NCBI RefSeq assembly: GCF_001758225.1
Contig: NZ_MAST01000052.1
Location: forward strand, 62,001-126,000
DNA from: Humibacillus sp. DSM 29435
GTDB taxonomy: Bacteria > Actinomycetota > Actinomycetes > Actinomycetales > Dermatophilaceae
DNA length: 64,000 nt
Reading direction: 5' to 3'
The notes under the pieces were generated by a model. The model saw nothing but the letters and a program-made list of their open reading frames with translations. It had not been told where the DNA came from and searched no databases. The stretch's first letter is position 1; every line of letters begins with the position of its first letter. This document shows positions 1 to 64,000 of this stretch, one piece after another. Position numbers and translations under genes: made by a program.

Positions 1-1
1 G

Positions 2-169
2 GAGAACATGCTCGCCGGCGGCAAGACCCTCTTCCTCGTGTCGCACAGCGAGGGTGACCTCAAGCGCTTCGCTGACCGTGGCCTCTACCTCAAGTCGGGT
101 CGGCTGGTCGGTGACGGACCGATCACCGAGGTGCTCGACCAGTACCGGGCCGAAACGGAAGGTCCGTGA
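2..169 (+). CDS. C-terminal end of a Wzt-like polysaccharide ABC transporter ATPase (partial)
   Basis: The window opens inside a reading frame that ends with TGA at 167-169. The 55 visible residues contain the H-loop of an ABC ATPase (TLFLVSHS), then the usual tail of glycan and teichoic-acid exporters: DRGLYLKSGRL followed by a short helix ending DQYRAE. Wzt and TagH proteins couple ATP hydrolysis to export of a lipid-linked polysaccharide through a Wzm or TagG permease, which would lie upstream of the window. The stop overlaps the next start by four bases (GTGA), so the two genes are probably translationally coupled. No extra carbohydrate-binding domain follows the ATPase, unlike some Wzt proteins. 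Confidence 0.8.
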   Translation, partial: ENMLAGGKTLFLVSHSEGDLKRFADRGLYLKSGRLVGDGPITEVLDQYRAETEGP

Positions 170-2295
170 GGCTCGACGAGCCACCGGTTGTCGGGAGCGC
201 GCGAGCCCGTGCGCTGCACGATGCCCACCCCGGCTTCGAGGCGGTACTGGTCGGCTCGCGTGATGGCGACGGCCGACTGGCCGCCTCGACGGGGCACCTC
301 GGCTCGTCGTTGCGCGAGCTCGGCGTGGTGGTGCGGGTCGGGCCGAGCAGTGATGGCCCTGAGCCACCTGACCCGCGCACAGCCGTACCGAGCCTCCCGG
401 TCTCCGGGCCGTCGGTTACCGCGGACGCGTTGGCCGACCTGGCGCGCTTGGCGACAGTGGCCGCTGACAACGACGTCGTGCCCTTGCTCGTCGGCGCCGC
501 CGACCTGAGCCTCAGCCCGGTGGCATTGATCGATGTCGTCGACGGGCCGGGAGCCCAGACCGCTGCGGTCACCCTCGAGCCGTCCCAGGTAATGAGCGCC
601 GCGCGCCACGGCACCCTCGCCCCCGTGCGGGTCTCGCGGACCAGGCGCATCGAGTCATCGGCCACCGCTTGCCATTCGGTGAGCCACCCGAGCGGTTACG
701 CGCTGGGGTTGCTTCGTGTCTCCGGGGCCGATCGAGCCCGCGCTGCAGTGCTGTGGGGCGACGCTGCTCGTACGCTGGCGGGCCGTGAGCTGGGTGAGGT
801 GGCACCGATGGACCTCGCCCTGCTGGCCCTGGTTCGCGGGGGCCTGCCCGTCGTCGCCCTCCCTCTCGGGCTGTATGCGGTCGAGAAGGGCGGGCTGGAG
901 GTCACCGCCGCGTCGGGTTCCGGATGGCAGCAGCGGCTGCGCAGCTCGTCTCGAGGCGACGATGGGGCCTTCTCCAGGGCGGTCGTGCGTCCGGTGTCAC
1001 GTCGGGTGACGGCAGTGGGCCTGCGCCTCGACTGGCGCCCCAACGTCGTCACCTTCGTGAGCTTCGCTCTGGGCCTGATCGCTGCCCTCCTCGTGCTCTT
1101 CGACACCCGGTGGGCCTTCGCTGCGGCGGCCGTGCTGCTGCAGCTGTCACTGGTGGTCGACTGCGTCGACGGGGAGGTCGCCCGCTTCACCCGGTCGTAC
1201 AGCAAGCTGGGAGCCTGGCTCGACGGGGTGAGCGACCGCATCAAGGAGTTCGCGGTCATCGCCACGGTCACGGTGGTCGGTGTGCGTCAGGGCCATGACC
1301 TGTGGGGCCTGGCGATCGCCCTCATCACGGTGTTGACGATCCGTCAGGTCGAGGATCACGCCTACCACGCGCGGTTGCGAGCCGCCGCTGCCCGACCGGG
1401 TCGCACGACGCCACTCACGCAACGTGACGACGGCGGCCCCGCTGGGGCGTCCGACTCGGTCGCCGAGCCCGTGACGGGCCGGGCGCGCGTGGTGCGCACG
1501 GTCAAGCAGGTACTGCACGTGCCGATCGCCGAGCGCTATCTCATCATGTCGGTGGGGTTGCTCACCGGCAGCGCGGTGGTGCTCCTGGTGGCCCTGGCGG
1601 TAGCGGTGGGGGTGGCCTTCCTCTGGACGCACATCGGTCGCATCGTGCGCGCACTGGCCGGGTGCGACGGCTTCGACCCGGATCGCCCCGATGCCACGCT
1701 GGTCCTCCTGATGGATCTCGGTCCCTTGTCGCAGGGCGTGGCCGCCGCCGTACGGGCTCCGGTGGTGGTGGCCTGGGTCGGGGTGCTGCTCGTGGGGTTC
1801 GCGTCCGTCGTCGCAGGCCTGAACGTCGACCCGGTGAGCCTCGCCGCACCCCTTGGCCCCTTCGCCGCGGTGGCGGCAGTGGCGGTGGCCGCGTTTCTGC
1901 TCGGCCCGGGGTGCGTGAAGGCTGCCCGCTCCCGACTCGGTTGGCAGCTGCCCGGATGGATCGTGGCCGGCGAAGGCGCCCTGGTGCTGGGCGTCACTGC
2001 GGGTCTGCCGCCGGCGCAGCAGTGGGTCGGCTACGCGTGGTTCGGAGCGATCGCCTGGCACCACTACGACGTCACCTACCGAGTGCGCGAGACGGGGCGA
2101 GGGCCTGCTGACTGGGTGGCGCGACTGACCCTCGGGGTGGAGGGGCGGATGCTGCTCGTCGTGCTCTGGTGGGCGCTCGGGTGGAACCCGGCGATCCTGT
2201 TCGGCGTCGCCACGCCGCTCCTACTGCTCGGCTGGTTCGGGGAGTCACGCTACTCTTGGCGGTCGATGGTGGGACCTCAGGCTGACTCCCATTGA
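166..2295 (+). CDS. CDP-alcohol phosphatidyltransferase family protein, long form with N-terminal extension (DUF5941-like)
   Basis: This 709-residue protein carries the complete CDP-alcohol phosphotransferase signature D-x2-DG-x2-AR-x8-G-x3-D-x3-D at residues 332-357 (DCVDGEVAR, then G349, D353, D357). Members transfer a phospho-alcohol from a CDP-alcohol to an acceptor in the membrane, using two metal ions held by the aspartates. The roughly 290-residue N-terminal part is soluble and resembles a nucleotidyltransferase-like domain. The C-terminal part has several hydrophobic segments and resembles the DUF5941 region found in actinobacterial homologues; that name is from memory. The GTG start at 166 overlaps the preceding ATPase gene. 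A second family member and a cytidylyltransferase follow, suggesting a CDP-polyol route. The substrate is not known. Confidence 0.8.
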   Translation: MRLDEPPVVGSARARALHDAHPGFEAVLVGSRDGDGRLAASTGHLGSSLRELGVVVRVGPSSDGPEPPDPRTAVPSLPVSGPSVTADALADLARLATVAADNDVVPLLVGAADLSLSPVALIDVVDGPGAQTAAVTLEPSQVMSAARHGTLAPVRVSRTRRIESSATACHSVSHPSGYALGLLRVSGADRARAAVLWGDAARTLAGRELGEVAPMDLALLALVRGGLPVVALPLGLYAVEKGGLEVTAASGSGWQQRLRSSSRGDDGAFSRAVVRPVSRRVTAVGLRLDWRPNVVTFVSFALGLIAALLVLFDTRWAFAAAAVLLQLSLVVDCVDGEVARFTRSYSKLGAWLDGVSDRIKEFAVIATVTVVGVRQGHDLWGLAIALITVLTIRQVEDHAYHARLRAAAARPGRTTPLTQRDDGGPAGASDSVAEPVTGRARVVRTVKQVLHVPIAERYLIMSVGLLTGSAVVLLVALAVAVGVAFLWTHIGRIVRALAGCDGFDPDRPDATLVLLMDLGPLSQGVAAAVRAPVVVAWVGVLLVGFASVVAGLNVDPVSLAAPLGPFAAVAAVAVAAFLLGPGCVKAARSRLGWQLPGWIVAGEGALVLGVTAGLPPAQQWVGYAWFGAIAWHHYDVTYRVRETGRGPADWVARLTLGVEGRMLLVVLWWALGWNPAILFGVATPLLLLGWFGESRYSWRSMVGPQADSH

Positions 2296-2320
2296 TCCGC
2301 TACCGGGGGAGAGGGGCACG

Positions 2321-3133
2321 ATGAGCATCACCCACGACCCCACCGACAACCGCCCGTCGATCAGCGAGCTCCGGGCCGTCGCCCAGCCTCCCGAGCACAT
2401 CGCCCGCTACAACGCCGAGCACTGGGCCGGCTCGCTCTACCTGCGACACCTCTCGATCTACGTGACGAGGTTGTTGCTGCCCACGGGCATCACGGCCAAC
2501 GGCGTCACCGGGCTGATGATCGCCTGCGGCCTCCTCGGCTCGGTGGCCCTGCTCATACCGGGCCTCACCGGCGCCTTCCTCGCCATGGTCGCGATGCAGC
2601 TGCAGATCCTCTTCGACTGCTCCGACGGGGAGGTGGCCCGGTGGCGGCAGCGTTTCTCTCCGGCCGGCATCTGGCTCGACCGGGTGGGGCACTACGTGAC
2701 CGAGTCGGCGATCCCGATCGCCCTCGGGCTGCGCGCCGGCTCATGGACCTGGTCGGAGCCGTTGGCCGTCGACGGCTGGAGCGTGCTCGGGTTCGTCGTC
2801 GCGGTGCTCGTGCTGCTCACCAAGTCGTTCACCGACCTTGTTCATGTGGCCCGGGCGAAGTCGGGGCGCGAGGTGCTGGCCGACGTGAAGGAGACGACTC
2901 GGCCCAAGTCCTCGGGCCTGGCCAGCGCCCGTCAGCTGATGTCCTGGGTGCCGTTCTATCGTGCCTTCATCGCCATCGAGGCCAGCATCCTGATCTTTCT
3001 CGCGGCGGTCGTCGACACGTGGCGAGATGACCTCGTGGGCACCCAGTGGCTGCTGCTGCTCATGGTTCCCGCGGCTCTGGCGACGGCAGGCGGCCACTTC
3101 GTCGGCGTGGTGACGAGCTCACGGCTCGACTGA
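2321..3133 (+). CDS. CDP-alcohol phosphatidyltransferase family protein with D-to-H change in the signature
   Basis: This 270-residue polytopic membrane protein has a near-complete CDP-alcohol phosphotransferase motif at residues 99-124: D99, D102-G103, A106-R107, G116, D120. The last aspartate, the presumed catalytic base, is His124 (LDRVGH). The rest of the protein is hydrophobic helices, as in the family. It lies 25 bases after the larger family member with a GGAGAGGGG ribosome site before ATG 2321. It could be a partner subunit, a transferase with altered chemistry, or a lineage in which histidine is normal. Its place between the ABC ATPase and a TagD-like gene suggests a glycan or teichoic-acid-like role. 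Confidence 0.75.
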   Translation: MSITHDPTDNRPSISELRAVAQPPEHIARYNAEHWAGSLYLRHLSIYVTRLLLPTGITANGVTGLMIACGLLGSVALLIPGLTGAFLAMVAMQLQILFDCSDGEVARWRQRFSPAGIWLDRVGHYVTESAIPIALGLRAGSWTWSEPLAVDGWSVLGFVVAVLVLLTKSFTDLVHVARAKSGREVLADVKETTRPKSSGLASARQLMSWVPFYRAFIAIEASILIFLAAVVDTWRDDLVGTQWLLLLMVPAALATAGGHFVGVVTSSRLD

Positions 3134-3175
3134 CCGACACGCCCGTTCGAGTCTTCCTCGGGGTGGCTCGGCCGG

Positions 3176-3181
3176 TAACGT
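3176..3181 (+). promoter_or_regulatory. Candidate -10 element for the cytidylyltransferase gene
   Basis: TAACGT fits the actinobacterial TAnnnT -10 pattern and lies about 50 bases before the TTG start at 3234. No convincing -35 is seen. Confidence 0.3.
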
Positions 3182-3233
3182 CTGGCACAAACGAGGCCCT
3201 GTGTCGTGCGGGGCCCTCCACCGAGGAGCCATC

Positions 3234-3635
3234 TTGCCCAACCGGACCGTCATCACCTTCGGCACCTTCGACGTGTTCCACGTCGGGCACGTTCGGGTGC
3301 TGGCCCGGGCCGCCGAGCTCGGCGACCGTCTCGTCGTCGGGGTCTCGGCTGACGCCCTCAACGTGGCCAAGAAAGGGCGAGCCCCCGTGTTCAACCAGGA
3401 CGAACGCCTCGAGATCATCTCGAGCCTGGCCGTCGTCGACGAGGTCTTCATCGAGGAGTCGCTCGAGAGGAAGAAGGAGTACATCGTCGACCACGGCGCC
3501 GACGTGCTCGTCATGGGTGACGACTGGGCCGGCAAGTTCGACTGGGTCTCAGACGTGTGCGAGGTCGTCTACCTGCCACGGACTCCCTCGGTGTCGACGA
3601 CGGGACTGATCGAACACATCTCGAGCCTCGGCTGA
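3234..3635 (+). CDS. Adenylyl/cytidylyltransferase, TagD-like
   Basis: This 133-residue nucleotidyltransferase has the FGTFDVFHVGH signature of the glycerol-3-phosphate cytidylyltransferase family, and the C-terminal sequence SVSTTGLIEHI matches the usual STT region. Such enzymes make CDP-glycerol or a related CDP-alcohol from CTP and an alcohol phosphate. TTG at 3234 is preferred to the upstream GTG at 3201 because CGAGGAG lies just before it and homology starts there. Following two CDP-alcohol phosphotransferases, it probably makes their CDP-activated substrate, although the alcohol (glycerol, ribitol, inositol or other) cannot be read from the sequence. Length agrees with the family (about 130 residues). 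Confidence 0.85.
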   Translation: MPNRTVITFGTFDVFHVGHVRVLARAAELGDRLVVGVSADALNVAKKGRAPVFNQDERLEIISSLAVVDEVFIEESLERKKEYIVDHGADVLVMGDDWAGKFDWVSDVCEVVYLPRTPSVSTTGLIEHISSLG

Positions 3636-3677
3636 GGCTCCCCGCGGCGAGTGCGTTCCAGCACGCCGTGGCCACGC

Positions 3678-5126
3678 TCACCGGCCGAAGAGGGCCATCG
3701 CCTGCTCGACGGCATCCGCCTCGGCCTCGGTGACCAGCACGCAGGTCACCCACGCCGCCGGTGGCGGGTCGGTGCGTTGCCAGGGGGTTGCCACCACGAC
3801 GCCACGCGAGCTCAGGTCGGCCATCTTCTGCTCGTGACGGGCGCTGAGCGGCCCGGCTGCCGGGTCGAGCTCCACCCAACGAACATCGCGGTCGAACAGG
3901 TCGCGGTCGAGGTCATCGAGGTCATCGAGGTCACTGCGGCGGGTCACGAGCACGCCCAGGCAGGAGGCCACCCCCTCGCCCAGGTAGGCGCGTGCGCGCT
4001 GCCACGTTGCGGGCGTGGAGTCGGCGGGGATCACCAGCACGACCGGGCCGCGACGACCCAGCCCAGCCAACGTGCGTTCCACGACAGCCTCGAGCGCCTG
4101 CTGTGCATCGCAGGCGTCACCTGAGCCGGCCGCTGCAGGCACGACGCGACACACCACCGCGAACCGTCTGTTCAGAGCCGGGTCGGTGATGGCGCGCAGC
4201 AGGTCGACCGGCTGCCGAACGATGGCGGTGCGAGCGATGGCGGTGGGACTGATGTCGGATGCCGGGCTCAGCCCGGTGTCGACGTGCGTGACCCCCCGGT
4301 CGATCGCACCGGCGAGCAGCGCGCGCAGGTGCTCGGCCCAGGCCGCAGACCCCGTGCCCTGGGGCGGGTTCGCGAAGTGACGTGACGACAGCACGACGCG
4401 CGACACCAGACCGATCTCGCTGTCGATGAGCGGCACCCGCGGCCCGAGCGCGTCGACCTGCAGGGACAGCTCGCCCATCAGCTGCTGCCACGGAACGGCG
4501 ACCGGGTCCGCTACGCCGTCGAACAGGGCGGAGACGCGAACGTAGTCGCTGAGGGTGTCGACGGTCGCGCGGTACGCACTCACGTCGGTGGGCGACCCCG
4601 GCGGCACGTGCAGCAGCTCGCCCAGGGTCCGGCGCAGCCACGGCGTGACGTGCTCTCGGTCGTAGGCCTCGGTGGCCTCTCGGGTCGCACGGCGCAGGTC
4701 GGACACGAGGAAGACCTCGGCGCCGAGCCCCTCCGGCACCTGATCGATGTCGATGCGGCCGTAACGGTGCCCTGACGCCGCCACCGCCGTCAGGAGGTCG
4801 TCGACGAGGTCGGCGTCGGCGACCGGGTTGTCGCCGGTCAGCCGCACCACGCGGTCGCTGTCGTCGAGGTCGGCGGTCGCCTGCCCGAAGCGAGCCAGCA
4901 CGTCGTCGAGTGAACCGCGAACGACGGCGATGCCGACGGAGGCCAGGTGCGCCGCGATGCGGTCGTCGTAACGCTCGGCGCTCGTGGCCACGACGACCTC
5001 GTGACCGCTGCGGGCCGCCCGCCGGGCGACCAGCTCGACGAGCGGCATCCCGCCCATCGTCAGCAACGCCTTGCCCGGCAGCCGCGAGCTGTTCAGCCGT
5101 GACTGGATGACGACTCGGGTTCTCAT
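3678..5126 (-). CDS. pseF: CMP-pseudaminic acid synthetase (PseF/SpsF-like) fused to a degenerate aldo/keto reductase domain
   Basis: Residues 1-240 of this 482-residue protein form a cytidylyltransferase. It begins VVIQSRLNSSRLPGKAL, with the nucleotide-binding R-x-S-S-R-L-P-G-K pattern, and has the RLTGDNPVADADLV metal-binding region typical of SpsF/PseF, which activates pseudaminic acid with CTP. Residues about 245-482 resemble an aldo/keto reductase: GVTHVDTG keeps the first active-site aspartate, but the tyrosine and other tetrad residues are not recognisable, so this half is probably not a working reductase. ATG 5126 overlaps the end of pseG by four bases, making a pseG-pseF operon. Normal PseF is about 230 residues, so the extension is substantial. 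Confidence 0.8.
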   Translation of the reverse strand: MRTRVVIQSRLNSSRLPGKALLTMGGMPLVELVARRAARSGHEVVVATSAERYDDRIAAHLASVGIAVVRGSLDDVLARFGQATADLDDSDRVVRLTGDNPVADADLVDDLLTAVAASGHRYGRIDIDQVPEGLGAEVFLVSDLRRATREATEAYDREHVTPWLRRTLGELLHVPPGSPTDVSAYRATVDTLSDYVRVSALFDGVADPVAVPWQQLMGELSLQVDALGPRVPLIDSEIGLVSRVVLSSRHFANPPQGTGSAAWAEHLRALLAGAIDRGVTHVDTGLSPASDISPTAIARTAIVRQPVDLLRAITDPALNRRFAVVCRVVPAAAGSGDACDAQQALEAVVERTLAGLGRRGPVVLVIPADSTPATWQRARAYLGEGVASCLGVLVTRRSDLDDLDDLDRDLFDRDVRWVELDPAAGPLSARHEQKMADLSSRGVVVATPWQRTDPPPAAWVTCVLVTEAEADAVEQAMALFGR

Positions 5127-6199
5127 CGCACCTCGTTCGTCACAACGTCAGCCGAGTGTCGACGGGCGGCGACCTGGAGCAGGGCGTCGACCACGCGCAC
5201 CCGCCCGCGCCCGTCGACGAGGCGGCTGCCGTGCAGCGACCGTCGCCGGCCACCGTCAGGATCATCGAGCGCCCGTCGTAGCGCGGTGACCGCGCCGCGC
5301 CGGGCTGACGGGTCAGAGCGCAGCCGGTCGAGGTGACCGACCGCCAGGGCGACGTTCCCGCCGACGACGGCGTCGTAGCCCACGCGCTGGTTGTCCGTGA
5401 CGCACACGAGGGCGGCGGGTACCCCGAGACAGAGCAGCTCCCAGACCGAGGTTCCCGCCGCGGTGACGGCGAGGTCGCAGGTGGCTGCGAGCTCGGCGAT
5501 CGCAGGCGTGGGGGAGAGAACCTCGATGCGCTGTTGTTCACCGGTGGCAACGGCGGCGAGAGCCTCGGCGATCGCTGGCCGCGCGGCCACCGCGAGCACG
5601 TGGACCGGTCGCCCGGTCTCGACGATGAGCGGCACCACGACCGGCGCGGCGCCGGTCGCGTCGGTTCCCCCGAACAGCGCGAGCACGCGCGGCGGGTCGG
5701 CCCGCACGACCTCAGCGAAACGGCGGTGTTCCAGGATCTGGTCGCGGAACAAGACGTGGTCGAGGCCGAGCAGGTGGAGGGCATCGCGCGGCACCGCGGG
5801 ACCCGACACCTGCGAGGCGCCGAGGTTCTGGTCGAGGTAGAGATCGGCTGACTGTGCGGCTCCGAACGGCCCGTCGACGATGGCGAGCACGGTGAGGCCC
5901 GCCTGTTGCAGGGTTACGCCGGTGCCCGGGTCGAGGTGGTAGCCGTCGAGCACGGCGGCATCGGCCCCGAGCTCACGGGCCAACGCGGCGAGTCCGTCGG
6001 GGCCGGGCGGCGGGACAACCGGCGTCAGGCCGCGCCCGACGAGCTGCTCCTGCACCCAGGGCACTCCGACGACATCACCGACCAGGGTGACTCCGGCCCC
6101 CCGCATCAGCAGCTCGTCGGCTAGGGCAAGGCAGCGGATCAGGTGACCCACCCCGAGATCGGGCCGACCGTCACAGCGCAGCACGACGTGGAACGGCAT
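5123..6199 (-). CDS. pseG: UDP-2,4-diacetamido-2,4,6-trideoxy-beta-L-altropyranose hydrolase (PseG)
   Basis: This 358-residue GT-B-fold hydrolase is the fourth step of pseudaminic acid synthesis, removing UDP to release the free 2,4-diacetamido sugar. The N-terminus RPDLGVGHLIRC carries the conserved histidine (H19) that acts as catalytic residue in PseG. The C-terminal half has the nucleotide-binding loop GTSVWELLCLGVPA followed by DNQ, as in PseG and SpsG. It is the first gene of the minus-strand pseG-pseF pair. A CACACT-N7-ATG arrangement upstream hints at weak leaderless transcription. Its length is somewhat above the 275-340 residues common in the family. Confidence 0.88.
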   Translation of the reverse strand: MPFHVVLRCDGRPDLGVGHLIRCLALADELLMRGAGVTLVGDVVGVPWVQEQLVGRGLTPVVPPPGPDGLAALARELGADAAVLDGYHLDPGTGVTLQQAGLTVLAIVDGPFGAAQSADLYLDQNLGASQVSGPAVPRDALHLLGLDHVLFRDQILEHRRFAEVVRADPPRVLALFGGTDATGAAPVVVPLIVETGRPVHVLAVAARPAIAEALAAVATGEQQRIEVLSPTPAIAELAATCDLAVTAAGTSVWELLCLGVPAALVCVTDNQRVGYDAVVGGNVALAVGHLDRLRSDPSARRGAVTALRRALDDPDGGRRRSLHGSRLVDGRGRVRVVDALLQVAARRHSADVVTNEVR

Positions 6200-6355
6200 G
6201 GGGCCCAGTGTGCCTCACGGGCAGGCCATCTGCCGTCCACGTTCAGGCCACTCACCGGGTGTTGCTCCGGTGTTAATCTCGCGTTGGCGTCGAACCGTCG
6301 TCTCATGACTGCTGCCGTCGGCGGCTACCGGCTTGGCTGACCAGGAAGATCTTCA
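6200..6355. promoter_or_regulatory. Divergent promoter region between pseG and pseB
   Basis: This 156-base spacer separates the two diverging halves of the pseudaminic acid operons. On the plus strand TAATCT (6274-6279) fits a -10 and would give a leader of about 70 bases before pseB. On the minus strand CACACT (6207-6212) is a weaker -10 seven bases before the pseG ATG. No operator was recognised. Confidence 0.35.
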
Positions 6356-7342
6356 ATGAGCATTCTCGAGGGGTCCTCGATCCTCGTGACGGGCGGTACC
6401 GGCTCGTTCGGCAAGGCGTTCATCGGCGAGATCCTCGCCCGTCATCAGCCGTCGCGGGTCGTGGTCTTCAGCCGCGACGAGCTCAAGCAGTACGAGGTTC
6501 GCCAGCATTTCGACGACGACCCCCGTCTGCGGTGGTTCATCGGCGACATCCGCGACCAGCACCGGCTCGACAGGGCGATGCACGGTGTGGACTATGTCGT
6601 GCACGCCGCGGCCCTCAAGCAGGTCGACACGGCCGAGTACAACCCGTGGGAGTTCGTCAAGACGAACATCGTCGGTTCGCAGAACGTGATCGAGGCCGCG
6701 ATCGACGCCGGCGTGAAGAAGGTCGTCGCGCTGTCCACCGACAAGGCCAGCTCCCCGATCAACCTCTACGGCGCGACCAAGCTGACGGCCGACAAGCTGT
6801 TCATCACGGGAAACCACTACGCCGCCGCCTACCCCACCCGCTTCTGCGTCGTGCGGTACGGCAACGTCATGGGTTCACGCGGCTCGGTCATTCCCTTCTT
6901 TCGCAAGCTGGCCAAGAAGGGGAAGTCGCTGCCGATCACCGACCTGCGCATGACCCGCTTCTTCATCACCCTGCCCCAGGCCGTGGCCTTCGTCATCGAC
7001 TCGTTCGAGACTATGCAAGGTGGTGAGCTCTACGTTCCCCGCATCCCTTCCATGAAGATCACCGACCTGGCCCAGGCCGTGGCGCCGGGGGCGGAGATGC
7101 ACGAGATCGGCCTTCGCCCGGGCGAGAAGCTCCATGAGGAGATGATCTCGGCGGAGGAGGGCCGGCGAGCCCTGCGGCTCGGTAGCCGGTACGTGCTCCA
7201 GCCCGACCTGGCCTCGTGGGGCTACCAGCCGCCCGAGGGCGGGGTGCCCGTGCCTTCGGGGTTCCACTACACCTCCGACACGAACGACCAGTGGTTCAGT
7301 GGCGAGGAGATGGTCGCGATCCTCGAGAGCGAGAAACAGTGA
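6356..7342 (+). CDS. pseB: UDP-N-acetylglucosamine 4,6-dehydratase, inverting (PseB)
   Basis: This 328-residue extended SDR enzyme performs the first step of pseudaminic acid synthesis: dehydration and C5 inversion of UDP-GlcNAc. Visible hallmarks are the NAD motif TGGTGSFGKAF, the family signature FSRDELKQYE, HAAALKQVDTAEYNP, and the active-site stretch STDKASSPINLYGATK with the D-K pair and the Y-x3-K. RPGEKLHEEM near the end is also characteristic of PseB. AGGAAG eight bases before ATG 6356 supports the start. The stop overlaps the pseC start by four bases. Length matches PseB of Campylobacter and Helicobacter (about 330). Confidence 0.95.
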   Translation: MSILEGSSILVTGGTGSFGKAFIGEILARHQPSRVVVFSRDELKQYEVRQHFDDDPRLRWFIGDIRDQHRLDRAMHGVDYVVHAAALKQVDTAEYNPWEFVKTNIVGSQNVIEAAIDAGVKKVVALSTDKASSPINLYGATKLTADKLFITGNHYAAAYPTRFCVVRYGNVMGSRGSVIPFFRKLAKKGKSLPITDLRMTRFFITLPQAVAFVIDSFETMQGGELYVPRIPSMKITDLAQAVAPGAEMHEIGLRPGEKLHEEMISAEEGRRALRLGSRYVLQPDLASWGYQPPEGGVPVPSGFHYTSDTNDQWFSGEEMVAILESEKQ

Positions 7343-8466
7343 TCCCGTACGGTCGGCAGTCGGTGAACGACGACGACGTCGAGGCGGTGGCCACGGTGCT
7401 GCGCGGCGACTGGCTGACCACCGGGCCGACGGTCGCGGCGTTCGAGAGGGCTCTCGAGCAGCTCACCGGCGCCGACCGCTGTGTGACCGTCACGAGCGGT
7501 ACCGCCGCACTGCACGTCGCCTACGCAGCGGCCGGGGTCGGGCCGGGCGACGAGGTCGTCACCACCCCGATGACGTTCGTCGCCACGGCATCGAGCGCGT
7601 TGGCGCTCGGCGCGACCGTGCGGTTCGTCGACGTGGAGGAGGACACGGCGAACATCGACCCCGAGGCCGTGGCGGCCGCGGTCACCGACCGCACGACCGT
7701 GATCGCCGGGGTCGACTATGCCGGTCACCCGATCGAGATCGACGCCATCAACGAGATCGCTTCTCGCGCAGGTGCACTGGTCGTCGAAGACGCGGCGCAC
7801 TCGATCGGCTCGACCTACCGGGGGCGTCCGGTCGGCTCCCTCGCCGACCTGACGACGTTCTCGTTCTTCCCGACCAAGAACCTCACGACGGCGGAGGGCG
7901 GGGCGGTCGCGACCCTCGACCCCGACCTGGGTGCTCGCGCCCATCGTTTCCACAACATCGGGCTGGTTCGCGACCCTGACCTGCTGCGTCACCCCGACGA
8001 AGGCCCCTGGCACCAGGAGGTGCACGAGTGGGGCCTGAACTACCGGCTCCCCGACGTGCTCGCCGCTCTCGGCCACAGCCAGCTCCGGCGTCTCTCCGCC
8101 TTCAAGGCACGGCGGGCCGAGGTGTTCGCCCGGTACCAGCAGGGTCTGGCCGGCGTCGACGGCATCCGGCTGCCGACCCGGCGAGCGCACGTCGACCCGA
8201 TCTGGCACCTCTACCCCCTGCGGGTGCTCGAGGGCAGACGACGCACGGTGTTCGAGGCGATGCGCGCCGACGGCGTCGGGGTGCAGGTCAACTACCTGCC
8301 GGTCTACTGGCACCCCGTTTTCGAGGACCTCGGGATGCGGCGCGGGATGTGCCCCAACGCCGAGGCCTTCTACGCCGAGGAGCTCTCACTGCCCATGCAC
8401 GTCGAGCTCACCGACGACGACATCGACCGGGTCATCGACTCGGTGACGACCGCCCTGCGAGGCTGA
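7339..8466 (+). CDS. pseC: UDP-4-amino-4,6-dideoxy-N-acetyl-beta-L-altrosamine transaminase (PseC)
   Basis: This 375-residue DegT/DnrJ/EryC1-fold aminotransferase adds the C4 amino group to the PseB product. The PLP lysine lies in FSFFPTKNLTTAEGGA, preceded by the conserved VVEDAAHSIG. The first residues IPYGRQSVNDDDVEAV and GDWLTTGP are typical of PseC. The start is GTG 7339, which overlaps the pseB stop (GTGA); longer readings extend into pseB and are rejected. The pseB-pseC pair is the usual order in pseudaminic acid clusters. Confidence 0.93.
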   Translation: MIPYGRQSVNDDDVEAVATVLRGDWLTTGPTVAAFERALEQLTGADRCVTVTSGTAALHVAYAAAGVGPGDEVVTTPMTFVATASSALALGATVRFVDVEEDTANIDPEAVAAAVTDRTTVIAGVDYAGHPIEIDAINEIASRAGALVVEDAAHSIGSTYRGRPVGSLADLTTFSFFPTKNLTTAEGGAVATLDPDLGARAHRFHNIGLVRDPDLLRHPDEGPWHQEVHEWGLNYRLPDVLAALGHSQLRRLSAFKARRAEVFARYQQGLAGVDGIRLPTRRAHVDPIWHLYPLRVLEGRRRTVFEAMRADGVGVQVNYLPVYWHPVFEDLGMRRGMCPNAEAFYAEELSLPMHVELTDDDIDRVIDSVTTALRG

Positions 8467-8470
8467 GACC

Positions 8471-9583
8471 ATGCACCACGCGAACCATTTCTACGGCCAC
8501 GCCCACATCATGGCCAGGTATGTCGGCCTGGCCGAGCCACCCCGCATCTGGGGGTACCTCCAGCACGGGTGGAACATGCACGACGGCTTCGCAGTCGGAA
8601 CGGTCTTCGCCGAGGGCTATCCGAAGTTCGTCTGGTCGCAGGCCTGCTCACGTCGGGGATGGGCAGCTGGCCTGCGTGACTACATGGTTGTCGGGTCGCC
8701 GTGGCTCTATCTGCTCGAGCTCGAGCGGCAGCGGGAGTGGCTGGCTGCCGCGCCTCCGCGACTCGGCACGATCGTCTACCCGTTCCACGGGTGGGAGGGC
8801 CAGCAGGTGGTCGGCAGCCATGCGGCCTACGTCGAGCAGGTGCGGGCGACCGAGGGGGACGTGCCCATCACCGTCTGTCTGCACTGGAACGAGTACGACA
8901 ACCCCAAGGTGCGCCGCGAGTACGAGGACGCCGGGGTTCGGGTGATCACCCACGGTCAGCGCGGCTACCTCTGGCAGGACACCGACGTCGCCTTTCTCTA
9001 CCGCCAGCTGCACGAGATCCGTTCCCACCGAAGGGTGGTGAGCAACCGGATGAGCAGCGCGATCCTCTACGCGGCGTCGGCGGGCGCCGACGTCGGGATC
9101 TACGGCGACCCGATGGAGCTCGAGGCCGACCACGCCGTGCTGGGGGGAGTCGGCAAACCCCGCCGACTGTGGCCCCGACTGCATCAGGTCGAGGCCCCCC
9201 GAGACCACGCGAGCGACGTCGCGCTCACCGAGCTCGGTGCGGGCACAGTGCTGCTTCCGGAGGAGGTCATCGACGCCTTCGGGTGGGGCCCCGAGATCGC
9301 GGTGCCCGGCCCGCCGCCGCCTGCGCCCTCGCTCGAGCAGCCCTCAGGCCGCGGCCGGCATCCGTCTCGCCCACAGGCCGGGAGTCACCGAGGCCCGGCC
9401 GACGCAGAGCCCACCATCGACCTCGGCGTGGTCGTCACGTCAGCGGGTGACGTGGCCCCGCTGGATGCCGCCTCCAGCGACGAACCAGACCGAGCGAGCC
9501 GATCGTCCCACGAGCCTTCTCCGGGGAGGGCTCGAGGCGGCTCCAGCGACCCGGCCATGACGGATGCCGTGACGGCCGACTGA
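8471..9583 (+). CDS. Surface-glycan protein of unknown function, possible GT-B-type transferase, with disordered tail
   Basis: This 370-residue protein starts four bases after pseC, so it is probably in the same operon. Residues 1-280 look like a folded GT-B-type domain. WGYLQHGWN and GTIVYPFHGWEG contain glycine and histidine-rich loops, and SNRMSSAILYAASAGADVGI resembles a donor-binding loop seen in sialyl- and KpsS-like transferases. I could not assign a named family. Residues about 285-370 are rich in Pro, Ser, Asp and Ala and look disordered. Its position between the last UDP-sugar gene and pseI makes it a candidate for pseudaminic acid transfer or modification (inference). Confidence 0.6.
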   Translation: MHHANHFYGHAHIMARYVGLAEPPRIWGYLQHGWNMHDGFAVGTVFAEGYPKFVWSQACSRRGWAAGLRDYMVVGSPWLYLLELERQREWLAAAPPRLGTIVYPFHGWEGQQVVGSHAAYVEQVRATEGDVPITVCLHWNEYDNPKVRREYEDAGVRVITHGQRGYLWQDTDVAFLYRQLHEIRSHRRVVSNRMSSAILYAASAGADVGIYGDPMELEADHAVLGGVGKPRRLWPRLHQVEAPRDHASDVALTELGAGTVLLPEEVIDAFGWGPEIAVPGPPPPAPSLEQPSGRGRHPSRPQAGSHRGPADAEPTIDLGVVVTSAGDVAPLDAASSDEPDRASRSSHEPSPGRARGGSSDPAMTDAVTAD

Positions 9584-9613
9584 ACCCACGGATCGCGGCG
9601 GCGTGACGTGCGG

Positions 9614-10702
9614 TCAGACCAGCTCCCACTGCAGGGGGGTGCCTCGGCGGACGTCACGGGTGAAGGCCCGGCCCACCACGAGGTCGAACAGGTCTGGGGC
9701 CAGCCCCGTGGAGGGTCGGACGGACCGCACGTTGCGCGAGGTGACCGGCTCGCCCGCTCGGACGTCTTCGACCACGAACAGGGACCGGCGGAACCGGAGC
9801 CCTTCGCGTTCGGACTCACGGGCGCCGATGAGGGGTTGGCCCAGCGCCTGCCAGGCCACCTTCGTCTCGGCCACGAGCGAGGCCAGCTCGGGGGGCTCGA
9901 GCGAGAAGTCGCTGTCGACCCCGCCGCTCTCGCGCGAGAGGGTCACGTGCTTCTCGACCAACACGGCACCGAAGGCGATCGAGGCCACTGCGGCGCCGAT
10001 ACCCATGGTGTGGTCGGAGAGCCCGATCGGAGCGTCGAAGGCGGCAGCCATCACAGGGATGCCGCGCAGGTTGGAAGCGGACGGGTCGGCCGGGTACGCG
10101 GCGGTGCAGGAGAGCACGATGACCTGGTCGTTGCCGGTGCCACGGGCCGCCTGCACGGCCGCGTGGATCTCTCCCACGGACGCCATCCCCGTGGAGATGA
10201 TGATGGGTTTGCCGGTGCCGGCCGCCAACCGTACGAGCGGGAGGTCGACGATCTCGGACGAGGCGATCTTGTAGGCCGGGACGTCGAGGCCCTCGAGGAA
10301 CTCGACGGCGGTCGGGTCGAAGGGGCTGGAGAACGCGAGCAACCCGAGCTCTCGGGCCAGCTCGAAGATCGGGGCATGCCACTCCCAGGGGGTATGCGCC
10401 TCCTCGTAGAGGTCGTACAGGCGGCGACCGGCCCAGAGCGGGTGGTCGTCACTCAACCGGAACTCGGGGGCGTCGACGTCGAGGGTGATGGTGTCGGCCG
10501 TATAGGTCTGCAGCTTGATCGCGTGGGCGCCGGCGGCAGCGGCTGCGCGCACGATCGCGAGGGCGGTGTCTAGGGACCCGTCGTGGTTGCCCGACATCTC
10601 GGCGATGATGAACGGTTCGACGTCGGCGCCTACCGGCACACCGCCGATGTGGATGGTGGCCTGCGGGCCGCGGCCCGTCTGGGTGGGTGCCGTCGCGGTC
10701 AT
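9614..10702 (-). CDS. pseI: Pseudaminic acid synthase (PseI)
   Basis: This 362-residue NeuB-family enzyme condenses phosphoenolpyruvate with the PseG product to give pseudaminic acid. Visible features are FIIAEMSGNHDGS at the N-terminus, KLQTYTADTITLD, KIASSEIVDLPL, GLSDHTMGI and VEKHVTLSRESGGVDSDFSL. A C-terminal SAF or antifreeze-like domain runs from RRSLFVVEDVRAGE to the end. The start is ATG 10702, because GGAAGAGG lies directly upstream; an in-frame GTG at 10744 would overlap pseH further. ATG 10702 overlaps the pseH stop by four bases, giving a pseH-pseI operon divergent from the ACP module. Confidence 0.94.
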   Translation of the reverse strand: MTATAPTQTGRGPQATIHIGGVPVGADVEPFIIAEMSGNHDGSLDTALAIVRAAAAAGAHAIKLQTYTADTITLDVDAPEFRLSDDHPLWAGRRLYDLYEEAHTPWEWHAPIFELARELGLLAFSSPFDPTAVEFLEGLDVPAYKIASSEIVDLPLVRLAAGTGKPIIISTGMASVGEIHAAVQAARGTGNDQVIVLSCTAAYPADPSASNLRGIPVMAAAFDAPIGLSDHTMGIGAAVASIAFGAVLVEKHVTLSRESGGVDSDFSLEPPELASLVAETKVAWQALGQPLIGARESEREGLRFRRSLFVVEDVRAGEPVTSRNVRSVRPSTGLAPDLFDLVVGRAFTRDVRRGTPLQWELV

Positions 10703-11208
10703 GTCCTCTTCCTTTCGTTGCCCCTGGTCGCCCGCACGTGCCACACCGCCACCTCACGCCCCCCGACGTCGCGGACCTCCCGGGACATCTCCTCGAAGCC
10801 GTTGCGACGGTTGAAGCGTCGCACGGCCTCGTTCTCTTCGAGCACCTCACCCTCGAGGGTCTCGAGGCCCAGCTCGTTGAAGGCGAAACGCTTGGCCTGA
10901 CGCTGGATCTCGATCCAGGCCGGCAGCAGCTCTCCCCGGGCGCGTAGGCCGTCGTTGTCGAGGTAGTAGCCCCACCACGCCGACCGGGTCGTGGGCTCGA
11001 TGTCGAAGAAGGTGACCACTCCGGAGGGCACGTCGTGACGCTCGTACACGTAGACCCGTCGGCTGGGGTCGGCCAGGGTGCGCTGCCACCAGGCGTCATG
11101 CTCGTCGGCGCCGATCTCGTGCTGGGTGAGCGACACCTCGCGCACCTGTGGGTGGTTGCGCCACAGGCGCAGGCGGTCGCGGTCGTCGTCGGTAGCGGGG
11201 CGAAGCAT
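10699..11208 (-). CDS. pseH: UDP-4-amino-4,6-dideoxy-N-acetyl-beta-L-altrosamine N-acetyltransferase (PseH)
   Basis: This 169-residue GNAT-fold protein begins LRPATDDDRDRLRLWRNHPQVR and contains ARGELLPAWIEIQ and EVLEENEAVRRFNRRNGF, matching the PseH/RimJ type of GNAT. PseH acetylates the 4-amino group of the PseC product using acetyl-CoA, the third step of the pathway. It is the first gene of the minus-strand pseH-pseI operon. Its divergence from an acyl carrier protein gene raises the possibility that a different acyl donor is used here, but nothing in the sequence shows that. Confidence 0.88.
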   Translation of the reverse strand: MLRPATDDDRDRLRLWRNHPQVREVSLTQHEIGADEHDAWWQRTLADPSRRVYVYERHDVPSGVVTFFDIEPTTRSAWWGYYLDNDGLRARGELLPAWIEIQRQAKRFAFNELGLETLEGEVLEENEAVRRFNRRNGFEEMSREVRDVGGREVAVWHVRATRGNERKRT

Positions 11209-11272
11209 GGGCGGTGGCCTCCGAGGCGGCCGGGAACCCTGACGGCCGAGAGTCGATGGGGCGTTCGCTTGC

Positions 11273-11278
11273 TAAACT
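11273..11278 (+). promoter_or_regulatory. Candidate -10 for the ACP operon
   Basis: TAAACT fits the TAnnnT -10 pattern and would give a leader of about 30 bases before ATG 11314, which is preceded by an ACGAGGGA ribosome site. Confidence 0.4.
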
Positions 11279-11313
11279 ACCCGACGGCACCACCCCCACG
11301 ACACGAGGGAACG

Positions 11314-11565
11314 ATGAGCACCCTGAGCCGCGACCAGATCCGGGCCATGATGGCGGAAGTCCTTGTGGCGCAAGGAAAGCAGATGCCAGGTGACGACCAG
11401 GCAAACCTCGAGGAAATCGGGTTCCGGTCGCTTGACTTCTCTGAGCTCGCCCTGCGCGTCGAAGACGAGATCGACGAGGAGCTGAACTTCGACGCCCCGC
11501 AGCTGCGGCAGATCGCCACTGTCTCCGACGTGCTGGACTTTCTCGAGCAGCTGCAGGCCGCGTGA
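11314..11565 (+). CDS. Acyl carrier protein
   Basis: This 83-residue acidic, helical protein has the size and pattern of an acyl carrier protein. Ser39 in GFRSLDFSEL is the expected 4'-phosphopantetheine attachment site, although the usual Asp before the serine is Arg. ATG 11314 has a GAGGGA ribosome site. The gene overlaps the start of an AMP-dependent ligase by four bases and is followed by a ketoreductase and a PPTase-like gene, so it is a dedicated carrier rather than the fatty-acid housekeeping ACP. Related stand-alone ACPs occur in flagellin-glycosylation islands of Gram-negative bacteria. Confidence 0.85.
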   Translation: MSTLSRDQIRAMMAEVLVAQGKQMPGDDQANLEEIGFRSLDFSELALRVEDEIDEELNFDAPQLRQIATVSDVLDFLEQLQAA

Positions 11566-12872
11566 CGCCTGCCACTGCCCGGGTCGGTGGCGGGCGAGGC
11601 GCCGGTCAGGGATCCAGCCGCGTGGTGGCCCGCGGCTTCGACGGCGCCTGGGAGCAGCTCGCTGACCTGCCGCTTCCGGCCGCGGCAGCGGTAGCGGTGC
11701 TCGACAACCTCCAGGCGGTTCGCGCGGTCTGGTCGGCGGCCCGTGACGGCGGTGAGCTGCTCGTCGCGTCGCGCACCCGACTCACCTCAGACCTGCGCGA
11801 CGAGCTCCGCGCCGCTGGGTTGGCGGTGGTCGACCTCGGGCCTGACGACGATCCGAGCGGCGGGTTGGGCGACAGGGTGGACGAGCGGCTGGGCGACAGG
11901 GTGGGCGAGCGGGTCTCCGTGGCGGAGGCGACCGCCCCGCGGCCGCCCTCGTCCGGGCGCGTCTGGCTGCTGACGAGTGGAAGCACGGGTCGGCCCAAGC
12001 GGGTGGCCCACACGCTCGACTCCCTGACGACCGTGACCGGTTCCCAGCCGCCCCGTACCTGGCTGTGCCCCTACGCCCACGGTGCCTACGCCTGGTGGCA
12101 GGTCGTGACGCTCTCGCTGCGCCACCCCGGCCAGGACGTGCTGTTCATCGAGCCCGACGAGCTCGACAGCTGGCCGGCTCGGGCGCTCGAGGTGGGAGTG
12201 ACCGCAGTGTCGGGAACCCCGACCTTCTGGCGCCAGGCGCTCTACCGCGACCCCGACGCCGTGGCTGCCCTTCCGCTGGCCCAGATCACTCTCGGCGGTG
12301 AGCCCGTCGACCAGGCCATCCTCACGAGGCTCTCCGAGCTGTTCCCCTCCGCCCGGGTCAGCTGGATCTACGCCTCGAGCGAGGCAGGTGCCTCGATCGC
12401 CGTCCACGACGGGCGGGCGGGCTTTCCGCAGGAGTGGCTGGGTCGCACCGGGGCGGGCCACGCGACGCTGTCGGTCGTCGACGGCGAGCTGCTCATCGAG
12501 TCGGCCCGACGCGGGCAGGGCGTCGACGCGGTGCTGCACACGGGCGACCGTGTCGAGGTGGTCGGCGGGCGAGTGCTCATCACCGGCCGCATCGCCTCCG
12601 ACGAGATCAACGTCGGCGGGGCCAAGGCGTCCGCTGCCGCGGTTCGCGACGTGCTCCTGGCCCATCCGTCCGTCGTCTGGGCCGCCGTTCGGGGCCGCCG
12701 AGCCCCCATCGTCGGCCGCATCGTCACCGCCGACGTCGTGCTCTCGGATGAGACCACGGTTGCCGAGCTCACCGCCTGGTGTTCCGAGCGGCTACCGGAG
12801 TACGCCGTGCCGCGTCGCCTCCGCGTTCTCGACCAGATCCCGATCAAGGAGAGCCTGAAGAGCGATGTCTGA
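11562..12872 (+). CDS. AMP-dependent acyl ligase (ANL superfamily), probable ACP loader
   Basis: This 436-residue protein has the ANL adenylation P-loop LLTSGSTGRPK near residue 137, the mid-protein YASSEAG motif, a HTGDRVEV A8-type core and ITGRIASDEINVGGAK. The C-terminus IPIKESLKSDV carries the catalytic-lysine region. It is shorter than acyl-CoA synthetases (500 or more residues), especially at the N-terminus, as in ligases that load stand-alone carrier proteins. The GTG start at 11562 overlaps the ACP stop. The likely reaction is ATP-dependent activation of a short carboxylic acid and transfer to the neighbouring ACP (inference from context). Confidence 0.8.
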   Translation: MTPATARVGGGRGAGQGSSRVVARGFDGAWEQLADLPLPAAAAVAVLDNLQAVRAVWSAARDGGELLVASRTRLTSDLRDELRAAGLAVVDLGPDDDPSGGLGDRVDERLGDRVGERVSVAEATAPRPPSSGRVWLLTSGSTGRPKRVAHTLDSLTTVTGSQPPRTWLCPYAHGAYAWWQVVTLSLRHPGQDVLFIEPDELDSWPARALEVGVTAVSGTPTFWRQALYRDPDAVAALPLAQITLGGEPVDQAILTRLSELFPSARVSWIYASSEAGASIAVHDGRAGFPQEWLGRTGAGHATLSVVDGELLIESARRGQGVDAVLHTGDRVEVVGGRVLITGRIASDEINVGGAKASAAAVRDVLLAHPSVVWAAVRGRRAPIVGRIVTADVVLSDETTVAELTAWCSERLPEYAVPRRLRVLDQIPIKESLKSDV

Positions 12873-13614
12873 CACCAACGAACCCATCGGCGCTGCCACC
12901 GTCGTCGTCGTCTCCGGAGGCTCTCGCGGTCTGGGGCTGGCCATCGTCAGCGACATCCTCGCGTCGGGGGCGAGCGTGGCCGCCTTCGCGCGAACCCTCA
13001 CGCCAGAGCTGACAGCCCTCGCGAGCGCCCACCCCGACCGGGTGCACGTGGCCTCCGTCGACGCCACCGACCGACACGCCGTCGCCGCCTTCCTCAAGGC
13101 GGCCGAGGCACGGCTGGGCCCGATCGACGCCCTGGTCAACAACGCTGCCGTAGGCCAGGACAGCCTGCACGTGCACACCTCGCCCGATGACATCGCCCGC
13201 ATCATCGAGACCAACCTCACCGCGCCCCTGCTGTTGGCTCGAGCCGTGCTGCGCCGCATCCTGGCCAAGGGCAACCGGGGCCGCATCGTGATGGTCACCT
13301 CCGTGTGTGCCCAGCGCGGCTACTCGGGTCTGGTGGCCTACTCCGCCACCAAGGGCGGGCTCGACAGCGCGATGCGCACGCTGGCCCGCGAGATGCACGG
13401 GCGCGCCCTCGTCAACAGTGTCGCCCCCGGCTTCTTCGCCTCGGAGATGAGCTCGGTGCTGGGCCAGACCCAGCTCGACACGATCACGCGCCGCACCCCG
13501 TCGGGCCGCCTCGTGGAGCCGGAGAACATCGTTCCGATCGTGCACACGTTGCTCTTCGACGACACCAACCTCAACGGGCAGGTCATCACAGTCGACGGCG
13601 GCGCGAGCATCTGA
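12865..13614 (+). CDS. SDR oxidoreductase, FabG-like 3-oxoacyl-ACP reductase
   Basis: This 249-residue classical SDR has a cofactor loop VSGGSRGLG, the NNAAVG structural motif, and the catalytic Y159-x3-K163 (YSATKGG) with the serine in MVTSVCAQRGY. It ends NGQVITVDGGASI, typical of FabG proteins. It overlaps the ligase gene by eight bases. Next to a dedicated ACP and ligase, it probably reduces a 3-oxoacyl-ACP, such as acetoacetyl-ACP, to a 3-hydroxyacyl-ACP. Whether the substrate is an acyl-ACP or a sugar cannot be settled from sequence alone. Confidence 0.85.
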   Translation: MSDTNEPIGAATVVVVSGGSRGLGLAIVSDILASGASVAAFARTLTPELTALASAHPDRVHVASVDATDRHAVAAFLKAAEARLGPIDALVNNAAVGQDSLHVHTSPDDIARIIETNLTAPLLLARAVLRRILAKGNRGRIVMVTSVCAQRGYSGLVAYSATKGGLDSAMRTLAREMHGRALVNSVAPGFFASEMSSVLGQTQLDTITRRTPSGRLVEPENIVPIVHTLLFDDTNLNGQVITVDGGASI

Positions 13615-13617
13615 CTC

Positions 13618-14061
13618 GTGACCACCGACCCGCAGAGGCCCGAGCCCTGGCTACCGCGGGAGGTGCGGCGAGCGCCCGCCCACGTCGTGGCGTCGGCCGC
13701 ACCGCACTCCTGTGCCGAGCGGACCCACAGCCGGCTCGCCGACGGGCGGCTGCTGTGTTGGCGCCCCGTCAGGCCGGCGGGCCTCGTGCTGGCGATCGAC
13801 GCGGAGCTCGACGGCCAAGCCGTGCCGCGGGCGTTGGCGCGCAGAGCCACGACCGATGATCCCGCCGTGTTCTGGCCGCTGTGGACCCGCGCCGAGGTGC
13901 GGGCCAAGCTGCACGGCATCCCGATCGCGGCATGGCTCGCGATGGTCGACTGGCCCGCAGACGCCGACCTCGAAGCAGAGCTCGAGGTCGTCACGCGGGT
14001 GAGGGCGGGCGTGGTGGCGTCTTACGGGGTGCGGGCAGAGCTCGAGCCGCCGGTCACTTGA
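13618..14061 (+). CDS. 4'-phosphopantetheinyl transferase-like protein (weak match)
   Basis: This 147-residue protein starts at GTG 13618, three bases after the ketoreductase stop. Two short motifs match the 4'-phosphopantetheinyl transferase fold. VLAIDAELDG carries D61 and E63 at the place of the Mg-binding D-x-E. LWTRAEVRAKLHGI carries W89, E93 and K97 in the W-(S/T)-x-K-E-x3-K pattern, but the first lysine is Ala92. The protein is shorter than Sfp (about 220 residues) and close to AcpS size. In this operon its expected role is to activate the adjacent ACP. The match is only motif-level. Confidence 0.55.
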   Translation: MTTDPQRPEPWLPREVRRAPAHVVASAAPHSCAERTHSRLADGRLLCWRPVRPAGLVLAIDAELDGQAVPRALARRATTDDPAVFWPLWTRAEVRAKLHGIPIAAWLAMVDWPADADLEAELEVVTRVRAGVVASYGVRAELEPPVT

Positions 14062-15913
14062 GCATCCGCGCCGCGAGCCGCCTGGCCCGCGTCATGGCCT
14101 CGGGAGGGAGAACGTCGCCGGCTGTCGTCTTCGCCACCGACACAGCCTTGGCGGTGGCCGCCCGGCGAGGCAGCCGGATCGCCTGCACGGTGCGGTAGGT
14201 CAGCGTGCCCTCGTACGACTCGATGATGCGCTCGAGCCGGCGGATGTAGCGGTCTCGGTGCCGGAGGGTGCCCTCGAGCCACTCGACCTGGCCCTCCTTC
14301 TCGCGCAGGCTTCGCGCCTGTGACCGGTCGTGCGCCAACAGCTCGCGGTAGCCGACCGCGTCACGCACCGGCAGGTCACGGGCGAAGCGACCACGATCGT
14401 GGTTGAGCTCGGCCAGCTCGTCGGCCTGGTCGGGCCGGCCTCGCAGCAACGCCTCGATCTCACCTTCGATGCGAGCGATCCGACCCACCATCGTGGGAGT
14501 GACGCTCACCCCCACCATGGCCGCCAGTGTCACGGTCATCTCGTCGGGAGTGGTGGCCGCGCGCCACGGATGCACGGAGGCGCTCGCCAGGAGCCGCCCC
14601 GCGAAGTCGCGAAGGCCGCGCACCAGTGCCTCCTGGCTCGTGATCGTCGACGCCAGCTGCCACGAGGCGTCGGCGAGGTGCAGCTCGCCGACGGAGTCGA
14701 CGAGCACGTTGGCGGGGGTGGCGAACACGCGGGCGCCCACCGGAGCCTTCCAGTGCGCTTCGCTGCGGATCCAGGAGGCGTAGCGGCTCACCTCGGTGCG
14801 GATGGCAGCGTGGTTGCGGGCCGCACAGGCCTCGCGCATGATTCCCTCGAGCGACCGGCCGGGCGAGGCGGCGGGTTCGAGGCGGCGCACCAAGGGCCCC
14901 TCGCTGCGCTCGTCATCTTCAGACCCGTCGGCCCACACCCGCTTGCGGCCGCCGTCAGCGTCGACGACACAGAGCCGTTGCCATCGGCTGGCCGGCTCGA
15001 GGTCGACCAGGAGCGGAAAGCGGTCGTCGGCGTCGGTCTCGGGTGGGCCCTCGCGGCGGGCGATGACCAGCCAGGCCGGTGCCAGCTCGTCGAGCAGCCC
15101 CGCTTCGACGACCCGGCGCACCGTGGTTCGTGGGTCACGCAGCACGGGACCGTCGTCGAGGAGGTGCTCGAGCGCGCTGCCACCCGCGCTGACCGCCAGC
15201 TCACGCAGGTCATCGCTCGCGAAGGCAGCCTCGCGCACGAGCACGCGGTGGGTGGCGAGGCCGGGGAGGGCGGCGTAGGTCACCATGGGCACGAGACCGT
15301 GCTCAGAAAGAAGGGCTGCTCGTTCGCGCGCGAACAGGTGGCGCCGGTCGAAGCCGTCGGCACCGACGAACCATCCGTGGTCTGAGGCCAGTAGCGGGTC
15401 GGGGCGGCCGGAGACGAGGTCGTCGAGCCCGAGCTCGTTCGCGAGGTCGAACGCGAGCACCCCCCCTTCGCGCACCCACCCCGCCAGGCGTCCTACCACC
15501 TCGCGGGTGCGCAGCCCCTGCGAGTCGGGCCCGAGCAGGCTCTGCGGCCCGCCGAGGGCGAGCACGAGGTCGTACTCGTGCTCGGCCGGGAAGGCATCCA
15601 CCCCGCCGCAGTAGAGGCGGACCCCGTCGCGCAGGCCGGCGAGGTCGCCGATGCGCCGCACGTCGGGCAGGGCCCGCACGAGCACGTCGACCCTGGCCGC
15701 CGACGGTATCGAGGCGACGAGCAGCGCGGCCCGTGGGCCGGCGAGCAGCACGCGCGCGGGGGAGCGGGCGAGCAGCGGCAGCAGCACCTCGAGCGTCGCG
15801 AGGGGTACGGGCGCGTCGTCGAGGTCGGAACCCCCGATCTGGTGCCCCCGGAGAACCCGCGCTCCGGACACCTCATCGTGCGTCTGCTCGTCGCTGGCCT
15901 GGTCGGTGCTCAC
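14054..15913 (-). CDS. Methyltransferase-like / kinase-like protein with C-terminal coiled coil (WbdD-like architecture)
   Basis: This 619-residue protein has three parts. Residues about 30-220 look like a Rossmann methyltransferase (ARVLLAGPR, YDLVLALGG, VREGGVLAFDLAN), although the glycine motif is weak. Residues about 300-460 include a stretch like a kinase catalytic loop (FATPANVLVDSVGELHLAD), without an obvious catalytic Asp. Residues about 475-575 are heptad-like and charged (SLREKEGQVEWLEGTLRHRD), predicted coiled coil. The C-terminus is basic. Order and size recall WbdD of the E. coli O9a system, which caps the polymer and sets its length. GTG 15913 has a GGGAGGA ribosome site. The end overlaps the PPTase-like gene by eight bases, tail to tail. 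Confidence 0.55.
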   Translation of the reverse strand: MSTDQASDEQTHDEVSGARVLRGHQIGGSDLDDAPVPLATLEVLLPLLARSPARVLLAGPRAALLVASIPSAARVDVLVRALPDVRRIGDLAGLRDGVRLYCGGVDAFPAEHEYDLVLALGGPQSLLGPDSQGLRTREVVGRLAGWVREGGVLAFDLANELGLDDLVSGRPDPLLASDHGWFVGADGFDRRHLFARERAALLSEHGLVPMVTYAALPGLATHRVLVREAAFASDDLRELAVSAGGSALEHLLDDGPVLRDPRTTVRRVVEAGLLDELAPAWLVIARREGPPETDADDRFPLLVDLEPASRWQRLCVVDADGGRKRVWADGSEDDERSEGPLVRRLEPAASPGRSLEGIMREACAARNHAAIRTEVSRYASWIRSEAHWKAPVGARVFATPANVLVDSVGELHLADASWQLASTITSQEALVRGLRDFAGRLLASASVHPWRAATTPDEMTVTLAAMVGVSVTPTMVGRIARIEGEIEALLRGRPDQADELAELNHDRGRFARDLPVRDAVGYRELLAHDRSQARSLREKEGQVEWLEGTLRHRDRYIRRLERIIESYEGTLTYRTVQAIRLPRRAATAKAVSVAKTTAGDVLPPEAMTRARRLAARMLK

Positions 15914-15979
15914 CTGACGTCCTCCCGGGTGTCATCGTGGGTCCACCCGGCCATCGGAACCCGGCCGGTCTCGCAGCAA

Positions 15980-15985
15980 TACAAT
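15980..15985 (+). promoter_or_regulatory. Candidate -10 upstream of the glycosyltransferase operon
   Basis: TACAAT is close to the consensus -10 and lies about 107 bases before ATG 16093, in the spacer between the divergent methyltransferase-like gene and the glycosyltransferase genes. No good -35 is visible. Confidence 0.4.
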
Positions 15986-16092
15986 CATCATGGCCCGCTG
16001 GTCCCGGTGGCGCCACGACGGACCGCTCAGGCGCTGATGGCGCTCGCAGTGCTCACAGAGCTCCCAGAGCTCACGGCAAAGAGGAGCAGACC

Positions 16093-16962
16093 ATGTCGCC
16101 TCGACCCCAGGTCGCCGCGGTCGTGCTCTCCATGGGCAACCGTCCGGTCGAGCTGGCCCGCGCTATCGACACGTTGCTCGCCCAGGAGGGGGTCGACCTC
16201 GACATCGTGGTGGTCGGCAACGGCTGGGAGCCGACCGGCCTGCCGCACGTCGTGCGAACCGTCCATCTGCCCGAGAACGTGGGGATCCCCGAGGGGCGCA
16301 ACGTCGGTGCGCGTGAGAGCCGGGGCGAGCTGGTCTTCTTCTACGACGACGACGCGGCCCTGCCGACGAGCGACGTGCTGGCTCGCCTGGCGACCGAGTT
16401 CGACCGCGACCCCCGCGTCGCTCTGGTCCAGCCCCGCGGCGTCGACCCGACCGGTCTGCCGAGCCCGCGACGCTGGGTGCCGAGGCTGCGCACGGGAGAC
16501 GGTGGCCGAGACGGCGACGTGGTCGTCTTCTGGGAGGCCGTGTGCGTCATCCGTCGCTCCGCCTTCGACGCGGTCGGCGGCTGGCCCGGCCACTTCTGGT
16601 ACGGGCACGAGGGGATCGACCTGGCCTTCCGGCTCGTCGACGCGGGCTGGCGCCTGCTCTACCGGCCCGACGTCGTCGTCAACCACCCCGCCACCTCGCC
16701 CGCCCGACACGCCGTCTTCTACCGGATGAACGCCCGCAACCGGGTATGGGTGGCCAAGCGCAACCTGCCGCACCCCGTGGCCGAGCTCTATGTCGCCGTG
16801 TGGTCCGGTGTCACGCTCGTGCGCGAGCGTGACCGCGAGAACCTCGCGACCTGGTTCCGCGGTCTCGTCGAGGGCGTGCGCACGGATGCCGGAGAGCGAC
16901 GTCCCATGTCGTGGTCGACCGTCGCACGTCTCACCCGCGCCGGCCGTCCTCCCATCATCTGA
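16093..16962 (+). CDS. Glycosyltransferase family 2
   Basis: This 289-residue GT-A protein starts VAAVVLSMGNRPVELARAID and has the nucleotide-sugar site VFFYDDDAALP with a DxD-type cluster. Its acceptor-side motif GGWPGHFWYGHEGIDLAFR is typical of GT2 rhamnosyl or galactofuranosyl-type enzymes. There is no membrane segment. ATG 16093 is supported by AGAGGAG seven bases upstream; the frame is open upstream without homology. It begins a run of glycan genes and is followed after 14 bases by the polysialyltransferase-like gene. Donor and acceptor are not known. Confidence 0.85.
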   Translation: MSPRPQVAAVVLSMGNRPVELARAIDTLLAQEGVDLDIVVVGNGWEPTGLPHVVRTVHLPENVGIPEGRNVGARESRGELVFFYDDDAALPTSDVLARLATEFDRDPRVALVQPRGVDPTGLPSPRRWVPRLRTGDGGRDGDVVVFWEAVCVIRRSAFDAVGGWPGHFWYGHEGIDLAFRLVDAGWRLLYRPDVVVNHPATSPARHAVFYRMNARNRVWVAKRNLPHPVAELYVAVWSGVTLVRERDRENLATWFRGLVEGVRTDAGERRPMSWSTVARLTRAGRPPII

Positions 16963-16976
16963 GGGCCGCAGCGATC

Positions 16977-17972
16977 ATGCGCAGATACGTCGACGTGGTA
17001 CTCACCGGGGTCAAGTCTCTGACGCATCTGGTCTACGCGAGCTCCTACCTGCGCCACCGACTGGTCAACGACGGGTCCATCGACGGCGTCCGGCTGCTCG
17101 TGATCCCCGGGGCCGAGCTGCTGGTGAAGTTCACGGAGGAGCAGGTGCGCGAGCTGCTTCCCACTGACGAACGACTGACGACGCAGATCGTGACGCCCGG
17201 AACGCCCTGGTGGCGAGACGTCGGCCCCGACTGCGTGCTGCTGTCGATCGGAGCGCCCGGCACCCGCGCCCTGGCGAGGCTCCTGCGGACCCGGCGGGGA
17301 AGCAAACCGCTCGTCGTGGTGGTCGATGAGGGGATCGGTTCGTACGGCAACTGGCGTAGCCGTCGGGCGGCCTACGTGCGCAAGGGGGGCCGAGAGCCCG
17401 AGGTGTCGCTGCGGGCGGCAGCGGTCGCCGGCGCCAACGCCGTCGTTCCCGACGTGCGGTGGTCGCTCTACCAGAAGCTGAACGGCACCTGGCACATCGA
17501 CCCCGTGGTCGCGGCCGAGTTCCGGCGCCATCTCGACGACCAGCAGCTCGAACGGCCCACTGTCGTCTACCTGACGCAGCCCTGGGTGAAGCTCGGCGCC
17601 ATGACCGTCGACGAGCATGCACAGCACCTGGCCCTGCTCAGAGACGAGTGCGAGCGGCACGGTCTCGGGTTCGGGGTGCGGCCCCACCCGCTCGACGACG
17701 AGCTGCTCTACCCGGACGTGTGGGTCATGACCAACCGCTCAGCGGCGGAGTTCGACCGCCGCATCGCGCAGGCGCATCTGGTGATCGGGGGCAGCAGCAC
17801 GGCCCTGGTCAACATCCGGGCCATCCACGGCAGCCGCGTCATGCGCATCAGCACTCCAGGCCTGGCGGGCCTCGACCGCACCCTGAGCGGGCGTCAGCGG
17901 TCGTTGCTCGACGCCGTGCTGCCGCCCCCTGTCGACGTCGCCGAGGTGCGCTCCGTGCTGACCGTAGACTGA
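16977..17972 (+). CDS. Polysialyltransferase-like protein, candidate pseudaminyltransferase
   Basis: This 331-residue protein has, in order, the three short motifs known from bacterial sialyl- and polysialyltransferases of the GT-B type. These are an acidic D117-E118-G119 after a beta strand (VVVVDEGIG), H237-P238 (GVRPHPLDD), and the G-S-S-T loop at 271-275 (VIGGSSTALVN). Those enzymes transfer a nonulosonic acid from its CMP form. The locus makes CMP-pseudaminic acid, so this is the best candidate for the transferase that uses it. ATG 16977 follows the GT2 stop by 14 bases. The overall family assignment rests on motifs only, and I see no membrane helix or signal peptide. Confidence 0.6.
   Translation: MRRYVDVVLTGVKSLTHLVYASSYLRHRLVNDGSIDGVRLLVIPGAELLVKFTEEQVRELLPTDERLTTQIVTPGTPWWRDVGPDCVLLSIGAPGTRALARLLRTRRGSKPLVVVVDEGIGSYGNWRSRRAAYVRKGGREPEVSLRAAAVAGANAVVPDVRWSLYQKLNGTWHIDPVVAAEFRRHLDDQQLERPTVVYLTQPWVKLGAMTVDEHAQHLALLRDECERHGLGFGVRPHPLDDELLYPDVWVMTNRSAAEFDRRIAQAHLVIGGSSTALVNIRAIHGSRVMRISTPGLAGLDRTLSGRQRSLLDAVLPPPVDVAEVRSVLTVD
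17965..17970 (+). promoter_or_regulatory. Leaderless-type -10 for the GtrA gene
   Basis: TAGACT is followed by exactly six bases and GTG 17977, the -10/N6/start spacing of leaderless actinobacterial transcripts. It lies across the stop of the preceding gene. Confidence 0.45.
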
Positions 17973-17976
17973 GGTG

Positions 17977-18609
17977 GTGTCCCGACCCGACGAGCAGCGC
18001 GAGCCGGGCAGTGGACGGCTGCGCCTGCCGGTCGGGTCAGACAGCAGTGGAGCGCCGGTGGGCCGGCCGGAGGCCCCGACTCCGACTCCGACGCTGCCGG
18101 CCGGTCTCGAGGGGCCGCCCGGGCTGCTCCTGAGGGTCGTGCACGACCGCAGGGTCGCCTTCCTCCTCGTCGGCGGCCTCAACACCGTCATCGGTGCCCT
18201 GTGGTTCCTGCTCTTCGACCACCTCATCGGCGCACGCTGGGGCGGTCACGGGCACTACCCGGCCCTGGTGCTCACCTACGTCGCAGCCATCCTCTGCGCG
18301 TTCGTGCTGTACCGGCGGCTGGTGTTCCGCGTGCACGGGCACGTGCTGCGCGACCTGGCCCGGTTCAGCACCGTCTACGTCTCTGCCTTCGCCGTCAACA
18401 TCGTGTTGCTGGGGCTGCTCGTCGACGGACTGGGCTGGCGGCCGTTCCCGTCGCAGTGCCTGATCACCTTCGTGACCACCGTGTTCAGCTGGGTGGGTCA
18501 CCACCGCTTCTCGTTCAGGCGTCCGGGCGTCAGGTCGGTCGACGGTGAGGCTCGGGGCGCCGCTTCGGACGCGGGCGATCCCATCATCCATGACCATCAG
18601 AGAGGATGA
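17977..18609 (+). CDS. GtrA-like family membrane protein
   Basis: This protein of about 210 residues has a 45-residue Pro/Thr-rich cytoplasmic start, then four hydrophobic helices. Motifs such as FLLVGGLNTVIG and CAFVLYRRLVFRV, and the end TTVFSWVGHHRFSF, match GtrA proteins. These act in moving or using polyprenyl-phosphate-linked sugars across the membrane, often beside a GtrB-type glycosyltransferase, and such an enzyme is encoded at 19553. GTG 17977 fits a leaderless start; GTG 17974 is the alternative. The stop overlaps the next ATG (ATGA at 18606). Confidence 0.85.
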   Translation: MSRPDEQREPGSGRLRLPVGSDSSGAPVGRPEAPTPTPTLPAGLEGPPGLLLRVVHDRRVAFLLVGGLNTVIGALWFLLFDHLIGARWGGHGHYPALVLTYVAAILCAFVLYRRLVFRVHGHVLRDLARFSTVYVSAFAVNIVLLGLLVDGLGWRPFPSQCLITFVTTVFSWVGHHRFSFRRPGVRSVDGEARGAASDAGDPIIHDHQRG

Positions 18610-19475
18610 GCGTGTCTGCGCGCGTCTCCGTCGTCGTTCCCGCCTACAACAACGCCGAGTTCATCGAGGAGACCATCGACTCGATCCTGGCCCAGACCTA
18701 CCGAGACTTCGAGCTGGTCGTCGCCGACCACTCGAGCACCGACGAGACCTGGTCGCTGCTCCAGCCCTACGCGACCGACCCACGGGTCACCCTGCTGCAG
18801 ACCCCCGCCGGAGGGGGCGCCCCGGCGAACTGGTCCCGGGTGACGGCCGCCGCGAGCGGCACCTACCTCAAGCTCGTCTGCGGTGACGACCTCATCGACC
18901 CAGAGTGTCTCGCGGCGCAGGTCGCGGTCATGGAGGCGCACCCGGGGGTCGTGCTCTCGTCGTGCCAACGTGACCTCATCGACGCGCACGGCAAGAAGGT
19001 GACGAGCGCTCGCGGACTGGCCGGCCTCCAGGGGGTGGTGCCGGGTGGCGCCGCGGCGCGTCGGGCCGTGACCGTCGGGTCGAACATCTTCGGCGAGCCG
19101 GCCTGCAACCTGATGCGCCGAGAGGCGCTGGCGAGCATCGGCGGTTGGGCCGACAGCCAGCCGTATGTCATCGACCAGCAGACCTTCTGCAACCTGCTGA
19201 TGACGGGAGACTTCTACGCTCTGCCGCGGTCGCTGGCGAGCTTTCGTCTCAGCTCGTCCCAGTGGAGCGTCGACCTGGCCAAGCAGCAGTCCGACCAGGT
19301 CGTCGCCTTCCACCACCGGCTGGCCGCCGACCACCCCGGACTGCTGTCGAGGCTCGACCTGGTGCGCGGCGACACGCTCGCCCGGGCGATGGCCTACGTG
19401 CGCCGAGCGGCCTACCTGTGGTTGGGCCGCAAGATGACCCCGCCCGAGGCGGCATCCGAGACTGCTTCGCGCTGA
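18606..19475 (+). CDS. Glycosyltransferase family 2
   Basis: This 289-residue GT-A enzyme starts VSVVVPAYNNAEFIEETIDS and has the donor site KLVCGDDLIDPECL and a later NLMRREALASIGGW. Overlap with the GtrA gene by four bases suggests coupled translation. It has no membrane anchor. Specificity cannot be predicted; neighbours indicate addition of a sugar to the same surface glycan. Confidence 0.87.
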   Translation: MSVSARVSVVVPAYNNAEFIEETIDSILAQTYRDFELVVADHSSTDETWSLLQPYATDPRVTLLQTPAGGGAPANWSRVTAAASGTYLKLVCGDDLIDPECLAAQVAVMEAHPGVVLSSCQRDLIDAHGKKVTSARGLAGLQGVVPGGAAARRAVTVGSNIFGEPACNLMRREALASIGGWADSQPYVIDQQTFCNLLMTGDFYALPRSLASFRLSSSQWSVDLAKQQSDQVVAFHHRLAADHPGLLSRLDLVRGDTLARAMAYVRRAAYLWLGRKMTPPEAASETASR

Positions 19476-19540
19476 GGTGGGCACGGGGCCGACAGGTGGC
19501 TCCCCGCGACAGCCCGCACGGCCCTCGGTGCGGGAGCGAT

Positions 19541-19546
19541 TAGTCT
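19541..19546 (+). promoter_or_regulatory. Leaderless-type -10 for the GtrB-like glycosyltransferase
   Basis: TAGTCT is followed by six bases and the GTG start at 19553, the spacing expected for a leaderless mRNA. Confidence 0.5.
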
Positions 19547-19552
19547 CATCCC

Positions 19553-20557
19553 GTGACTGAACCCCAAGCTCTCGTCACCCATCGCATCTCGGTGGTGACC
19601 CCCGTCTACCAGGGGGAGCGCACCTTGCCGGCGCTGGCCGCCGAGCTGGACGCCCTGATGGGGGTGCAGCTGACCCCGGAGGGCCATCGCTGGGAGATCG
19701 GTGAGTGGTTGCTCGTGCACGACAACGGGCCCGACCGATCGGCCGACACGATCGCCGAGCTCGCCCAGGCCCACGCCTTCGTGCGGCCCATCTGGTTGAG
19801 CCGCAACTACGGGCAGCACCCGGCCACGCTGGCCGGGATGGCCTCCAGCAACGGGGACTGGATCGTCACGCTCGACGAGGACGGCCAGCACGACCCGGCC
19901 CACATCGGGTTGTTCCTCGACGTCGCCCTGCGCGACAACGCCCAGCTCGTCTACGCCGAGCCCACCAACGAGGCGCCGCACGGTCTGGTTCGCAACGTGC
20001 TGTCCAAGAGCGCCAAGTGGATGTTCGCCACCTTTCTCGCGGGCGGCGCCGTGCAGACCTTCCAGAGCTACCGGCTCGTGCTCGGCGAGCTCGGTCGCAG
20101 CGTGGCGGCCTACGCCGGCGCCGGCGTGTACCTCGACGTCGCCCTCGGGTGGGTCGTCGGCCGCATCAGCCACGTCGACGTGGCGCTGCGCGACGAGGGC
20201 GACCGGGCCTCCGGTTACAACCTGCGCCGCCTCCTCTCGCACTTCTGGCGCCTCGTGCTCTCGAGCGGGACGCGCGGACTGCGCATCGTCAGCGCGCTCG
20301 GAGCCGTCTTCGGTGTCGCCGGTGTCGCCTTCGCCGCCTACATCGTGATCTCGAACGTGCTCGGCAGCCGGACCCCCGAGGGGTGGACCTCGAACATGGT
20401 GGTCATCCTGCTCAGCACCGGCGCCATCCTCTTCTCGCTCGGGGTGATCGCCGAGTACATCGGGGTCGCCGTGGGCATGGCGATGGGCAAGCCGCCCTAT
20501 CTCATCATCAGCGACCCGGGTCAGGGGCCACTCGGGCGGCGACCGGGCCACCGGTGA
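19553..20557 (+). CDS. GT2 glycosyltransferase, DPM1/GtrB-like, with two C-terminal membrane helices
   Basis: This 334-residue protein has an N-terminal GT-A domain (ISVVTPVYQGERTLPAL, then TLDEDGQHDP as donor site) and two hydrophobic helices at about residues 240-310. This is the layout of GtrB and ArnC-type enzymes that put a sugar on polyprenyl phosphate. With the nearby GtrA-like protein it may provide a lipid-linked sugar for glycan decoration. The GTG start at 19553 follows a leaderless-type -10. The stop overlaps the next GTG by four bases. Confidence 0.86.
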   Translation: MTEPQALVTHRISVVTPVYQGERTLPALAAELDALMGVQLTPEGHRWEIGEWLLVHDNGPDRSADTIAELAQAHAFVRPIWLSRNYGQHPATLAGMASSNGDWIVTLDEDGQHDPAHIGLFLDVALRDNAQLVYAEPTNEAPHGLVRNVLSKSAKWMFATFLAGGAVQTFQSYRLVLGELGRSVAAYAGAGVYLDVALGWVVGRISHVDVALRDEGDRASGYNLRRLLSHFWRLVLSSGTRGLRIVSALGAVFGVAGVAFAAYIVISNVLGSRTPEGWTSNMVVILLSTGAILFSLGVIAEYIGVAVGMAMGKPPYLIISDPGQGPLGRRPGHR

Positions 20558-21558
20558 CACCCGAGCCGCACAGGCCGCCCCTCACCTGGGTCGTCGGGGG
20601 CGGCGGCCTACTCGGGCAGCACGTCGTGACCGGTCTCACCGGCCGGGCCCCGCTCCACCTCGCTCCCACGGTGGCGTGGGGGAGACCCGAGGAGGCGAGA
20701 CGAGTGCTGGCCGATACGGCCCGCGCCCTCGTCGACGCGGCCGGTGACCGGCCGTGGCAGGTCATCTGGTGCGCCGGGGCGGGGGTGACGGGAACGTCCG
20801 AGGCGGCGCTCGAGGCCGAGCACTCGATGATGGAGGCCACCCTGGAGGGGCTGGCGTCGCCGCGGCCTCGTGGCGCCTCCGAGCGCGGAGCCTTCTTCCT
20901 CGCCTCGTCGGCCGGAGCGGTCTACGCGGGCGCACGCCCTTCGCCCTTCCACGAGCGGTCACCCGTGGCGCCGCTGGGCGCCTACGGCGTCGCGAAGCTG
21001 CGGGCGGAGGCGACCGTTTCGCACTGGTCCCGACAGACCGGCACCCCGGTCGCGATCGGCCGCATCGCCAACCTCTACGGGCCGGGACAGAACCTGAGCA
21101 AGGCCCAGGGCCTGATCTCGACCCTCTGCGCCGCGCACCTCGACCGTCGTCCGGCGATGATCTGGGTCTCCCTGGACACCTTGCGCGACTACCTCTTCGC
21201 CCCCGACTGCGCCGCCCTGGTGCTCGACCTGATGGACCGGCTTCGCGCCGAGGCGAGCCGGCCCGCCCACGGACCGACGACGGCGCCGATCGTCACGAAG
21301 GTCATCGCGACCCAGCGGGCCATCACGATCGGTGCGGTGATCGCCGAGCTGCGCCGCATCTTCCGCCGGCGACCGACGATCGTGCTCGGTGCGTCACCCA
21401 CCTCGTCGCTCCAGTCCAGAGACCTCAGCCTGGTCTCGCGCGTGTGGCCCGAGCTCGATCGTCGAACGCTGACGACCCTCCCGGCCGGGGTCGCGGCCAC
21501 CCTGGCTGACCTGCAACGCCGCCAGCAGCGCGGCGAGGCGGCCCCGGCCTCTCGCTGA
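20554..21558 (+). CDS. NAD-dependent epimerase/dehydratase family protein
   Basis: This 334-residue extended SDR has WVVGGGGLLGQHVV as a variant of the cofactor loop (GGGGLLG), a serine-rich FFLASSAGAVYAG, the catalytic pair Y-x3-K in GAYGVAKLRAE, and IGRIANLYGPGQNLSKAQGL as in sugar-nucleotide epimerases and reductases. GTG 20554 overlaps the upstream glycosyltransferase stop (GTGA); longer readings belong to the other frame. It probably modifies a nucleotide sugar for the locus, but product and substrate are not predictable. It ends about 65 bases before a convergent membrane-protein gene. Confidence 0.8.
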   Translation: MTPEPHRPPLTWVVGGGGLLGQHVVTGLTGRAPLHLAPTVAWGRPEEARRVLADTARALVDAAGDRPWQVIWCAGAGVTGTSEAALEAEHSMMEATLEGLASPRPRGASERGAFFLASSAGAVYAGARPSPFHERSPVAPLGAYGVAKLRAEATVSHWSRQTGTPVAIGRIANLYGPGQNLSKAQGLISTLCAAHLDRRPAMIWVSLDTLRDYLFAPDCAALVLDLMDRLRAEASRPAHGPTTAPIVTKVIATQRAITIGAVIAELRRIFRRRPTIVLGASPTSSLQSRDLSLVSRVWPELDRRTLTTLPAGVAATLADLQRRQQRGEAAPASR

Positions 21559-21597
21559 CCGGCGCCGCCGGTGAAGGGTGGTCGGCCTGTTCCGACC
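21558..21597. terminator. Two tandem small hairpins between convergent genes
   Basis: ACCGGC pairs with GCCGGT (21558-21572), and GGTCGG pairs with CCGACC (21580-21597). Both stems are only 6 bp with no T-run, so they are weak terminator candidates. Confidence 0.35.
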
Positions 21598-21624
21598 GTT
21601 CCGGAGCAGGGGCGGGGGGGTGAG

Positions 21625-23934
21625 TCAGTGCAGCTGCCACACCGTCACGAGGTCGTTGGACCAGCGCCGTGTGGCCAGAACGTCGAGTCGGCCAGAGACC
21701 ACCTCGCCGGGCAGCCGTTCAGCCACCAGCCACGAGACACCCAGGGCACGCATCCGCGCCAGCACCGCGGGTGAGGGGGCCGCGAAGGCTGACTGGTTGA
21801 GCGCATAGAGGGCGGAGTCGTAGTAGCCGACGTGAGCCGCGGCGGGCACGTAGCTCCACGACTCGAGCAGTACGCGGCGGCCGGACAGCCCGGACAGCCA
21901 CCATCGTCGTGAGTCGCACTCGGGGCCGAGCCCGGTGCCGGCGAGGCAGTGGGTGTTGGTCGCCGTCAGGGCATCGAGGGGCACGTGTGCCCGCACCCAG
22001 AGGGCGGCCTCTCCCTGCGCGCGCGTCGCCGGGTCAGAGGCGCCGGCCGTCGGCGCGGCCGACCGCCCGGTGACCGTCGTGGCCACCGCCGACCCGGCCA
22101 GTGCCGCGATGAGAGCCACCGAGGCAAGGGGCAACAGCAGCGCATGAGACCGCAGGCCGGCGGGTGCTCCCGGTGGAGGCTGTCCAGACCTCACTCGCCC
22201 AGCGGGCGGATGCCGCCTGCGCGACGCCGCGACCACGGCCGCCATCACCAGGCCGGCGACGAGCACCTGAAGCAGGAACGCGCGCACGGTCGACGCCATC
22301 GCAGCCGGTGTGTCGGGCAGCGGGCGGGAGAGCGTGACGAGCGCGATGACGGTCGTCGCGGCCCCTGAGGCCGCAGCCGTGATGGCCACCGCTCGGGAAC
22401 CCACTCGCCGTCCGTCGAGCGAGGTGGCACACGACCAGGCCAGCAGCGCGCTGCCGATCGGGACGGTCGTGTAGACGAAGTAGTACTCGCTGTAGCCCTG
22501 GTGCCCCAGCGCGAAGAAGGGGACGAGGGCCGACGCGCACACCCCCGCGAGGAGCCAGGCCGCAAGATCGCCCCGCAGCGGTCGCTGCACCACGACGACG
22601 AAGGCGATCGTGCGCAGCGCACCGATGGCCGTTGCGGCGAGCAGCGCGAGCAACAACAACGGCCCGACCGTGCCGTCGACCAGTCCGGCCGGCAGCAGGG
22701 TGGCGAAGTCGGGCGCCGCTCGGGCCAGCAGACGGTAGGGCGCCAGTACGGTCAGGCTGGAGAGCAGCTGGATGCCGGTGCCACTGTCGCCACCCGAGAC
22801 GAGCACGAGGGCGGCCGACGTCATGACCAGGCCGACCAGCGTGAGCAGGAGCACCCGCAGCCGAACGCGGCGCAGCACCAGTGCGGCGAGCAGAGCGAGC
22901 GCGAGGCCACCGAGCACCACCGGTAGCGCCGATGCCTTCGCCCCCGAGCAGCCCAGTGCGCCGATGGCCGCCACGGCGAGGGTGCCCCAGTGGAGGCGAC
23001 GTTCGCGCACGGCGTCGACGAGCGCGTGCAGGGTCAACGCCACCAGGGGATAGGCGAACAGCTGCGACGGGGAGTAGGCGCTCAGGTGGGCGAGGTCGGG
23101 CACGACTGCGGGCCAGAAGGGCAGGGTGGTCGTCGGCAGAGCGATCCAGGCGGCGGCCGCCGCGGCCCAGGGCTTGCCCGAGACCCGCTCGGCGAGAGCG
23201 GCGGTCAGCACGACGAAGAGCAGCGCCATCGGCAGCACCCAGAGCCGCAGCATGATGGTCTGTACGTCGATGCCGGTCATGAGCGAGGAAGCGGCCACAT
23301 GCGCGTTGGAGAACCAGTGGTAGTGCAGTGCCCCGGCATCGGCAACCTGTGGTGTCTGGAGCGGGAAGGCGCTCGTCGCCTCTGCCGCCAACCCGAGATG
23401 CCAGAGCAGGTCGGGGTAGACGGCCCGGTCGCTGGGCGGCAGGTCTACCTCACCGATGTAGGCGGTGGTCTGCTGCCAGATGACCACGAGCGCGGCGAGC
23501 GCGAGCACGACGGTCGGCCAGGGTGGCCAACGCTGCAGGGGCCGCTGCCGTAGACGCCTTCGAGCCGTGGGCGAGAGCAGCACGAGGAGGGTGAGCAACG
23601 GCCACGCCCAGAGCAGCCCACGCAGGTCGAGGAGGCTGCTGCCGGCCCAGGCGACGAGCCCGAGCACGAGGCCGGTGGCGGCTCCCAGTCCGAGGTCGGC
23701 CAGCCAGCTGTTCTGCGCCCCGCGCAGGCCCTTGTGGACGAGGGTGCCGGGAACGAGTACGCCGAACACCAGGTAGAACCCGTAGCCGACCAGCGCACCG
23801 AGGGGAGTCTGTCGCGCGAGCAGCACCGCGACGACCGCCAGCGAGACGGCGGCGGTCGACCACCAGGCCACCGCCCGTGCGCCCGTGGCCCCTCGGAGGG
23901 GGGGCCGACCGACCGGCGAGGGGCGTGTGGCCAT
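21625..23934 (-). CDS. Large polytopic membrane protein with extracytoplasmic C-terminal domain (GT-C-like)
   Basis: This protein of about 769 residues has roughly twelve or more hydrophobic helices in the first 640 residues and a soluble C-terminal domain of about 130 residues (from EAALWVRAHVPLDALTATNT). This is the layout of GT-C lipid-linked sugar transferases and some polymerases. I could not place it in a named family. Start ATG 23934 is preferred over the upstream frame to 24000 because TACCCT lies seven bases before it, a leaderless pattern. Two more large membrane proteins of this locus (31633 and 36573) have a similar plan. Candidate roles are polymerase or outward-facing glycosyltransferase. 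Confidence 0.7.
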   Translation of the reverse strand: MATRPSPVGRPPLRGATGARAVAWWSTAAVSLAVVAVLLARQTPLGALVGYGFYLVFGVLVPGTLVHKGLRGAQNSWLADLGLGAATGLVLGLVAWAGSSLLDLRGLLWAWPLLTLLVLLSPTARRRLRQRPLQRWPPWPTVVLALAALVVIWQQTTAYIGEVDLPPSDRAVYPDLLWHLGLAAEATSAFPLQTPQVADAGALHYHWFSNAHVAASSLMTGIDVQTIMLRLWVLPMALLFVVLTAALAERVSGKPWAAAAAAWIALPTTTLPFWPAVVPDLAHLSAYSPSQLFAYPLVALTLHALVDAVRERRLHWGTLAVAAIGALGCSGAKASALPVVLGGLALALLAALVLRRVRLRVLLLTLVGLVMTSAALVLVSGGDSGTGIQLLSSLTVLAPYRLLARAAPDFATLLPAGLVDGTVGPLLLLALLAATAIGALRTIAFVVVVQRPLRGDLAAWLLAGVCASALVPFFALGHQGYSEYYFVYTTVPIGSALLAWSCATSLDGRRVGSRAVAITAAASGAATTVIALVTLSRPLPDTPAAMASTVRAFLLQVLVAGLVMAAVVAASRRRHPPAGRVRSGQPPPGAPAGLRSHALLLPLASVALIAALAGSAVATTVTGRSAAPTAGASDPATRAQGEAALWVRAHVPLDALTATNTHCLAGTGLGPECDSRRWWLSGLSGRRVLLESWSYVPAAAHVGYYDSALYALNQSAFAAPSPAVLARMRALGVSWLVAERLPGEVVSGRLDVLATRRWSNDLVTVWQLH

Positions 23935-23941
23935 GTCGCTC

Positions 23942-23947
23942 AGGGTA
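23942..23947 (-). promoter_or_regulatory. Leaderless-type -10 for the membrane protein gene
   Basis: On the minus strand TACCCT is followed by seven bases and ATG 23934, close to the leaderless spacing. It supports the internal start. Confidence 0.4.
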
Positions 23948-24037
23948 GGTGATCTCGGGGGCCGGCTCGGTCGTGGTGGTGCTCCTCGAGCAGGCGACAA
24001 CCAGGGGGAGGGACGGAAGGTGAGTCAGGTGGATGTG

Positions 24038-24053
24038 GTCACGAAACGATAAC
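24038..24053 (+). promoter_or_regulatory. MtrA-box-like direct repeat upstream of the PGRP amidase
   Basis: GTCAC, six bases, ATAAC resembles the GTNAC-N6-GTNAC direct repeat reported for the response regulator MtrA, which controls cell-wall hydrolases in actinobacteria. It lies 73 bases before the TTG start of a cell-wall amidase gene. An inverted repeat ATAAC/GTTAT overlaps it. This is a pattern match only. Confidence 0.3.
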
Positions 24054-24125
24054 GGGGGTTATGTGACTGATGGGGCGCATGCGAGCCTTGCGACGGTTGC
24101 TGCCCCAACGGTCCCAGGAGTTCTT

Positions 24126-26480
24126 TTGCGCAAGCCCACCACCGCCATCTCCATCCTCGCTGTCGCCCTGGCGACGGTTGGGCCCCTCGCGCCCAGCGCG
24201 GTGGCGATGCCGTCGCCCGCCGCGTCGGGCAGGGCGGTCTCCGCGGTCTCGGCGGTCTCCCCTCATCCGGTGGCTCCGACCATCGTGTCGCTGCCGGTGC
24301 CCGAGGTCTTGGGGGCGAGCCGCTCGGCAGGTTCGTCCTTGACGGCCCGCGACGGTCGGCTCGTCGGTGCCGCGCTGTCTCGAAGCGCCGTCCACTTCGA
24401 TGTCGCGGGGGTGGCGTTCACCGGCAAGCCCCCTCCCGGCCTGTTGATCGAGGCACGGACGCACACAGCCGCCGGCTGGGGTGCCTGGCACGAGCTGGAC
24501 GTCGACGGGGACGGGCCCGACCCGGGCTCGGCGGAGGCCCGACGGTCCACCACCGGCACGGCGCCCCTGCTCGCCGCCGGCTCCGATGCCATCGACGTGC
24601 GGGTGTCGTCACCGTCAGGTGCAGTCCCGGCCGGCCTGTCGGCCAGCCTGGTCGACGGCGGCACGTCGAGCGCCGACGGTGGCCTTCCCGCGCCGGGCCC
24701 CCTCGCTGCAGCGCCCGTGACCGCAGGCTCGCCGAATGCGGCACCGGGTTCCGCAGCAGCTGCTGCGGCCGCCTCGACCTCGGTCTCGATGCCGACCATC
24801 ATCACCAGGGCGCAGTGGGGAGCCGACGAGAGCATGCGGCCGTGCACCCCCAACACCCTGAGTGGGTTCAAGGCCGCCGTCGTGCACCACACCGTCAACT
24901 CCAACAGCTACACCTCGACGCAGGCCGCGTCGCTCATGCGCGGGATCTACGCGTACCACACCCAGAGCCTGGGGTGGTGCGACATCGGCTACAACTTCGT
25001 GGTCGACCGGTTCGGTCGCACCTACGAGGGTCGCAAGGGCGGCATCACCGGGTTCATCCAGGGCGCCCAGGCAGGGGGTTTCAACGCCGAGACCTTCGGG
25101 GTCTCGGTCATCGGCGACTACAGCAGCATCCCGTTCGGTGCCGCCACCGTCGAGGCGGTCACCCGCGTCATCGCCTGGCAGGCGGCCAGGTCGAACTTCG
25201 ACCCGGCGAGCTCGGTGACGTTGACGTCGGAGGGCAGCACCCGTTACCAACCCGGGGTGAAAGTGGTGAAGCCGCGCGTCATCGGACACCGTGACACCAG
25301 CCTCACCGAGTGCCCCGGCAACACCGCCTACCCGCAGGTGGCGTCGATCCGATCTCGGGCCGCCTCCTACTGGGCCATCGGACGACCCACGGCCGCGGCG
25401 TCGCTCTTCACGGCCGCGAGCCCCCGCAGGGTGCTCGACACCCGAGCCGGAGTGGGAGCGCCACGGCGTGCCGTCGGAGCTCGAGGTGCGGTGACCCTCA
25501 CCGTGCCCGGACTGCCGGCCGGTACCACCGCCGTGGTTCTCAACGTGACCGCGACATCACCGACCGCCGACACGTACGTCAGCGTCTATCCCAACGGTCG
25601 CAGCAGCGGAGGCACCTCCAGCCTCAACCTGAGACGCGGGCAGACCTCGGCCGGCCTCGTCTCCGTGGGAGTGGGCAGCGGCAACACGGTGCGCCTCTAC
25701 AACTCCGCGGGCAGCGTGCAGCTCATCGCCGACCTCGCGGGCTACTACGCGGCGAGCGGTTCCGGATACTCGAGCGTGACGCCGCGGCGGGTGTTCGACA
25801 CCCGTTCGGGCACCGGCGGCGTCAAGGGCCGGGTCGGTGCGGGCCGCACCGTGACCATGAAGGTGCCGGGGCTGCCGACGGGCACGCGCGCCGTGACGGT
25901 GAACCTGACCGCGACGAACGCGTCCGGCAACGGGTTCGTGACGGCCTACCCCGGCGGAAGCAGCCGGCCGAGCATCTCGAGCGTCAACGCTGTGCGCGGT
26001 AGCACGGTGGCCAACCTGGTGACCGTGGCCGTCGGAGCCGGCGGCACCGTGAGCCTCTACTCCGACTCGGCCTCGGTCGACCTGATCGCCGACCTGGCCG
26101 GCTACTACGCACCCGGCTCCGGCACCAGGTTCGTTCCCATCAGCCCGCAGCGGATGCTCGACACGAGAACGGGGCGTGGGCCGGTGCTACGGCGGGTCGG
26201 CGCCAAGGAGGCACTGGCCGTTCAGGTTCCCGGCCTGCCGACGAGCGCGTCGGCAGTGAGCGTCACGATGACGGCCGTCGGCGCGAGCGCCGCCTCGTAC
26301 GTCTCCGCCTACCCGAGAGGGGTGTCGCGACCGAACTCCTCCGTGCTGAACGTCGTGCCGGGGGTGACCGTGACCAACTCCGCGACCGTGGGCGTCGACC
26401 CGGCGAACTGGATGTGGGTCTACAACAACGCCGGCGCGGTCGACCTCATCGCCGACGTCACCGGGTTCTTCACCGGCTGA
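24126..26480 (+). CDS. Secreted peptidoglycan amidase-like protein (PGRP domain) with three C-terminal repeats
   Basis: This 784-residue exported protein starts with a signal peptide (MRKPTTAISILAVALATVGP, cleavage likely after residues 28-30). A Ser/Ala-rich region leads to a PGRP/Amidase_2 domain at about residues 225-400, beginning IITRAQWGADES. Its zinc ligands are visible: His in AVVHHTV, and His plus Cys in GHRDTSLTECPG, so it should cleave the muramoyl-alanine bond. Three repeats of about 115 residues follow, each opening RVLDTR/RVFDTR/RMLDTR and ending LIADLAGYYA or LIADVTGFF. The start is TTG 24126, chosen for the AGGAG seven bases upstream and the signal peptide; an upstream GTG frame lacks both. 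Function in wall remodelling or glycan anchoring is likely. Confidence 0.88.
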   Translation: MRKPTTAISILAVALATVGPLAPSAVAMPSPAASGRAVSAVSAVSPHPVAPTIVSLPVPEVLGASRSAGSSLTARDGRLVGAALSRSAVHFDVAGVAFTGKPPPGLLIEARTHTAAGWGAWHELDVDGDGPDPGSAEARRSTTGTAPLLAAGSDAIDVRVSSPSGAVPAGLSASLVDGGTSSADGGLPAPGPLAAAPVTAGSPNAAPGSAAAAAAASTSVSMPTIITRAQWGADESMRPCTPNTLSGFKAAVVHHTVNSNSYTSTQAASLMRGIYAYHTQSLGWCDIGYNFVVDRFGRTYEGRKGGITGFIQGAQAGGFNAETFGVSVIGDYSSIPFGAATVEAVTRVIAWQAARSNFDPASSVTLTSEGSTRYQPGVKVVKPRVIGHRDTSLTECPGNTAYPQVASIRSRAASYWAIGRPTAAASLFTAASPRRVLDTRAGVGAPRRAVGARGAVTLTVPGLPAGTTAVVLNVTATSPTADTYVSVYPNGRSSGGTSSLNLRRGQTSAGLVSVGVGSGNTVRLYNSAGSVQLIADLAGYYAASGSGYSSVTPRRVFDTRSGTGGVKGRVGAGRTVTMKVPGLPTGTRAVTVNLTATNASGNGFVTAYPGGSSRPSISSVNAVRGSTVANLVTVAVGAGGTVSLYSDSASVDLIADLAGYYAPGSGTRFVPISPQRMLDTRTGRGPVLRRVGAKEALAVQVPGLPTSASAVSVTMTAVGASAASYVSAYPRGVSRPNSSVLNVVPGVTVTNSATVGVDPANWMWVYNNAGAVDLIADVTGFFTG
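25420..26477 (+). repeat. Three tandem protein repeats in the PGRP-domain protein
   Basis: Three diverged coding repeats of about 345 bases start near 25,427, 25,787 and 26,147. Each encodes an opening (R-x-[LF]-D-T-R), a VPGLP turn, a segment like VxLNxTAT, and the end DLIADLAGYY or similar. The unit occurs in other secreted actinobacterial enzymes and probably forms a beta-rich surface or carbohydrate-binding domain. Confidence 0.8.
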
Positions 26481-26489
26481 ACCGAGCCG

Positions 26490-26534
26490 CGCAGACCGGT
26501 TGCCTTTGCCGACCCGCGAGGCGACCGGTCTGCG
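26490..26534. terminator. Bidirectional terminator between the amidase and lhgO
   Basis: An 11-bp perfect stem, CGCAGACCGGT (26490-26500) with ACCGGTCTGCG (26524-26534), encloses an inner GCCT/AGGC stem. It sits between two convergent genes. Confidence 0.75.
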
Positions 26535-26564
26535 GGCCGGGCCCATCCTGAGCCCAGAGGCGAC

Positions 26565-27764
26565 TCAGCGCCCTGAGGTGACGAGCGCAGCGATGTGCCT
26601 GGCGATCTCCAGCGCCGCGGTCGCGGCGGGCGATGGGGCGTTGAGGACGTGCACGATCGCACCCGTTCGCTCGATGAGGAAGTCGTCGACGAGTGACCCG
26701 TCGGGCTTCATGGCCTGGGCTCGCACACCGGCGGTGGCCTTGGTCAGATGTTCGTCACGGATCTCGGGAACGAGCCGCCGAAGGCTGTCACCGAAGAGTC
26801 TCCTGGAGGCCGAGCGCGCCATCTCCTTCGAGCCGGCGCGGTAGTTCCTGCGGGCCAGCTTCCAGAAGCCGGGGAAGGTCAGGGCGTCGTAGACCTCGCG
26901 TGGCTTGATGGTGCCCCAGGTGTAACCCTCACGCGCGAAGGCCAGCACCGCGTTGGGGCCGGCGTGCACATGACCATCGACCCCGCGAGTGAGGTGGACG
27001 CCGAGGAAGGGGAAGTCGGGGTTCGGAACGGGGTAGATCAGCCCCTGGACGAGTGGTGTCGCCTCCGGCGTGAGCTCGTAGTACTCACCGCGGAAGGGGA
27101 TGATGCGGGCCGAGGGGGAGTGCCCGAGCCGCCGGGCGACGAGGTCGCTGTGCAGCCCGGCGCACGCGACCACGACGTCGGCGGCGATGGTGCCGGTCGA
27201 GGTCTGCACGAGCGTCTCGGCGCCCCTGGTCGTCGCACCGAGAACCTCGGTGCCGAGGCGCAGAAGGACACCTCGGCGTTCGAGGCGCCGCACCAGGGCA
27301 GCACACACGGCGCCGTAGTCGATGATGCCCGTCGCGGCGACGTGCAACGCGCCCACCGCGCTGATGTGGGGCTCGTACTCCCTGGCCTGCTCGGCGTTCA
27401 GCCGGCGCACCTCGAGCCCGTTGGCAAGGCCTCGGTCGTGCAGGCGCTGGAGGCCCGGCAGCTCAGCTCGGTCGGTCGCCACAACGAGCTTGCCGCAGAC
27501 CTCGTGAGCGATGCCTTCCTCCTCGGCGAAGCGGACCATCGAGGTTGCGCCGGCCTTGCACATCGACGCCTTCTGGGAACCTGGCGGGTAGTACAGCCCG
27601 GAGTGGATCACGCCGCTGTTGCGCCCGGTCTGGTGCGACGCCCAGGTCTGCTCCTTCTCCAGCACGCTGACGTGGGCGGTCGGATCATCGACCGAGAGGC
27701 GGTCGGCGACGGCCAGACCGACGATGCCACCGCCGATCACCACGTACCGAGGGCCGGAAACCAT
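26565..27764 (-). CDS. lhgO: L-2-hydroxyglutarate oxidase/dehydrogenase (LhgO)
   Basis: This 399-residue FAD-dependent DAO-family enzyme has VVIGGGIVGLAVADRL as dinucleotide-binding loop, then the LhgO signature SHQTGRNSGVIHSGLYYPPG and later IPFRGEYYEL. The enzyme oxidises L-2-hydroxyglutarate to 2-oxoglutarate, clearing a by-product or feeding the TCA cycle. The ATG at 27764 lies exactly six bases after a TAGTCT -10 on the minus strand, so the mRNA is probably leaderless. It diverges from a DegT aminotransferase gene with which it appears to share a palindromic -10. It has no clear link to the glycan genes. Confidence 0.92.
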   Translation of the reverse strand: MVSGPRYVVIGGGIVGLAVADRLSVDDPTAHVSVLEKEQTWASHQTGRNSGVIHSGLYYPPGSQKASMCKAGATSMVRFAEEEGIAHEVCGKLVVATDRAELPGLQRLHDRGLANGLEVRRLNAEQAREYEPHISAVGALHVAATGIIDYGAVCAALVRRLERRGVLLRLGTEVLGATTRGAETLVQTSTGTIAADVVVACAGLHSDLVARRLGHSPSARIIPFRGEYYELTPEATPLVQGLIYPVPNPDFPFLGVHLTRGVDGHVHAGPNAVLAFAREGYTWGTIKPREVYDALTFPGFWKLARRNYRAGSKEMARSASRRLFGDSLRRLVPEIRDEHLTKATAGVRAQAMKPDGSLVDDFLIERTGAIVHVLNAPSPAATAALEIARHIAALVTSGR

Positions 27765-27767
27765 GGG

Positions 27768-27778
27768 CCTAGACTAGG
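27768..27778. promoter_or_regulatory. Palindromic -10 element shared by divergent promoters
   Basis: CCTAGACTAGG reads TAGACT on the plus strand (27770-27775) and TAGTCT on the minus strand (27771-27776). The minus copy is six bases from the lhgO ATG (leaderless). The plus copy would start RNA about 28 bases before the aminotransferase ATG 27810, which has a GAAGGAG ribosome site. Confidence 0.55.
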
Positions 27779-27809
27779 ACGGCACTCGCCGACCCCGTGA
27801 AGGAGCTCG

Positions 27810-28952
27810 ATGACCACCAGTCCGATCGCCCTCGGTGAGCCGACCGTCGGGGCGAGCGAGCTGGCGCAGGTGCAGCGGGTGTTCGAGTCGGGGTGGCTTT
27901 CTGGCGCTGGACCCACCTGTGCGAGGTTCGAGAAAGCCTTCTCCCTCATCTCCGGGGTGGCCCACACCGTGGCCACCACCAACTGCGGCTCATCCCTGCA
28001 CCTGGCCCAACGCGTGTTGGGCACCGAGCCGGGCGATGAGGTCATCGTCGCCGACTACACCTTCCCGGCAACCGGGCACTCGGTGATGTGGTCGGGCGCT
28101 CAGCCGGTCTTCGCCGACGTGCGCGCCGACATCTGGAGCATCGACGTCGAGCACGCCGCGTCGCTGGTCACCGACCGCACGGTCGGCATCATCGCGGTCG
28201 ACCCCTTCGGTCAGCCGGCTGACTACGACGAGCTGCGACAGCTGACCGACCGACACGGGCTGTGGCTCGTCGAGGACGCTGCCTGTGCGGCGGGCGCCAG
28301 CTACAAGGGTCGGCCCACCGGCAGCCTCGCCGACATCGCCTCCTTCAGCTTTCACGGGCGCAAAGGCATCACGGCCGGCGAAGGCGGGGCCCTGAGCACC
28401 GACGATCCCGAGCTGGCCGGTCATGCCCGCAAGCTGCACACGTACGGCATCGCGCCCGCCCTTAGCCGGGAGGGTGCCGCCACCCTGCCCGTCCCTGCGT
28501 TCGACGAGCTCGGCTACAACTACCGCATGTCCGACGTGCAGGCCGGCATCATGCTGGCCCAGCTCGACCGACTGCCGACGCTCGTGGCCCGTCGTCGCGC
28601 CGTAGCTGAGCGCTATCGCGAGCTCATGGATGACATCGAGGCGATCTCGCTGCCCGTCGAGCTCGATGACCGCGTGCACCCCTACCAGTCCTACGTCATC
28701 ACGATCGGCCCTGAGCTCGACCGGGGCGCAGTGGCCCTCGAGCTGCGTGCCCGCGGCATCGGCTGCAACTTCGGCACCTATGCCTCGCACCTGCAGCCCC
28801 TCTACGGCGACCAGCCGGCCCTGCCCGTCTCCGCCGGGCTGTTCGCCTCACACCTGGCCATCCCCATGCATGCCAACCTCACCGATGACGAGGTCGCGCG
28901 AGTGTCTGCCGTCGTGCGCGAGGTCGTCGGTCTCCCCTCGACCCGCGCCTGA
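27810..28952 (+). CDS. DegT/DnrJ/EryC1 family sugar aminotransferase
   Basis: This 380-residue PLP enzyme begins IALGEPTVGASELAQVQRVF and has LVEDAACAAGASYKG and the lysine region FSFHGRKGITAGEGGAL, where the K after R is the Schiff-base residue. Members aminate keto-sugars attached to nucleotides at C3 or C4. A GAAGGAG site supports ATG 27810. It is followed by an epimerase and a LbH acetyltransferase, together the typical set for an N-acetylated amino-deoxy sugar. Position of amination is not predictable. Confidence 0.88.
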   Translation: MTTSPIALGEPTVGASELAQVQRVFESGWLSGAGPTCARFEKAFSLISGVAHTVATTNCGSSLHLAQRVLGTEPGDEVIVADYTFPATGHSVMWSGAQPVFADVRADIWSIDVEHAASLVTDRTVGIIAVDPFGQPADYDELRQLTDRHGLWLVEDAACAAGASYKGRPTGSLADIASFSFHGRKGITAGEGGALSTDDPELAGHARKLHTYGIAPALSREGAATLPVPAFDELGYNYRMSDVQAGIMLAQLDRLPTLVARRRAVAERYRELMDDIEAISLPVELDDRVHPYQSYVITIGPELDRGAVALELRARGIGCNFGTYASHLQPLYGDQPALPVSAGLFASHLAIPMHANLTDDEVARVSAVVREVVGLPSTRA

Positions 28953-28983
28953 AACCCCCACCCACAAGGAGAGCTGCACCACG

Positions 28984-29925
28984 ATGTCTGAGAACAAGAC
29001 GGTCTTCTTCACCGGCGGCGCTGGCTGGATCGGCATGAAGACGATCCCGCGCCTGCTCGACCAGGGCTACAAGGTGCGCATCTTCGACAACATGTTCCGA
29101 GGTGACCGCGACGCCGTGGCCCAGCTCGTCGAGCGTGGCGACGTCGAGCTCATCGACCAGGACGTGCGCTATGGCGGGTCGGTCCACGCAGCCATGAAGG
29201 GCTGCTCGCACGTCATGCACTACGCAGCGGTCTCGATCAACAAGAGCCAGGCCGACCCGTCCGAGTCGATGGACATCAACATGATCGGCAACCACAACGT
29301 GTTCGCGGCGGCGGCAGACCACGGCGTCAAGCGCCTCGTGTTCGCTTCGAGCGCGTCGGTCTACGGCCCGCCGCAGCAGCTGCCGATGTACGAGACCGAC
29401 CGGCTCGACCCGCAGACGCCGTACTGCATCAGCAAGCGAGCCGGTGAGGACCTGCTGGCCTTCTACCAGCGCCGCAGTGGGCTGTCGTGGGTCGCGCTGC
29501 GCTTCTTCAACGTCTACGGGCCCGGTCAGAAGACCACGGCGTACTACACGTCGGTCATCAACCATTTCGTCAACCGTCTGCGCAACGGCGAGCCGCCGGT
29601 CATCGACGGCCGGGGCGAGCAGTCGATGGACTTCATCCACGTGGAGGACATCGCCCGGGCCGGTGTGCTCGCGCTCGAGTCGGAGACGGCCAACCTCGCC
29701 GTCAACATCGGCAGCGGTGTCGACACCACGATCGCCCGGCTCGCCGAGATTCTCATCGAAGCGGTCGGTGTCGACGTCAAGCCGCAGTTCAACCCTCGCG
29801 ACGTGCTCGTCGACCGCCGGGCGGCTGCGACCGAGCTCGCGAAGCAGAGCATCGGCTTCGAGACGACGATCGACGTCGTTTCAGGAATGACCGATCTCGT
29901 CAACGCGTCGCTACCGAGCCGATGA
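28984..29925 (+). CDS. NAD-dependent epimerase/dehydratase (UDP-sugar epimerase-like)
   Basis: This 313-residue extended SDR has a cofactor motif [25 protein letters not shown] with the serine, and Y-x3-K in [21 protein letters not shown] and [11 protein letters not shown] also match UDP-glucose 4-epimerase-type enzymes. ATG 28984 follows an AAGGAGAG ribosome site. The stop overlaps the next gene start by four bases. Between an aminotransferase and an acetyltransferase, it probably prepares the keto- or epimerised nucleotide sugar. Confidence 0.88.
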
Positions 29926-30437
29926 GCGACCCGCAGCCGTCCTCGGCGCGCCCGCCGACGCCGGCTGCGCCGGGGCTGCCGCTCAACCCGTACAACCAGC
30001 ACGCCTGGGTGGTGGGGGAGCCCGTCATCGGTGAGGGAACCTGGATCGGTGCCTTCACCGTGATCGATGGCAGTGGTGGACTGACCGTGGGGCGCGGCTG
30101 CGACATCTCCTCCGGTGTGCACGTCTACACGCACTCCAGCGCGAGGCGCTGCGTCAGCGGTCGCCGGTATCCGACGGTCGACCGCGCACCGGTGAGCATC
30201 GGTGACTTCGTGTTCATCGGTGCCAACGCGACGATCAACATGGGTGTCACGATCGGTGACCACGCCATCGTCGGCGCTGGGGCGGTGGTCACCCGTGACG
30301 TGCCGTCCCACACGGTCGTCCAGGGTGTGCCGGCACGAGCCACCGCGAGAGTGGTGCTGACGGGCGAAGACGTCACCTTCGCGCCCCTGGCGTCTCAGCC
30401 CTCTGACTCCGTCCATCCGAGCACCCGCGAGCCCTGA
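29922..30437 (+). CDS. Left-handed beta-helix acyltransferase (WbbJ-like)
   Basis: This 171-residue protein has hexapeptide repeats (for example [20 protein letters not shown], then [19 protein letters not shown] and [17 protein letters not shown]). The conserved [15 protein letters not shown] end loop is typical of sugar O- or N-acetyltransferases. It uses acetyl-CoA as usual for the family. ATG 29922 overlaps the epimerase stop. It probably acetylates the amino sugar made by the preceding two enzymes. Confidence 0.85.
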
Positions 30438-30441
30438 GAAG

Positions 30442-31629
30442 ATGCGCATCGCGGTCGTCAACAACTTCTTCCCGCCGAGAGTCGGTGGCAGCTCGCACCT
30501 GTCCGAGGCGTTGGCCAAGGGGTATGCGGCGGCCGGCCATGAGGTGCTCGTGCTCACCGCTGCGTACGCCGACGCGCCAGATGAGGAAGAGCGCGACGGC
30601 CTGCGCATCGTGCGACTGCCGGCCGCGATGATCCCCAAGAGCCGCCTCTCGGTGAGCTTCGACATCGCCTTCACGATGCGCACCGGCGCCTACCGCCAGG
30701 TCTCGAAGCTGCTGGGCGGGTTCGGCCCGGATGCGATCCATCAGCACGGCCAGTTCTTCGACCTGACCTGGCTGAGCGGCATCTGGGCCAAGCGGCATCG
30801 CGTCCCTGCCCTGCTCTCGATCCATACTCGGCTGGAGAACCCCGCAGCGACCTACCACGGCGTCTTCCGCAGCCTCGACGCGGTCGTCGTCAGGCCGATC
30901 CTCAAGCGCTACCGGCCGCGTCTGGTCGTCATGGATGTGCAGATGCAGCAGTACATCGTCGATCGCTACACCGGCGCCTACACGTCACTCGAGAACATCC
31001 CCGTCGGCGTCGACACCGGATGGGTCGTTGGCGGTGATGGTGCACGGGTGCGCGAGAAGCACGATCTCGGCGACGCGCCGCTGATCGTCAGCCTCGGCCA
31101 CGTCATCCCGCTGCGCGACCGCCTCCTGCTGGTGCAGGCCCTGCCGCGGGTGATCGACCGGCACCCGCACGTGCGGCTCCTGGTCGTCGGCAGCGTCTAC
31201 TTCGACCAGTTTCTCGAGCTGGCCCGTGAGCTCGGCGTGAGTCACGCGGTCCTGGCCGTCGGGCCGGTGCCCAAGTCAGAGGTGCCCGACTACCTGGCGG
31301 CCGCCGACGTCGAGACTCACGACCTGCAGGGCTACGGACTCGGTACGGCCAGCCTCGAGAGCATGGCCGCCGGCGTGCCGATGGTCGTTGCGGTGCGACC
31401 CGACAACTTTCCCGGCGTCGAGCTGCGCAGTGGTGAGAACGTCATGCTGACGCCCACCGGCGATGCCGCTGCTCTGGGCGCAACGCTCGCCGACCTGCTC
31501 GACGACCCACAGTGGCGCAAGCGCATCGGGTCAGCCGAACAGCAGCTCGTTCGCGAACGGTTCTCCATGGAGACGGTGCTGCGCCAGCACCTCGACGTGC
31601 TCGAGGACATGGTGGCCCAGGGCCGCTGA
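30442..31629 (+). CDS. Glycosyltransferase family 4
   Basis: This 395-residue GT-B enzyme opens IAVVNNFFPPRVGGSSHLSEAL with the glycine-rich acceptor loop. It has LENIPVGVDT before the C-lobe, ending with the donor-site region QGYGLGTASLESMAAGVPMV, where the second glutamate of the E-x7-E motif is present and the first is replaced by glutamine. It starts four bases after the acetyltransferase stop and ends three bases from a convergent membrane-protein gene. It probably transfers a sugar within the same glycan. Confidence 0.87.
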   Translation: MRIAVVNNFFPPRVGGSSHLSEALAKGYAAAGHEVLVLTAAYADAPDEEERDGLRIVRLPAAMIPKSRLSVSFDIAFTMRTGAYRQVSKLLGGFGPDAIHQHGQFFDLTWLSGIWAKRHRVPALLSIHTRLENPAATYHGVFRSLDAVVVRPILKRYRPRLVVMDVQMQQYIVDRYTGAYTSLENIPVGVDTGWVVGGDGARVREKHDLGDAPLIVSLGHVIPLRDRLLLVQALPRVIDRHPHVRLLVVGSVYFDQFLELARELGVSHAVLAVGPVPKSEVPDYLAAADVETHDLQGYGLGTASLESMAAGVPMVVAVRPDNFPGVELRSGENVMLTPTGDAAALGATLADLLDDPQWRKRIGSAEQQLVRERFSMETVLRQHLDVLEDMVAQGR

Positions 31630-31632
31630 CGG

Positions 31633-33747
31633 TCAGCGGCTCGCGCACGGGTCGTGCACGGCGTAGACCCGCACCGGCCCGTCGACCCTTACCAACCTCA
31701 GGAACGGGCTTCTGGTGAGCTTGTTGATGTTCCATGTCCGGCGGCCGCCCGGCATCGCCGGCCGGCCCACGACCACCCAGCTGACGTCGTAGTCGTTCAC
31801 CAGGCACGCGGTGGGGCTCTTCCGGGCGCCGATGAGAGTCTTCCAGAGCTGCACGCGCCGTTGCCACTCTGCTTCTTCGGGACCGCTGAGTGGCTCGATG
31901 CCCCGCAGCAGGGGCAACCCGGCATCCACCGTCATCCACGGAACGAAGTCGCGATGGAAGTCCTCGGCGACCGACCCACTACGCCCTCGCAGCCATTCGG
32001 TCGTGCGTGCGTAGGCCGGATCGTCCGGCATCGCCCGTGCCGCGAAGCGCTCATGCGCCATGGCGGTCTCGGGCACAGCGAGGACCAGCGCCGAGAGACA
32101 GACGGCCGCCGCGACTCCCACCCGGCTCTGCCGACGCCCCTGCGCCCGACTCGCGGCCGCGACGTCGAGCGGCTCAGCCGTCTCAGGGCCAGGTGGCTCC
32201 CGCCCAGGGATACGAGGCGGGTTCCCGGTGTCAGGCCTTCGGCCCATCCTGCGCCGGCGCGCCGGGGCGCGAGCCACGAGCAGTGCCATCTGCACGGCCG
32301 CCACGGCTCCGGCGAGGGTCAACGCCCCCGGAGCCAGCGCCGACGACCAGAGCACTCGACGGGGATCGTCGTAGAAGAGGCTGGCGACCACCGTATGAAC
32401 AGGGCCCAGGTCGACGGCGACGAAGACGGCCACCACGAGCATGCCGAGGTGCAATATGGCGAACGGCCGGGCCCAGCGGAAGGCTGGGAGCAGACTCGCG
32501 GTCATGCCGACCAGCAGGAGGGCGGTGAGCACCGCGCTGACCGCGACGCCCATGCCACTGAGCTGGATGGGGATGCCGCCAGGCCGCGGAACGGGGTCGA
32601 ACAGGGTGCCGATGGGGCCACCCTGGGGGAAGGTGGCCTGCGCAACGACCTCCCAGAACGACCGGCCGGGCGCGCCCGTCCGGTCGGCCAACCGCTCGCT
32701 CCTGGCGACGAGCAGCAACACCAGGTTCGGAATCATCAGAACCAGGCTGAGCCCACCCGCGACGACGAGCCGGGCCCACCCGCGCCAGGAACGCCAGGAC
32801 AAGCTCGTCACGAGCAGGCCGAGGAGCAGAAGGGCAGCGCCCAGAGCGTCGTAGGTGTGGGTCACGAACATGCCCGCGAGTGCGATGGCGGCCAGGGCCA
32901 GCACCGCCGGGGCCCGGGGGATCCGGGCCGCGAGCCAGAACAGGAGCGCCACCGAGGGGACGAGCGCGGCACCGAGCAGCACCGTGAGCCGACCGGTCGC
33001 GAGGCTCGGCCAGAGCGGACCGATGAGCATCGGCAGGAAAGCGGCGGCCCCGGCCACCGCCGGCCGAGCCCCCAGGACTCGCGTGATCCCGAACACCCCC
33101 GTCACCGCGGTCAGGGGAGTCACCAGCCAGGTCGAGGCGAGAATCACGGCGGTGGGGCCGGCCCCGGTCAGCTGGCTGGCCTGCGCCCAGAGAACGTGGG
33201 GCGCCAGGGGGTAGAAGCCGCACGAGGATGTGAAGGCGATGTCTCCTGTGACACAGACCTGCGAAGCCAGCCCGCTGCCGGAGCTGAGCACCCGGCTCAT
33301 GAGGAACGCATGGTTCATCGCATCCCAGCCCGGAGCCGATGGCAGCCTTCCGACGAGGAACCACGCGACGACCAGGGCCGCGGCGGCGGCCAGACCCAGC
33401 GCGGCGAGGTCTGCGGCGTGAACGCGCAGTCGGTGAACGAGGCGACTCCGGCTTGCGCCCCAGCCCGGTCGGCGTCGCCGATGCCGGAGAACCAGGTTCA
33501 CCGTCAACGCGGCGGCAGCCACGGACAGCTCGAACCAGAGCACGGTCAAGGGCGACCAGGTCGCACCGGCGTAACCGCTCCAGGCGACGGCGATGCCGAT
33601 GAGGCCGTAGGTGATGCTCGGCGACGCGATGAGCGCGACCCGACGCAGCCGAGAGTGCCTGGGCGTGACGGCGAAGGCCAGCGCCGCCCCGGGGAGGAAG
33701 GCGAGGGCGACGAGGGTGGCCCACTCGAGCAGGAGGCTGATGGTCAA
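31633..33747 (-). CDS. Large polytopic membrane protein (GT-C-like), second of three
   Basis: This 704-residue protein has at least twelve hydrophobic segments over the first 490 residues, a basic Pro-rich cytoplasmic loop (residues 490-540), one more helix and a C-terminal domain of about 140 residues ending with VNDYDVSWVVVGRPAM and VRVYAVHDP. The late D-V-S-W-VV pattern recalls the end of the protein at 21625 (G-V-S-W-LVAE), suggesting a shared fold. The start is TTG 33747, seven bases after the upstream Gfo/Idh gene stop, so it is likely translated by coupling. No catalytic motif was recognised. Confidence 0.65.
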   Translation of the reverse strand: MTISLLLEWATLVALAFLPGAALAFAVTPRHSRLRRVALIASPSITYGLIGIAVAWSGYAGATWSPLTVLWFELSVAAAALTVNLVLRHRRRRPGWGASRSRLVHRLRVHAADLAALGLAAAAALVVAWFLVGRLPSAPGWDAMNHAFLMSRVLSSGSGLASQVCVTGDIAFTSSCGFYPLAPHVLWAQASQLTGAGPTAVILASTWLVTPLTAVTGVFGITRVLGARPAVAGAAAFLPMLIGPLWPSLATGRLTVLLGAALVPSVALLFWLAARIPRAPAVLALAAIALAGMFVTHTYDALGAALLLLGLLVTSLSWRSWRGWARLVVAGGLSLVLMIPNLVLLLVARSERLADRTGAPGRSFWEVVAQATFPQGGPIGTLFDPVPRPGGIPIQLSGMGVAVSAVLTALLLVGMTASLLPAFRWARPFAILHLGMLVVAVFVAVDLGPVHTVVASLFYDDPRRVLWSSALAPGALTLAGAVAAVQMALLVARAPARRRRMGRRPDTGNPPRIPGREPPGPETAEPLDVAAASRAQGRRQSRVGVAAAVCLSALVLAVPETAMAHERFAARAMPDDPAYARTTEWLRGRSGSVAEDFHRDFVPWMTVDAGLPLLRGIEPLSGPEEAEWQRRVQLWKTLIGARKSPTACLVNDYDVSWVVVGRPAMPGGRRTWNINKLTRSPFLRLVRVDGPVRVYAVHDPCASR

Positions 33748-33754
33748 GCTCCGG

Positions 33755-34726
33755 TCAGCTCACCGCGGTCTGGGCGACACTCTGGCGAACGGCCTCGACC
33801 ACCCGATGCCCGGGGAGGATCGTGGACCTCTCCTCCTCGAGATCGACGCTGCCGTCGACGAGGTCGACGAACCGGTCGAGCTGGGCAGCCAACGGCTCGC
33901 GACTGGTGACGAGCTGGGGGATCTCGATGATGGTCTGTTGCTTGTACGACAGCCCGTCTTCGGTGTTCTCACCCAGCACGTGACGGTAGAGCGTGACAGC
34001 GTTGCGCAGCATGTCGACCTCGATGAGCCGGTCGATCTCGTGGATGACGAACCCGCGGACCTTGCGCTGGCTCATGCGGCTGGCCGAGACGTTGGCGACC
34101 CCGCCACCCGGGAAGGTCAGCAGGGCTTCGGCCACGTCCTCGGCGGTGGGTTCCGAATCGGGGTGCAGATACCCCATTGACCCCACGACGTGGCTCGGCT
34201 CGCCTCCCATCATGCGCACCACGATGTCGGCATCGTGGATCAACAGGTCGGAGGCGACCCCGGTGCGGATGCGGGCGACGTAGGGGGAGTGGCGCTGGGC
34301 CGTGATCTGCAGCGGGGTTCTGAGCAGGCTCATCGCCGTGAGGATCCCGGGGTTGTAACGCTCCAGCAGACCGCACATGAGCGGTACGTCGTCGCGGCGG
34401 CTGCGCGCCACGAGATCCTCGGCATCGGCCAGGGTGTCGGCCAGCGGCTTCTCCATCAGGAGCGGAAGACGGTGCTCGAGCACGCGCTGCCCGATGGCAT
34501 GGTGGTGCTGGGTCGCGGCCGCCACGATCACCGCGTCGATGTTCCGGACGTCCTCGAGGGCGGCTGCCCAGGTCGCGCCGAAGCGCTGAGCCGTTGCCTG
34601 ACCGATCGTGCGGTCCGGGTCGATGACCGCCGCCAGCCGGGTGCGATCGTGCCCCACGACGACCCGCGCGTGAAGAGAGCCCATCGTCCCCGAGCCGACG
34701 AGGGCGATGCGGATCCGTGCGGTCAT
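33755..34726 (-). CDS. Gfo/Idh/MocA family NAD(P)-dependent oxidoreductase
   Basis: This 323-residue protein has a Rossmann N-domain (IALVGSGTMGSLHARVV), the EKPL motif (LMEKPLADTLADAEDLV) and a downstream substrate domain with HDADIVVRMMG. The last carries the H-D-x2-D-like active-site pattern of WlbA-type sugar dehydrogenases. ATG 34726 is chosen because AAGGAG lies just upstream; a longer frame to 34807 lacks one. The nearby LpxA-like acyltransferase and DegT aminotransferases fit a route to 3-amino or 2,3-diacetamido sugars, but an inositol-type role is not excluded. Confidence 0.85.
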   Translation of the reverse strand: MTARIRIALVGSGTMGSLHARVVVGHDRTRLAAVIDPDRTIGQATAQRFGATWAAALEDVRNIDAVIVAAATQHHHAIGQRVLEHRLPLLMEKPLADTLADAEDLVARSRRDDVPLMCGLLERYNPGILTAMSLLRTPLQITAQRHSPYVARIRTGVASDLLIHDADIVVRMMGGEPSHVVGSMGYLHPDSEPTAEDVAEALLTFPGGGVANVSASRMSQRKVRGFVIHEIDRLIEVDMLRNAVTLYRHVLGENTEDGLSYKQQTIIEIPQLVTSREPLAAQLDRFVDLVDGSVDLEEERSTILPGHRVVEAVRQSVAQTAVS

Positions 34727-34776
34727 GGGCAGTGCTCCTTGAAGGCTGCTCGAGGGTGAGGTGTGCAGCGCGGCCG

Positions 34777-34782
34777 ATGCTA
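34777..34782 (-). promoter_or_regulatory. Candidate -10 for the Gfo/Idh gene
   Basis: TAGCAT on the minus strand lies about 50 bases before ATG 34726, with TTGTCT some 15 bases further upstream as a possible -35. Confidence 0.35.
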
Positions 34783-34817
34783 CCTGCCGCGTCCAGGAGA
34801 CAACCACACCAACGCGT

Positions 34818-34823
34818 TACCCT
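34818..34823 (+). promoter_or_regulatory. Candidate -10 for the LpxA-like gene
   Basis: TACCCT on the plus strand would give a leader of about 20 bases that includes an AAAGGA ribosome site before ATG 34850. Confidence 0.4.
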
Positions 34824-34849
34824 GAGCCGCTGCCACAGAAAGGACGGCG

Positions 34850-35539
34850 ATGAACTCGATCCACCCCAGCGCGCTCGTCTCTGCCGAGGTCACGATGGGC
34901 TCCGGCAACATCGTCGGTCCCGGAGTCGTGCTGCTCGGGCCGATGACCATCGGCGACGGCAACTGGTTCGGTGTCAACAGCGTGCTGGGAGCGCCGGCGG
35001 AGATTCGCGGTGCCGACCACGGCGAGGCTTGGAACGGTAGCCCCGTCGGGGCCGGTGTGGTGATCGGCAGTCGCAACGTGTTCCGCGAGCTCCTCACCAT
35101 CCACCAGGGGCACGATGACCTCACCTCGGTCGGTGACGACTGCTACCTCATGAACAAGGTGTACATCGGCCACGACGGCCGTATCGAGTCCGGGGTGACC
35201 ATGGCCTCCTCGGTGACGCTGGGAGGCCATGTCCGCGTGGGGCGCGGTGCCAACCTCGGCATGAACAGCGTGGTGCACCAGCGACGGGTGATCGGTCCGG
35301 GCGTCATGCTCGGTATGGGCTCGGTCGTCACGCGAGATATCCCGCCGTACGCCATGGCCTTCGGCAACCCGAGCCGGTTGAGGGGAGCCAACGCGGTGGG
35401 CATGCAGCGTGAGGGCCTCTCGCCGGCCGCCATCGAGTTCGTGTCCTGGGCCTACCGCCAGTCAACGGTGCCCCGAAGTGGCGTGCCGGCGGAGCTCGAG
35501 CGGGCGTGGGCATGGTGGCTGCAGGAGGTGGGCCGGTGA
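34850..35539 (+). CDS. LpxA-like acyltransferase (left-handed beta-helix)
   Basis: This 229-residue protein starts IHPSALVSAEVTMGSGNIVG and keeps LpxA landmarks: FRELLTIHQG, the catalytic-type His108 in YIGHD, IGPGVMLGMGSVVTRDI, FGNPSRLRG, and a short C-terminal helical segment (GLSPAAIEFVSWAYR). LpxA moves a 3-hydroxyacyl chain from ACP to UDP-GlcNAc in lipid A synthesis. A Gram-positive cell has no lipid A, so here an acyl group is probably added to a nucleotide sugar of the glycan. The protein is about 30 residues shorter than LpxA at the C-terminus. It overlaps the next gene by four bases. Confidence 0.8.
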   Translation: MNSIHPSALVSAEVTMGSGNIVGPGVVLLGPMTIGDGNWFGVNSVLGAPAEIRGADHGEAWNGSPVGAGVVIGSRNVFRELLTIHQGHDDLTSVGDDCYLMNKVYIGHDGRIESGVTMASSVTLGGHVRVGRGANLGMNSVVHQRRVIGPGVMLGMGSVVTRDIPPYAMAFGNPSRLRGANAVGMQREGLSPAAIEFVSWAYRQSTVPRSGVPAELERAWAWWLQEVGR

Positions 35540-36585
35540 GAGGGGTGCTGGCTCGGCTGATGCCCGTGGTGCGACCCGTCATCGGGGTGCTGATCGTCGC
35601 AGCCGTCGGCTACGCGGTGGCGTCCCAGTGGGCGGAGGTCACCGAGGCCATCGGTGAGATGCACTGGTTGAGCATCGCCCTCGCCTTTCTCATGGTGCTG
35701 CTGGGCAGCGCCGCCGCGCTGATGTCGTGGCGCATCCTGCTCGCCGAGGAGGGGCATCCGCTCGGGTTCGTCGACGCTGCCCGCATCTTCTTCGTCGGCC
35801 AGCTCGGAAAGTACCTCCCCGGTAGCGTCTGGTCGATCGTGGTTCAGATGGAGCTGGCCACTCGGCTGAAGGTTCCTCGCGCGCGCACGTTCACCGCCAC
35901 CTTGTGCTGGACCGGGCTCTCCCTGGCCAGCGCCTTGACGGTCGGTGTCATCGGCCTTCCGTTCCTGGGCGCCGACACGGCGATCATCTGGGTCTTGCTG
36001 CCGCTGCTGCCGGTCGCGCTCGTGTGCTCGCACCCGGCGGTGCTGACCAAGATCGTCGACCGGCTGCTCGGTCTCATCCGAAAGCCTCCACTGCCGCACG
36101 TGTTCACTTGGCGGGGCGTGCGGGGAGCCTTCGGCTGGCTGCTGGTCACCTGGCTCTGCTACGGCACACACCTCTGGCTGCTCGCCAACTCGCTGGGAAC
36201 GCCCGGTCTGCTCGGCTTCGTGCGATGTCTCAGCGGCTTCGCCCTCGCACTCGGTGCCGGCATCGTCTTCATCGTGGCCCCGAGCGGGGCCGGTGCCCGC
36301 GAGGCGCTGATCGTGGGTGCCCTGGCCGGTGTCATGAGCCGTGGCGAGGCGCTCGGTGTCGCCGTCGTCTCACGGATGCTCTTCACGGTGGCCGACATCG
36401 CGCTCGCCGGTGTGGCCGCACTCTCGGCCCTTCGTGTGCTGCGCCACGGCGCGTCGCCCACCACCGGTGAGGTGACCGACGATGCGCCGGCCACCCACGC
36501 CACCATCACCGGTCCCGGTGACATCCCGGGTGGGCCGACGGCCCCGTCAGAGCACCGTGCGCCGGGTCCGACTCACGGCGTGTAG
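35536..36585 (+). CDS. Lysylphosphatidylglycerol synthase transmembrane region / YbhN-like membrane protein
   Basis: This 349-residue protein has about eight hydrophobic helices and the family signatures QLGKYLPGSVWSI and APSGAGAREALIV. Such UPF0104/YbhN-type proteins are proposed lipid flippases or partners of polyprenyl-linked sugar metabolism. The GTG start at 35536 overlaps the preceding stop. The last 13 bases overlap the end of the convergent membrane-protein gene. The C-terminal 50 residues are hydrophilic and Pro/Thr-rich. Confidence 0.82.
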   Translation: MRGVLARLMPVVRPVIGVLIVAAVGYAVASQWAEVTEAIGEMHWLSIALAFLMVLLGSAAALMSWRILLAEEGHPLGFVDAARIFFVGQLGKYLPGSVWSIVVQMELATRLKVPRARTFTATLCWTGLSLASALTVGVIGLPFLGADTAIIWVLLPLLPVALVCSHPAVLTKIVDRLLGLIRKPPLPHVFTWRGVRGAFGWLLVTWLCYGTHLWLLANSLGTPGLLGFVRCLSGFALALGAGIVFIVAPSGAGAREALIVGALAGVMSRGEALGVAVVSRMLFTVADIALAGVAALSALRVLRHGASPTTGEVTDDAPATHATITGPGDIPGGPTAPSEHRAPGPTHGV

Positions 36586-38672
36586 CAGCTCAGCTCGCGC
36601 ACCGGCTGAGGTTTCCAGCCGGCCTCGCGCAGCCAGCGAGACAGCTTCTGCTGCGACGGGTAGACGCACGTCATGCTCACCTCGAGAGTGCTCAAGGCCG
36701 CCGTGAACTGCTGCTGCGAGTGGGTCCGCCGCGGGCTGGTGACCGTTCCCCCGAATACCTCGGTCAGCGTGATGCGAGCTTCGTGCTCTCGTGGCGGCTC
36801 GGTGAGGATCGAGATGTAGGAGGGAAGTGCCGCCACCGCGTGCACCTCACTGGAGACGAGCGAGAGGGCCCGCATGGTGCGCAGTGGTGCGAGCACCGGG
36901 CCCGGGCCGGGGTCGAGGCGCCGGATGGCCAGCGCCTGCTGGACCTGCAGCGACGGGTACTTCCACGTGGGTACAGACTTCACTTCGACATCGCGCACCG
37001 GTGACCAGAACGGCGTACCCGTCACGACCAGAGCGGCCACCAGTGCGGCCGCGACCGCGAAGGCCGGCATCCGCCTGGCCATCGACCAAGCGCCCGCGAC
37101 CGGTTCGGCCCTCGCGAGCGGGACCGTCGCCAGCAGGCCCACCATCACGGTGACCGGTGCCACCCACATCAGGCGCCACGCGACGGCACCCGCGCCCGTC
37201 GCCGAGCTGAACAGCCCTGCCACCCCGGGGGCGAGCACCACCAGCAGCGACAGGGCCGCCGCGGTGGCCACCACCCGGGTCGCGCCCGAGACGCTCAGCC
37301 AGCCGGCCAGCAGGATGCCGGCCCACCCGATCGCGGCCAGCAGCCCGGTGCCCAGCACGAAGTGGAAGGCCACATCGCCCGCTCGGAAGCGGCCGCCGGG
37401 GTCACCGGGTACTCCGGCCAGGGCGACCACACCGCCGGTGATCACCGGGTACGCGGCGAGCGCCAGCACGCCCACCCAGCGTCGTCGAGTGACCAGCAGG
37501 GCCGTCGCACAGCTGACCGCGATGATCGGCACGATGAAGGTCGCCGACGAGGTGAGCCCGACGGCTGCGATACCGGCCGAGGCCAGCATGAGCTGCTGCC
37601 AGCGCGAACCGTTGTGCGCCCAGCGGGTGATGTAGAGATAGATGAGCGGGATCAGGGCGGCGACGAACACGACCTTGCCCTGCCAGATGCGGGCCAGGAA
37701 GAAGACGCCCACCCCGGCCGGGGTGTTGGCTGCCATGGCGAGATACACCATCGACACGGCGAAGGCGAGCGTGGCCCGCGCGCGGGACCACTCGCGAACC
37801 AGGCGCCAGATCGACCAGGTGGCGAGGAAGGTGAGCAGCGGCGGAAAACCGAGGTAGACCAGGGCCGTCGGGTCCAGCGACAGGAAGCGGGCCAAGGCTC
37901 CCTGGAGCACCTCGATCGACTGGAGCGGTGCCGTACCGGCGCCGGGCAGCGCGGGAAGGGTCTGGTCACCGAAGATCGTGTCGCGACCGGGGATCAGCCC
38001 GTGTTCGGCGACGAACACCGCCTTGTTGACGTAGAAGACGTCGTCGGGGTCGCGGCGCAGCGTGAACAGCGAGAAGGCGGCCCAGCCGAGGCCTACCACC
38101 AGGGCGAGCACATGCGACCGGAGGCGCACCGGCTGCCGCTCCGAGCCCGCCGCCGCCGAGGGTGGGGCCGAGGATGGGGCCGAGGATGGGGCACTGTGCG
38201 GGTGAGGGCGGTCGCTGGGTGAGGGGTGACTCGCCCGCACGAGGTGCACGACCGCGATGAGCCCTGAGACGGCCGCGAGCACCCAACCGAGGCGCCAGCT
38301 GACGCCGGTCGCGTCACGCACCACCACGGCGGACCCCAGCGCCAGCACAACCGAGATGGCCAACCACGGGCTGCGCCACGACAGCGTGGGAGCGTCGACC
38401 GCGGAGGGGGCCGATGGCCTGTTCCGGAACTGGCGCACGACCGCTGCCCCCAGGGCGACGAGCAGCACTGCCCAGGTGATGACGATCGGGTCGGTCGGCC
38501 AGCCCAGCAGCTGAGCGGCCTGGTAGAGCAGGGTCCACGCGGCGAAGGCCAGCACCGCCAGGTCGGTGGCTCCGTCGAGCCATCGGGCGAGGGCGCTCTC
38601 ATGGCGGGGGGAGGGGGTCTGCGCGGTCGAGGCGTTCCGCACAGCGTCCTGGTGAGACGGTCCGGGGTTCAT
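36573..38672 (-). CDS. Large polytopic membrane protein (GT-C-like), third of three
   Basis: This 699-residue protein has a 30-residue polar start, about fourteen hydrophobic segments, a Ser/Pro-rich loop at residues 150-180 and a C-terminal extracytoplasmic domain of about 140 residues with a pair of cysteines (SMTCVYPSQQ, ELSCYTP) that could form a disulphide. An early periplasmic loop contains FTLRRDPDDVFYVNKAVFVA with acidic residues (D-P-D-D), as in GT-C enzymes, where such a loop holds the catalytic Asp. ATG 38672 has an AAGGA site. It may be an outward-facing glycosyltransferase; the donor would be a polyprenyl-phosphate sugar. Confidence 0.68.
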   Translation of the reverse strand: MNPGPSHQDAVRNASTAQTPSPRHESALARWLDGATDLAVLAFAAWTLLYQAAQLLGWPTDPIVITWAVLLVALGAAVVRQFRNRPSAPSAVDAPTLSWRSPWLAISVVLALGSAVVVRDATGVSWRLGWVLAAVSGLIAVVHLVRASHPSPSDRPHPHSAPSSAPSSAPPSAAAGSERQPVRLRSHVLALVVGLGWAAFSLFTLRRDPDDVFYVNKAVFVAEHGLIPGRDTIFGDQTLPALPGAGTAPLQSIEVLQGALARFLSLDPTALVYLGFPPLLTFLATWSIWRLVREWSRARATLAFAVSMVYLAMAANTPAGVGVFFLARIWQGKVVFVAALIPLIYLYITRWAHNGSRWQQLMLASAGIAAVGLTSSATFIVPIIAVSCATALLVTRRRWVGVLALAAYPVITGGVVALAGVPGDPGGRFRAGDVAFHFVLGTGLLAAIGWAGILLAGWLSVSGATRVVATAAALSLLVVLAPGVAGLFSSATGAGAVAWRLMWVAPVTVMVGLLATVPLARAEPVAGAWSMARRMPAFAVAAALVAALVVTGTPFWSPVRDVEVKSVPTWKYPSLQVQQALAIRRLDPGPGPVLAPLRTMRALSLVSSEVHAVAALPSYISILTEPPREHEARITLTEVFGGTVTSPRRTHSQQQFTAALSTLEVSMTCVYPSQQKLSRWLREAGWKPQPVRELSCYTP

Positions 38673-39073
38673 CCTGTTCCTTGGGAGGGTTGGTCACTCG
38701 AGTTCGAGCACGACGGGTTCGGCAGCGGCATCCGACCATGCACCTCTTCGGTACCGAGGCGGAACGTCACGGCCGGCCTGCCATCACCGCATCGCAGCGT
38801 CAGCTCGCGCCGAGCCGGCGACGACGCCACCGGGCACGGCCAATCCTCATGCTGTCACGACCGAGGGCCGTGACCCAAGGCCGGATGCTCGCGGGGGAGA
38901 GATGACGGGTCGGACGTCGCGCGCCTGACGGTGAGCGGGTGCCTGGCCCGTCGGATAAGGTCTGGGTCGAGCGAGAGTGCCTCTGGAGGGGCGGGCAGCG
39001 AGAGCCTGCCTGCACGCGAACCGGTGCAACCCACCCCGAGAAGGACGACGCACCGACGGAGGGCACCTGCGAC
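38673..39073. promoter_or_regulatory. 401-base divergent spacer with inverted repeat and candidate -10
   Basis: No gene is seen here. GTCACG (38854-38859) and CGTGAC (38869-38874) form an inverted repeat with a nine-base spacer, an operator or hairpin candidate. TAAGGT (38956-38961) is a possible -10 for the plus-strand aminotransferase, giving a leader of about 110 bases. The minus-strand promoter was not located. Confidence 0.35.
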
Positions 39074-40162
39074 ATGGACGACTTCATCCCCCCTGCCAAG
39101 CCGTTGATCGGCGCCGAGGAGCGCGCTGCCGTCGACCGGGTGATGCGCAGCGGCATGCTGGCCCAGGGCCCGGAGGTGAAAGCGTTCGAGGAGGAGTTCT
39201 CGGAGCATTTCCGGCTCGGCCGGGCTTGCGTAGCCGTCAACTCCGGTACCTCGGGGCTGCACCTTGGGCTCCTGTCGTGCGGGGTCAAAGCCGGTGATGA
39301 GGTGATCGTGCCCTCGTTCACGTTCGCCGCTACCGCGAACTCGGTTGCGTTAACCGGTGCCACCCCGGTCTTCGCCGACATCGACGCTGGCGACTTCTGC
39401 CTGTCGCCCGCGGCCGTCGAGGCATCGATCACCGAGCGGACGGTGGGGGTGATGCCCGTGCATCTGTACGGACACCCGGCTCAGATGGGCCCCATCATGC
39501 AGATCGCCCACGAGCACGGGCTCTCGGTGTTCGAGGACGCCGCCCAGGCGCACGGAGCCGCCCTGAACGGGACCCCGGTCGGCGGGTTCGGCGCGTTCGG
39601 GATGTTCTCGCTGTATCCGACGAAGAACATGACCGCGGGCGAGGGTGGGATGGTGTCGGCCGGCACCGCGGAGGTCGAGCGCCTGCTGCGGCTCTATCGC
39701 AACCAGGGCATGCAGCAGCAGTACCACAACGAGGTCATCGGGTTCAACGCCAGAATGACCGACATCCACGCAGCCATCGGCCGGGTCCAGCTGACCAAGG
39801 TCGACGAGTGGACCACGGCGCGTCAGCGCAATGCCGCGTTCCTGTCGGCCAACCTGCAGGGCGTCACCACACCCCCGGTCGCTGAGGGCGCGGTGCACGT
39901 CTTTCACCAGTACACGGTGCGGGTGCCGCAGGACCGCGACGGGCTGGCTGCCGCGCTGCGGGCCGAGTACAACGTCGGCTCGGGACTGTTCTACCCGGTG
40001 CCGAACCACCGCCTGGCCCCGTTCCAGGTCGAGGTCGACCTGCCCGAGACCGAGCGGGCCGCGCGCGAGTGCCTCTCCCTCCCGGTGCACCCATCGCTGT
40101 CGCAGGGTGACCTGGAGCGGATCGTCACGGCAGTCAACGCCTTGGCCAGGGCCGGCGCCTGA
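39074..40162 (+). CDS. DegT/DnrJ/EryC1 family sugar aminotransferase
   Basis: This 362-residue PLP enzyme begins DDFIPPAKPLIGAEERAAV and has LSVFEDAAQAHGAALNG and the Schiff-base lysine region MFSLYPTKNMTAGEGG. The overall pattern is close to WbpE/WlbC-type enzymes that aminate C3 of UDP-sugars. ATG 39074 has GGAGGG about nine bases upstream. It stands alone on its strand with a long leader. With the Gfo/Idh oxidoreductase at 33755 and an acyltransferase it could complete a diacetamido-sugar route (inference). Confidence 0.87.
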   Translation: MDDFIPPAKPLIGAEERAAVDRVMRSGMLAQGPEVKAFEEEFSEHFRLGRACVAVNSGTSGLHLGLLSCGVKAGDEVIVPSFTFAATANSVALTGATPVFADIDAGDFCLSPAAVEASITERTVGVMPVHLYGHPAQMGPIMQIAHEHGLSVFEDAAQAHGAALNGTPVGGFGAFGMFSLYPTKNMTAGEGGMVSAGTAEVERLLRLYRNQGMQQQYHNEVIGFNARMTDIHAAIGRVQLTKVDEWTTARQRNAAFLSANLQGVTTPPVAEGAVHVFHQYTVRVPQDRDGLAAALRAEYNVGSGLFYPVPNHRLAPFQVEVDLPETERAARECLSLPVHPSLSQGDLERIVTAVNALARAGA

Positions 40163-40183
40163 GGGCGGCCCTCTGCGTCGGCA

Positions 40184-40198
40184 CCGGCTTGCCGCCGG
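40184..40198. terminator. Small hairpin between the aminotransferase and scoB
   Basis: CCGGC (40184-40188) pairs with GCCGG (40194-40198) around a five-base loop between convergent genes. The stem is short and has no T-run. Confidence 0.3.
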
Positions 40199-40201
40199 GG
40201 C

Positions 40202-40846
40202 TCAGGCCAGGTCGACCGATAGGTCGGGCTCGGTCTTGTCGCGCACCTCGGCCTCGGTGACCCCGGGGGAGAGCTCGCGAAGCACCAGCCCGGATGCCGT
40301 GACGTCGAGCACCGCAAGATCGGTGATGATGCGCTGCACCACGCCGCGACCGGTGTAGGGCAGTGAGCACTCCCTGACGATCTTGAACGAGCCGTCCTTG
40401 GCGGTGTGCTCCATGAGCACGATCACCCGTTTCGCTCCGTGCACGAGATCCATCGCGCCGCCCATCCCCTTGACCATCTTGCCGGGGATCATCCAGTTGG
40501 CGATGTCGCCGCCCTCCGAGACCTGCATGGCGCCGAGGATCGCGGCGTCGACCTTGCCCCCGCGGATCATCCCGAAGCTCATGGCCGAGTCGAAGAACGC
40601 CGCCCCCCGGCGCAGCGTCACCGTCTCCTTGCCGGCGTTGATGAGGTCGGGATCCTCCTGCCCCTCGAACGGGTAGGCGCCCACCCCCAGAATGCCGTTC
40701 TCGGACTGAAGCACGATCTCGACATCGTCGGGAACGTAGTTGGGCACGAGGGTGGGCAGGCCGATGCCGAGGTTGACGTAGGCGCCGTCGGTCAGCTCGG
40801 AGGCCGCCCGGGCGGCCATCTGCTCACGGGTGAGCGCCATGCTCAC
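40202..40846 (-). CDS. scoB: 3-oxoacid CoA-transferase subunit B (ScoB)
   Basis: This 214-residue beta subunit has the catalytic glutamate in [11 protein letters not shown], early [15 protein letters not shown] and [16 protein letters not shown]. The enzyme moves CoA from succinyl-CoA to acetoacetate or a related 3-oxoacid. The start overlaps the scoA stop by four bases, in the normal order A then B. Length is typical. Substrate could be acetoacetate or 3-oxoadipate; the sequence looks closer to the succinyl-CoA:3-ketoacid type. Confidence 0.92.
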
Positions 40847-41622
40847 GCCTCCTGCTTCTGGCGCACGGTGCGCCGCTCGATGTGTTTGTCGGCTGCCTGC
40901 TCGGGGGTGAGCGGTAGCACCCGCTGCACGAAGATGCCGGGCAGGTGGATCTCGTCGGGATGCAGCTCACCGGGCTCGACGAGCTGCTCGACCTCCGCCA
41001 CGGTGACCCGGCCGGCCATGGCGCAGAGGGGGTTGAAGTTGCGCGCCGACTGGTTGAACACGAGGTTTCCGTGCCGGTCGCCCTTGGCGGCGCGAACCAG
41101 ACCGAAGTCGGTGGTGATGGCCCGCTCGAGCACGAAGGTCTGGTTCTCGCCGTTCACCTCGAACTGCTGGGTCTGCTTGGGCGGCGACTGCAGAACCACT
41201 GCGCCGGCGGCGTCGTAGCGCCACGGCAGCCCGCCGTCGGCGATCTGCGTGCCGACCCCGGTTCGGGTGAAGAAGGCGGCGATGCCGGAACCGCCGGCGC
41301 GCAGCCGCTCGGCCAGCGTGCCCTGCGGCGTCAGCTCGACCTCCAGCTCGCCGGAGAGGTACTGGCGTTCGAACTCCTTGTTCTCGCCGACGTACGAGCT
41401 GATCATGCGGCGGATCCGCTTGTCCTTGAGCAGGATGCCCAAGCCCCAGCCGTCGACCCCACAGTTGTTCGACACCGCCTCGAGGTCTTTCAGGCCGGTT
41501 TCGTGGATCGTGGCGATGAGCACGCTCGGGATGCCGCAGAGCCCGAAGCCACCGACCGAGAGCGACATGCCGTCGGTGATGCCGGCGATGGCCTCGACGG
41601 GGGAGGAGACGACTTTGTCCAT
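40843..41622 (-). CDS. scoA: 3-oxoacid CoA-transferase subunit A (ScoA)
   Basis: This 259-residue alpha subunit has GDG-like glycine motif [14 protein letters not shown], then [34 protein letters not shown] and [20 protein letters not shown], all typical of ScoA/AtoD. It works with ScoB in ketone-body or aromatic degradation. TAGAGT followed by seven bases and ATG 41622 suggests a near-leaderless transcript for the scoA-scoB operon. Confidence 0.93.
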
Positions 41623-41629
41623 GGGGCCG

Positions 41630-41635
41630 ACTCTA
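41630..41635 (-). promoter_or_regulatory. Leaderless-type -10 for scoAB
   Basis: TAGAGT on the minus strand lies seven bases before ATG 41622. Confidence 0.4.
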
Positions 41636-41760
41636 GCCTCGACCGCTCCGACCCTGAATTACAGGCTGGTAGTTCGCCCGGGGGCCTTGTGAAGGGTGTG
41701 ACAGGAGTGCCTCAATGGTCATGGTGAAGTTCGAGCAACCCGCTGGAGGAGGCAGGAACC

Positions 41761-42267
41761 GTGACGGTCATGGCGACGAGGTCAGCTCTGGGCGGCGTCG
41801 GTCCGACCGGTGCCGGCGTGTCGACGGTCTCCTTCTCGACCTCCTACACCGAGCACAAGCACACCGTCGTCGGCATGGGCGCCCGTGGTTTTGTGGTGCG
41901 GCTGCTGCAGCTCGCGCTGGGCGCGGTCGCGGTCGACGGCGTGTTCGGCACGGTGACCCGCGACCGGGTCATGGCGTTGCAGCGGTCGATGGCGCAGCCC
42001 GCGACCGGCATCGTCACCCCCGAGCTCTGGGATGTGCTCGAGGCTCGGGACTTCCCGTTCGTGCACCAGCGGGCGTCGGTGCTTCGTGTCGGTGACTCCG
42101 GCCCGGAGGTGATCGCGGTGCAGCGTGTGCTGGGAGTGGCGACCACCGGTGTGTACGACCTGGACACTCGAGAGGCGGTCAAGGCCGCTCAGTCCCAGGC
42201 CGGACTGGCCAGCACAGGGGTGGTGGCGTCGCGCACCTGGTCGTTGTTCGACCGGCTCTCGGCCTGA
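41761..42267 (+). CDS. Peptidoglycan-binding protein with two PG_binding_1-like domains, no signal peptide
   Basis: This 168-residue protein has two helical repeats, at about residues 36-90 (GARGFVVRLLQLALG, VDGVFGTVTRDRVMALQRSM) and 105-165 (GDSGPEVIAVQRVLGV, LDTREAVKAAQSQAGL). Both follow the PG_binding_1 pattern (G-x2-V-x2-LQ, D-G-x-FG-x2-T). GTG 41761 follows GGAGGAGGC; ATG 41770 is an alternative start. No signal peptide or membrane helix is visible, so it may act in the cytoplasm, leave by another route, or have a start I have misplaced. It diverges from scoA. Confidence 0.75.
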   Translation: MTVMATRSALGGVGPTGAGVSTVSFSTSYTEHKHTVVGMGARGFVVRLLQLALGAVAVDGVFGTVTRDRVMALQRSMAQPATGIVTPELWDVLEARDFPFVHQRASVLRVGDSGPEVIAVQRVLGVATTGVYDLDTREAVKAAQSQAGLASTGVVASRTWSLFDRLSA

Positions 42268-42278
42268 TCCCGGCTCGG

Positions 42279-42325
42279 GTCAGGCAGGTCAGGCAGGGTC
42301 AGGCAGGGTCAGGCCGGCAGGGTCA
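42279..42325. repeat. Short tandem GTCAGGCAG-type repeats
   Basis: About four imperfect copies of a 9-11 base unit (GGTCAGGCAG) sit between the peptidoglycan-binding gene and the end of the TIGR03089 gene. They do not form a hairpin and probably arose by slippage. Confidence 0.6.
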
Positions 42326-43051
42326 GCCGACCTCACCCGGTGTGACCGTGACGCCCTCTGACTCGAGCCGGCGAGCCGCGTTCGGCGCCACCCCCCGCGA
42401 CAGCACGACCGAGCCCCGGCCCGCCCAGGCGCTGAGCGACTGACGGAGCACCTCGCCGAGCGACCCGTTCAGAGCCACTCGTGGGGCCGCGCCCCACTCC
42501 TGCTGCGTCGTGACCAGCGAGCCGTAGGCCGTGTCGTGACCGCTGTCGCTGAGGGCGAGGTCGGCCGCCTCGGGGTCGGCCAGGGAGACGAACTGGTCAC
42601 CGTGGGTCGACAGCTCGCGGGCCTCGTCGATGGCCCCACCGGCGTCGGCGGCGTCTGGATGCGACCGAGCCAGAGCCGGTAGCGACACGAGCACGGCGTC
42701 GCCGGCGTGGGCCCTCGCACGCCCCGGGTCGGCGGTGACGAGCACATCGGCGTCGAGCACATCGCCCCCGATGACCACGCTGGCGCCCACCCCCCACGCC
42801 GCGAGCGCCCAGTAGCAGGCGCGCCAGTGGGTGGGCAGGTCGAGACCGACGGTGGTGCCCGGCCCGGCGGCGAGGTCGTCCTGAAGCAGGTTGCCCGCCT
42901 TGTTCACCCAGTTGCCGAGCACCTTCGCGCTCAGCTCGATGCGCTCGCCGACCGTGGGGCCGGGCTCGTCGTCGTACCACGTCAGGCGCGGCCGACCGGG
43001 GTCGTCGGCGAGCATGGCGGCGAGCAGGTCGGCCGGGTACTGGCGTGCCAT
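42323..43051 (-). CDS. TIGR03089 family protein
   Basis: This 242-residue actinobacterial protein resembles the N-terminal part of an AMP-binding enzyme (LTWYDDEPGPTVGERIELSA, LGNWVNKAGNLLQ, THWRACYWALAAWGVGASVV) but has no adenylation P-loop or C-terminal domain, so ligase activity is not expected. Function is unknown. ATG 43051 shares one base with the stop of the LCP gene (TGATG), so translation is coupled. A frame that extends to 43156 lies inside the LCP gene and is rejected. It is the last gene of the GT2-DUF2304-LCP-TIGR03089 operon. Confidence 0.85.
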   Translation of the reverse strand: MARQYPADLLAAMLADDPGRPRLTWYDDEPGPTVGERIELSAKVLGNWVNKAGNLLQDDLAAGPGTTVGLDLPTHWRACYWALAAWGVGASVVIGGDVLDADVLVTADPGRARAHAGDAVLVSLPALARSHPDAADAGGAIDEARELSTHGDQFVSLADPEAADLALSDSGHDTAYGSLVTTQQEWGAAPRVALNGSLGEVLRQSLSAWAGRGSVVLSRGVAPNAARRLESEGVTVTPGEVG

Positions 43052-44361
43052 CAGCTGTTCCCGACCTCTTTGACGGTGCTCCCGGCGGGCGCGGTGTCGA
43101 GTGGGTCGTCGTTCTTGATAGCGCTGAACAGGGCCTTGGCCCGCTCGGTGTCCCACTTGACGGCCAGGCCGTTCGAGGTGCGGTAGGCGAGGTCAGAGGT
43201 CGGCACCGAGAGCGAGAGGCCCTGGTCGTTGCTGACCGAACGCATCGCCTGGAGCACCCGGACGGCATCCATGAGCCCCGTCTCGGTGCCCACGGTGAGG
43301 CCACCGGCAGCGGCATCCGCGAAGCTCTTGTAGCGCCACGGCAGCAGCACGGTCGAGGGGGTGGCGGCCTGCTTCATCAGGGCGCCGAGGAACTGACGCT
43401 GGCGGGCAGCGCGCCCGATGTCGCCGAGCGGGTCCTCGTAGCGCGAGCGCACATAGCCGAGGGCGTCGGGCCCGTCGAGAGTCTGGCAGCCCTTCTGGAG
43501 GTCGATGCCGGCCTTCTTGTCGACCATGTGTCGCGGCACGCACAGGTGCACGCCGCCGACACTGTCGACCACGGAGGCGAACCCGCCCAGCCCGATCTCC
43601 ACGTAGCCGTCGAGGTGGATGCCGGTCACGTTCTCGACCGTCTCGGTGAGCAGCTTCGGGCCCCCGAAGGAGTAGGCGGCGTTGATCTTGTTCGAACGAT
43701 GGCCGGGGATCGGCACGTAGGAGTCGCGCGGGATCGAGACCATGACCGGCTTGCCGCCGCTCTCGGAGACGTGCACGAGCATGATCGTGTCGGTGCGTTT
43801 GCCCTCGGCGGATCCGGTCGCCAGCGCCTTCTTCTGCTCGGCCGTCAGGCCCTCGCGACTGTCTGAACCGACGAGGAGGTAGTTGTGGCCGGTCGTGTCG
43901 GCCGGCCGCTCACCCGCGGGGATGTTGTCGACCCGCCCGACCGAGTTCCAGGCGTTGAAGGGCACCCAGACCAGAAAGACGATCCAGCTGAGCAGCACGA
44001 GGCCCACCACGAGGGCGATGAGGCGGCCCTTGCGGAGGCGGCGTCTCGGCGCTCCGGCCTCCGTTTCTGCGTCGTTCGAGTGGGGCCGCTGTGCCGGGGC
44101 GGGCTGTCGGGGCGGTTGCTTGGGCCGACCTGGCAGCCCTGCGGTCGGCCCGTTGGAGCCGCGGCTGCGAGTGTCGACCGTGTAGGCGTCGTCGGAGGCC
44201 GGTTCCGCGCTTCCCTGGCCGGCCCGTCGAGCGGCCGGAGGGGTGGCGCGTGGGGCCGGACTGCCCGAGCGAGACGCAGGGGCTCGACCACGCCGGCGAC
44301 GGGTGTCGACGGTGTACGCGTCGTCGGGGCGCTCACGAGGGTTCTCTGGTTCAGTCGGCAT
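43051..44361 (-). CDS. LCP (LytR-CpsA-Psr) family protein
   Basis: This 436-residue type II membrane protein has an N-terminal cytoplasmic region of about 125 residues, one transmembrane helix (RLIALVVGLVLLSWIVFLV) and a LCP domain from about residue 150. Landmarks are LVGSDSREG, TDTIMLVHV, SIPRDSYVPIPGH, KINAAYSFGGP and LGYVRSRYED with the conserved arginines. LCP proteins ligate teichoic acids or other glycans from polyprenyl pyrophosphate to peptidoglycan. The cytoplasmic part carries DDAYTVDTR twice. It overlaps the DUF2304 gene by 11 bases. It is a natural candidate to attach the glycan encoded upstream, though LCP paralogues are usual. Confidence 0.93.
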   Translation of the reverse strand: MPTEPENPRERPDDAYTVDTRRRRGRAPASRSGSPAPRATPPAARRAGQGSAEPASDDAYTVDTRSRGSNGPTAGLPGRPKQPPRQPAPAQRPHSNDAETEAGAPRRRLRKGRLIALVVGLVLLSWIVFLVWVPFNAWNSVGRVDNIPAGERPADTTGHNYLLVGSDSREGLTAEQKKALATGSAEGKRTDTIMLVHVSESGGKPVMVSIPRDSYVPIPGHRSNKINAAYSFGGPKLLTETVENVTGIHLDGYVEIGLGGFASVVDSVGGVHLCVPRHMVDKKAGIDLQKGCQTLDGPDALGYVRSRYEDPLGDIGRAARQRQFLGALMKQAATPSTVLLPWRYKSFADAAAGGLTVGTETGLMDAVRVLQAMRSVSNDQGLSLSVPTSDLAYRTSNGLAVKWDTERAKALFSAIKNDDPLDTAPAGSTVKEVGNS

Positions 44362-44878
44362 CTGCTGCCTTCACGATCGGGGTGACGGGCACGGCGCCCT
44401 GGCCTCTCGCCGGTGGGCGTGCGTCGCGGGCGGTCGGGGGAGGGCTTGGTGGCAGGCTGGAGGGCAGGTGAGGCGGCGGCTGGGGCGCCCGGGAAGCAGA
44501 GGGCGCGGGCCGTGGAGCCGCAGGGTCAACGTCTCGGGGGCCGGTGGGGGTTCCCGCTTCGTCGAGCGCGAGCCGCCTGGCCAGCCGGGTGTAGCGGTTC
44601 TCGAGCTCACGGAAGCGACGGAAGGTCGTGACCACGAAGCCGAAGAAGGCCACCACGAGACCGTAGAGGATCAGGTCGGCGCCGCGACCGATTCCTACCA
44701 GCTGGGCCAACCGGGTCCATATGCCGGGGTCGAGGATCGACCAGACCGCGAAGGCGGCGAACACGAGCAGGCCCATGCGACGCACCGCCTGGGCTTTCTG
44801 GCCGTAGCTCATCAGCAGGCGCCAGGCGATGGCGAGGGTGCCCGCGATGAGCAGGAGCTGGATGGTGAGCTGCCTCAT
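44351..44878 (-). CDS. DUF2304 family membrane protein
   Basis: This 175-residue protein has three hydrophobic helices in the first 85 residues and a conserved sequence FRRFRELENRYTRLARRLAL, the usual DUF2304 end, followed by a Pro/Ala-rich tail of about 60 residues. DUF2304 proteins nearly always follow a polyprenyl-phosphate-type glycosyltransferase, as here, and may be its membrane partner. The start overlaps the glycosyltransferase stop by four bases. Confidence 0.88.
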   Translation of the reverse strand: MRQLTIQLLLIAGTLAIAWRLLMSYGQKAQAVRRMGLLVFAAFAVWSILDPGIWTRLAQLVGIGRGADLILYGLVVAFFGFVVTTFRRFRELENRYTRLARRLALDEAGTPTGPRDVDPAAPRPAPSASRAPQPPPHLPSSLPPSPPPTARDARPPARGQGAVPVTPIVKAADAD

Positions 44879-45570
44879 CGCCAGATCAGCTCCGCGAGGA
44901 TGTTGACCGCGTTCCAGAGCGACTGTCCCTTGGCCCGGGAGTAGTCGGTGTAGAGGATGTGCACCGGCTCCTCGGCGATGGCCACAGCCCGCCCGTCGAT
45001 GCGCATGGCGCCGATCTGCGAGACGAGCTCGGAGGCGTGCGCCATGCGGTTCTGGGTGATCTGCACCCGGGCGACCACGCTGCGGTCCAGCACCCGCAGG
45101 CCGTTGTGGGCGTCGGTGAGGCGGGTGCCGGTGGTGAGGTTGGTGTAGGCCACGGCCGACCGGAGTACGAGCTTCTTCAGGACCCCCGCAGCGCTCGCCT
45201 GGCCGGATCGGTCGAGGAAACGGGAGCCGAAGACAACCTGAACGTCACCGCGGCGGATGCGGGTGAGCATCGCCTCCACGTCGGACACCTGGTGCTGCCC
45301 GTCGGCGTCGAACGTGACCACATAGCGCATCCCCGGGTCGGAGAGTGCGTAGTCGAAGCCCGTCTGCAGGGCCGCGCCCTGTCCGAGGTTGACCGGATGC
45401 CGCACGACGACGGCTCCTGACCGCTCGGCGGTGGCGGCCGACTCGTCGCTCGAGCCGTCATCGACACAGACCACCTGGGGGAACACGGACCGGGACTCGC
45501 GCACGACGCCACCGATGACGCTCGCCTCATTGTAGAGCGGCACGACGAGCCACACGTCCGCGTTGTTCAT
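44875..45570 (-). CDS. Glycosyltransferase family 2, polyprenyl-phosphate type
   Basis: This 231-residue GT-A enzyme has VWLVVPLYNEASVIGGVV, the CVDDGSSDES donor loop, HPVNLGQGAALQTGFDYAL and VTFDADGQHQ, which are typical of dolichyl-phosphate mannose synthase-like proteins. It lacks membrane helices, which the DUF2304 partner may provide. ATG 45570 is chosen because TACCCT lies seven bases before it; ATG 45576 is the alternative. It leads the operon that continues into DUF2304 and LCP genes. Confidence 0.88.
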   Translation of the reverse strand: MNNADVWLVVPLYNEASVIGGVVRESRSVFPQVVCVDDGSSDESAATAERSGAVVVRHPVNLGQGAALQTGFDYALSDPGMRYVVTFDADGQHQVSDVEAMLTRIRRGDVQVVFGSRFLDRSGQASAAGVLKKLVLRSAVAYTNLTTGTRLTDAHNGLRVLDRSVVARVQITQNRMAHASELVSQIGAMRIDGRAVAIAEEPVHILYTDYSRAKGQSLWNAVNILAELIWR

Positions 45571-45577
45571 GCCCATC

Positions 45578-45583
45578 AGGGTA
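45578..45583 (-). promoter_or_regulatory. Leaderless-type -10 for the GT2/DUF2304/LCP operon
   Basis: TACCCT on the minus strand is seven bases upstream of ATG 45570. Confidence 0.4.
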
Positions 45584-45701
45584 AGGCGCCGACCGGCATC
45601 CGCCGTCTTCTGCCACGCAGGAGGCCCGTTCGGGTCGACCGGCATCCGTCACACCTGTCGCCGGCGGGGGGGCTGCGGGAGTCGCGGGGACGGCGGGCAG
45701 C

Positions 45702-45929
45702 TCAGTCGTCGCTGCCGGCGCCGAACGGATGGGACTCGACGAACGACTTCGTCTCGGCGTACATGCGCTGGATGTAGAGCTCGAGCTCGGTCGCCTCGAC
45801 CCGCCACTGGCCGCGCCCGCCCACCTTGATGGCGGGCAGCTCGCCGGAACGCACGAGAGCGTAGGCCTGAGCCGCGGAGATGTTGAGCACCTCCGACACT
45901 TCGGTCAGCTGCAGGAAGCGTTGGGCCAC
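45702..45929 (-). CDS. BldC-like MerR-type helix-turn-helix protein (excisionase family fold)
   Basis: This 75-residue winged-helix protein (QLTEVSEVLNISAAQAYALV, GELPAIKVGGRGQWRVEATE) matches the BldC/excisionase DNA-binding domain, with the wing residues GGRGQWR. BldC-type proteins bind DNA repeats in rows and control development genes in Streptomyces. The start is GTG 45929, preceded by AAGGAG. It diverges from the SAF/CpaB-like gene and may regulate it; small HTH genes often sit at the edge of Tad-type pilus clusters. Confidence 0.85.
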   Translation of the reverse strand: MAQRFLQLTEVSEVLNISAAQAYALVRSGELPAIKVGGRGQWRVEATELELYIQRMYAETKSFVESHPFGAGSDD

Positions 45930-46035
45930 GTCGGCTCCTTCCAGGGGTCGACGACATCCTAGGCAGGCCGGCGGTGGAGGACGACGGCTTGTCCACAGGG
46001 GTGGGCAGCTGGCGCGGCGGTGGTCCTCCGTGAGG

Positions 46036-46041
46036 CAAAAT
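46036..46041 (+). promoter_or_regulatory. Candidate -10 for the SAF/CpaE genes
   Basis: CAAAAT on the plus strand lies about 60 bases before ATG 46100. Support is weak. Confidence 0.3.
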
Positions 46042-46099
46042 GGCCCACGAAGGTGGCGCCCCGCGTGGCGCGACGAAGAATGTAGACCAGGGGACAACG

Positions 46100-46795
46100 A
46101 TGACCGAACTGGCGCAGCCGGTCGCGAAACGACTGCAACGACCCTCGTGGCGCGACAGCCGCCTGCTCGTCGGCGTGCTGCTCGTGCTCGTGGCGGCCAC
46201 CCTCGGCGCGAAGGCTGTCGCCAGCACCGACGACCGGGTGCCGATGTGGGTGGCGACGGGCGACCTCGTCGCCGGAGACATGGTCACCGCCGACTCGGTG
46301 CGCCGGGCCGACGTGCGGCTCGACGACGACATGGTGTCCTACCTCAGCGCGGCGACGCCCCCGGCCGCAGGAACCTATGTGGTGCGCGACGTCCGGGCCG
46401 GAGAGCTCGTGCCGCGGTCGGCCTTCGCGGCGGCGAGCCAGGTCGGCCTGCAGCGGGTCACCGTGCGGGCCGACGCGGTGTCGGCGACCGGCCTGGCTCG
46501 CGGCAGCAGGGTCGACCTGTTCGTCACCCCGAAGACCTCCCTGGCCTCGACCGAGAAGGCGACGACCACCAAGGTGCTCACGGCCGCAGGGGTCGCCTCG
46601 GTTCAGAGCTCGGGTGGCGGCCTCGGGTCGAACGCCACCACCTCGGTTCAGCTCTACGTACCGACCGACCGCGTACAGACCGTGGTCGAGGCGGTCGACG
46701 GCGAGGCGAAGCTGACGCTGGTGCCTGTCGTGGGGGGCGGGACCGACCCCCTGACCGAACCGGACGGGTCGACCTCGTCGGCTCCCGGCTCATGA
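46100..46795 (+). CDS. SAF-domain protein, CpaB/RcpC-like
   Basis: This 231-residue protein has a basic start, one transmembrane helix (LLVGVLLVLVAATLGAKAVA), then an SAF domain (VATGDLVAGDMVTADSVRRA, VVRDVRAGELVPRSAF) and a later VDLFVTP as in pilus-assembly CpaB. CpaB sits in the envelope with the Tad secretin in Gram-negatives; the actinobacterial homologue has no known partner. ATG 46100 is preceded by AGGGGACA. The stop overlaps the next ATG by four bases. The C-terminus is Ser/Pro-rich. Confidence 0.82.
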   Translation: MTELAQPVAKRLQRPSWRDSRLLVGVLLVLVAATLGAKAVASTDDRVPMWVATGDLVAGDMVTADSVRRADVRLDDDMVSYLSAATPPAAGTYVVRDVRAGELVPRSAFAAASQVGLQRVTVRADAVSATGLARGSRVDLFVTPKTSLASTEKATTTKVLTAAGVASVQSSGGGLGSNATTSVQLYVPTDRVQTVVEAVDGEAKLTLVPVVGGGTDPLTEPDGSTSSAPGS

Positions 46796-48321
46796 CCGAC
46801 GTCGTCACGGCCCTCGGCCACCGCTGGGAGGCTTCGGTCGCGACGCTGCTCGAGAGAGTTCCCGGTGTCACGATCGCGCGGCGTTGTGCCGACCTGGCCG
46901 AGCTGCTGTCGGTCGTGGAGGCCGGGGTCGGTCAGGTGGCCGTCATCGGATCCGACCTGCGCGGGCTCGACCTCGCGACCGTGCGCCGCCTGCGCGCTCG
47001 GGGGGTGCAGGTTGTCGGGCTCTTTCCTCCCGACGACGAGCCCAGCGAGCGTCGCCTGAGACAGCTCTCGATCAGCCACGTGCTCTCGGTGGAGACCACC
47101 GGCCCCGAGCTCGCGAACGTCATCGCCGATCTCGATCGCGTGCCGGGTGACGATGAGGCGGCAAGCAGCGAGCCAGGCTTCTTCGGCGACGACGGTGCCG
47201 ACAGTGCCGACAGTGCCGACGGTGCCGACGGTCGGGGGCGAACCGAACGTGGTGCTGACGGTGAACCCGCCACTCCCGACGTCGGCCGGGCGGGCGGCTC
47301 GCGGGTCCGTGCCGGTATGGCGGCCCGGCCCGGCCTCGCCTCGTCGGCGCCGCCCGGGTGGAGCCCAGCCGGCTCGGCAGCTGCGGCTGACGTCGGGCCC
47401 GATGGGAGCGACCACGACGACCGGTCGGCCGGTTCGCAGGAGCCCGCGCCGGCCCGCGCCCGGGTCATCGCCGTCTGGGGCCCGACCGGCGCACCCGGTC
47501 GCACCACTCTCGCCACAGCGCTCGCCGCCGAGCTGGCGGGGCGGGGCGCCGACGTGCTGCTCGTCGACGCCGACACCTACGGCGGGTCGATCGCCCAGAC
47601 CCTGGGGCTGCTCGACGAGGCGCCGGGCATCGCGGCAGCCTGCCGGGCGGCCGACCACGGCACCCTCGACGTGCCGTCCCTGGCGCGGCTGGCCCCCACC
47701 GTCACTCCTCGGCTTCGGGTGTTGACCGGTCTGCCGAAGGCGGAACGCTGGCCGGAGGTTCGCGCTGCCGCCCTCGAGCGGGTCATCGAGCTGAGCCGTG
47801 AGCTCGTCAGTGTCGTCGTCGTCGACTGCGGTTTCTGTCTCGAGAACGACGAAGAGCTGAGCTACGACACGGCTGCTCCGCGACGCAACGAGGCGACCCT
47901 GACCTCACTGGCCGGCGCCGACATCGTCGTGGCCGTGAGCGGAGCCGACCCGATCGCCTTGCAGCGCTTCGTGCGCGGGCTGCAAGAGCTGGGATCGGTG
48001 CCCTCGCCACCCCCGGTCGCGGTGGTCAACCGGGTTCGAGGTGCGGCGGTCGGCTCGAAGCCCGAGGCGCGCATCGCAGAGTCGTTGCTGCGGTTTGCCG
48101 GCCTGGACTCGGTGCGGTTCGTTCCCGACGACCCCGCCACGGTCGATGCCGCCGTGCTGGCCGGGCGCTCAGTGGTCGAGCTCGCCCCCGACTCGGCGGT
48201 GAGCCGCGCGGTCGCCGATCTCGCCACCGCCCTAGCACCATGGACCCGTTCACGCCAGGTGCAACGCCGTCGCCGCTGGGCCCCCGGTGCGAGGCGGACG
48301 ACGCGCCCCGCGGAGGCGTGA
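46792..48321 (+). CDS. CpaE/MinD-like ATPase with arginine in the P-loop
   Basis: This 509-residue protein has an N-terminal receiver-like domain (residues 1-115), a low-complexity Asp/Ala/Gly/Ser linker (about 120-220) and a MinD/ParA-like ATPase. Its P-loop is VWGPTGAPGRTTLA (228-241), with Arg237 where the Walker A lysine normally stands and no deviant lysine earlier. VLLVDADTYGGSIAQTLGL is the Walker A' region and VVVVDCGFCLE the Walker B region. CpaE helps place and assemble Tad pili. No TadA, TadB or TadC gene follows, so the pair is an orphan. The next gene, a WS/DGAT homologue, is unrelated. ATG 46792 overlaps the upstream stop. Confidence 0.8.
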   Translation: MTDVVTALGHRWEASVATLLERVPGVTIARRCADLAELLSVVEAGVGQVAVIGSDLRGLDLATVRRLRARGVQVVGLFPPDDEPSERRLRQLSISHVLSVETTGPELANVIADLDRVPGDDEAASSEPGFFGDDGADSADSADGADGRGRTERGADGEPATPDVGRAGGSRVRAGMAARPGLASSAPPGWSPAGSAAAADVGPDGSDHDDRSAGSQEPAPARARVIAVWGPTGAPGRTTLATALAAELAGRGADVLLVDADTYGGSIAQTLGLLDEAPGIAAACRAADHGTLDVPSLARLAPTVTPRLRVLTGLPKAERWPEVRAAALERVIELSRELVSVVVVDCGFCLENDEELSYDTAAPRRNEATLTSLAGADIVVAVSGADPIALQRFVRGLQELGSVPSPPPVAVVNRVRGAAVGSKPEARIAESLLRFAGLDSVRFVPDDPATVDAAVLAGRSVVELAPDSAVSRAVADLATALAPWTRSRQVQRRRRWAPGARRTTRPAEA

Positions 48322-48350
48322 GCGGTCGGACGGTCTGACAGAGTGGGGTC

Positions 48351-49784
48351 ATGTCTGACCGTCTGACCTCGCTCGACGCCTCCTTCCTGTACCTCGAGCA
48401 GGCGACGACCTCGATGCACGTCGGTTCGGTCATGGTCTTCGAGCCGCCCGACCGCAAGGGCGGCAACAGCTTCGACTACGAACGCCTCGTGCGCATCGTC
48501 GAGAGCCGCATCGGCGCCATCCCGCGGTTCCGCCAGAAGGTGGTCGACGTGCCGGGCCGTATCGCCAACCCCGTGTGGGTCGACGACGAGAACTTCGACA
48601 TGGGCTACCACGTGCGTCGAGCCGGGTTGCCCCGCCCGGGGTCGGACGAGCAGCTGCAGGACTTCGTCTCGCGCGTTCAGCCGCGCAAGCTCGACCGCAC
48701 CCGACCACTCTGGGAGGTGTATCTGGTCGAGGGGCTGAAGGGTGGGCGCTTCGCCGTCGTCACCAAGACGCACTACGCCCTCATCGACGGCGTGAACGCG
48801 CTCGACATCGCGCACGTCATCGTCGACTCGATCAAGGGTGACGAGGATCTCGAGGTGGCCCCGCCGTGGGAGCCGCACCGCTCACCCTCTCCTGCCGAGC
48901 TCGTCACCGGCGCCGTCGTCGACGCCGTTCGTCGACCGACCCAGGTGGTCGATCTCGTGCGGGGTGGGCTCAACGACGCCGTGAAGCTGGGCCTCGGGGC
49001 CCTCGAGTCGGCCGGCGCCGTGATCGGCGCCGTGGCCCGCACGGCCGCCCGCCCGGCTCCGGACTCACCCCTCAACGCCGAGATCGGCTCCGCCCGGAGG
49101 TGGGTGATGATCGGCACCGACCTCGATGACTACCGCGCGGTCCGCAAGCGGCTCGCGCGCGGCGCCTACGCCGAGGACGTCACCATCAACGACGTCGTGC
49201 TCGCCACCATCGCCGGTGGCTTTCGCACCTGGCTGCTCGGCCGGGGCGAGGCGGTCGGCACGAAGAGCGTGGTCCGGGCCATGGTGCCGGTCAGCATCTA
49301 CGGCGACGACCCGGCCGGCATGTACGCCAACCAGGTGATGGCCTGCGTGGTGAACCTGCCGGTCGGTGAGCCGGGGGCCTCGATGAGGCTGCACCAGATC
49401 GCCTTCTCCATGCGCCAGCAGATGGAGGGTGGGCAGGCCGTGGGGGCGACGTCACTGGCCAACCTCGCAGGCTTCGCGCCGCCGACGCTGCACGCCCTCG
49501 GGGCCCGGTTGGGCTCGGCCATGTCACGCCGGGTCTACAACGTCATGATCACCAATGTCCCGGGTCCCCAGTCGCCGCTCTACGCCGGCGACGCGAGGAT
49601 GCTCTCGACCTACCCCGTCATGCCGCTCGCCAGGGGCCAGGCGCTCGCCATCGGCATCACCTCCTACAACGGCGGGGTCTACTTCGGGCTCAACGCCGAC
49701 CGCGAGGCCATGCCCGACGTCGACGACCTCGGCAACTCGATCGTCGAGTCGCTCGCCGAGCTGAAGAGCGGACGAGAAGGCTGA
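48351..49784 (+). CDS. Wax ester synthase/diacylglycerol acyltransferase family protein with variant active site
   Basis: This 477-residue WS/DGAT protein begins LTSLDASFLYLEQATTSMHV and later has INDVVLATIAGGFRTWLL and NVMITNVPGP, the family's structural motifs. The catalytic HHxxxDG is H141-Y142-A-L-I-D146-G147 (KTHYALIDG): the second histidine, normally the base, is tyrosine. It may have weak or changed activity. Homologues make wax esters or triacylglycerol from acyl-CoA. ATG 48351 has CAGAGT about six bases before it, a possible leaderless start. The stop shares a base with the next start (TGATG). Confidence 0.88.
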   Translation: MSDRLTSLDASFLYLEQATTSMHVGSVMVFEPPDRKGGNSFDYERLVRIVESRIGAIPRFRQKVVDVPGRIANPVWVDDENFDMGYHVRRAGLPRPGSDEQLQDFVSRVQPRKLDRTRPLWEVYLVEGLKGGRFAVVTKTHYALIDGVNALDIAHVIVDSIKGDEDLEVAPPWEPHRSPSPAELVTGAVVDAVRRPTQVVDLVRGGLNDAVKLGLGALESAGAVIGAVARTAARPAPDSPLNAEIGSARRWVMIGTDLDDYRAVRKRLARGAYAEDVTINDVVLATIAGGFRTWLLGRGEAVGTKSVVRAMVPVSIYGDDPAGMYANQVMACVVNLPVGEPGASMRLHQIAFSMRQQMEGGQAVGATSLANLAGFAPPTLHALGARLGSAMSRRVYNVMITNVPGPQSPLYAGDARMLSTYPVMPLARGQALAIGITSYNGGVYFGLNADREAMPDVDDLGNSIVESLAELKSGREG

Positions 49785-50302
49785 TGGGGGTTGTTCGCGT
49801 CTACCTGCCCGTCGGCCCCGCTGACCTCACCGGGCTCGCCGAGCGCGGCTCGCTCTCGGCCACTCCAGCCACGTCGGCCACGTCGGCCGACCCGGCCGAC
49901 CTTCGAGTGGCCTACGCCGTCACCCCCGAGCTCGAGCGGTCCATGGGAGGTCACGACGTCGAAGACCTCGAGTACGCGGCCTTCAGCGCCGCGGTGGCCG
50001 CGGCCGGCGCAGCCTCCGGTGGCTCCGGTGGCTCCGGTGGCTCCGGTGGTTCGGCCGGGCGCCGGGTGGTGATCGCGGCCGATGTCGACCCCGAGTGGCT
50101 GGCGGCGGGCGAGCCGAGGAGCCGGCCCGACTCGATCTGCGCGGTCGAGCTGACGGAGCCCGTGCCGCTGGCCCGGGTGGCCTCCTTCCACGTCGACGAA
50201 CGGGCCGGCTCGGCGCACGGTGCGGCGGCAGCGGCGGCAGCCGACGCACTGCTCTGGTACGACGCCACCGAGCTCGACGAGGTGCGCGGCTTCTTCGTGT
50301 GA
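49784..50302 (+). CDS. DUF6912-like small protein with Gly-Gly-Ser repeats
   Basis: This 172-residue protein starts VRVYLPVGPADLTGLAERG, has YAVTPELERSM and ELEYAAFSAAV, then a run of (SGG)n at about residues 78-90, and VIAADVDPEWL and SFHVDERA towards the end. This matches an actinobacterial family I recall as DUF6912. Function is unknown. ATG 49784 overlaps the upstream stop by one base, so it is coupled to the WS/DGAT gene. The repeat (GGCTCCGGT units, bases 50018-50050) probably expanded by slippage. Confidence 0.65.
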   Translation: MGVVRVYLPVGPADLTGLAERGSLSATPATSATSADPADLRVAYAVTPELERSMGGHDVEDLEYAAFSAAVAAAGAASGGSGGSGGSGGSAGRRVVIAADVDPEWLAAGEPRSRPDSICAVELTEPVPLARVASFHVDERAGSAHGAAAAAAADALLWYDATELDEVRGFFV

Positions 50303-50325
50303 GCCGACGTCTGGAGGTGATGAGG

Positions 50326-51621
50326 ATGGCCGCCGAGGAGCAGGTCGGGGTCTACGACGACGCCGGTCGCGAGGTCGCGGCGGTGCCACGATCGCGGATG
50401 CGGGCCGAGAACCTGCGCCACGGCGCCACCGCCGTCGTGGTGCGCGACCGTCTCGGCCGGGTCTACGTGCACCGGCGAACCACCACCAAGGACGTCTACC
50501 CGGGTCTGCTCGACTTCGCTGCCGGTGGCGTGCTGCAAGCGGGGGAGGACGCGCACGACGGGGCCGTGCGAGAGGCCGCGGAGGAGCTCGGGGTGCACGG
50601 GGTGCCCCTCGTGGCCGCGGGTGAGGCCGACTACGCCGATCGGTCCAGCCGGTACCGGGCGTTCTGCTACACCACCACCTACGACGGCCCGATCTGCTGG
50701 CAGCCGGAGGAGGTCAGCTGGGGCGACTGGTTCACCGTCGGTGCCCTCTGCAGGTTGCTGGAGCAGGCCCCCGACGACGTCGTGCCCGACTCGCGCGAGC
50801 TGTGGGCGGCCCAGCTGACGGCGTGGAACGAGCAGCGGGTCGAGCTCGAGGGCGGATCCGACAACCACACCTGGCTGGTGGAGGGGCGGTGGGTCGACCG
50901 CAGCCCACGCCACGACGACCTCGCCCCGGGGCTGCTGGCGCAGACGCGGTTGCTGCCGGCGATCGTCGGCCGGCTTCCCATCGAGGTACCGGTGCCCGTC
51001 GTCGTCGAAGCCGATCCGCTCGTGGTTCGCCACCGCTGGGTCGAGGGCGCCGCCTGCGACCCGTCCGCACTGGCGGGTGAAGACGGGCGCGAGGTCGGGC
51101 ACTTCCTGCGCGCGCTCCACGACGTACCTGGTTCGGTCGTGCGCGCTGCGGCGGTGCGCTCAGCCGTCGACGATCACCGCACCCGAGAAGAGCTCGTGTC
51201 CAGGTTGCGTTCGTCGGCGTTGCCGCTGGTGCCCCCCTCGTTGCTCTCGGTGGCCGAACGGCTGCTGGGCGCGGTGGCTGCGGTCGGCGAGCAGACGCTC
51301 TGCCACGGAGATCTGACCGGTGACCATCTGCTGGTGCAGGCCGGGAGGGTGAGCGGCGTCATCGACTGGGGCGACGCGCGAGTGACCGACCCGGCGCTCG
51401 ATCTCGCGTGGCTGCTGCACGACACGAACGAGAGCTTCTCGCGTCAGGTCAGAAGCAGCTATCGCGTGACTCCGGAGCAGTCCACCCGGGCTGCGCAGTG
51501 GTTCGCCCTCATGCCGTGGCACGCTCTGGCCCGCGCGGTGGACCAGGGCGACGGTGAGGCCGGGCGCCGCAGCCTGCGCGAGGTGACGAGCGCCCTCGCG
51601 CGATGGAACGCCGCGACCTGA
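50326..51621 (+). CDS. Nudix hydrolase fused to an aminoglycoside phosphotransferase-like kinase
   Basis: This 431-residue protein has a complete Nudix box at about residues 67-89 (GVLQAGEDAHDG then REAAEELGV, fitting G-x5-E-x7-REUXEEXGU), so it should hydrolyse a nucleoside diphosphate-X. From about residue 180 it has an APH-type kinase fold with N-lobe (DNHTWLVEGRWVDR), catalytic loop LCHGDLTGDHLLV and metal-binding VIDWGDARVTDPALDLAW, both complete. Both halves look active. ATG 50326 has a GGAGG site eight bases upstream; ATG 50320 is too close to it. The fusion suggests one compound is handled in two steps. Confidence 0.82.
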   Translation: MAAEEQVGVYDDAGREVAAVPRSRMRAENLRHGATAVVVRDRLGRVYVHRRTTTKDVYPGLLDFAAGGVLQAGEDAHDGAVREAAEELGVHGVPLVAAGEADYADRSSRYRAFCYTTTYDGPICWQPEEVSWGDWFTVGALCRLLEQAPDDVVPDSRELWAAQLTAWNEQRVELEGGSDNHTWLVEGRWVDRSPRHDDLAPGLLAQTRLLPAIVGRLPIEVPVPVVVEADPLVVRHRWVEGAACDPSALAGEDGREVGHFLRALHDVPGSVVRAAAVRSAVDDHRTREELVSRLRSSALPLVPPSLLSVAERLLGAVAAVGEQTLCHGDLTGDHLLVQAGRVSGVIDWGDARVTDPALDLAWLLHDTNESFSRQVRSSYRVTPEQSTRAAQWFALMPWHALARAVDQGDGEAGRRSLREVTSALARWNAAT

Positions 51622-51670
51622 CCCGTCCCACGGGCTGGGCCGGGGGAGTCAAGAGGGGTCCTGCGCTTGT

Positions 51671-51676
51671 TACCTT
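51671..51676 (+). promoter_or_regulatory. Leaderless-type -10 for the SGNH hydrolase gene
   Basis: TACCTT is followed by exactly six bases and ATG 51683. Confidence 0.5.
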
Positions 51677-51682
51677 GCGCGT

Positions 51683-52393
51683 ATGGACTTCAGCGCAGCC
51701 GAGTACGCCGATCGCGACGCCAGACGGCTCGCAGAGGTGCTGGTGGGTCCACCCGTGACCTGGGTCTTCCTCGGAGACAGCATCACCCAGGCCGTGGTCC
51801 ACACTCACGGTGCTCGTGGTTTCGTCGAGCACTTCGCCGAGCGGGTGCGGGGGGAGCTCGGCCGACTTCCCGACGCCGTGGTCAACTCCGGCGTCTCAGG
51901 CGCCCGGGCCGAAGACGTTCTCGCCGAGTTCGACTGGCGGGCAGGCAGATTCGCCCCGGATGTTGTGCTCGTGATGTTCGGCACGAACGACCGGCAGGCG
52001 GGCCCCGACGGCGTGCGTGCGTACCGGTACCGGCTCGACCAGATCGTCCAGCGCACCCGAGACCTCGGAGCCACGGTGGTGTTGCAGACCCCGCCGCCGG
52101 TCATGGAGGAGGGCGAGAACCACCACGCCGGTCTCGCGGCCTACGTCGAGGCGGTGCGATCGGTATCGGCCGACCTCGGTGTCGTGCTCGTCGACCACGC
52201 CGCACACTGGGCAACGGTGTCAGCGACGGGCGGGGGCGGACCGGCCCCGGCCGGCTGGCTCGACGACCCCTCCCACCCGGGTGCGCGAGGCCATCTGGAG
52301 ATGGCCCGCACCATCTTCCGGACCCTCGGTATCGACGACGACGACAGTGCGGTGTGCGCGACCCAGGTCGAGGGCGTCTCCGCTCCCGTGTGA
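51683..52393 (+). CDS. SGNH/GDSL-type esterase
   Basis: This 236-residue protein has the block I motif WVFLGDSITQ (nucleophile Ser), a glycine in block II (VVNSGVSGARAEDVL), block III MFGTNDRQ and block V DDPSHPGARGH with the catalytic Asp and His. It is therefore an active-looking SGNH hydrolase, likely an esterase or acylhydrolase. No signal peptide is seen, so it probably acts in the cytoplasm. A leaderless -10 precedes ATG 51683. The end of the gene carries a 16-base tandem duplication. Confidence 0.88.
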   Translation: MDFSAAEYADRDARRLAEVLVGPPVTWVFLGDSITQAVVHTHGARGFVEHFAERVRGELGRLPDAVVNSGVSGARAEDVLAEFDWRAGRFAPDVVLVMFGTNDRQAGPDGVRAYRYRLDQIVQRTRDLGATVVLQTPPPVMEEGENHHAGLAAYVEAVRSVSADLGVVLVDHAAHWATVSATGGGGPAPAGWLDDPSHPGARGHLEMARTIFRTLGIDDDDSAVCATQVEGVSAPV

Positions 52394-52418
52394 CTGCGCC
52401 CGCGTGTGACTGCGCCCG
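52387..52418 (+). repeat. Exact 16-base tandem duplication at the SGNH gene stop
   Basis: CGTGTGACTGCGCCCG occurs twice in a row (52387-52402 and 52403-52418). The first copy contains the stop codon TGA of the hydrolase gene, so the duplication does not change the protein. Confidence 0.85.
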
Positions 52419-52496
52419 GCGCCCGGCAAGCTGGTCAGGGTCGGCTCAGGGTCAGGTCAGGGGGAACCTCCATCGCGCGAAGGGCGGCCCAGGCCC

Positions 52497-52502
52497 GACA
52501 AT
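52497..52502 (+). promoter_or_regulatory. Leaderless-type -10 for the DUF4870 gene
   Basis: GACAAT is followed by six bases and ATG 52509. Confidence 0.4.
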
Positions 52503-52508
52503 GAAGAC

Positions 52509-52910
52509 ATGACCCAACCGATTCCGAACCCCTTTGGCAACAGCCTCTCCCCGGCCTCGAGCGAAGAGCGCACCTGGGCCGTGCTCGGCCATCTGGCGGC
52601 CATCATCGCCGCCGTCATCTCGGTCGGCTGGCTCAGCTTCGTCGGCCCACTGGTCATCTGGGTGATCTTCAAGGACAAGAGCGCCTTCGTGCGTCGTGCC
52701 GCGGCCGGGGCCTTCAACTTCAACCTGGCCATCTGGGCCCTCATCGTCGTCGGTTGGGTGCTGTTCATCACCGTGATCGGCATCCCGTTCGCGATCATCC
52801 TCTGGATCGTGGCCGGCATCGGCGGGCTCTTCTTCCACATCCGGGCGGCGTTGCGAGCCAATCGCGGTGAGTCGTACTCCTACCCCTGGCAGATCCGCGT
52901 TCTCAGCTGA
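52509..52910 (+). CDS. DUF4870 family membrane protein
   Basis: This 133-residue protein matches the DUF4870 plan: a polar start (SSEERTWAVLGHLAAI), then three hydrophobic helices with VIWVIFKDKSAFVRRAA, NFNLAIWAL and a C-terminal RAALRANRGESYSYPWQI. Function is unknown. The -10-N6-ATG arrangement indicates a leaderless mRNA. Confidence 0.87.
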   Translation: MTQPIPNPFGNSLSPASSEERTWAVLGHLAAIIAAVISVGWLSFVGPLVIWVIFKDKSAFVRRAAAGAFNFNLAIWALIVVGWVLFITVIGIPFAIILWIVAGIGGLFFHIRAALRANRGESYSYPWQIRVLS

Positions 52911-52992
52911 ACCGGCGCGCCGGGGTGCGCCCGCACCGGTGAGGCTGCTCGAGGCCGCCGTCCGCGCGCCCACCCGTGCGAGGATGACGTCC

Positions 52993-54621
<1,629 letters not shown>

Positions 54622-54637
54622 GCACGCAGACCTGATC

Positions 54638-54678
54638 GGCGAGAGGGGGCTTCGCGTCACGCGAAACCCCCTCTCGCC
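54638..54678. terminator. Strong bidirectional terminator after pruA
   Basis: GGCGAGAGGGGG (54638-54649) pairs perfectly with CCCCCTCTCGCC (54667-54678). Inside are a mismatch and a further 6-bp stem (TTCGCG/CGCGAA) with a three-base loop. It lies between convergent genes. Confidence 0.85.
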
Positions 54679-54696
54679 GGTGAGGGCGAGAAGCGC

Positions 54697-55194
54697 TCAG
54701 GCCCGCGAGCGGATCCAGTGCGAGCCGGTGCGCTGCTCGCTGCGCAGGGCCCCGATGACGGCGGGGGCAGACGCCTTCTCGATCTTCCCTCCGAAGAGCG
54801 GGATGGAGGCCTTGAGGTCGCCGTCGATGGTGACGACAGAGCCGGCTCCGTTGCCGGCGAGAACAACGGTCGAGCGCATGGCGATAGGGGTCCCCTTGAC
54901 CTCGACGGTCAGGGTGGCATGGCGCTCACCGCCGGCCGACGCGTCAGACCACTCCCACGTCTCCGTCGTCGAGAGGGTCTGGCCCACGAGTGACTTCGCG
55001 AAGTCAGGCAGCCGGTCGGTCGGCAGGTCGCGGTTCACGACCACGCGGGCGTGGCCGCCGGTGGCAGACACTTCGACGTGGTGGCTCAGGGCGCCGGCGT
55101 CGGCGCACTTCTGGGTTTGGAACTCCTCGCTCGTCATCATGGCGAAGACCGCCTCGGGGGCGGCGGCGTAGTCCATCGTCTGCGTGATCCTCAT
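54697..55194 (-). CDS. DUF2505 family protein (SRPBCC-like)
   Basis: This 165-residue protein has the SRPBCC-like beginning ITQTMDYAAAPEAVFAMM and LTVEVKGTPIAM, ending IEKASAPAVIGALRSEQ, as in DUF2505. This fold binds hydrophobic ligands; the function here is unknown. ATG 55194 follows TAGCGT by six bases, so the mRNA is probably leaderless. Confidence 0.87.
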   Translation of the reverse strand: MRITQTMDYAAAPEAVFAMMTSEEFQTQKCADAGALSHHVEVSATGGHARVVVNRDLPTDRLPDFAKSLVGQTLSTTETWEWSDASAGGERHATLTVEVKGTPIAMRSTVVLAGNGAGSVVTIDGDLKASIPLFGGKIEKASAPAVIGALRSEQRTGSHWIRSRA

Positions 55195-55200
55195 GGCACA

Positions 55201-55206
55201 ACGCTA
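55201..55206 (-). promoter_or_regulatory. Leaderless-type -10 for the DUF2505 gene
   Basis: TAGCGT on the minus strand is exactly six bases from ATG 55194. Confidence 0.5.
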
Positions 55207-55303
55207 TCCAAGGCCGGACGTCGCTGCTCAGCCGGCGGCGTCGGGGGCGGGTCCGGTCGGTCAGCGCGAACGCTCGCCGACCGCACGAAGCGAACGCGGC
55301 TCG

Positions 55304-55786
55304 CTACCGCCCGGAGCGGGCCACGTCAGACAGGCGCGCCAAGGTGGTGCGAGAGGCGTCGAGCTCGCGCGCCAGCCGGGCCAGCTGCTTGGCCCGGGCC
55401 GAGGTCACCCGGTTGAGCAGCTCCTGGAGCAGCTCGCGCGAGCGGAGCCGTTCGTCGGGGTCGACCCGGCTGGGGCCGAGCGACTCGACCACCTTGTTGC
55501 CCGACACCTCGAGCCCTGCGGCCGCGAGCTGGTGGTCGAGCTGACGCAGCCGGGCGAGCGAGTCGACGGTCGTTGCGGTCCACTGCTGCAGCAGGGCCCC
55601 CACCCGGTCGAGCTCGTCGGCAGTGGAGACGAGCAGGTCGCGCTCGGCGACGGCGTGGTCGACGCGCCCGGCGTGGACGGCGTGCGCGGTCGGGGTCAGC
55701 TCGTCGACGAGGTCGGCGAGACGCAGCGCGTGACCGCGCAGCGCACCCCCCAGGGCGCTGGTCGAACCCGGGTCTCCACCGTTCAC
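55304..55786 (-). CDS. Hypothetical coiled-coil-like protein
   Basis: This protein of about 160 residues starts at GTG 55786, seven bases after the stop of the preceding gene; no longer frame has a likely start. It is helical, with a leucine/charged run from about residue 25 (LRLADLVDELTPTAHAVHAG, later LDRVGALLQQWTATTV) and a basic end. No family was recognised. With its upstream neighbour it forms a two-gene operon of unknown role, between DUF2505 and the GDH gene. It may form helical bundles with the partner. Confidence 0.55.
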   Translation of the reverse strand: MNGGDPGSTSALGGALRGHALRLADLVDELTPTAHAVHAGRVDHAVAERDLLVSTADELDRVGALLQQWTATTVDSLARLRQLDHQLAAAGLEVSGNKVVESLGPSRVDPDERLRSRELLQELLNRVTSARAKQLARLARELDASRTTLARLSDVARSGR

Positions 55787-55793
55787 CGGTCGA

Positions 55794-56081
55794 TCACCGT
55801 GGCGCCTCACGCGATGACCGACCCGGCGCGACGACAGGGGCCACCGCCGTGTCGAGGAGGCGCTCCTCGATGGCCTCCGACAGGGCGCGCAAGGTGTCGG
55901 CGGCCTGCTCGACCCACGCATCGAGGACCCGACCGGTGGCGAGGTCGCCCAGGTCGGGTACGTGCGTCAGGAGATCGTCGGAGAGGGCTGCCGTCACCGA
56001 TCGGGCCCGGGCCAGGGCGCGCAGCGTGCGCTGCTCGGCGGCGCCGGTGGAAGGCCGCACAGGGGAGGGCCCGGTGGTCAT
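55794..56081 (-). CDS. Hypothetical small helical protein
   Basis: This 95-residue protein is mainly alpha-helical (ALARARSVTAALSDDLLTHV, LDAWVEQAADTLRALSEAIE) with polar ends. It has no signal peptide and no family I recognise. ATG 56081 lies six bases after TAGAGT (56088-56093), a leaderless pattern that supports it as a real gene. It leads the two-gene operon. Confidence 0.55.
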   Translation of the reverse strand: MTTGPSPVRPSTGAAEQRTLRALARARSVTAALSDDLLTHVPDLGDLATGRVLDAWVEQAADTLRALSEAIEERLLDTAVAPVVAPGRSSREAPR

Positions 56082-56087
56082 GCCCCA

Positions 56088-56093
56088 ACTCTA
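56088..56093 (-). promoter_or_regulatory. Leaderless-type -10 for the two-gene hypothetical operon
   Basis: TAGAGT on the minus strand is exactly six bases before ATG 56081. Confidence 0.45.
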
Positions 56094-56209
56094 GGCAGGA
56101 GTGCCGCGGCACCCGCGAAGTTCTCCACGTCTGCCGCTGACAGTGCTGACTTCTCCAACAGGTCGGAGCGTCGTGGGCGACCCGGCGGTCGATGAGGCGG
56201 GGAGGGCGA

Positions 56210-56215
56210 TAGGGT
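56210..56215 (+). promoter_or_regulatory. Candidate -10 for the NAD-glutamate dehydrogenase gene
   Basis: TAGGGT would give a leader of about 60 bases to ATG 56282, which has a GAGGAAG ribosome site. Confidence 0.4.
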
Positions 56216-56281
56216 CGTGCGAGAGATGTGCGGCACACCGCCGTGTCGCACTTGGGCCGTACGGTGAGGAAGTCGCTACGC

Positions 56282-59200
56282 ATGTCTGCGTCACTGGAGA
56301 AGTCTCGAACCGATGCCCTGTTGTCTGCCGTGGCAACAGCCTCGCCTGTCGCCCCGAAGGGCCGACGGCGCGCTCGTGCCACTGGTGGTGACGACATCAA
56401 GGGACTGCTCGAGGCCTACTTCAGACTCGTCGCCACCGAAGACCTCATTGTTCGTGAGCCGGCCGAGCTGGCCGCGATAGCGCTGGGGCACAAGGCGTTC
56501 GCGCAACTTCGCCCGGTCGGCACGACCAGTGTGCGCGCCTTCAACCCGAGCGCCGACGTCGATGGCTGGGAGTCGCTCTACACCGTCGTGCAGATCGTCA
56601 TCGACGACATGCCCTTCCTCGTCGACTCGGTCGTGTCGGCCCTCGGCGGGTTCGACAGCGGCGTACACCTGATCATCCACCCCCAGCTCAACGTGGCGCG
56701 GTCGATGACGGGCGACCTCGACTCCGTGCTGACCGACGGTGAGACCACCGTCGACAACGGCGCGGTCGGGTTGGCGCGTGAGTCGTGGATGCACCTCGAG
56801 ATCGACCGGCTCCCCGACGCCTCCCTGACGGAGGTCGAGTCGCGGCTGCGCCAGGTGCTGGGCGACGTGCGGGCCGCCGTCGAGGACTGGCCGAAGATGC
56901 GGGCCCACGCCCTCACCATCGCGAGCGAGCTGAAGTCGGCCACCCCTCCGGGCACCGACCCGCACCAGGCGCGTGAGGTGAGCCGCTTCCTCGAGTGGCT
57001 CGCCCACAACAACTTCACCTTCCTCGGCTACCGCGAGTACGCGCTGAAGCACGAGTCGGGGCGTGACATCTCGCGCCAGGTGCCGGGCACCGGTCTCGGT
57101 CTGCTGCGAGCCGACCGCAAGGGCGATGCCGCCGGCCTCGTGCTCAGTCCCGCGGCCAGCCGGGCGGCCCGCGACGAGAACATCCTCATCGTCACCAAGG
57201 CCAACTCGCGCGCCACGGTGCACCGCGACGTCTACCTCGACTACATCTCCATCAAGCGTTTCGACGCGCGCGGAGAGTGTGTCGGAGAGCAGCGCTTCCT
57301 CGGCCTCTACGCCTCCGCTGCGTACAACGACACGATCCACGACATTCCCCTGCTCGACCGGCGCGCCCAGCAGGTGCTGCGCAAGACGGGTCTCGCGCCC
57401 GAGAGCCACTCGGGCAAGGACGTCCTCCAGATCCTGGAGACCTACCCCCGCGACGAGCTGTTGCAGACCAATGCAGACCAGCTGGCCGAGGTGGCCACCA
57501 GTGTGCTGCACCTGCAGGAGCGCCGGAAGACCAAGCTGTTCCTGCGTCGTGACGAGTTCGGCCGGTTCATGTCGTGCCTCGTCTACCTCCCTCGCGACCG
57601 TTACAACACGACGGTCCGGCTGCGCATCGAGGCCATCCTGCTCGAGGCGTTCGGGGGGGCCTCGATCGACAACACGGCCCGGGTCAGCGAGTCGGTGCTG
57701 GCCCGGCTGCACTTCGTCGTGCGGATGCCGGCGGGCGTCGACATCCCCGACTTCGACGAAGAGGCCCTGGAGCGCCGTGTCGTCGACGCCACCCGCACGT
57801 GGGACGAGGACCTCGCCGAGGTACTGGCAGACGCGCGGGGGGCTGAGGGCGCGGCGCGCGCCATGGCCACCTACGCCAAGGCGCTGCCGGAGGCGTTCAA
57901 GGAGGACTTCGACGTCGAACGGGCGGCCGCCGACCTCGAACGCATCGACGCGCTCGACGAAGCGGCGTCGGCGACGTCCCTGCACCTCTATCTCGACCCG
58001 AACAGCGAGGATGCCGGCGAGCGCCGGTTCAAGCTGTACCGACGGTCCGAGCTGTCGCTGACCCAGGTGCTGCCGCTCTTCACCCACCTCGGCGTCGAGG
58101 TCGCCGACGAACGCCCGTACGAGGTGCCCCAGGTCGACGGCAGCCTGCACATCTACGACTTCGGCCTGCGGGCCCCGGTCGAACGGTGGGGTTCCGGCAA
58201 CGCCGTCGAGCAGGTGCGAACCCGCTTCGAGGACGCCTTCTCTGCGGTGTGGGAAGGCCGTGCCGAGTCTGACGGCTTCAACGCCCTCGTGCTGGGCGCA
58301 GGCCTCAGGTGGCGCCAGGTCGTCATCCTGCGGACCGTCGCCAAGTACCTGCGTCAGACGCGTTCGACCTTCTCGCAGGACTACGTCGAGTCAGCCCTGG
58401 TGACCCATTCCGAGATCGCGCGGCGCCTCGTCGAGCTGTTCGAGGTGCGCTTCGACCCCGAGGCGTTCGACGACACCGAAGCCGGCCGGGGCAAGCGGGC
58501 CGCCCGACAGAAGACCATCGTCGGTCACATCAAGAGCGACCTCGAGGAGGTGGCCAGCCTCGACCACGACCGCATCGTGCGCGCCCTGCTCGGGGTGATC
58601 CTGGCGTGCCTGCGTACAAACTTCTACCAGCGCGACGCCGACGGCAACGACAAGTCGTACGTCTCGCTCAAGCTCAACCCGAAGAAGGTGCTCGACCTGC
58701 CGGCTCCCCGGCCGATGTTCGAGGTCTGGGTGTACAGCCCCCGCGTCGAGGGCGTCCACCTGCGCTTCGGCAAGGTGGCGCGCGGCGGGCTGCGCTGGAG
58801 CGACCGCCGTGAGGACTTCCGCACCGAGGTGCTGGGCCTGGTCAAGGCTCAGATGGTCAAGAACGCCGTGATCGTGCCGACGGGTAGCAAGGGCGGGTTC
58901 TACGCCAAGGCGCTCCCCGACCCGACCGGCGACCGGGGTGCCTGGCTTGAGGAGGGCATCGCCAGCTACCGCACGTTCATCTCCGGAATGCTCGACCTGA
59001 CCGACAACCTCGTCGAGGGAGCCGTCGTGGCGCCTCCCCGGGTGGTGCGTCACGACGAGGACGACACCTACCTCGTCGTCGCGGCTGACAAGGGCACCGC
59101 CAAGTTCTCCGACATCGCCAACGGGATCTCGGCCGACTACGGCTACTGGCTCGATGACGCGTTCGCCTCGGGCGGGTCGGCCGGCTACGACCACAAGGGC

Positions 59201-61558
59201 ATGGGCATCACGGCCCGCGGTGCCTGGGAGTCGGTGAAGCGACACTTCCGAGAGCTCGGGCTCGACACCCAGACGCAGGAGTTCACCACGGTCGGCGTCG
59301 GCGACATGAGCGGCGACGTGTTCGGCAACGGGATGCTGCTCTCTGAGCACATCCGGCTCGTGGCCGCCTTCGACCACCGCCACATCTTCATCGACCCCGA
59401 GCCGGAAGCCGCCACGTCCTACGCCGAGAGGAAGCGGCTCTTCGAGATGCCCGGGTCGTCGTGGGGAGACTACGACGCCTCACTGCTGTCGACCGGAGGC
59501 ATGGTCATCGACCGGGCGGCGAAGTCGGTCACGCTCACCCCGGCGATGGTCTCGGCCCTCGGGATGCGGGCCGGCACGAAGACCATGACCCCGGCCGAGC
59601 TGATGAAGGCGATCCTGCTCGCGCCGGTCGACCTGCTCTGGAACGGCGGCATCGGCACCTACGTGAAAGCGAAGGCCGAGTCGAACGGCGAGATCGGTGA
59701 CCGGGCCAACGACGCCATCCGGGTCAACGGCTCCGACCTTCGCTGCCGGGTGATCGGCGAGGGCGGCAACCTCGGCATGAGCCAGCTCGGCCGCATCGAG
59801 GCCGCGCTCGCGGGGGTGCGGGTCAACACCGATGCCATCGACAACAGCGCCGGGGTCGACACCTCCGACCACGAGGTGAACATCAAGATCCTGCTGACGC
59901 AGCTGACGCGGTCGGGCGAGATGACGATGAAGCGGCGCAACACGCTGCTGGCGTCGATGACCGACGATGTGGCAGACCAGGTGCTGCGTGACAACTATGA
60001 GCAGAACGTGCTGCTCGGCAACGCGCGAGCTCAGGAGCACAGCATGCTCGCCGTCCATGAGCGGCTCATCCACTTCCTCGAAGAGCGCGGCGATCTCAAC
60101 CGCGATCTCGAGTTCCTGCCCTCCGACGCCGAGATCAACCGGCGGCAGAAGGACGGGCTCGGCCTGATGTCTCCCGAGTTCTCGGTGCTGGTGGCCTACG
60201 CCAAGCTCTTCCTGAAGAACCAGCTCATCGACACCAGCGTGCCCGACGACCCGTGGTTCGACGCGACCTTGGCCGAGTACTTCCCCCAGGCCCTGCGTAC
60301 CAAGTTCCCCGAGCAGATCGGGGCCCACCCCCTGCGCCGCGAGATCATCACGAACTCGGTCGTCAACTCGATGATCAACCGTGGCGGCATCACGTTCGCC
60401 TTCCGTTCCGGGGAGGAGACCGGAGCCTCACCCGAACAGGTGGCCCGCGCCTACGTCGTGTGTCGGGAGGTGTTCGACCTCTCCGGGTTCGTGCGCCGGG
60501 TCGAGGCCACCGACAACGTCATCAGCACCGACGCCCAGACCGTGCTCTACCTCGAGTTCCGCCGACTGCTCGACCGTGCGGTTCGCTGGTTCCTCACCTC
60601 CCGGCCCCCGGTGCTCGACATCGCGGCCGAGGTCGCCCGGTTCCGGCCGGGTATCTCCGTCTACGCCGAGCGGATGCCGGAGGTGCTTGTCGGTAGCGAA
60701 CAGACCCGTCTGACCCGACGCGCGCGAGAGCTGCAGGGTAAGGGCATCCCGGAGGACCTCGCCCTGACGGCCGCCTCACTGCTCGACGCCTACTCGGTGC
60801 TCGACTGCATCGAGATCGCCGAGGACACCGGCGAGCGGCTCGCCGACGTGGTGGGTGTCTACTTCAGCACCTCGGAGACGTTCTCGATCGATGCCATGTT
60901 GACCCGCGTCTCGGCGTTGCCCCGCGACGACCGGTGGGACGCCCTGGCGCGCGGTGCGCTGCGCGATGACCTCTATGCGGTGCTGGACAACCTCGCCCGG
61001 TCGGTGCTGGAGGTCAGTGAGCCCCGACAGTCGCCGCCGGACCGACTGGCGCAGTGGTCGCAACACAACGCGGACGCCCTCAGCCGTGCGCGCAGCGCAC
61101 TCGGCGGCATCGAGCGTCTGAGCCACGCCGGGATCGCGGCGCTCTCGGTGGCCCTGCGCACCCTACGCACCGTCACCAAGGCCGGTTCCTCTGGAGCCCC
61201 CGCGTCGGTGGAGTCGTCGCAGGCCCCTCGCACGTCGGAGTCGCGCACCGCGACCGCGGCGACCAAGAAGATGGCGGCCGCGAAGCGGGCGGCACCGGCC
61301 AAGGAGACGACGCCCCCGAAGACGACAGCTCCGAAGACGACGGCTCCGCAGAAGACAACCTCGAAGAAGACCACCACGGCGAAGGCAACCACACGGAAGG
61401 CGACCGCCCAGAAGGCGGCGCCGACCAAGAAGGCGGCGCCGGCCAAGAAGGCGGCACCCGCCAAGCAGGCGGCGCCGGCCAAGCAGGCGGCGCCGGCCAA
61501 GCAGGCGGCGCCGGCCAAGAAGGCCACCTCCAGGAAGCGCACGACCAAGAGCGTCTGA
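56282..61558 (+). CDS. gdh: NAD-glutamate dehydrogenase, 180-kDa class, with Lys/Ala/Pro-rich C-terminal tail
   Basis: This 1,758-residue protein is a large NAD-dependent glutamate dehydrogenase (L-180 class), turning glutamate to 2-oxoglutarate and ammonia. The N-terminal half holds ACT-like regulatory domains ([40 protein letters not shown]). The catalytic core includes [31 protein letters not shown] and [14 protein letters not shown]. Typical members have about 1,620-1,650 residues. Here residues about 1,660-1,758 form an extra Lys/Ala/Pro/Thr tail resembling histone H1. ATG 56282 is preferred over GTG 56228 because of the ribosome site. With pruA it routes proline to the TCA cycle. Confidence 0.95.
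61255..61555 (+). repeat. Lysine/alanine-rich repeat region encoding the GDH tail
   Basis: Codons for short Lys/Ala/Pro/Thr units (such as KKAAPAK and KQAAPAK) repeat through about 100 residues. Near the end, GCGGCGCCGGCCAAG-type DNA units are nearly identical. The tail is basic and probably disordered, like histone-H1-type extensions of some actinobacterial DNA-binding proteins. Confidence 0.85.
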
Positions 61559-61564
61559 CGCGGT

Positions 61565-61599
61565 CGAGCGGCCACCCCGCACGGTCGAGTGGCCGCTCG
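61565..61599. terminator. Terminator after gdh
   Basis: CGAGCGGCCAC (61565-61575) pairs perfectly with GTGGCCGCTCG (61589-61599), an 11-bp stem with a 13-base loop just after the gdh stop. Confidence 0.75.
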
Positions 61600-61620
61600 G
61601 TGGTGACCGAGCGCGCCGTC

Positions 61621-61626
61621 TAGGCT
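61621..61626 (+). promoter_or_regulatory. Leaderless-type -10 for the histidine kinase gene
   Basis: TAGGCT is followed by exactly six bases and the GTG start at 61633. Confidence 0.55.
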
Positions 61627-61632
61627 CAGGTC

Positions 61633-63120
61633 GTGGCAACCCTGAGCGAGCTCTTGCGGGCACGAACCAACGTCTCTGCCCACGATGCCGAGTGGCTGCA
61701 CCTGCTCGTCGGAGACTGGCAGCTGATCGCCGACCTCAGTTTTGCCGACCTCGTGCTCTGGGTGCGTTCGGTGAGCGACCGGTGGGAGGCACTGGCTCAC
61801 GTGCGCCCGACGACCGGCCAGCTCGTGTTCGTCGAGGACCAGGTGGGCCGCACCGCTCAGGCGGGGCGCATGGGTGACCTGTTGAGCGAGGCCGCCGACG
61901 AGCAGCGCATCCTGCGCGTGCGGCAGGTGGTGGTGCACCAGGAGCAGGTCCCGGAGCAGTCGGTGCGCGAGGAGTACATCCCCGTCGTGCGTCAGGGTCG
62001 GGTTGTCGCCGTCATGACCAGGCACACCAACCTCTGGACCACTCGTACCCCGAGCCGACTCGAGCTGACCTACCTCGCGACCGCCGACGCACTGTGCCGC
62101 ATGGTCACCGGCGGCGAGTTCCCCAACACGAGCGCACCTACTGGTCTGCGGCGCGGTGCCCCGCGGGTCGGCGACGGCGTCATCCGGCTCGATGTCGACG
62201 GCGTCGTGACCTACGCCAGCCCGAACGCGGTGTCGGCGCTGCACCGCCTGGGGCACCTCGGCGAGGTCGTGGGAGCGAGTCTGGCGCAGATCGTCACCGA
62301 CAACGTGCGAGAGTTCGACCCGGTCGATGAAGGTCTGGCGCTCGTGGTCACGGGCCGCCAACCGTGGCGCACCGAGATCGTCGCCGGTGGCACCACGGTG
62401 TCGATGCGCGCGATCCCCCTCACCGAGGCTGGTCAGCGGTTCGGGGCCATCGTGCTGCTTCGTGACGTGGGCGAGCTGCGCCGTCGTGAGCGGGAGCTGA
62501 TGACCAAGGACGCGACGATCCGTGAGATCCACCACCGTGTGAAGAACAACCTGCAGTCGGTCGCAGCCCTGCTGCGCCTGCAGGCCCGGCGCGTGCCGGA
62601 GGGGGAGGCCCGGGCGGCGCTGGCGGAGGCGGAGCGACGGGTCGGAACGATCGCCCTCGTGCACGACCAGCTGAGTGCGGGGTTCGACGAGACCGTCGAC
62701 TTCGACGCGATCGCCCAACGAGGGCTCAATGCCGTCGTCGAGGTGTCGGCCAACGGTGCTCCGGTGCGGACGACCACCGAGGGCTCTTTCGGTCGGCTCC
62801 GGGCCGAAGACGCTACTTCGCTCGCGATGGTGATGAGCGAGCTGGTGCAGAATGCGATCGAGCACGGACTCGGCGAGAACGGGGGCCAGGTGCACATCAC
62901 GATCGACCGTCAGGCCGACGAGCGGGGCAACCCGATGGTCGTGGTGTCGGTGGAGGACGACGGCAAGGGCATCGACCCGGCGCGACGACCCGGGTCAGGG
63001 CTCGGCACCCAGATCGTGCAGTCTCTGGTGGCAGACCTCTCCGGCCGCATCAGCTGGGAACCGGTGGTGCCCCACGGCACGCGGGCGCGGTTCACCGCCA
63101 GCCTGCGCCCCGTCACCTAG
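61633..63120 (+). CDS. pdtaS: PdtaS-like sensor histidine kinase (HisKA_2 family)
   Basis: This 495-residue soluble kinase has an N-terminal GAF-like domain (residues 1-140), a PAS-like domain (about 180-290), and the H-box [20 protein letters not shown] with phospho-acceptor His300 or His301. A HATPase region follows with [12 protein letters not shown] (N box), DDGKGIDP and [13 protein letters not shown]. The order matches PdtaS, which signals to the RNA-binding regulator PdtaR in actinobacteria. No PdtaR gene is present next to it. A leaderless -10 sits six bases before GTG 61633. There is no membrane segment. Confidence 0.92.
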
Positions 63121-63174
63121 GACGGTGCCCGCCTCGAGATCTCACAACGAGACGGGGCGCCTCACAACAGCAAT

Positions 63175-63200
63175 GCCCGGCGACCGGGAGGTCACCGGGC
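63175..63200. terminator. Hairpin between pdtaS and whiB1
   Basis: GCCCGGCGACC (63175-63185) pairs with GGTCACCGGGC (63190-63200) with one mismatch and a four-base loop. It lies between convergent genes and probably ends both transcripts. Confidence 0.7.
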
Positions 63201-63217
63201 ACAGACAGTTCCGGGGC

Positions 63218-63466
63218 TCAGCTGGCTCGGCGTGCTCTGGCGTTTCGCCGCTTGAGGGCGCGGCGCTCGTCTTCGGAGAGACCGCCCCACACGCCGGCAT
63301 CCTGCCCGCTCTCCAGGGCCCACTTCAGACACGTCTCGATCACGGGGCAGGTGCGGCACACTGCCTTGGCCTCTTCTATCTGCAAGATGGCCGGCCCGGT
63401 GTTCCCGATCGGGAAGAACAGCTCTGGGTCGACCTCTAAGCAGGCAGCGCGGTCGCGCCAATCCAT
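63218..63466 (-). CDS. whiB1: WhiB family transcription regulator, WhiB1-like
   Basis: This 82-residue protein has the four iron-sulphur-cluster cysteines C9, C37, C40 and C46 (CRTCPVIETC), the GVWGG turn and a basic C-terminus RRALKRRNARARRAS. All match WhiB1, which binds region 4 of the main sigma factor with a [4Fe-4S] cluster that responds to nitric oxide. ATG 63466 has an AAGGAG site about ten bases upstream. It is normally essential in mycobacteria. Location next to pdtaS is a usual actinobacterial pattern. Confidence 0.95.
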   Translation of the reverse strand: MDWRDRAACLEVDPELFFPIGNTGPAILQIEEAKAVCRTCPVIETCLKWALESGQDAGVWGGLSEDERRALKRRNARARRAS

Positions 63467-63621
63467 GTGGATCGTGCTCCTTCATCATCTGTCGTACGCA
63501 CCAAAGGGGCGCCCAAGGGGCACAGTTCGGTACTGGGTTCGGGCACCAGCGTCTTTGTCGGAGCCATACGGGTCGTGCTGGTTCAGCGTCATCAGCGACC
63601 TGAGGATCTCCTAAAGGTCGC

Positions 63622-63647
63622 AACGGAATCGGTATCGAATATGTTCC
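63622..63647 (-). promoter_or_regulatory. Candidate ECF-sigma (SigE/SigH-type) promoter for whiB1
   Basis: On the minus strand GGAAC is followed after 18 bases by GTT, the pattern of SigE/SigH promoters. The start site would be about 145 bases before the whiB1 ATG. This is a pattern match only. Confidence 0.3.
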
Positions 63648-63794
63648 GAGCGAGTTCCGTCGGTGTTTCGGCGAGGTGGCTGCAGGATCGAGGTGCCCGA
63701 AAGGACAGACCGCACCGAAAGGTGACTCTATCGGCTGGGAGGCGATCCGGCTAGGTTAGATAAGTCACGTCCGAGCGTGTCGCACTCGACTGGC

Positions 63795-63800
63795 TACCCT
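63795..63800 (+). promoter_or_regulatory. Leaderless-type -10 for the membrane protein at the window end
   Basis: TACCCT is followed by exactly six bases and GTG 63807. Confidence 0.5.
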
Positions 63801-63806
63801 TGGGCG

Positions 63807-64000
63807 GTGACCGACCCGAAAGCCCACCTGCCTCGTGACCTGCGCTCCCACCGTGTGTCTGCCGCGCTGGCGGCCTTCGAAGGGGTCGCGCTCCTCGGCT
63901 TTGCCGGCTTCTACGGTTACGAGATCGCCTCCGGCGCCACCGACGACGCGACCCGAGGGGTGAGCTCTGGCGTGCTGATCCTGGTCTTCGCCCTCTTCCT
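63807..64000 (+). CDS. Membrane protein, N-terminal part (runs off the window)
   Basis: The frame opens at GTG 63807 after a leaderless -10 and stays open to the window end (64 residues). It has a short polar start (TDPKAHLPRDLRSHRVSAAL), one hydrophobic segment (FEGVALLGFAGFYGYEI) and the start of another (GVLILVFALFL). This resembles small actinobacterial integral membrane proteins near whiB1, but no family name can be given from this part. Confidence 0.6.
   Translation, partial: MTDPKAHLPRDLRSHRVSAALAAFEGVALLGFAGFYGYEIASGATDDATRGVSSGVLILVFALF

Follow-up and report, generated by a model that had tools for sequence, protein, structure and literature searches.

The window analysed here, a 64,000-nucleotide stretch of Humibacillus sp. 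DSM 29435, carries a gene for a large NAD-dependent glutamate dehydrogenase (GDH) followed by one for a PdtaS-type histidine kinase (Table 1). Read from its GTG, the GDH frame comprises 1776 codons; an in-frame ATG at 56282, which follows an AGGAAG, would give a product of 1758 residues and is the likelier start, and the choice between the two leaves the C-terminal tail described below unchanged. All eight Pfam domains of the large GDHs were recovered in order and far above cut-off (GDH_ACT1–3, HM1–3, Bac_GDH_CD and GDH_C, the last spanning residues 1310–1647), and L-GDH180 of M. smegmatis (PDB 7a1d) aligned with the window protein over nearly its full length in one long homologous match, so that three ACT-like domains, three helical motifs, the catalytic domain and the C-terminal domain follow one another throughout the core as in the known enzyme. 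The mycobacterial protein is a tetramer with open and closed forms, in which the C-terminal domain takes part in inter-subunit contacts (PMC8175468). Known L-GDH180 stops at that domain, a usual though not strictly defining end, whereas the window GDH continues into a basic tail of 129 residues, and its core still qualifies it for the class.

Table 1. Features of the GDH locus in window coordinates.
Feature	Position	Strand	Basis
Large (180 kDa class) NAD-dependent glutamate dehydrogenase gene	56228..61558	+	ORF, Pfam, match to M. smegmatis L-GDH180
GDH C-terminal helical domain, up to last conserved motif SVALRTLR	60155..61168	+	Pfam GDH_C; AlphaFold
Lys/Ala/Pro/Thr tail, lineage-specific, 129 aa, net +27, predicted disordered	61169..61555	+	Relatives, composition, AlphaFold
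18-bp tandem array, AK[KQ]AAP-type hexapeptides, 6.6 copies	61406..61524	+	TRF, unit listing
PdtaS-type histidine kinase	61633..63120	+	Pfam GAF_PdtaS, HisKA_2; synteny

Past SVALRTLR, the tail contains 24 Lys, 6 Arg and 3 Asp/Glu (pI 11.8), with a combined Lys, Ala, Pro and Thr fraction of 0.76, and its net charge of +27 stands against −37 for the core. A sequence-only reading of this DNA had proposed a histone H1- or HupB-like tail beyond the enzyme core, and the composition bears this out: the tail is rich in Lys, Ala, Pro and Thr, strongly basic and poor in acidic residues. The region then marked (61255–61558) falls within a real tail, but begins ~85 nt inside the extension. In an AlphaFold model of the C-terminal domain and tail piece, rather than of the whole GDH, the domain was folded (most 10-residue blocks at pLDDT 80–96), and after residue 350 of that piece pLDDT dropped to ~33–40 with no secondary structure; the tail is thus predicted to be wholly disordered. 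It carries two AKKA and three PAKQA motifs; AKKA numbers among relatives range from 0 to 5 per tail, and the motif is absent in several species. No hydrophobic stretch occurs in the tail sequence, leaving the earlier suggestion of a membrane anchor without support.

Relatives came from scanning contigs and 188 genomes of the GTDB family, and the frame past SVALRTLR was read individually in 55 sequences. Among these, Lys-rich tails were found in 19 species including this one, with lengths of 45–152 aa (that of G001, a genome of the same genus, being incomplete, as a contig end cuts the tail) and net charges of +8 to +33. One tailed relative belongs to the same genus (86–90% identical), and 17 further species also carry the tail; recurrence in 18 other species answers the call to compare tail length in close relatives. 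A match at 92% identity is a Humibacillus MAG. Tail-less relatives, 34 of which are in the tree, end 7–12 residues past the motif, so that the true excess in the window GDH is ~117–120 aa. In a maximum-likelihood tree of the GDH C-terminal domain, all extensions fell into a single clade of 21 species with 100/100 support, an Intrasporangiaceae group of Humibacillus, Terrabacter, Intrasporangium oryzae and their kin. Two of its species, which form a sister lineage (genus g18; L102 and L104), have an extension of 36–43 aa with at most one Lys. Nineteen other genomes of the family, mostly chosen for long open frames, all stop 6–12 residues past the motif, and a twentieth is masked there; a search of 149 genomes of the order gave no match from other families that extended >12 residues beyond the motif before meeting a stop, a coarse result as the tool reads through stops. 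The simplest account of these sequences would be one gain of the extension in the clade; the extensions of g18, poor in Lys, would then represent either the ancestral state or derived tails that have lost their charge.

The PdtaS gene lies downstream of GDH in tailed and in most tail-less relatives examined, which argues for addition of the tail in situ, and fusion to a neighbouring gene was therefore rejected as its origin. On the minus strand, a 640-codon open frame (60973–62895) runs antisense to the tail and PdtaS, and long antisense frames opposite PdtaS also occur in Terrabacter and Intrasporangium relatives (L002–L004). Long frames of this kind are expected from high-GC codon structure, and the one in the window is probably not a gene.

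Tandem Repeats Finder resolved the distal tail into an 18-bp unit in 6.6 copies at 91% match; since repeats are prone to assembly error, the copy number may be inexact. Three units in succession share one sequence (GCCAAGCAGGCGGCGCCG), which points to recent expansion; the same had been suggested from the letters alone, and it holds for this last array, in the 3′ part of the tail only. K-to-Q changes within the array have been copied on with it, lowering the charge of the tail. Elsewhere in the genome, a DksA/TraR-type zinc-finger protein (G000:C7:47797-48612, minus strand) carries six PAKKAA repeats in its N-terminal half, encoded by a unit that is likewise 18 bp long (GCCAAGAAGGCAGCGCCG) and matches the two-lysine form of the GDH tail unit except at a single synonymous site. 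From the sequences, this likeness could reflect either ectopic copying or parallel slippage.

A scan for 40-residue segments rich in Lys, Ala, Pro and Thr covered 2.27 Mb (45%) of the genome, a non-random portion in which some regions were picked via repeat-search matches, and identified 13 ORFs including GDH. Its Pfam-assigned cytosolic companions were Ku, topoisomerase I (TopA), HU/HupB, the principal sigma factor and the DksA/TraR-like protein; the remainder comprised an HbhA-like protein (assigned by eye), secreted or membrane proteins, among them a penicillin-binding protein, and a few without family. GDH was the only metabolic enzyme with such a segment in the 2.27 Mb scanned, in agreement with the view that a tail of this kind is odd on a metabolic enzyme. 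The sigma factor (G000:C7:82706-84571, minus strand) bears an N-terminal TAAKTTAAKTT repeat block, and a very long Asp/Glu run of poly-GAC codons (G000:C6:63073-63242, minus strand) forms an acidic counterpart to the basic tails.

Similar lysine repeats have been described in TopA, HrdB, Ku and HupS of Streptomyces, where GDH is not mentioned (PMC7398561), nor does glutamate dehydrogenase appear in the main text of a Streptomyces nucleoid proteome paper; our literature search found no paper joining ‘glutamate dehydrogenase’ and ‘lysine-rich tail’. The tails of HupB/HupS, TopA, Ku, HrdB and HbhA share with that of GDH a Lys/Ala/Pro/Thr composition, terminal placement, predicted disorder and, less clearly, degenerate AKKA- or PAKKA-like repeats, and in the genome studied here such segments also occur on HupB, TopA, Ku and the sigma factor. 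These carriers are DNA-binding or transcription proteins, whereas GDH is a metabolic enzyme whose binding is putative: published work gives the tails of TopA, Ku, HupB and HbhA a part in DNA binding, which would extend to GDH by analogy. In HbhA, the AKKA-repeat tail is both necessary and sufficient for DNA binding, and AKKA-type repeats also matter in HupB (PMC10665949). The histone H1-like AlgP and PhaF of Pseudomonas have a long, basic, disordered repeat tail that connects the nucleoid with a granule cargo of polyphosphate or PHA; AlgP sits on polyphosphate granules and requires its KPAA tail for their even spacing (PMC9239181). Their tetrapeptide register, carrier and phylum all differ from those of GDH, and the likeness is one of composition alone.

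We propose that the GDH tail serves as a binder or tether to polyanions, a reading by analogy to which we assign a probability of about one half. A polycationic tail would have been gained once at the GDH C-terminus in one Intrasporangiaceae clade and later lengthened and shortened by in-frame repeat slippage. It would bind cellular polyanions electrostatically and multivalently, without sequence specificity; if the enzyme forms a homotetramer as in mycobacteria, four tails would together present a charge of ~+108. Much as the lysine-repeat segments of HupB, TopA, Ku and HbhA or the KPAA tail of AlgP do, the tail could thereby hold GDH loosely on the nucleoid, on RNA or ribosomes, or on polyphosphate, which makes the anchoring to nucleic acid or polyphosphate envisaged earlier plausible. 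Binding may also regulate the tetramer or its activity, and lysine acetylation might modulate it. This reading draws on the confinement of tails in 19 species to one well-supported clade, on the positive charge that every Lys-rich tail maintains despite its varied length and diverged sequence, on the association of such segments with nucleic-acid proteins within the 45% of the genome scanned, and on the predicted disorder together with the HbhA and AlgP precedents; a polyphosphate kinase gene (ppk) in the genome also counts in its favour. Weighing against it are the near-neutral rate of tail evolution, the scarcity of AKKA motifs and the charge-lowering K-to-Q copies, and from the two clade members with Lys-poor extensions it appears that GDH works without the charge.

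The most serious rival, although we consider it less probable, is that the tail is mainly a near-neutral by-product: an ancestral stop was lost, and GC-rich codon repeats (AAG, GCG, GCC, ACC, CCG) slipped into a tolerated disordered extension with no dedicated partner. Aligned tail pairs yielded dN/dS of 0.33–0.41, compared with 0.07–0.16 for the cores of the same pairs, and below the 5th percentile of neutral simulations (0.63–0.76). Tail pS, however, was ~1.4–1.9 times core pS in the same pairs, an excess that points to alignment of non-orthologous repeats, and we therefore discounted these ratios as proof of selection. With core synonymous divergence as the yardstick, tail pN was ~0.7–0.9 of core pS, close to neutral, suggesting weak constraint at the level of residues. 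The wide range of tail lengths, the lineage with a short extension nearly without Lys, the recent 18-bp array and the expansion of a like repeat in the DksA/TraR-like gene of the same genome all fit neutral growth. Composition provides the stronger argument for selection: in neutral simulations, Lys fell from 18 to ~8 after 100 substitutions per 312 nt and ~4 after 200, whereas 18 of the 19 real tails retain 11–29, and all 19 are strongly basic where drift should have cut Lys several-fold, unless re-expansion of Lys-rich units mimics such retention. Nor are metabolic genes peppered with such segments, GDH being their sole metabolic carrier among the 13 ORFs. Selection on the tail thus seems likely, rather than proven, from these sequence comparisons.

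An autoregulatory or assembly role appears unlikely. Here the tail would dock onto the acidic core, or onto an acidic partner, and adjust how the tetramer is shaped or how active it is, an effect that polyanions or acetylation of lysines might lift. The opposed charges of core and tail speak for such a role, as does the position of the mycobacterial C-terminal domain at subunit contacts within a tetramer that opens and closes. Against it, the modelled tail adopts no structure and contains no conserved motif, and tailed enzymes have a less acidic C-terminal domain than tail-less ones (mean −4.8 vs −10.7), the opposite of co-evolved attraction, albeit from a single phylogenetic contrast. A frameshift, mis-assembly or read-through into unrelated sequence, the first of which had been named as grounds for abandoning the tail, found no support beyond the proneness of repeats to mis-assembly and is rejected for the tail as such, as the frame continues into a Lys-rich tail of shared composition in 18 other species and GC3 of the tail is 0.91.

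The GDH tail is thus of a familiar type, and what is new is the type of protein that carries it. Lysine-repeat tails of actinobacteria have been described on DNA-binding and transcription proteins, and here one occurs clade-wide on a large enzyme of central metabolism. Sister genera with and without the tail, a single origin, a single gene and an unchanged neighbourhood constitute a clean natural experiment, in which one can ask directly whether a tail of this kind is by itself enough to change where an enzyme sits or how it is regulated, or whether high-GC genomes let such tails spread neutrally. More tentatively than polyanion binding as such, it is possible that one clade has made its large GDH nucleoid-, RNA- or polyphosphate-associated by means of an H1-like tail, which would tie the breakdown of glutamate to chromosome or polyphosphate state.
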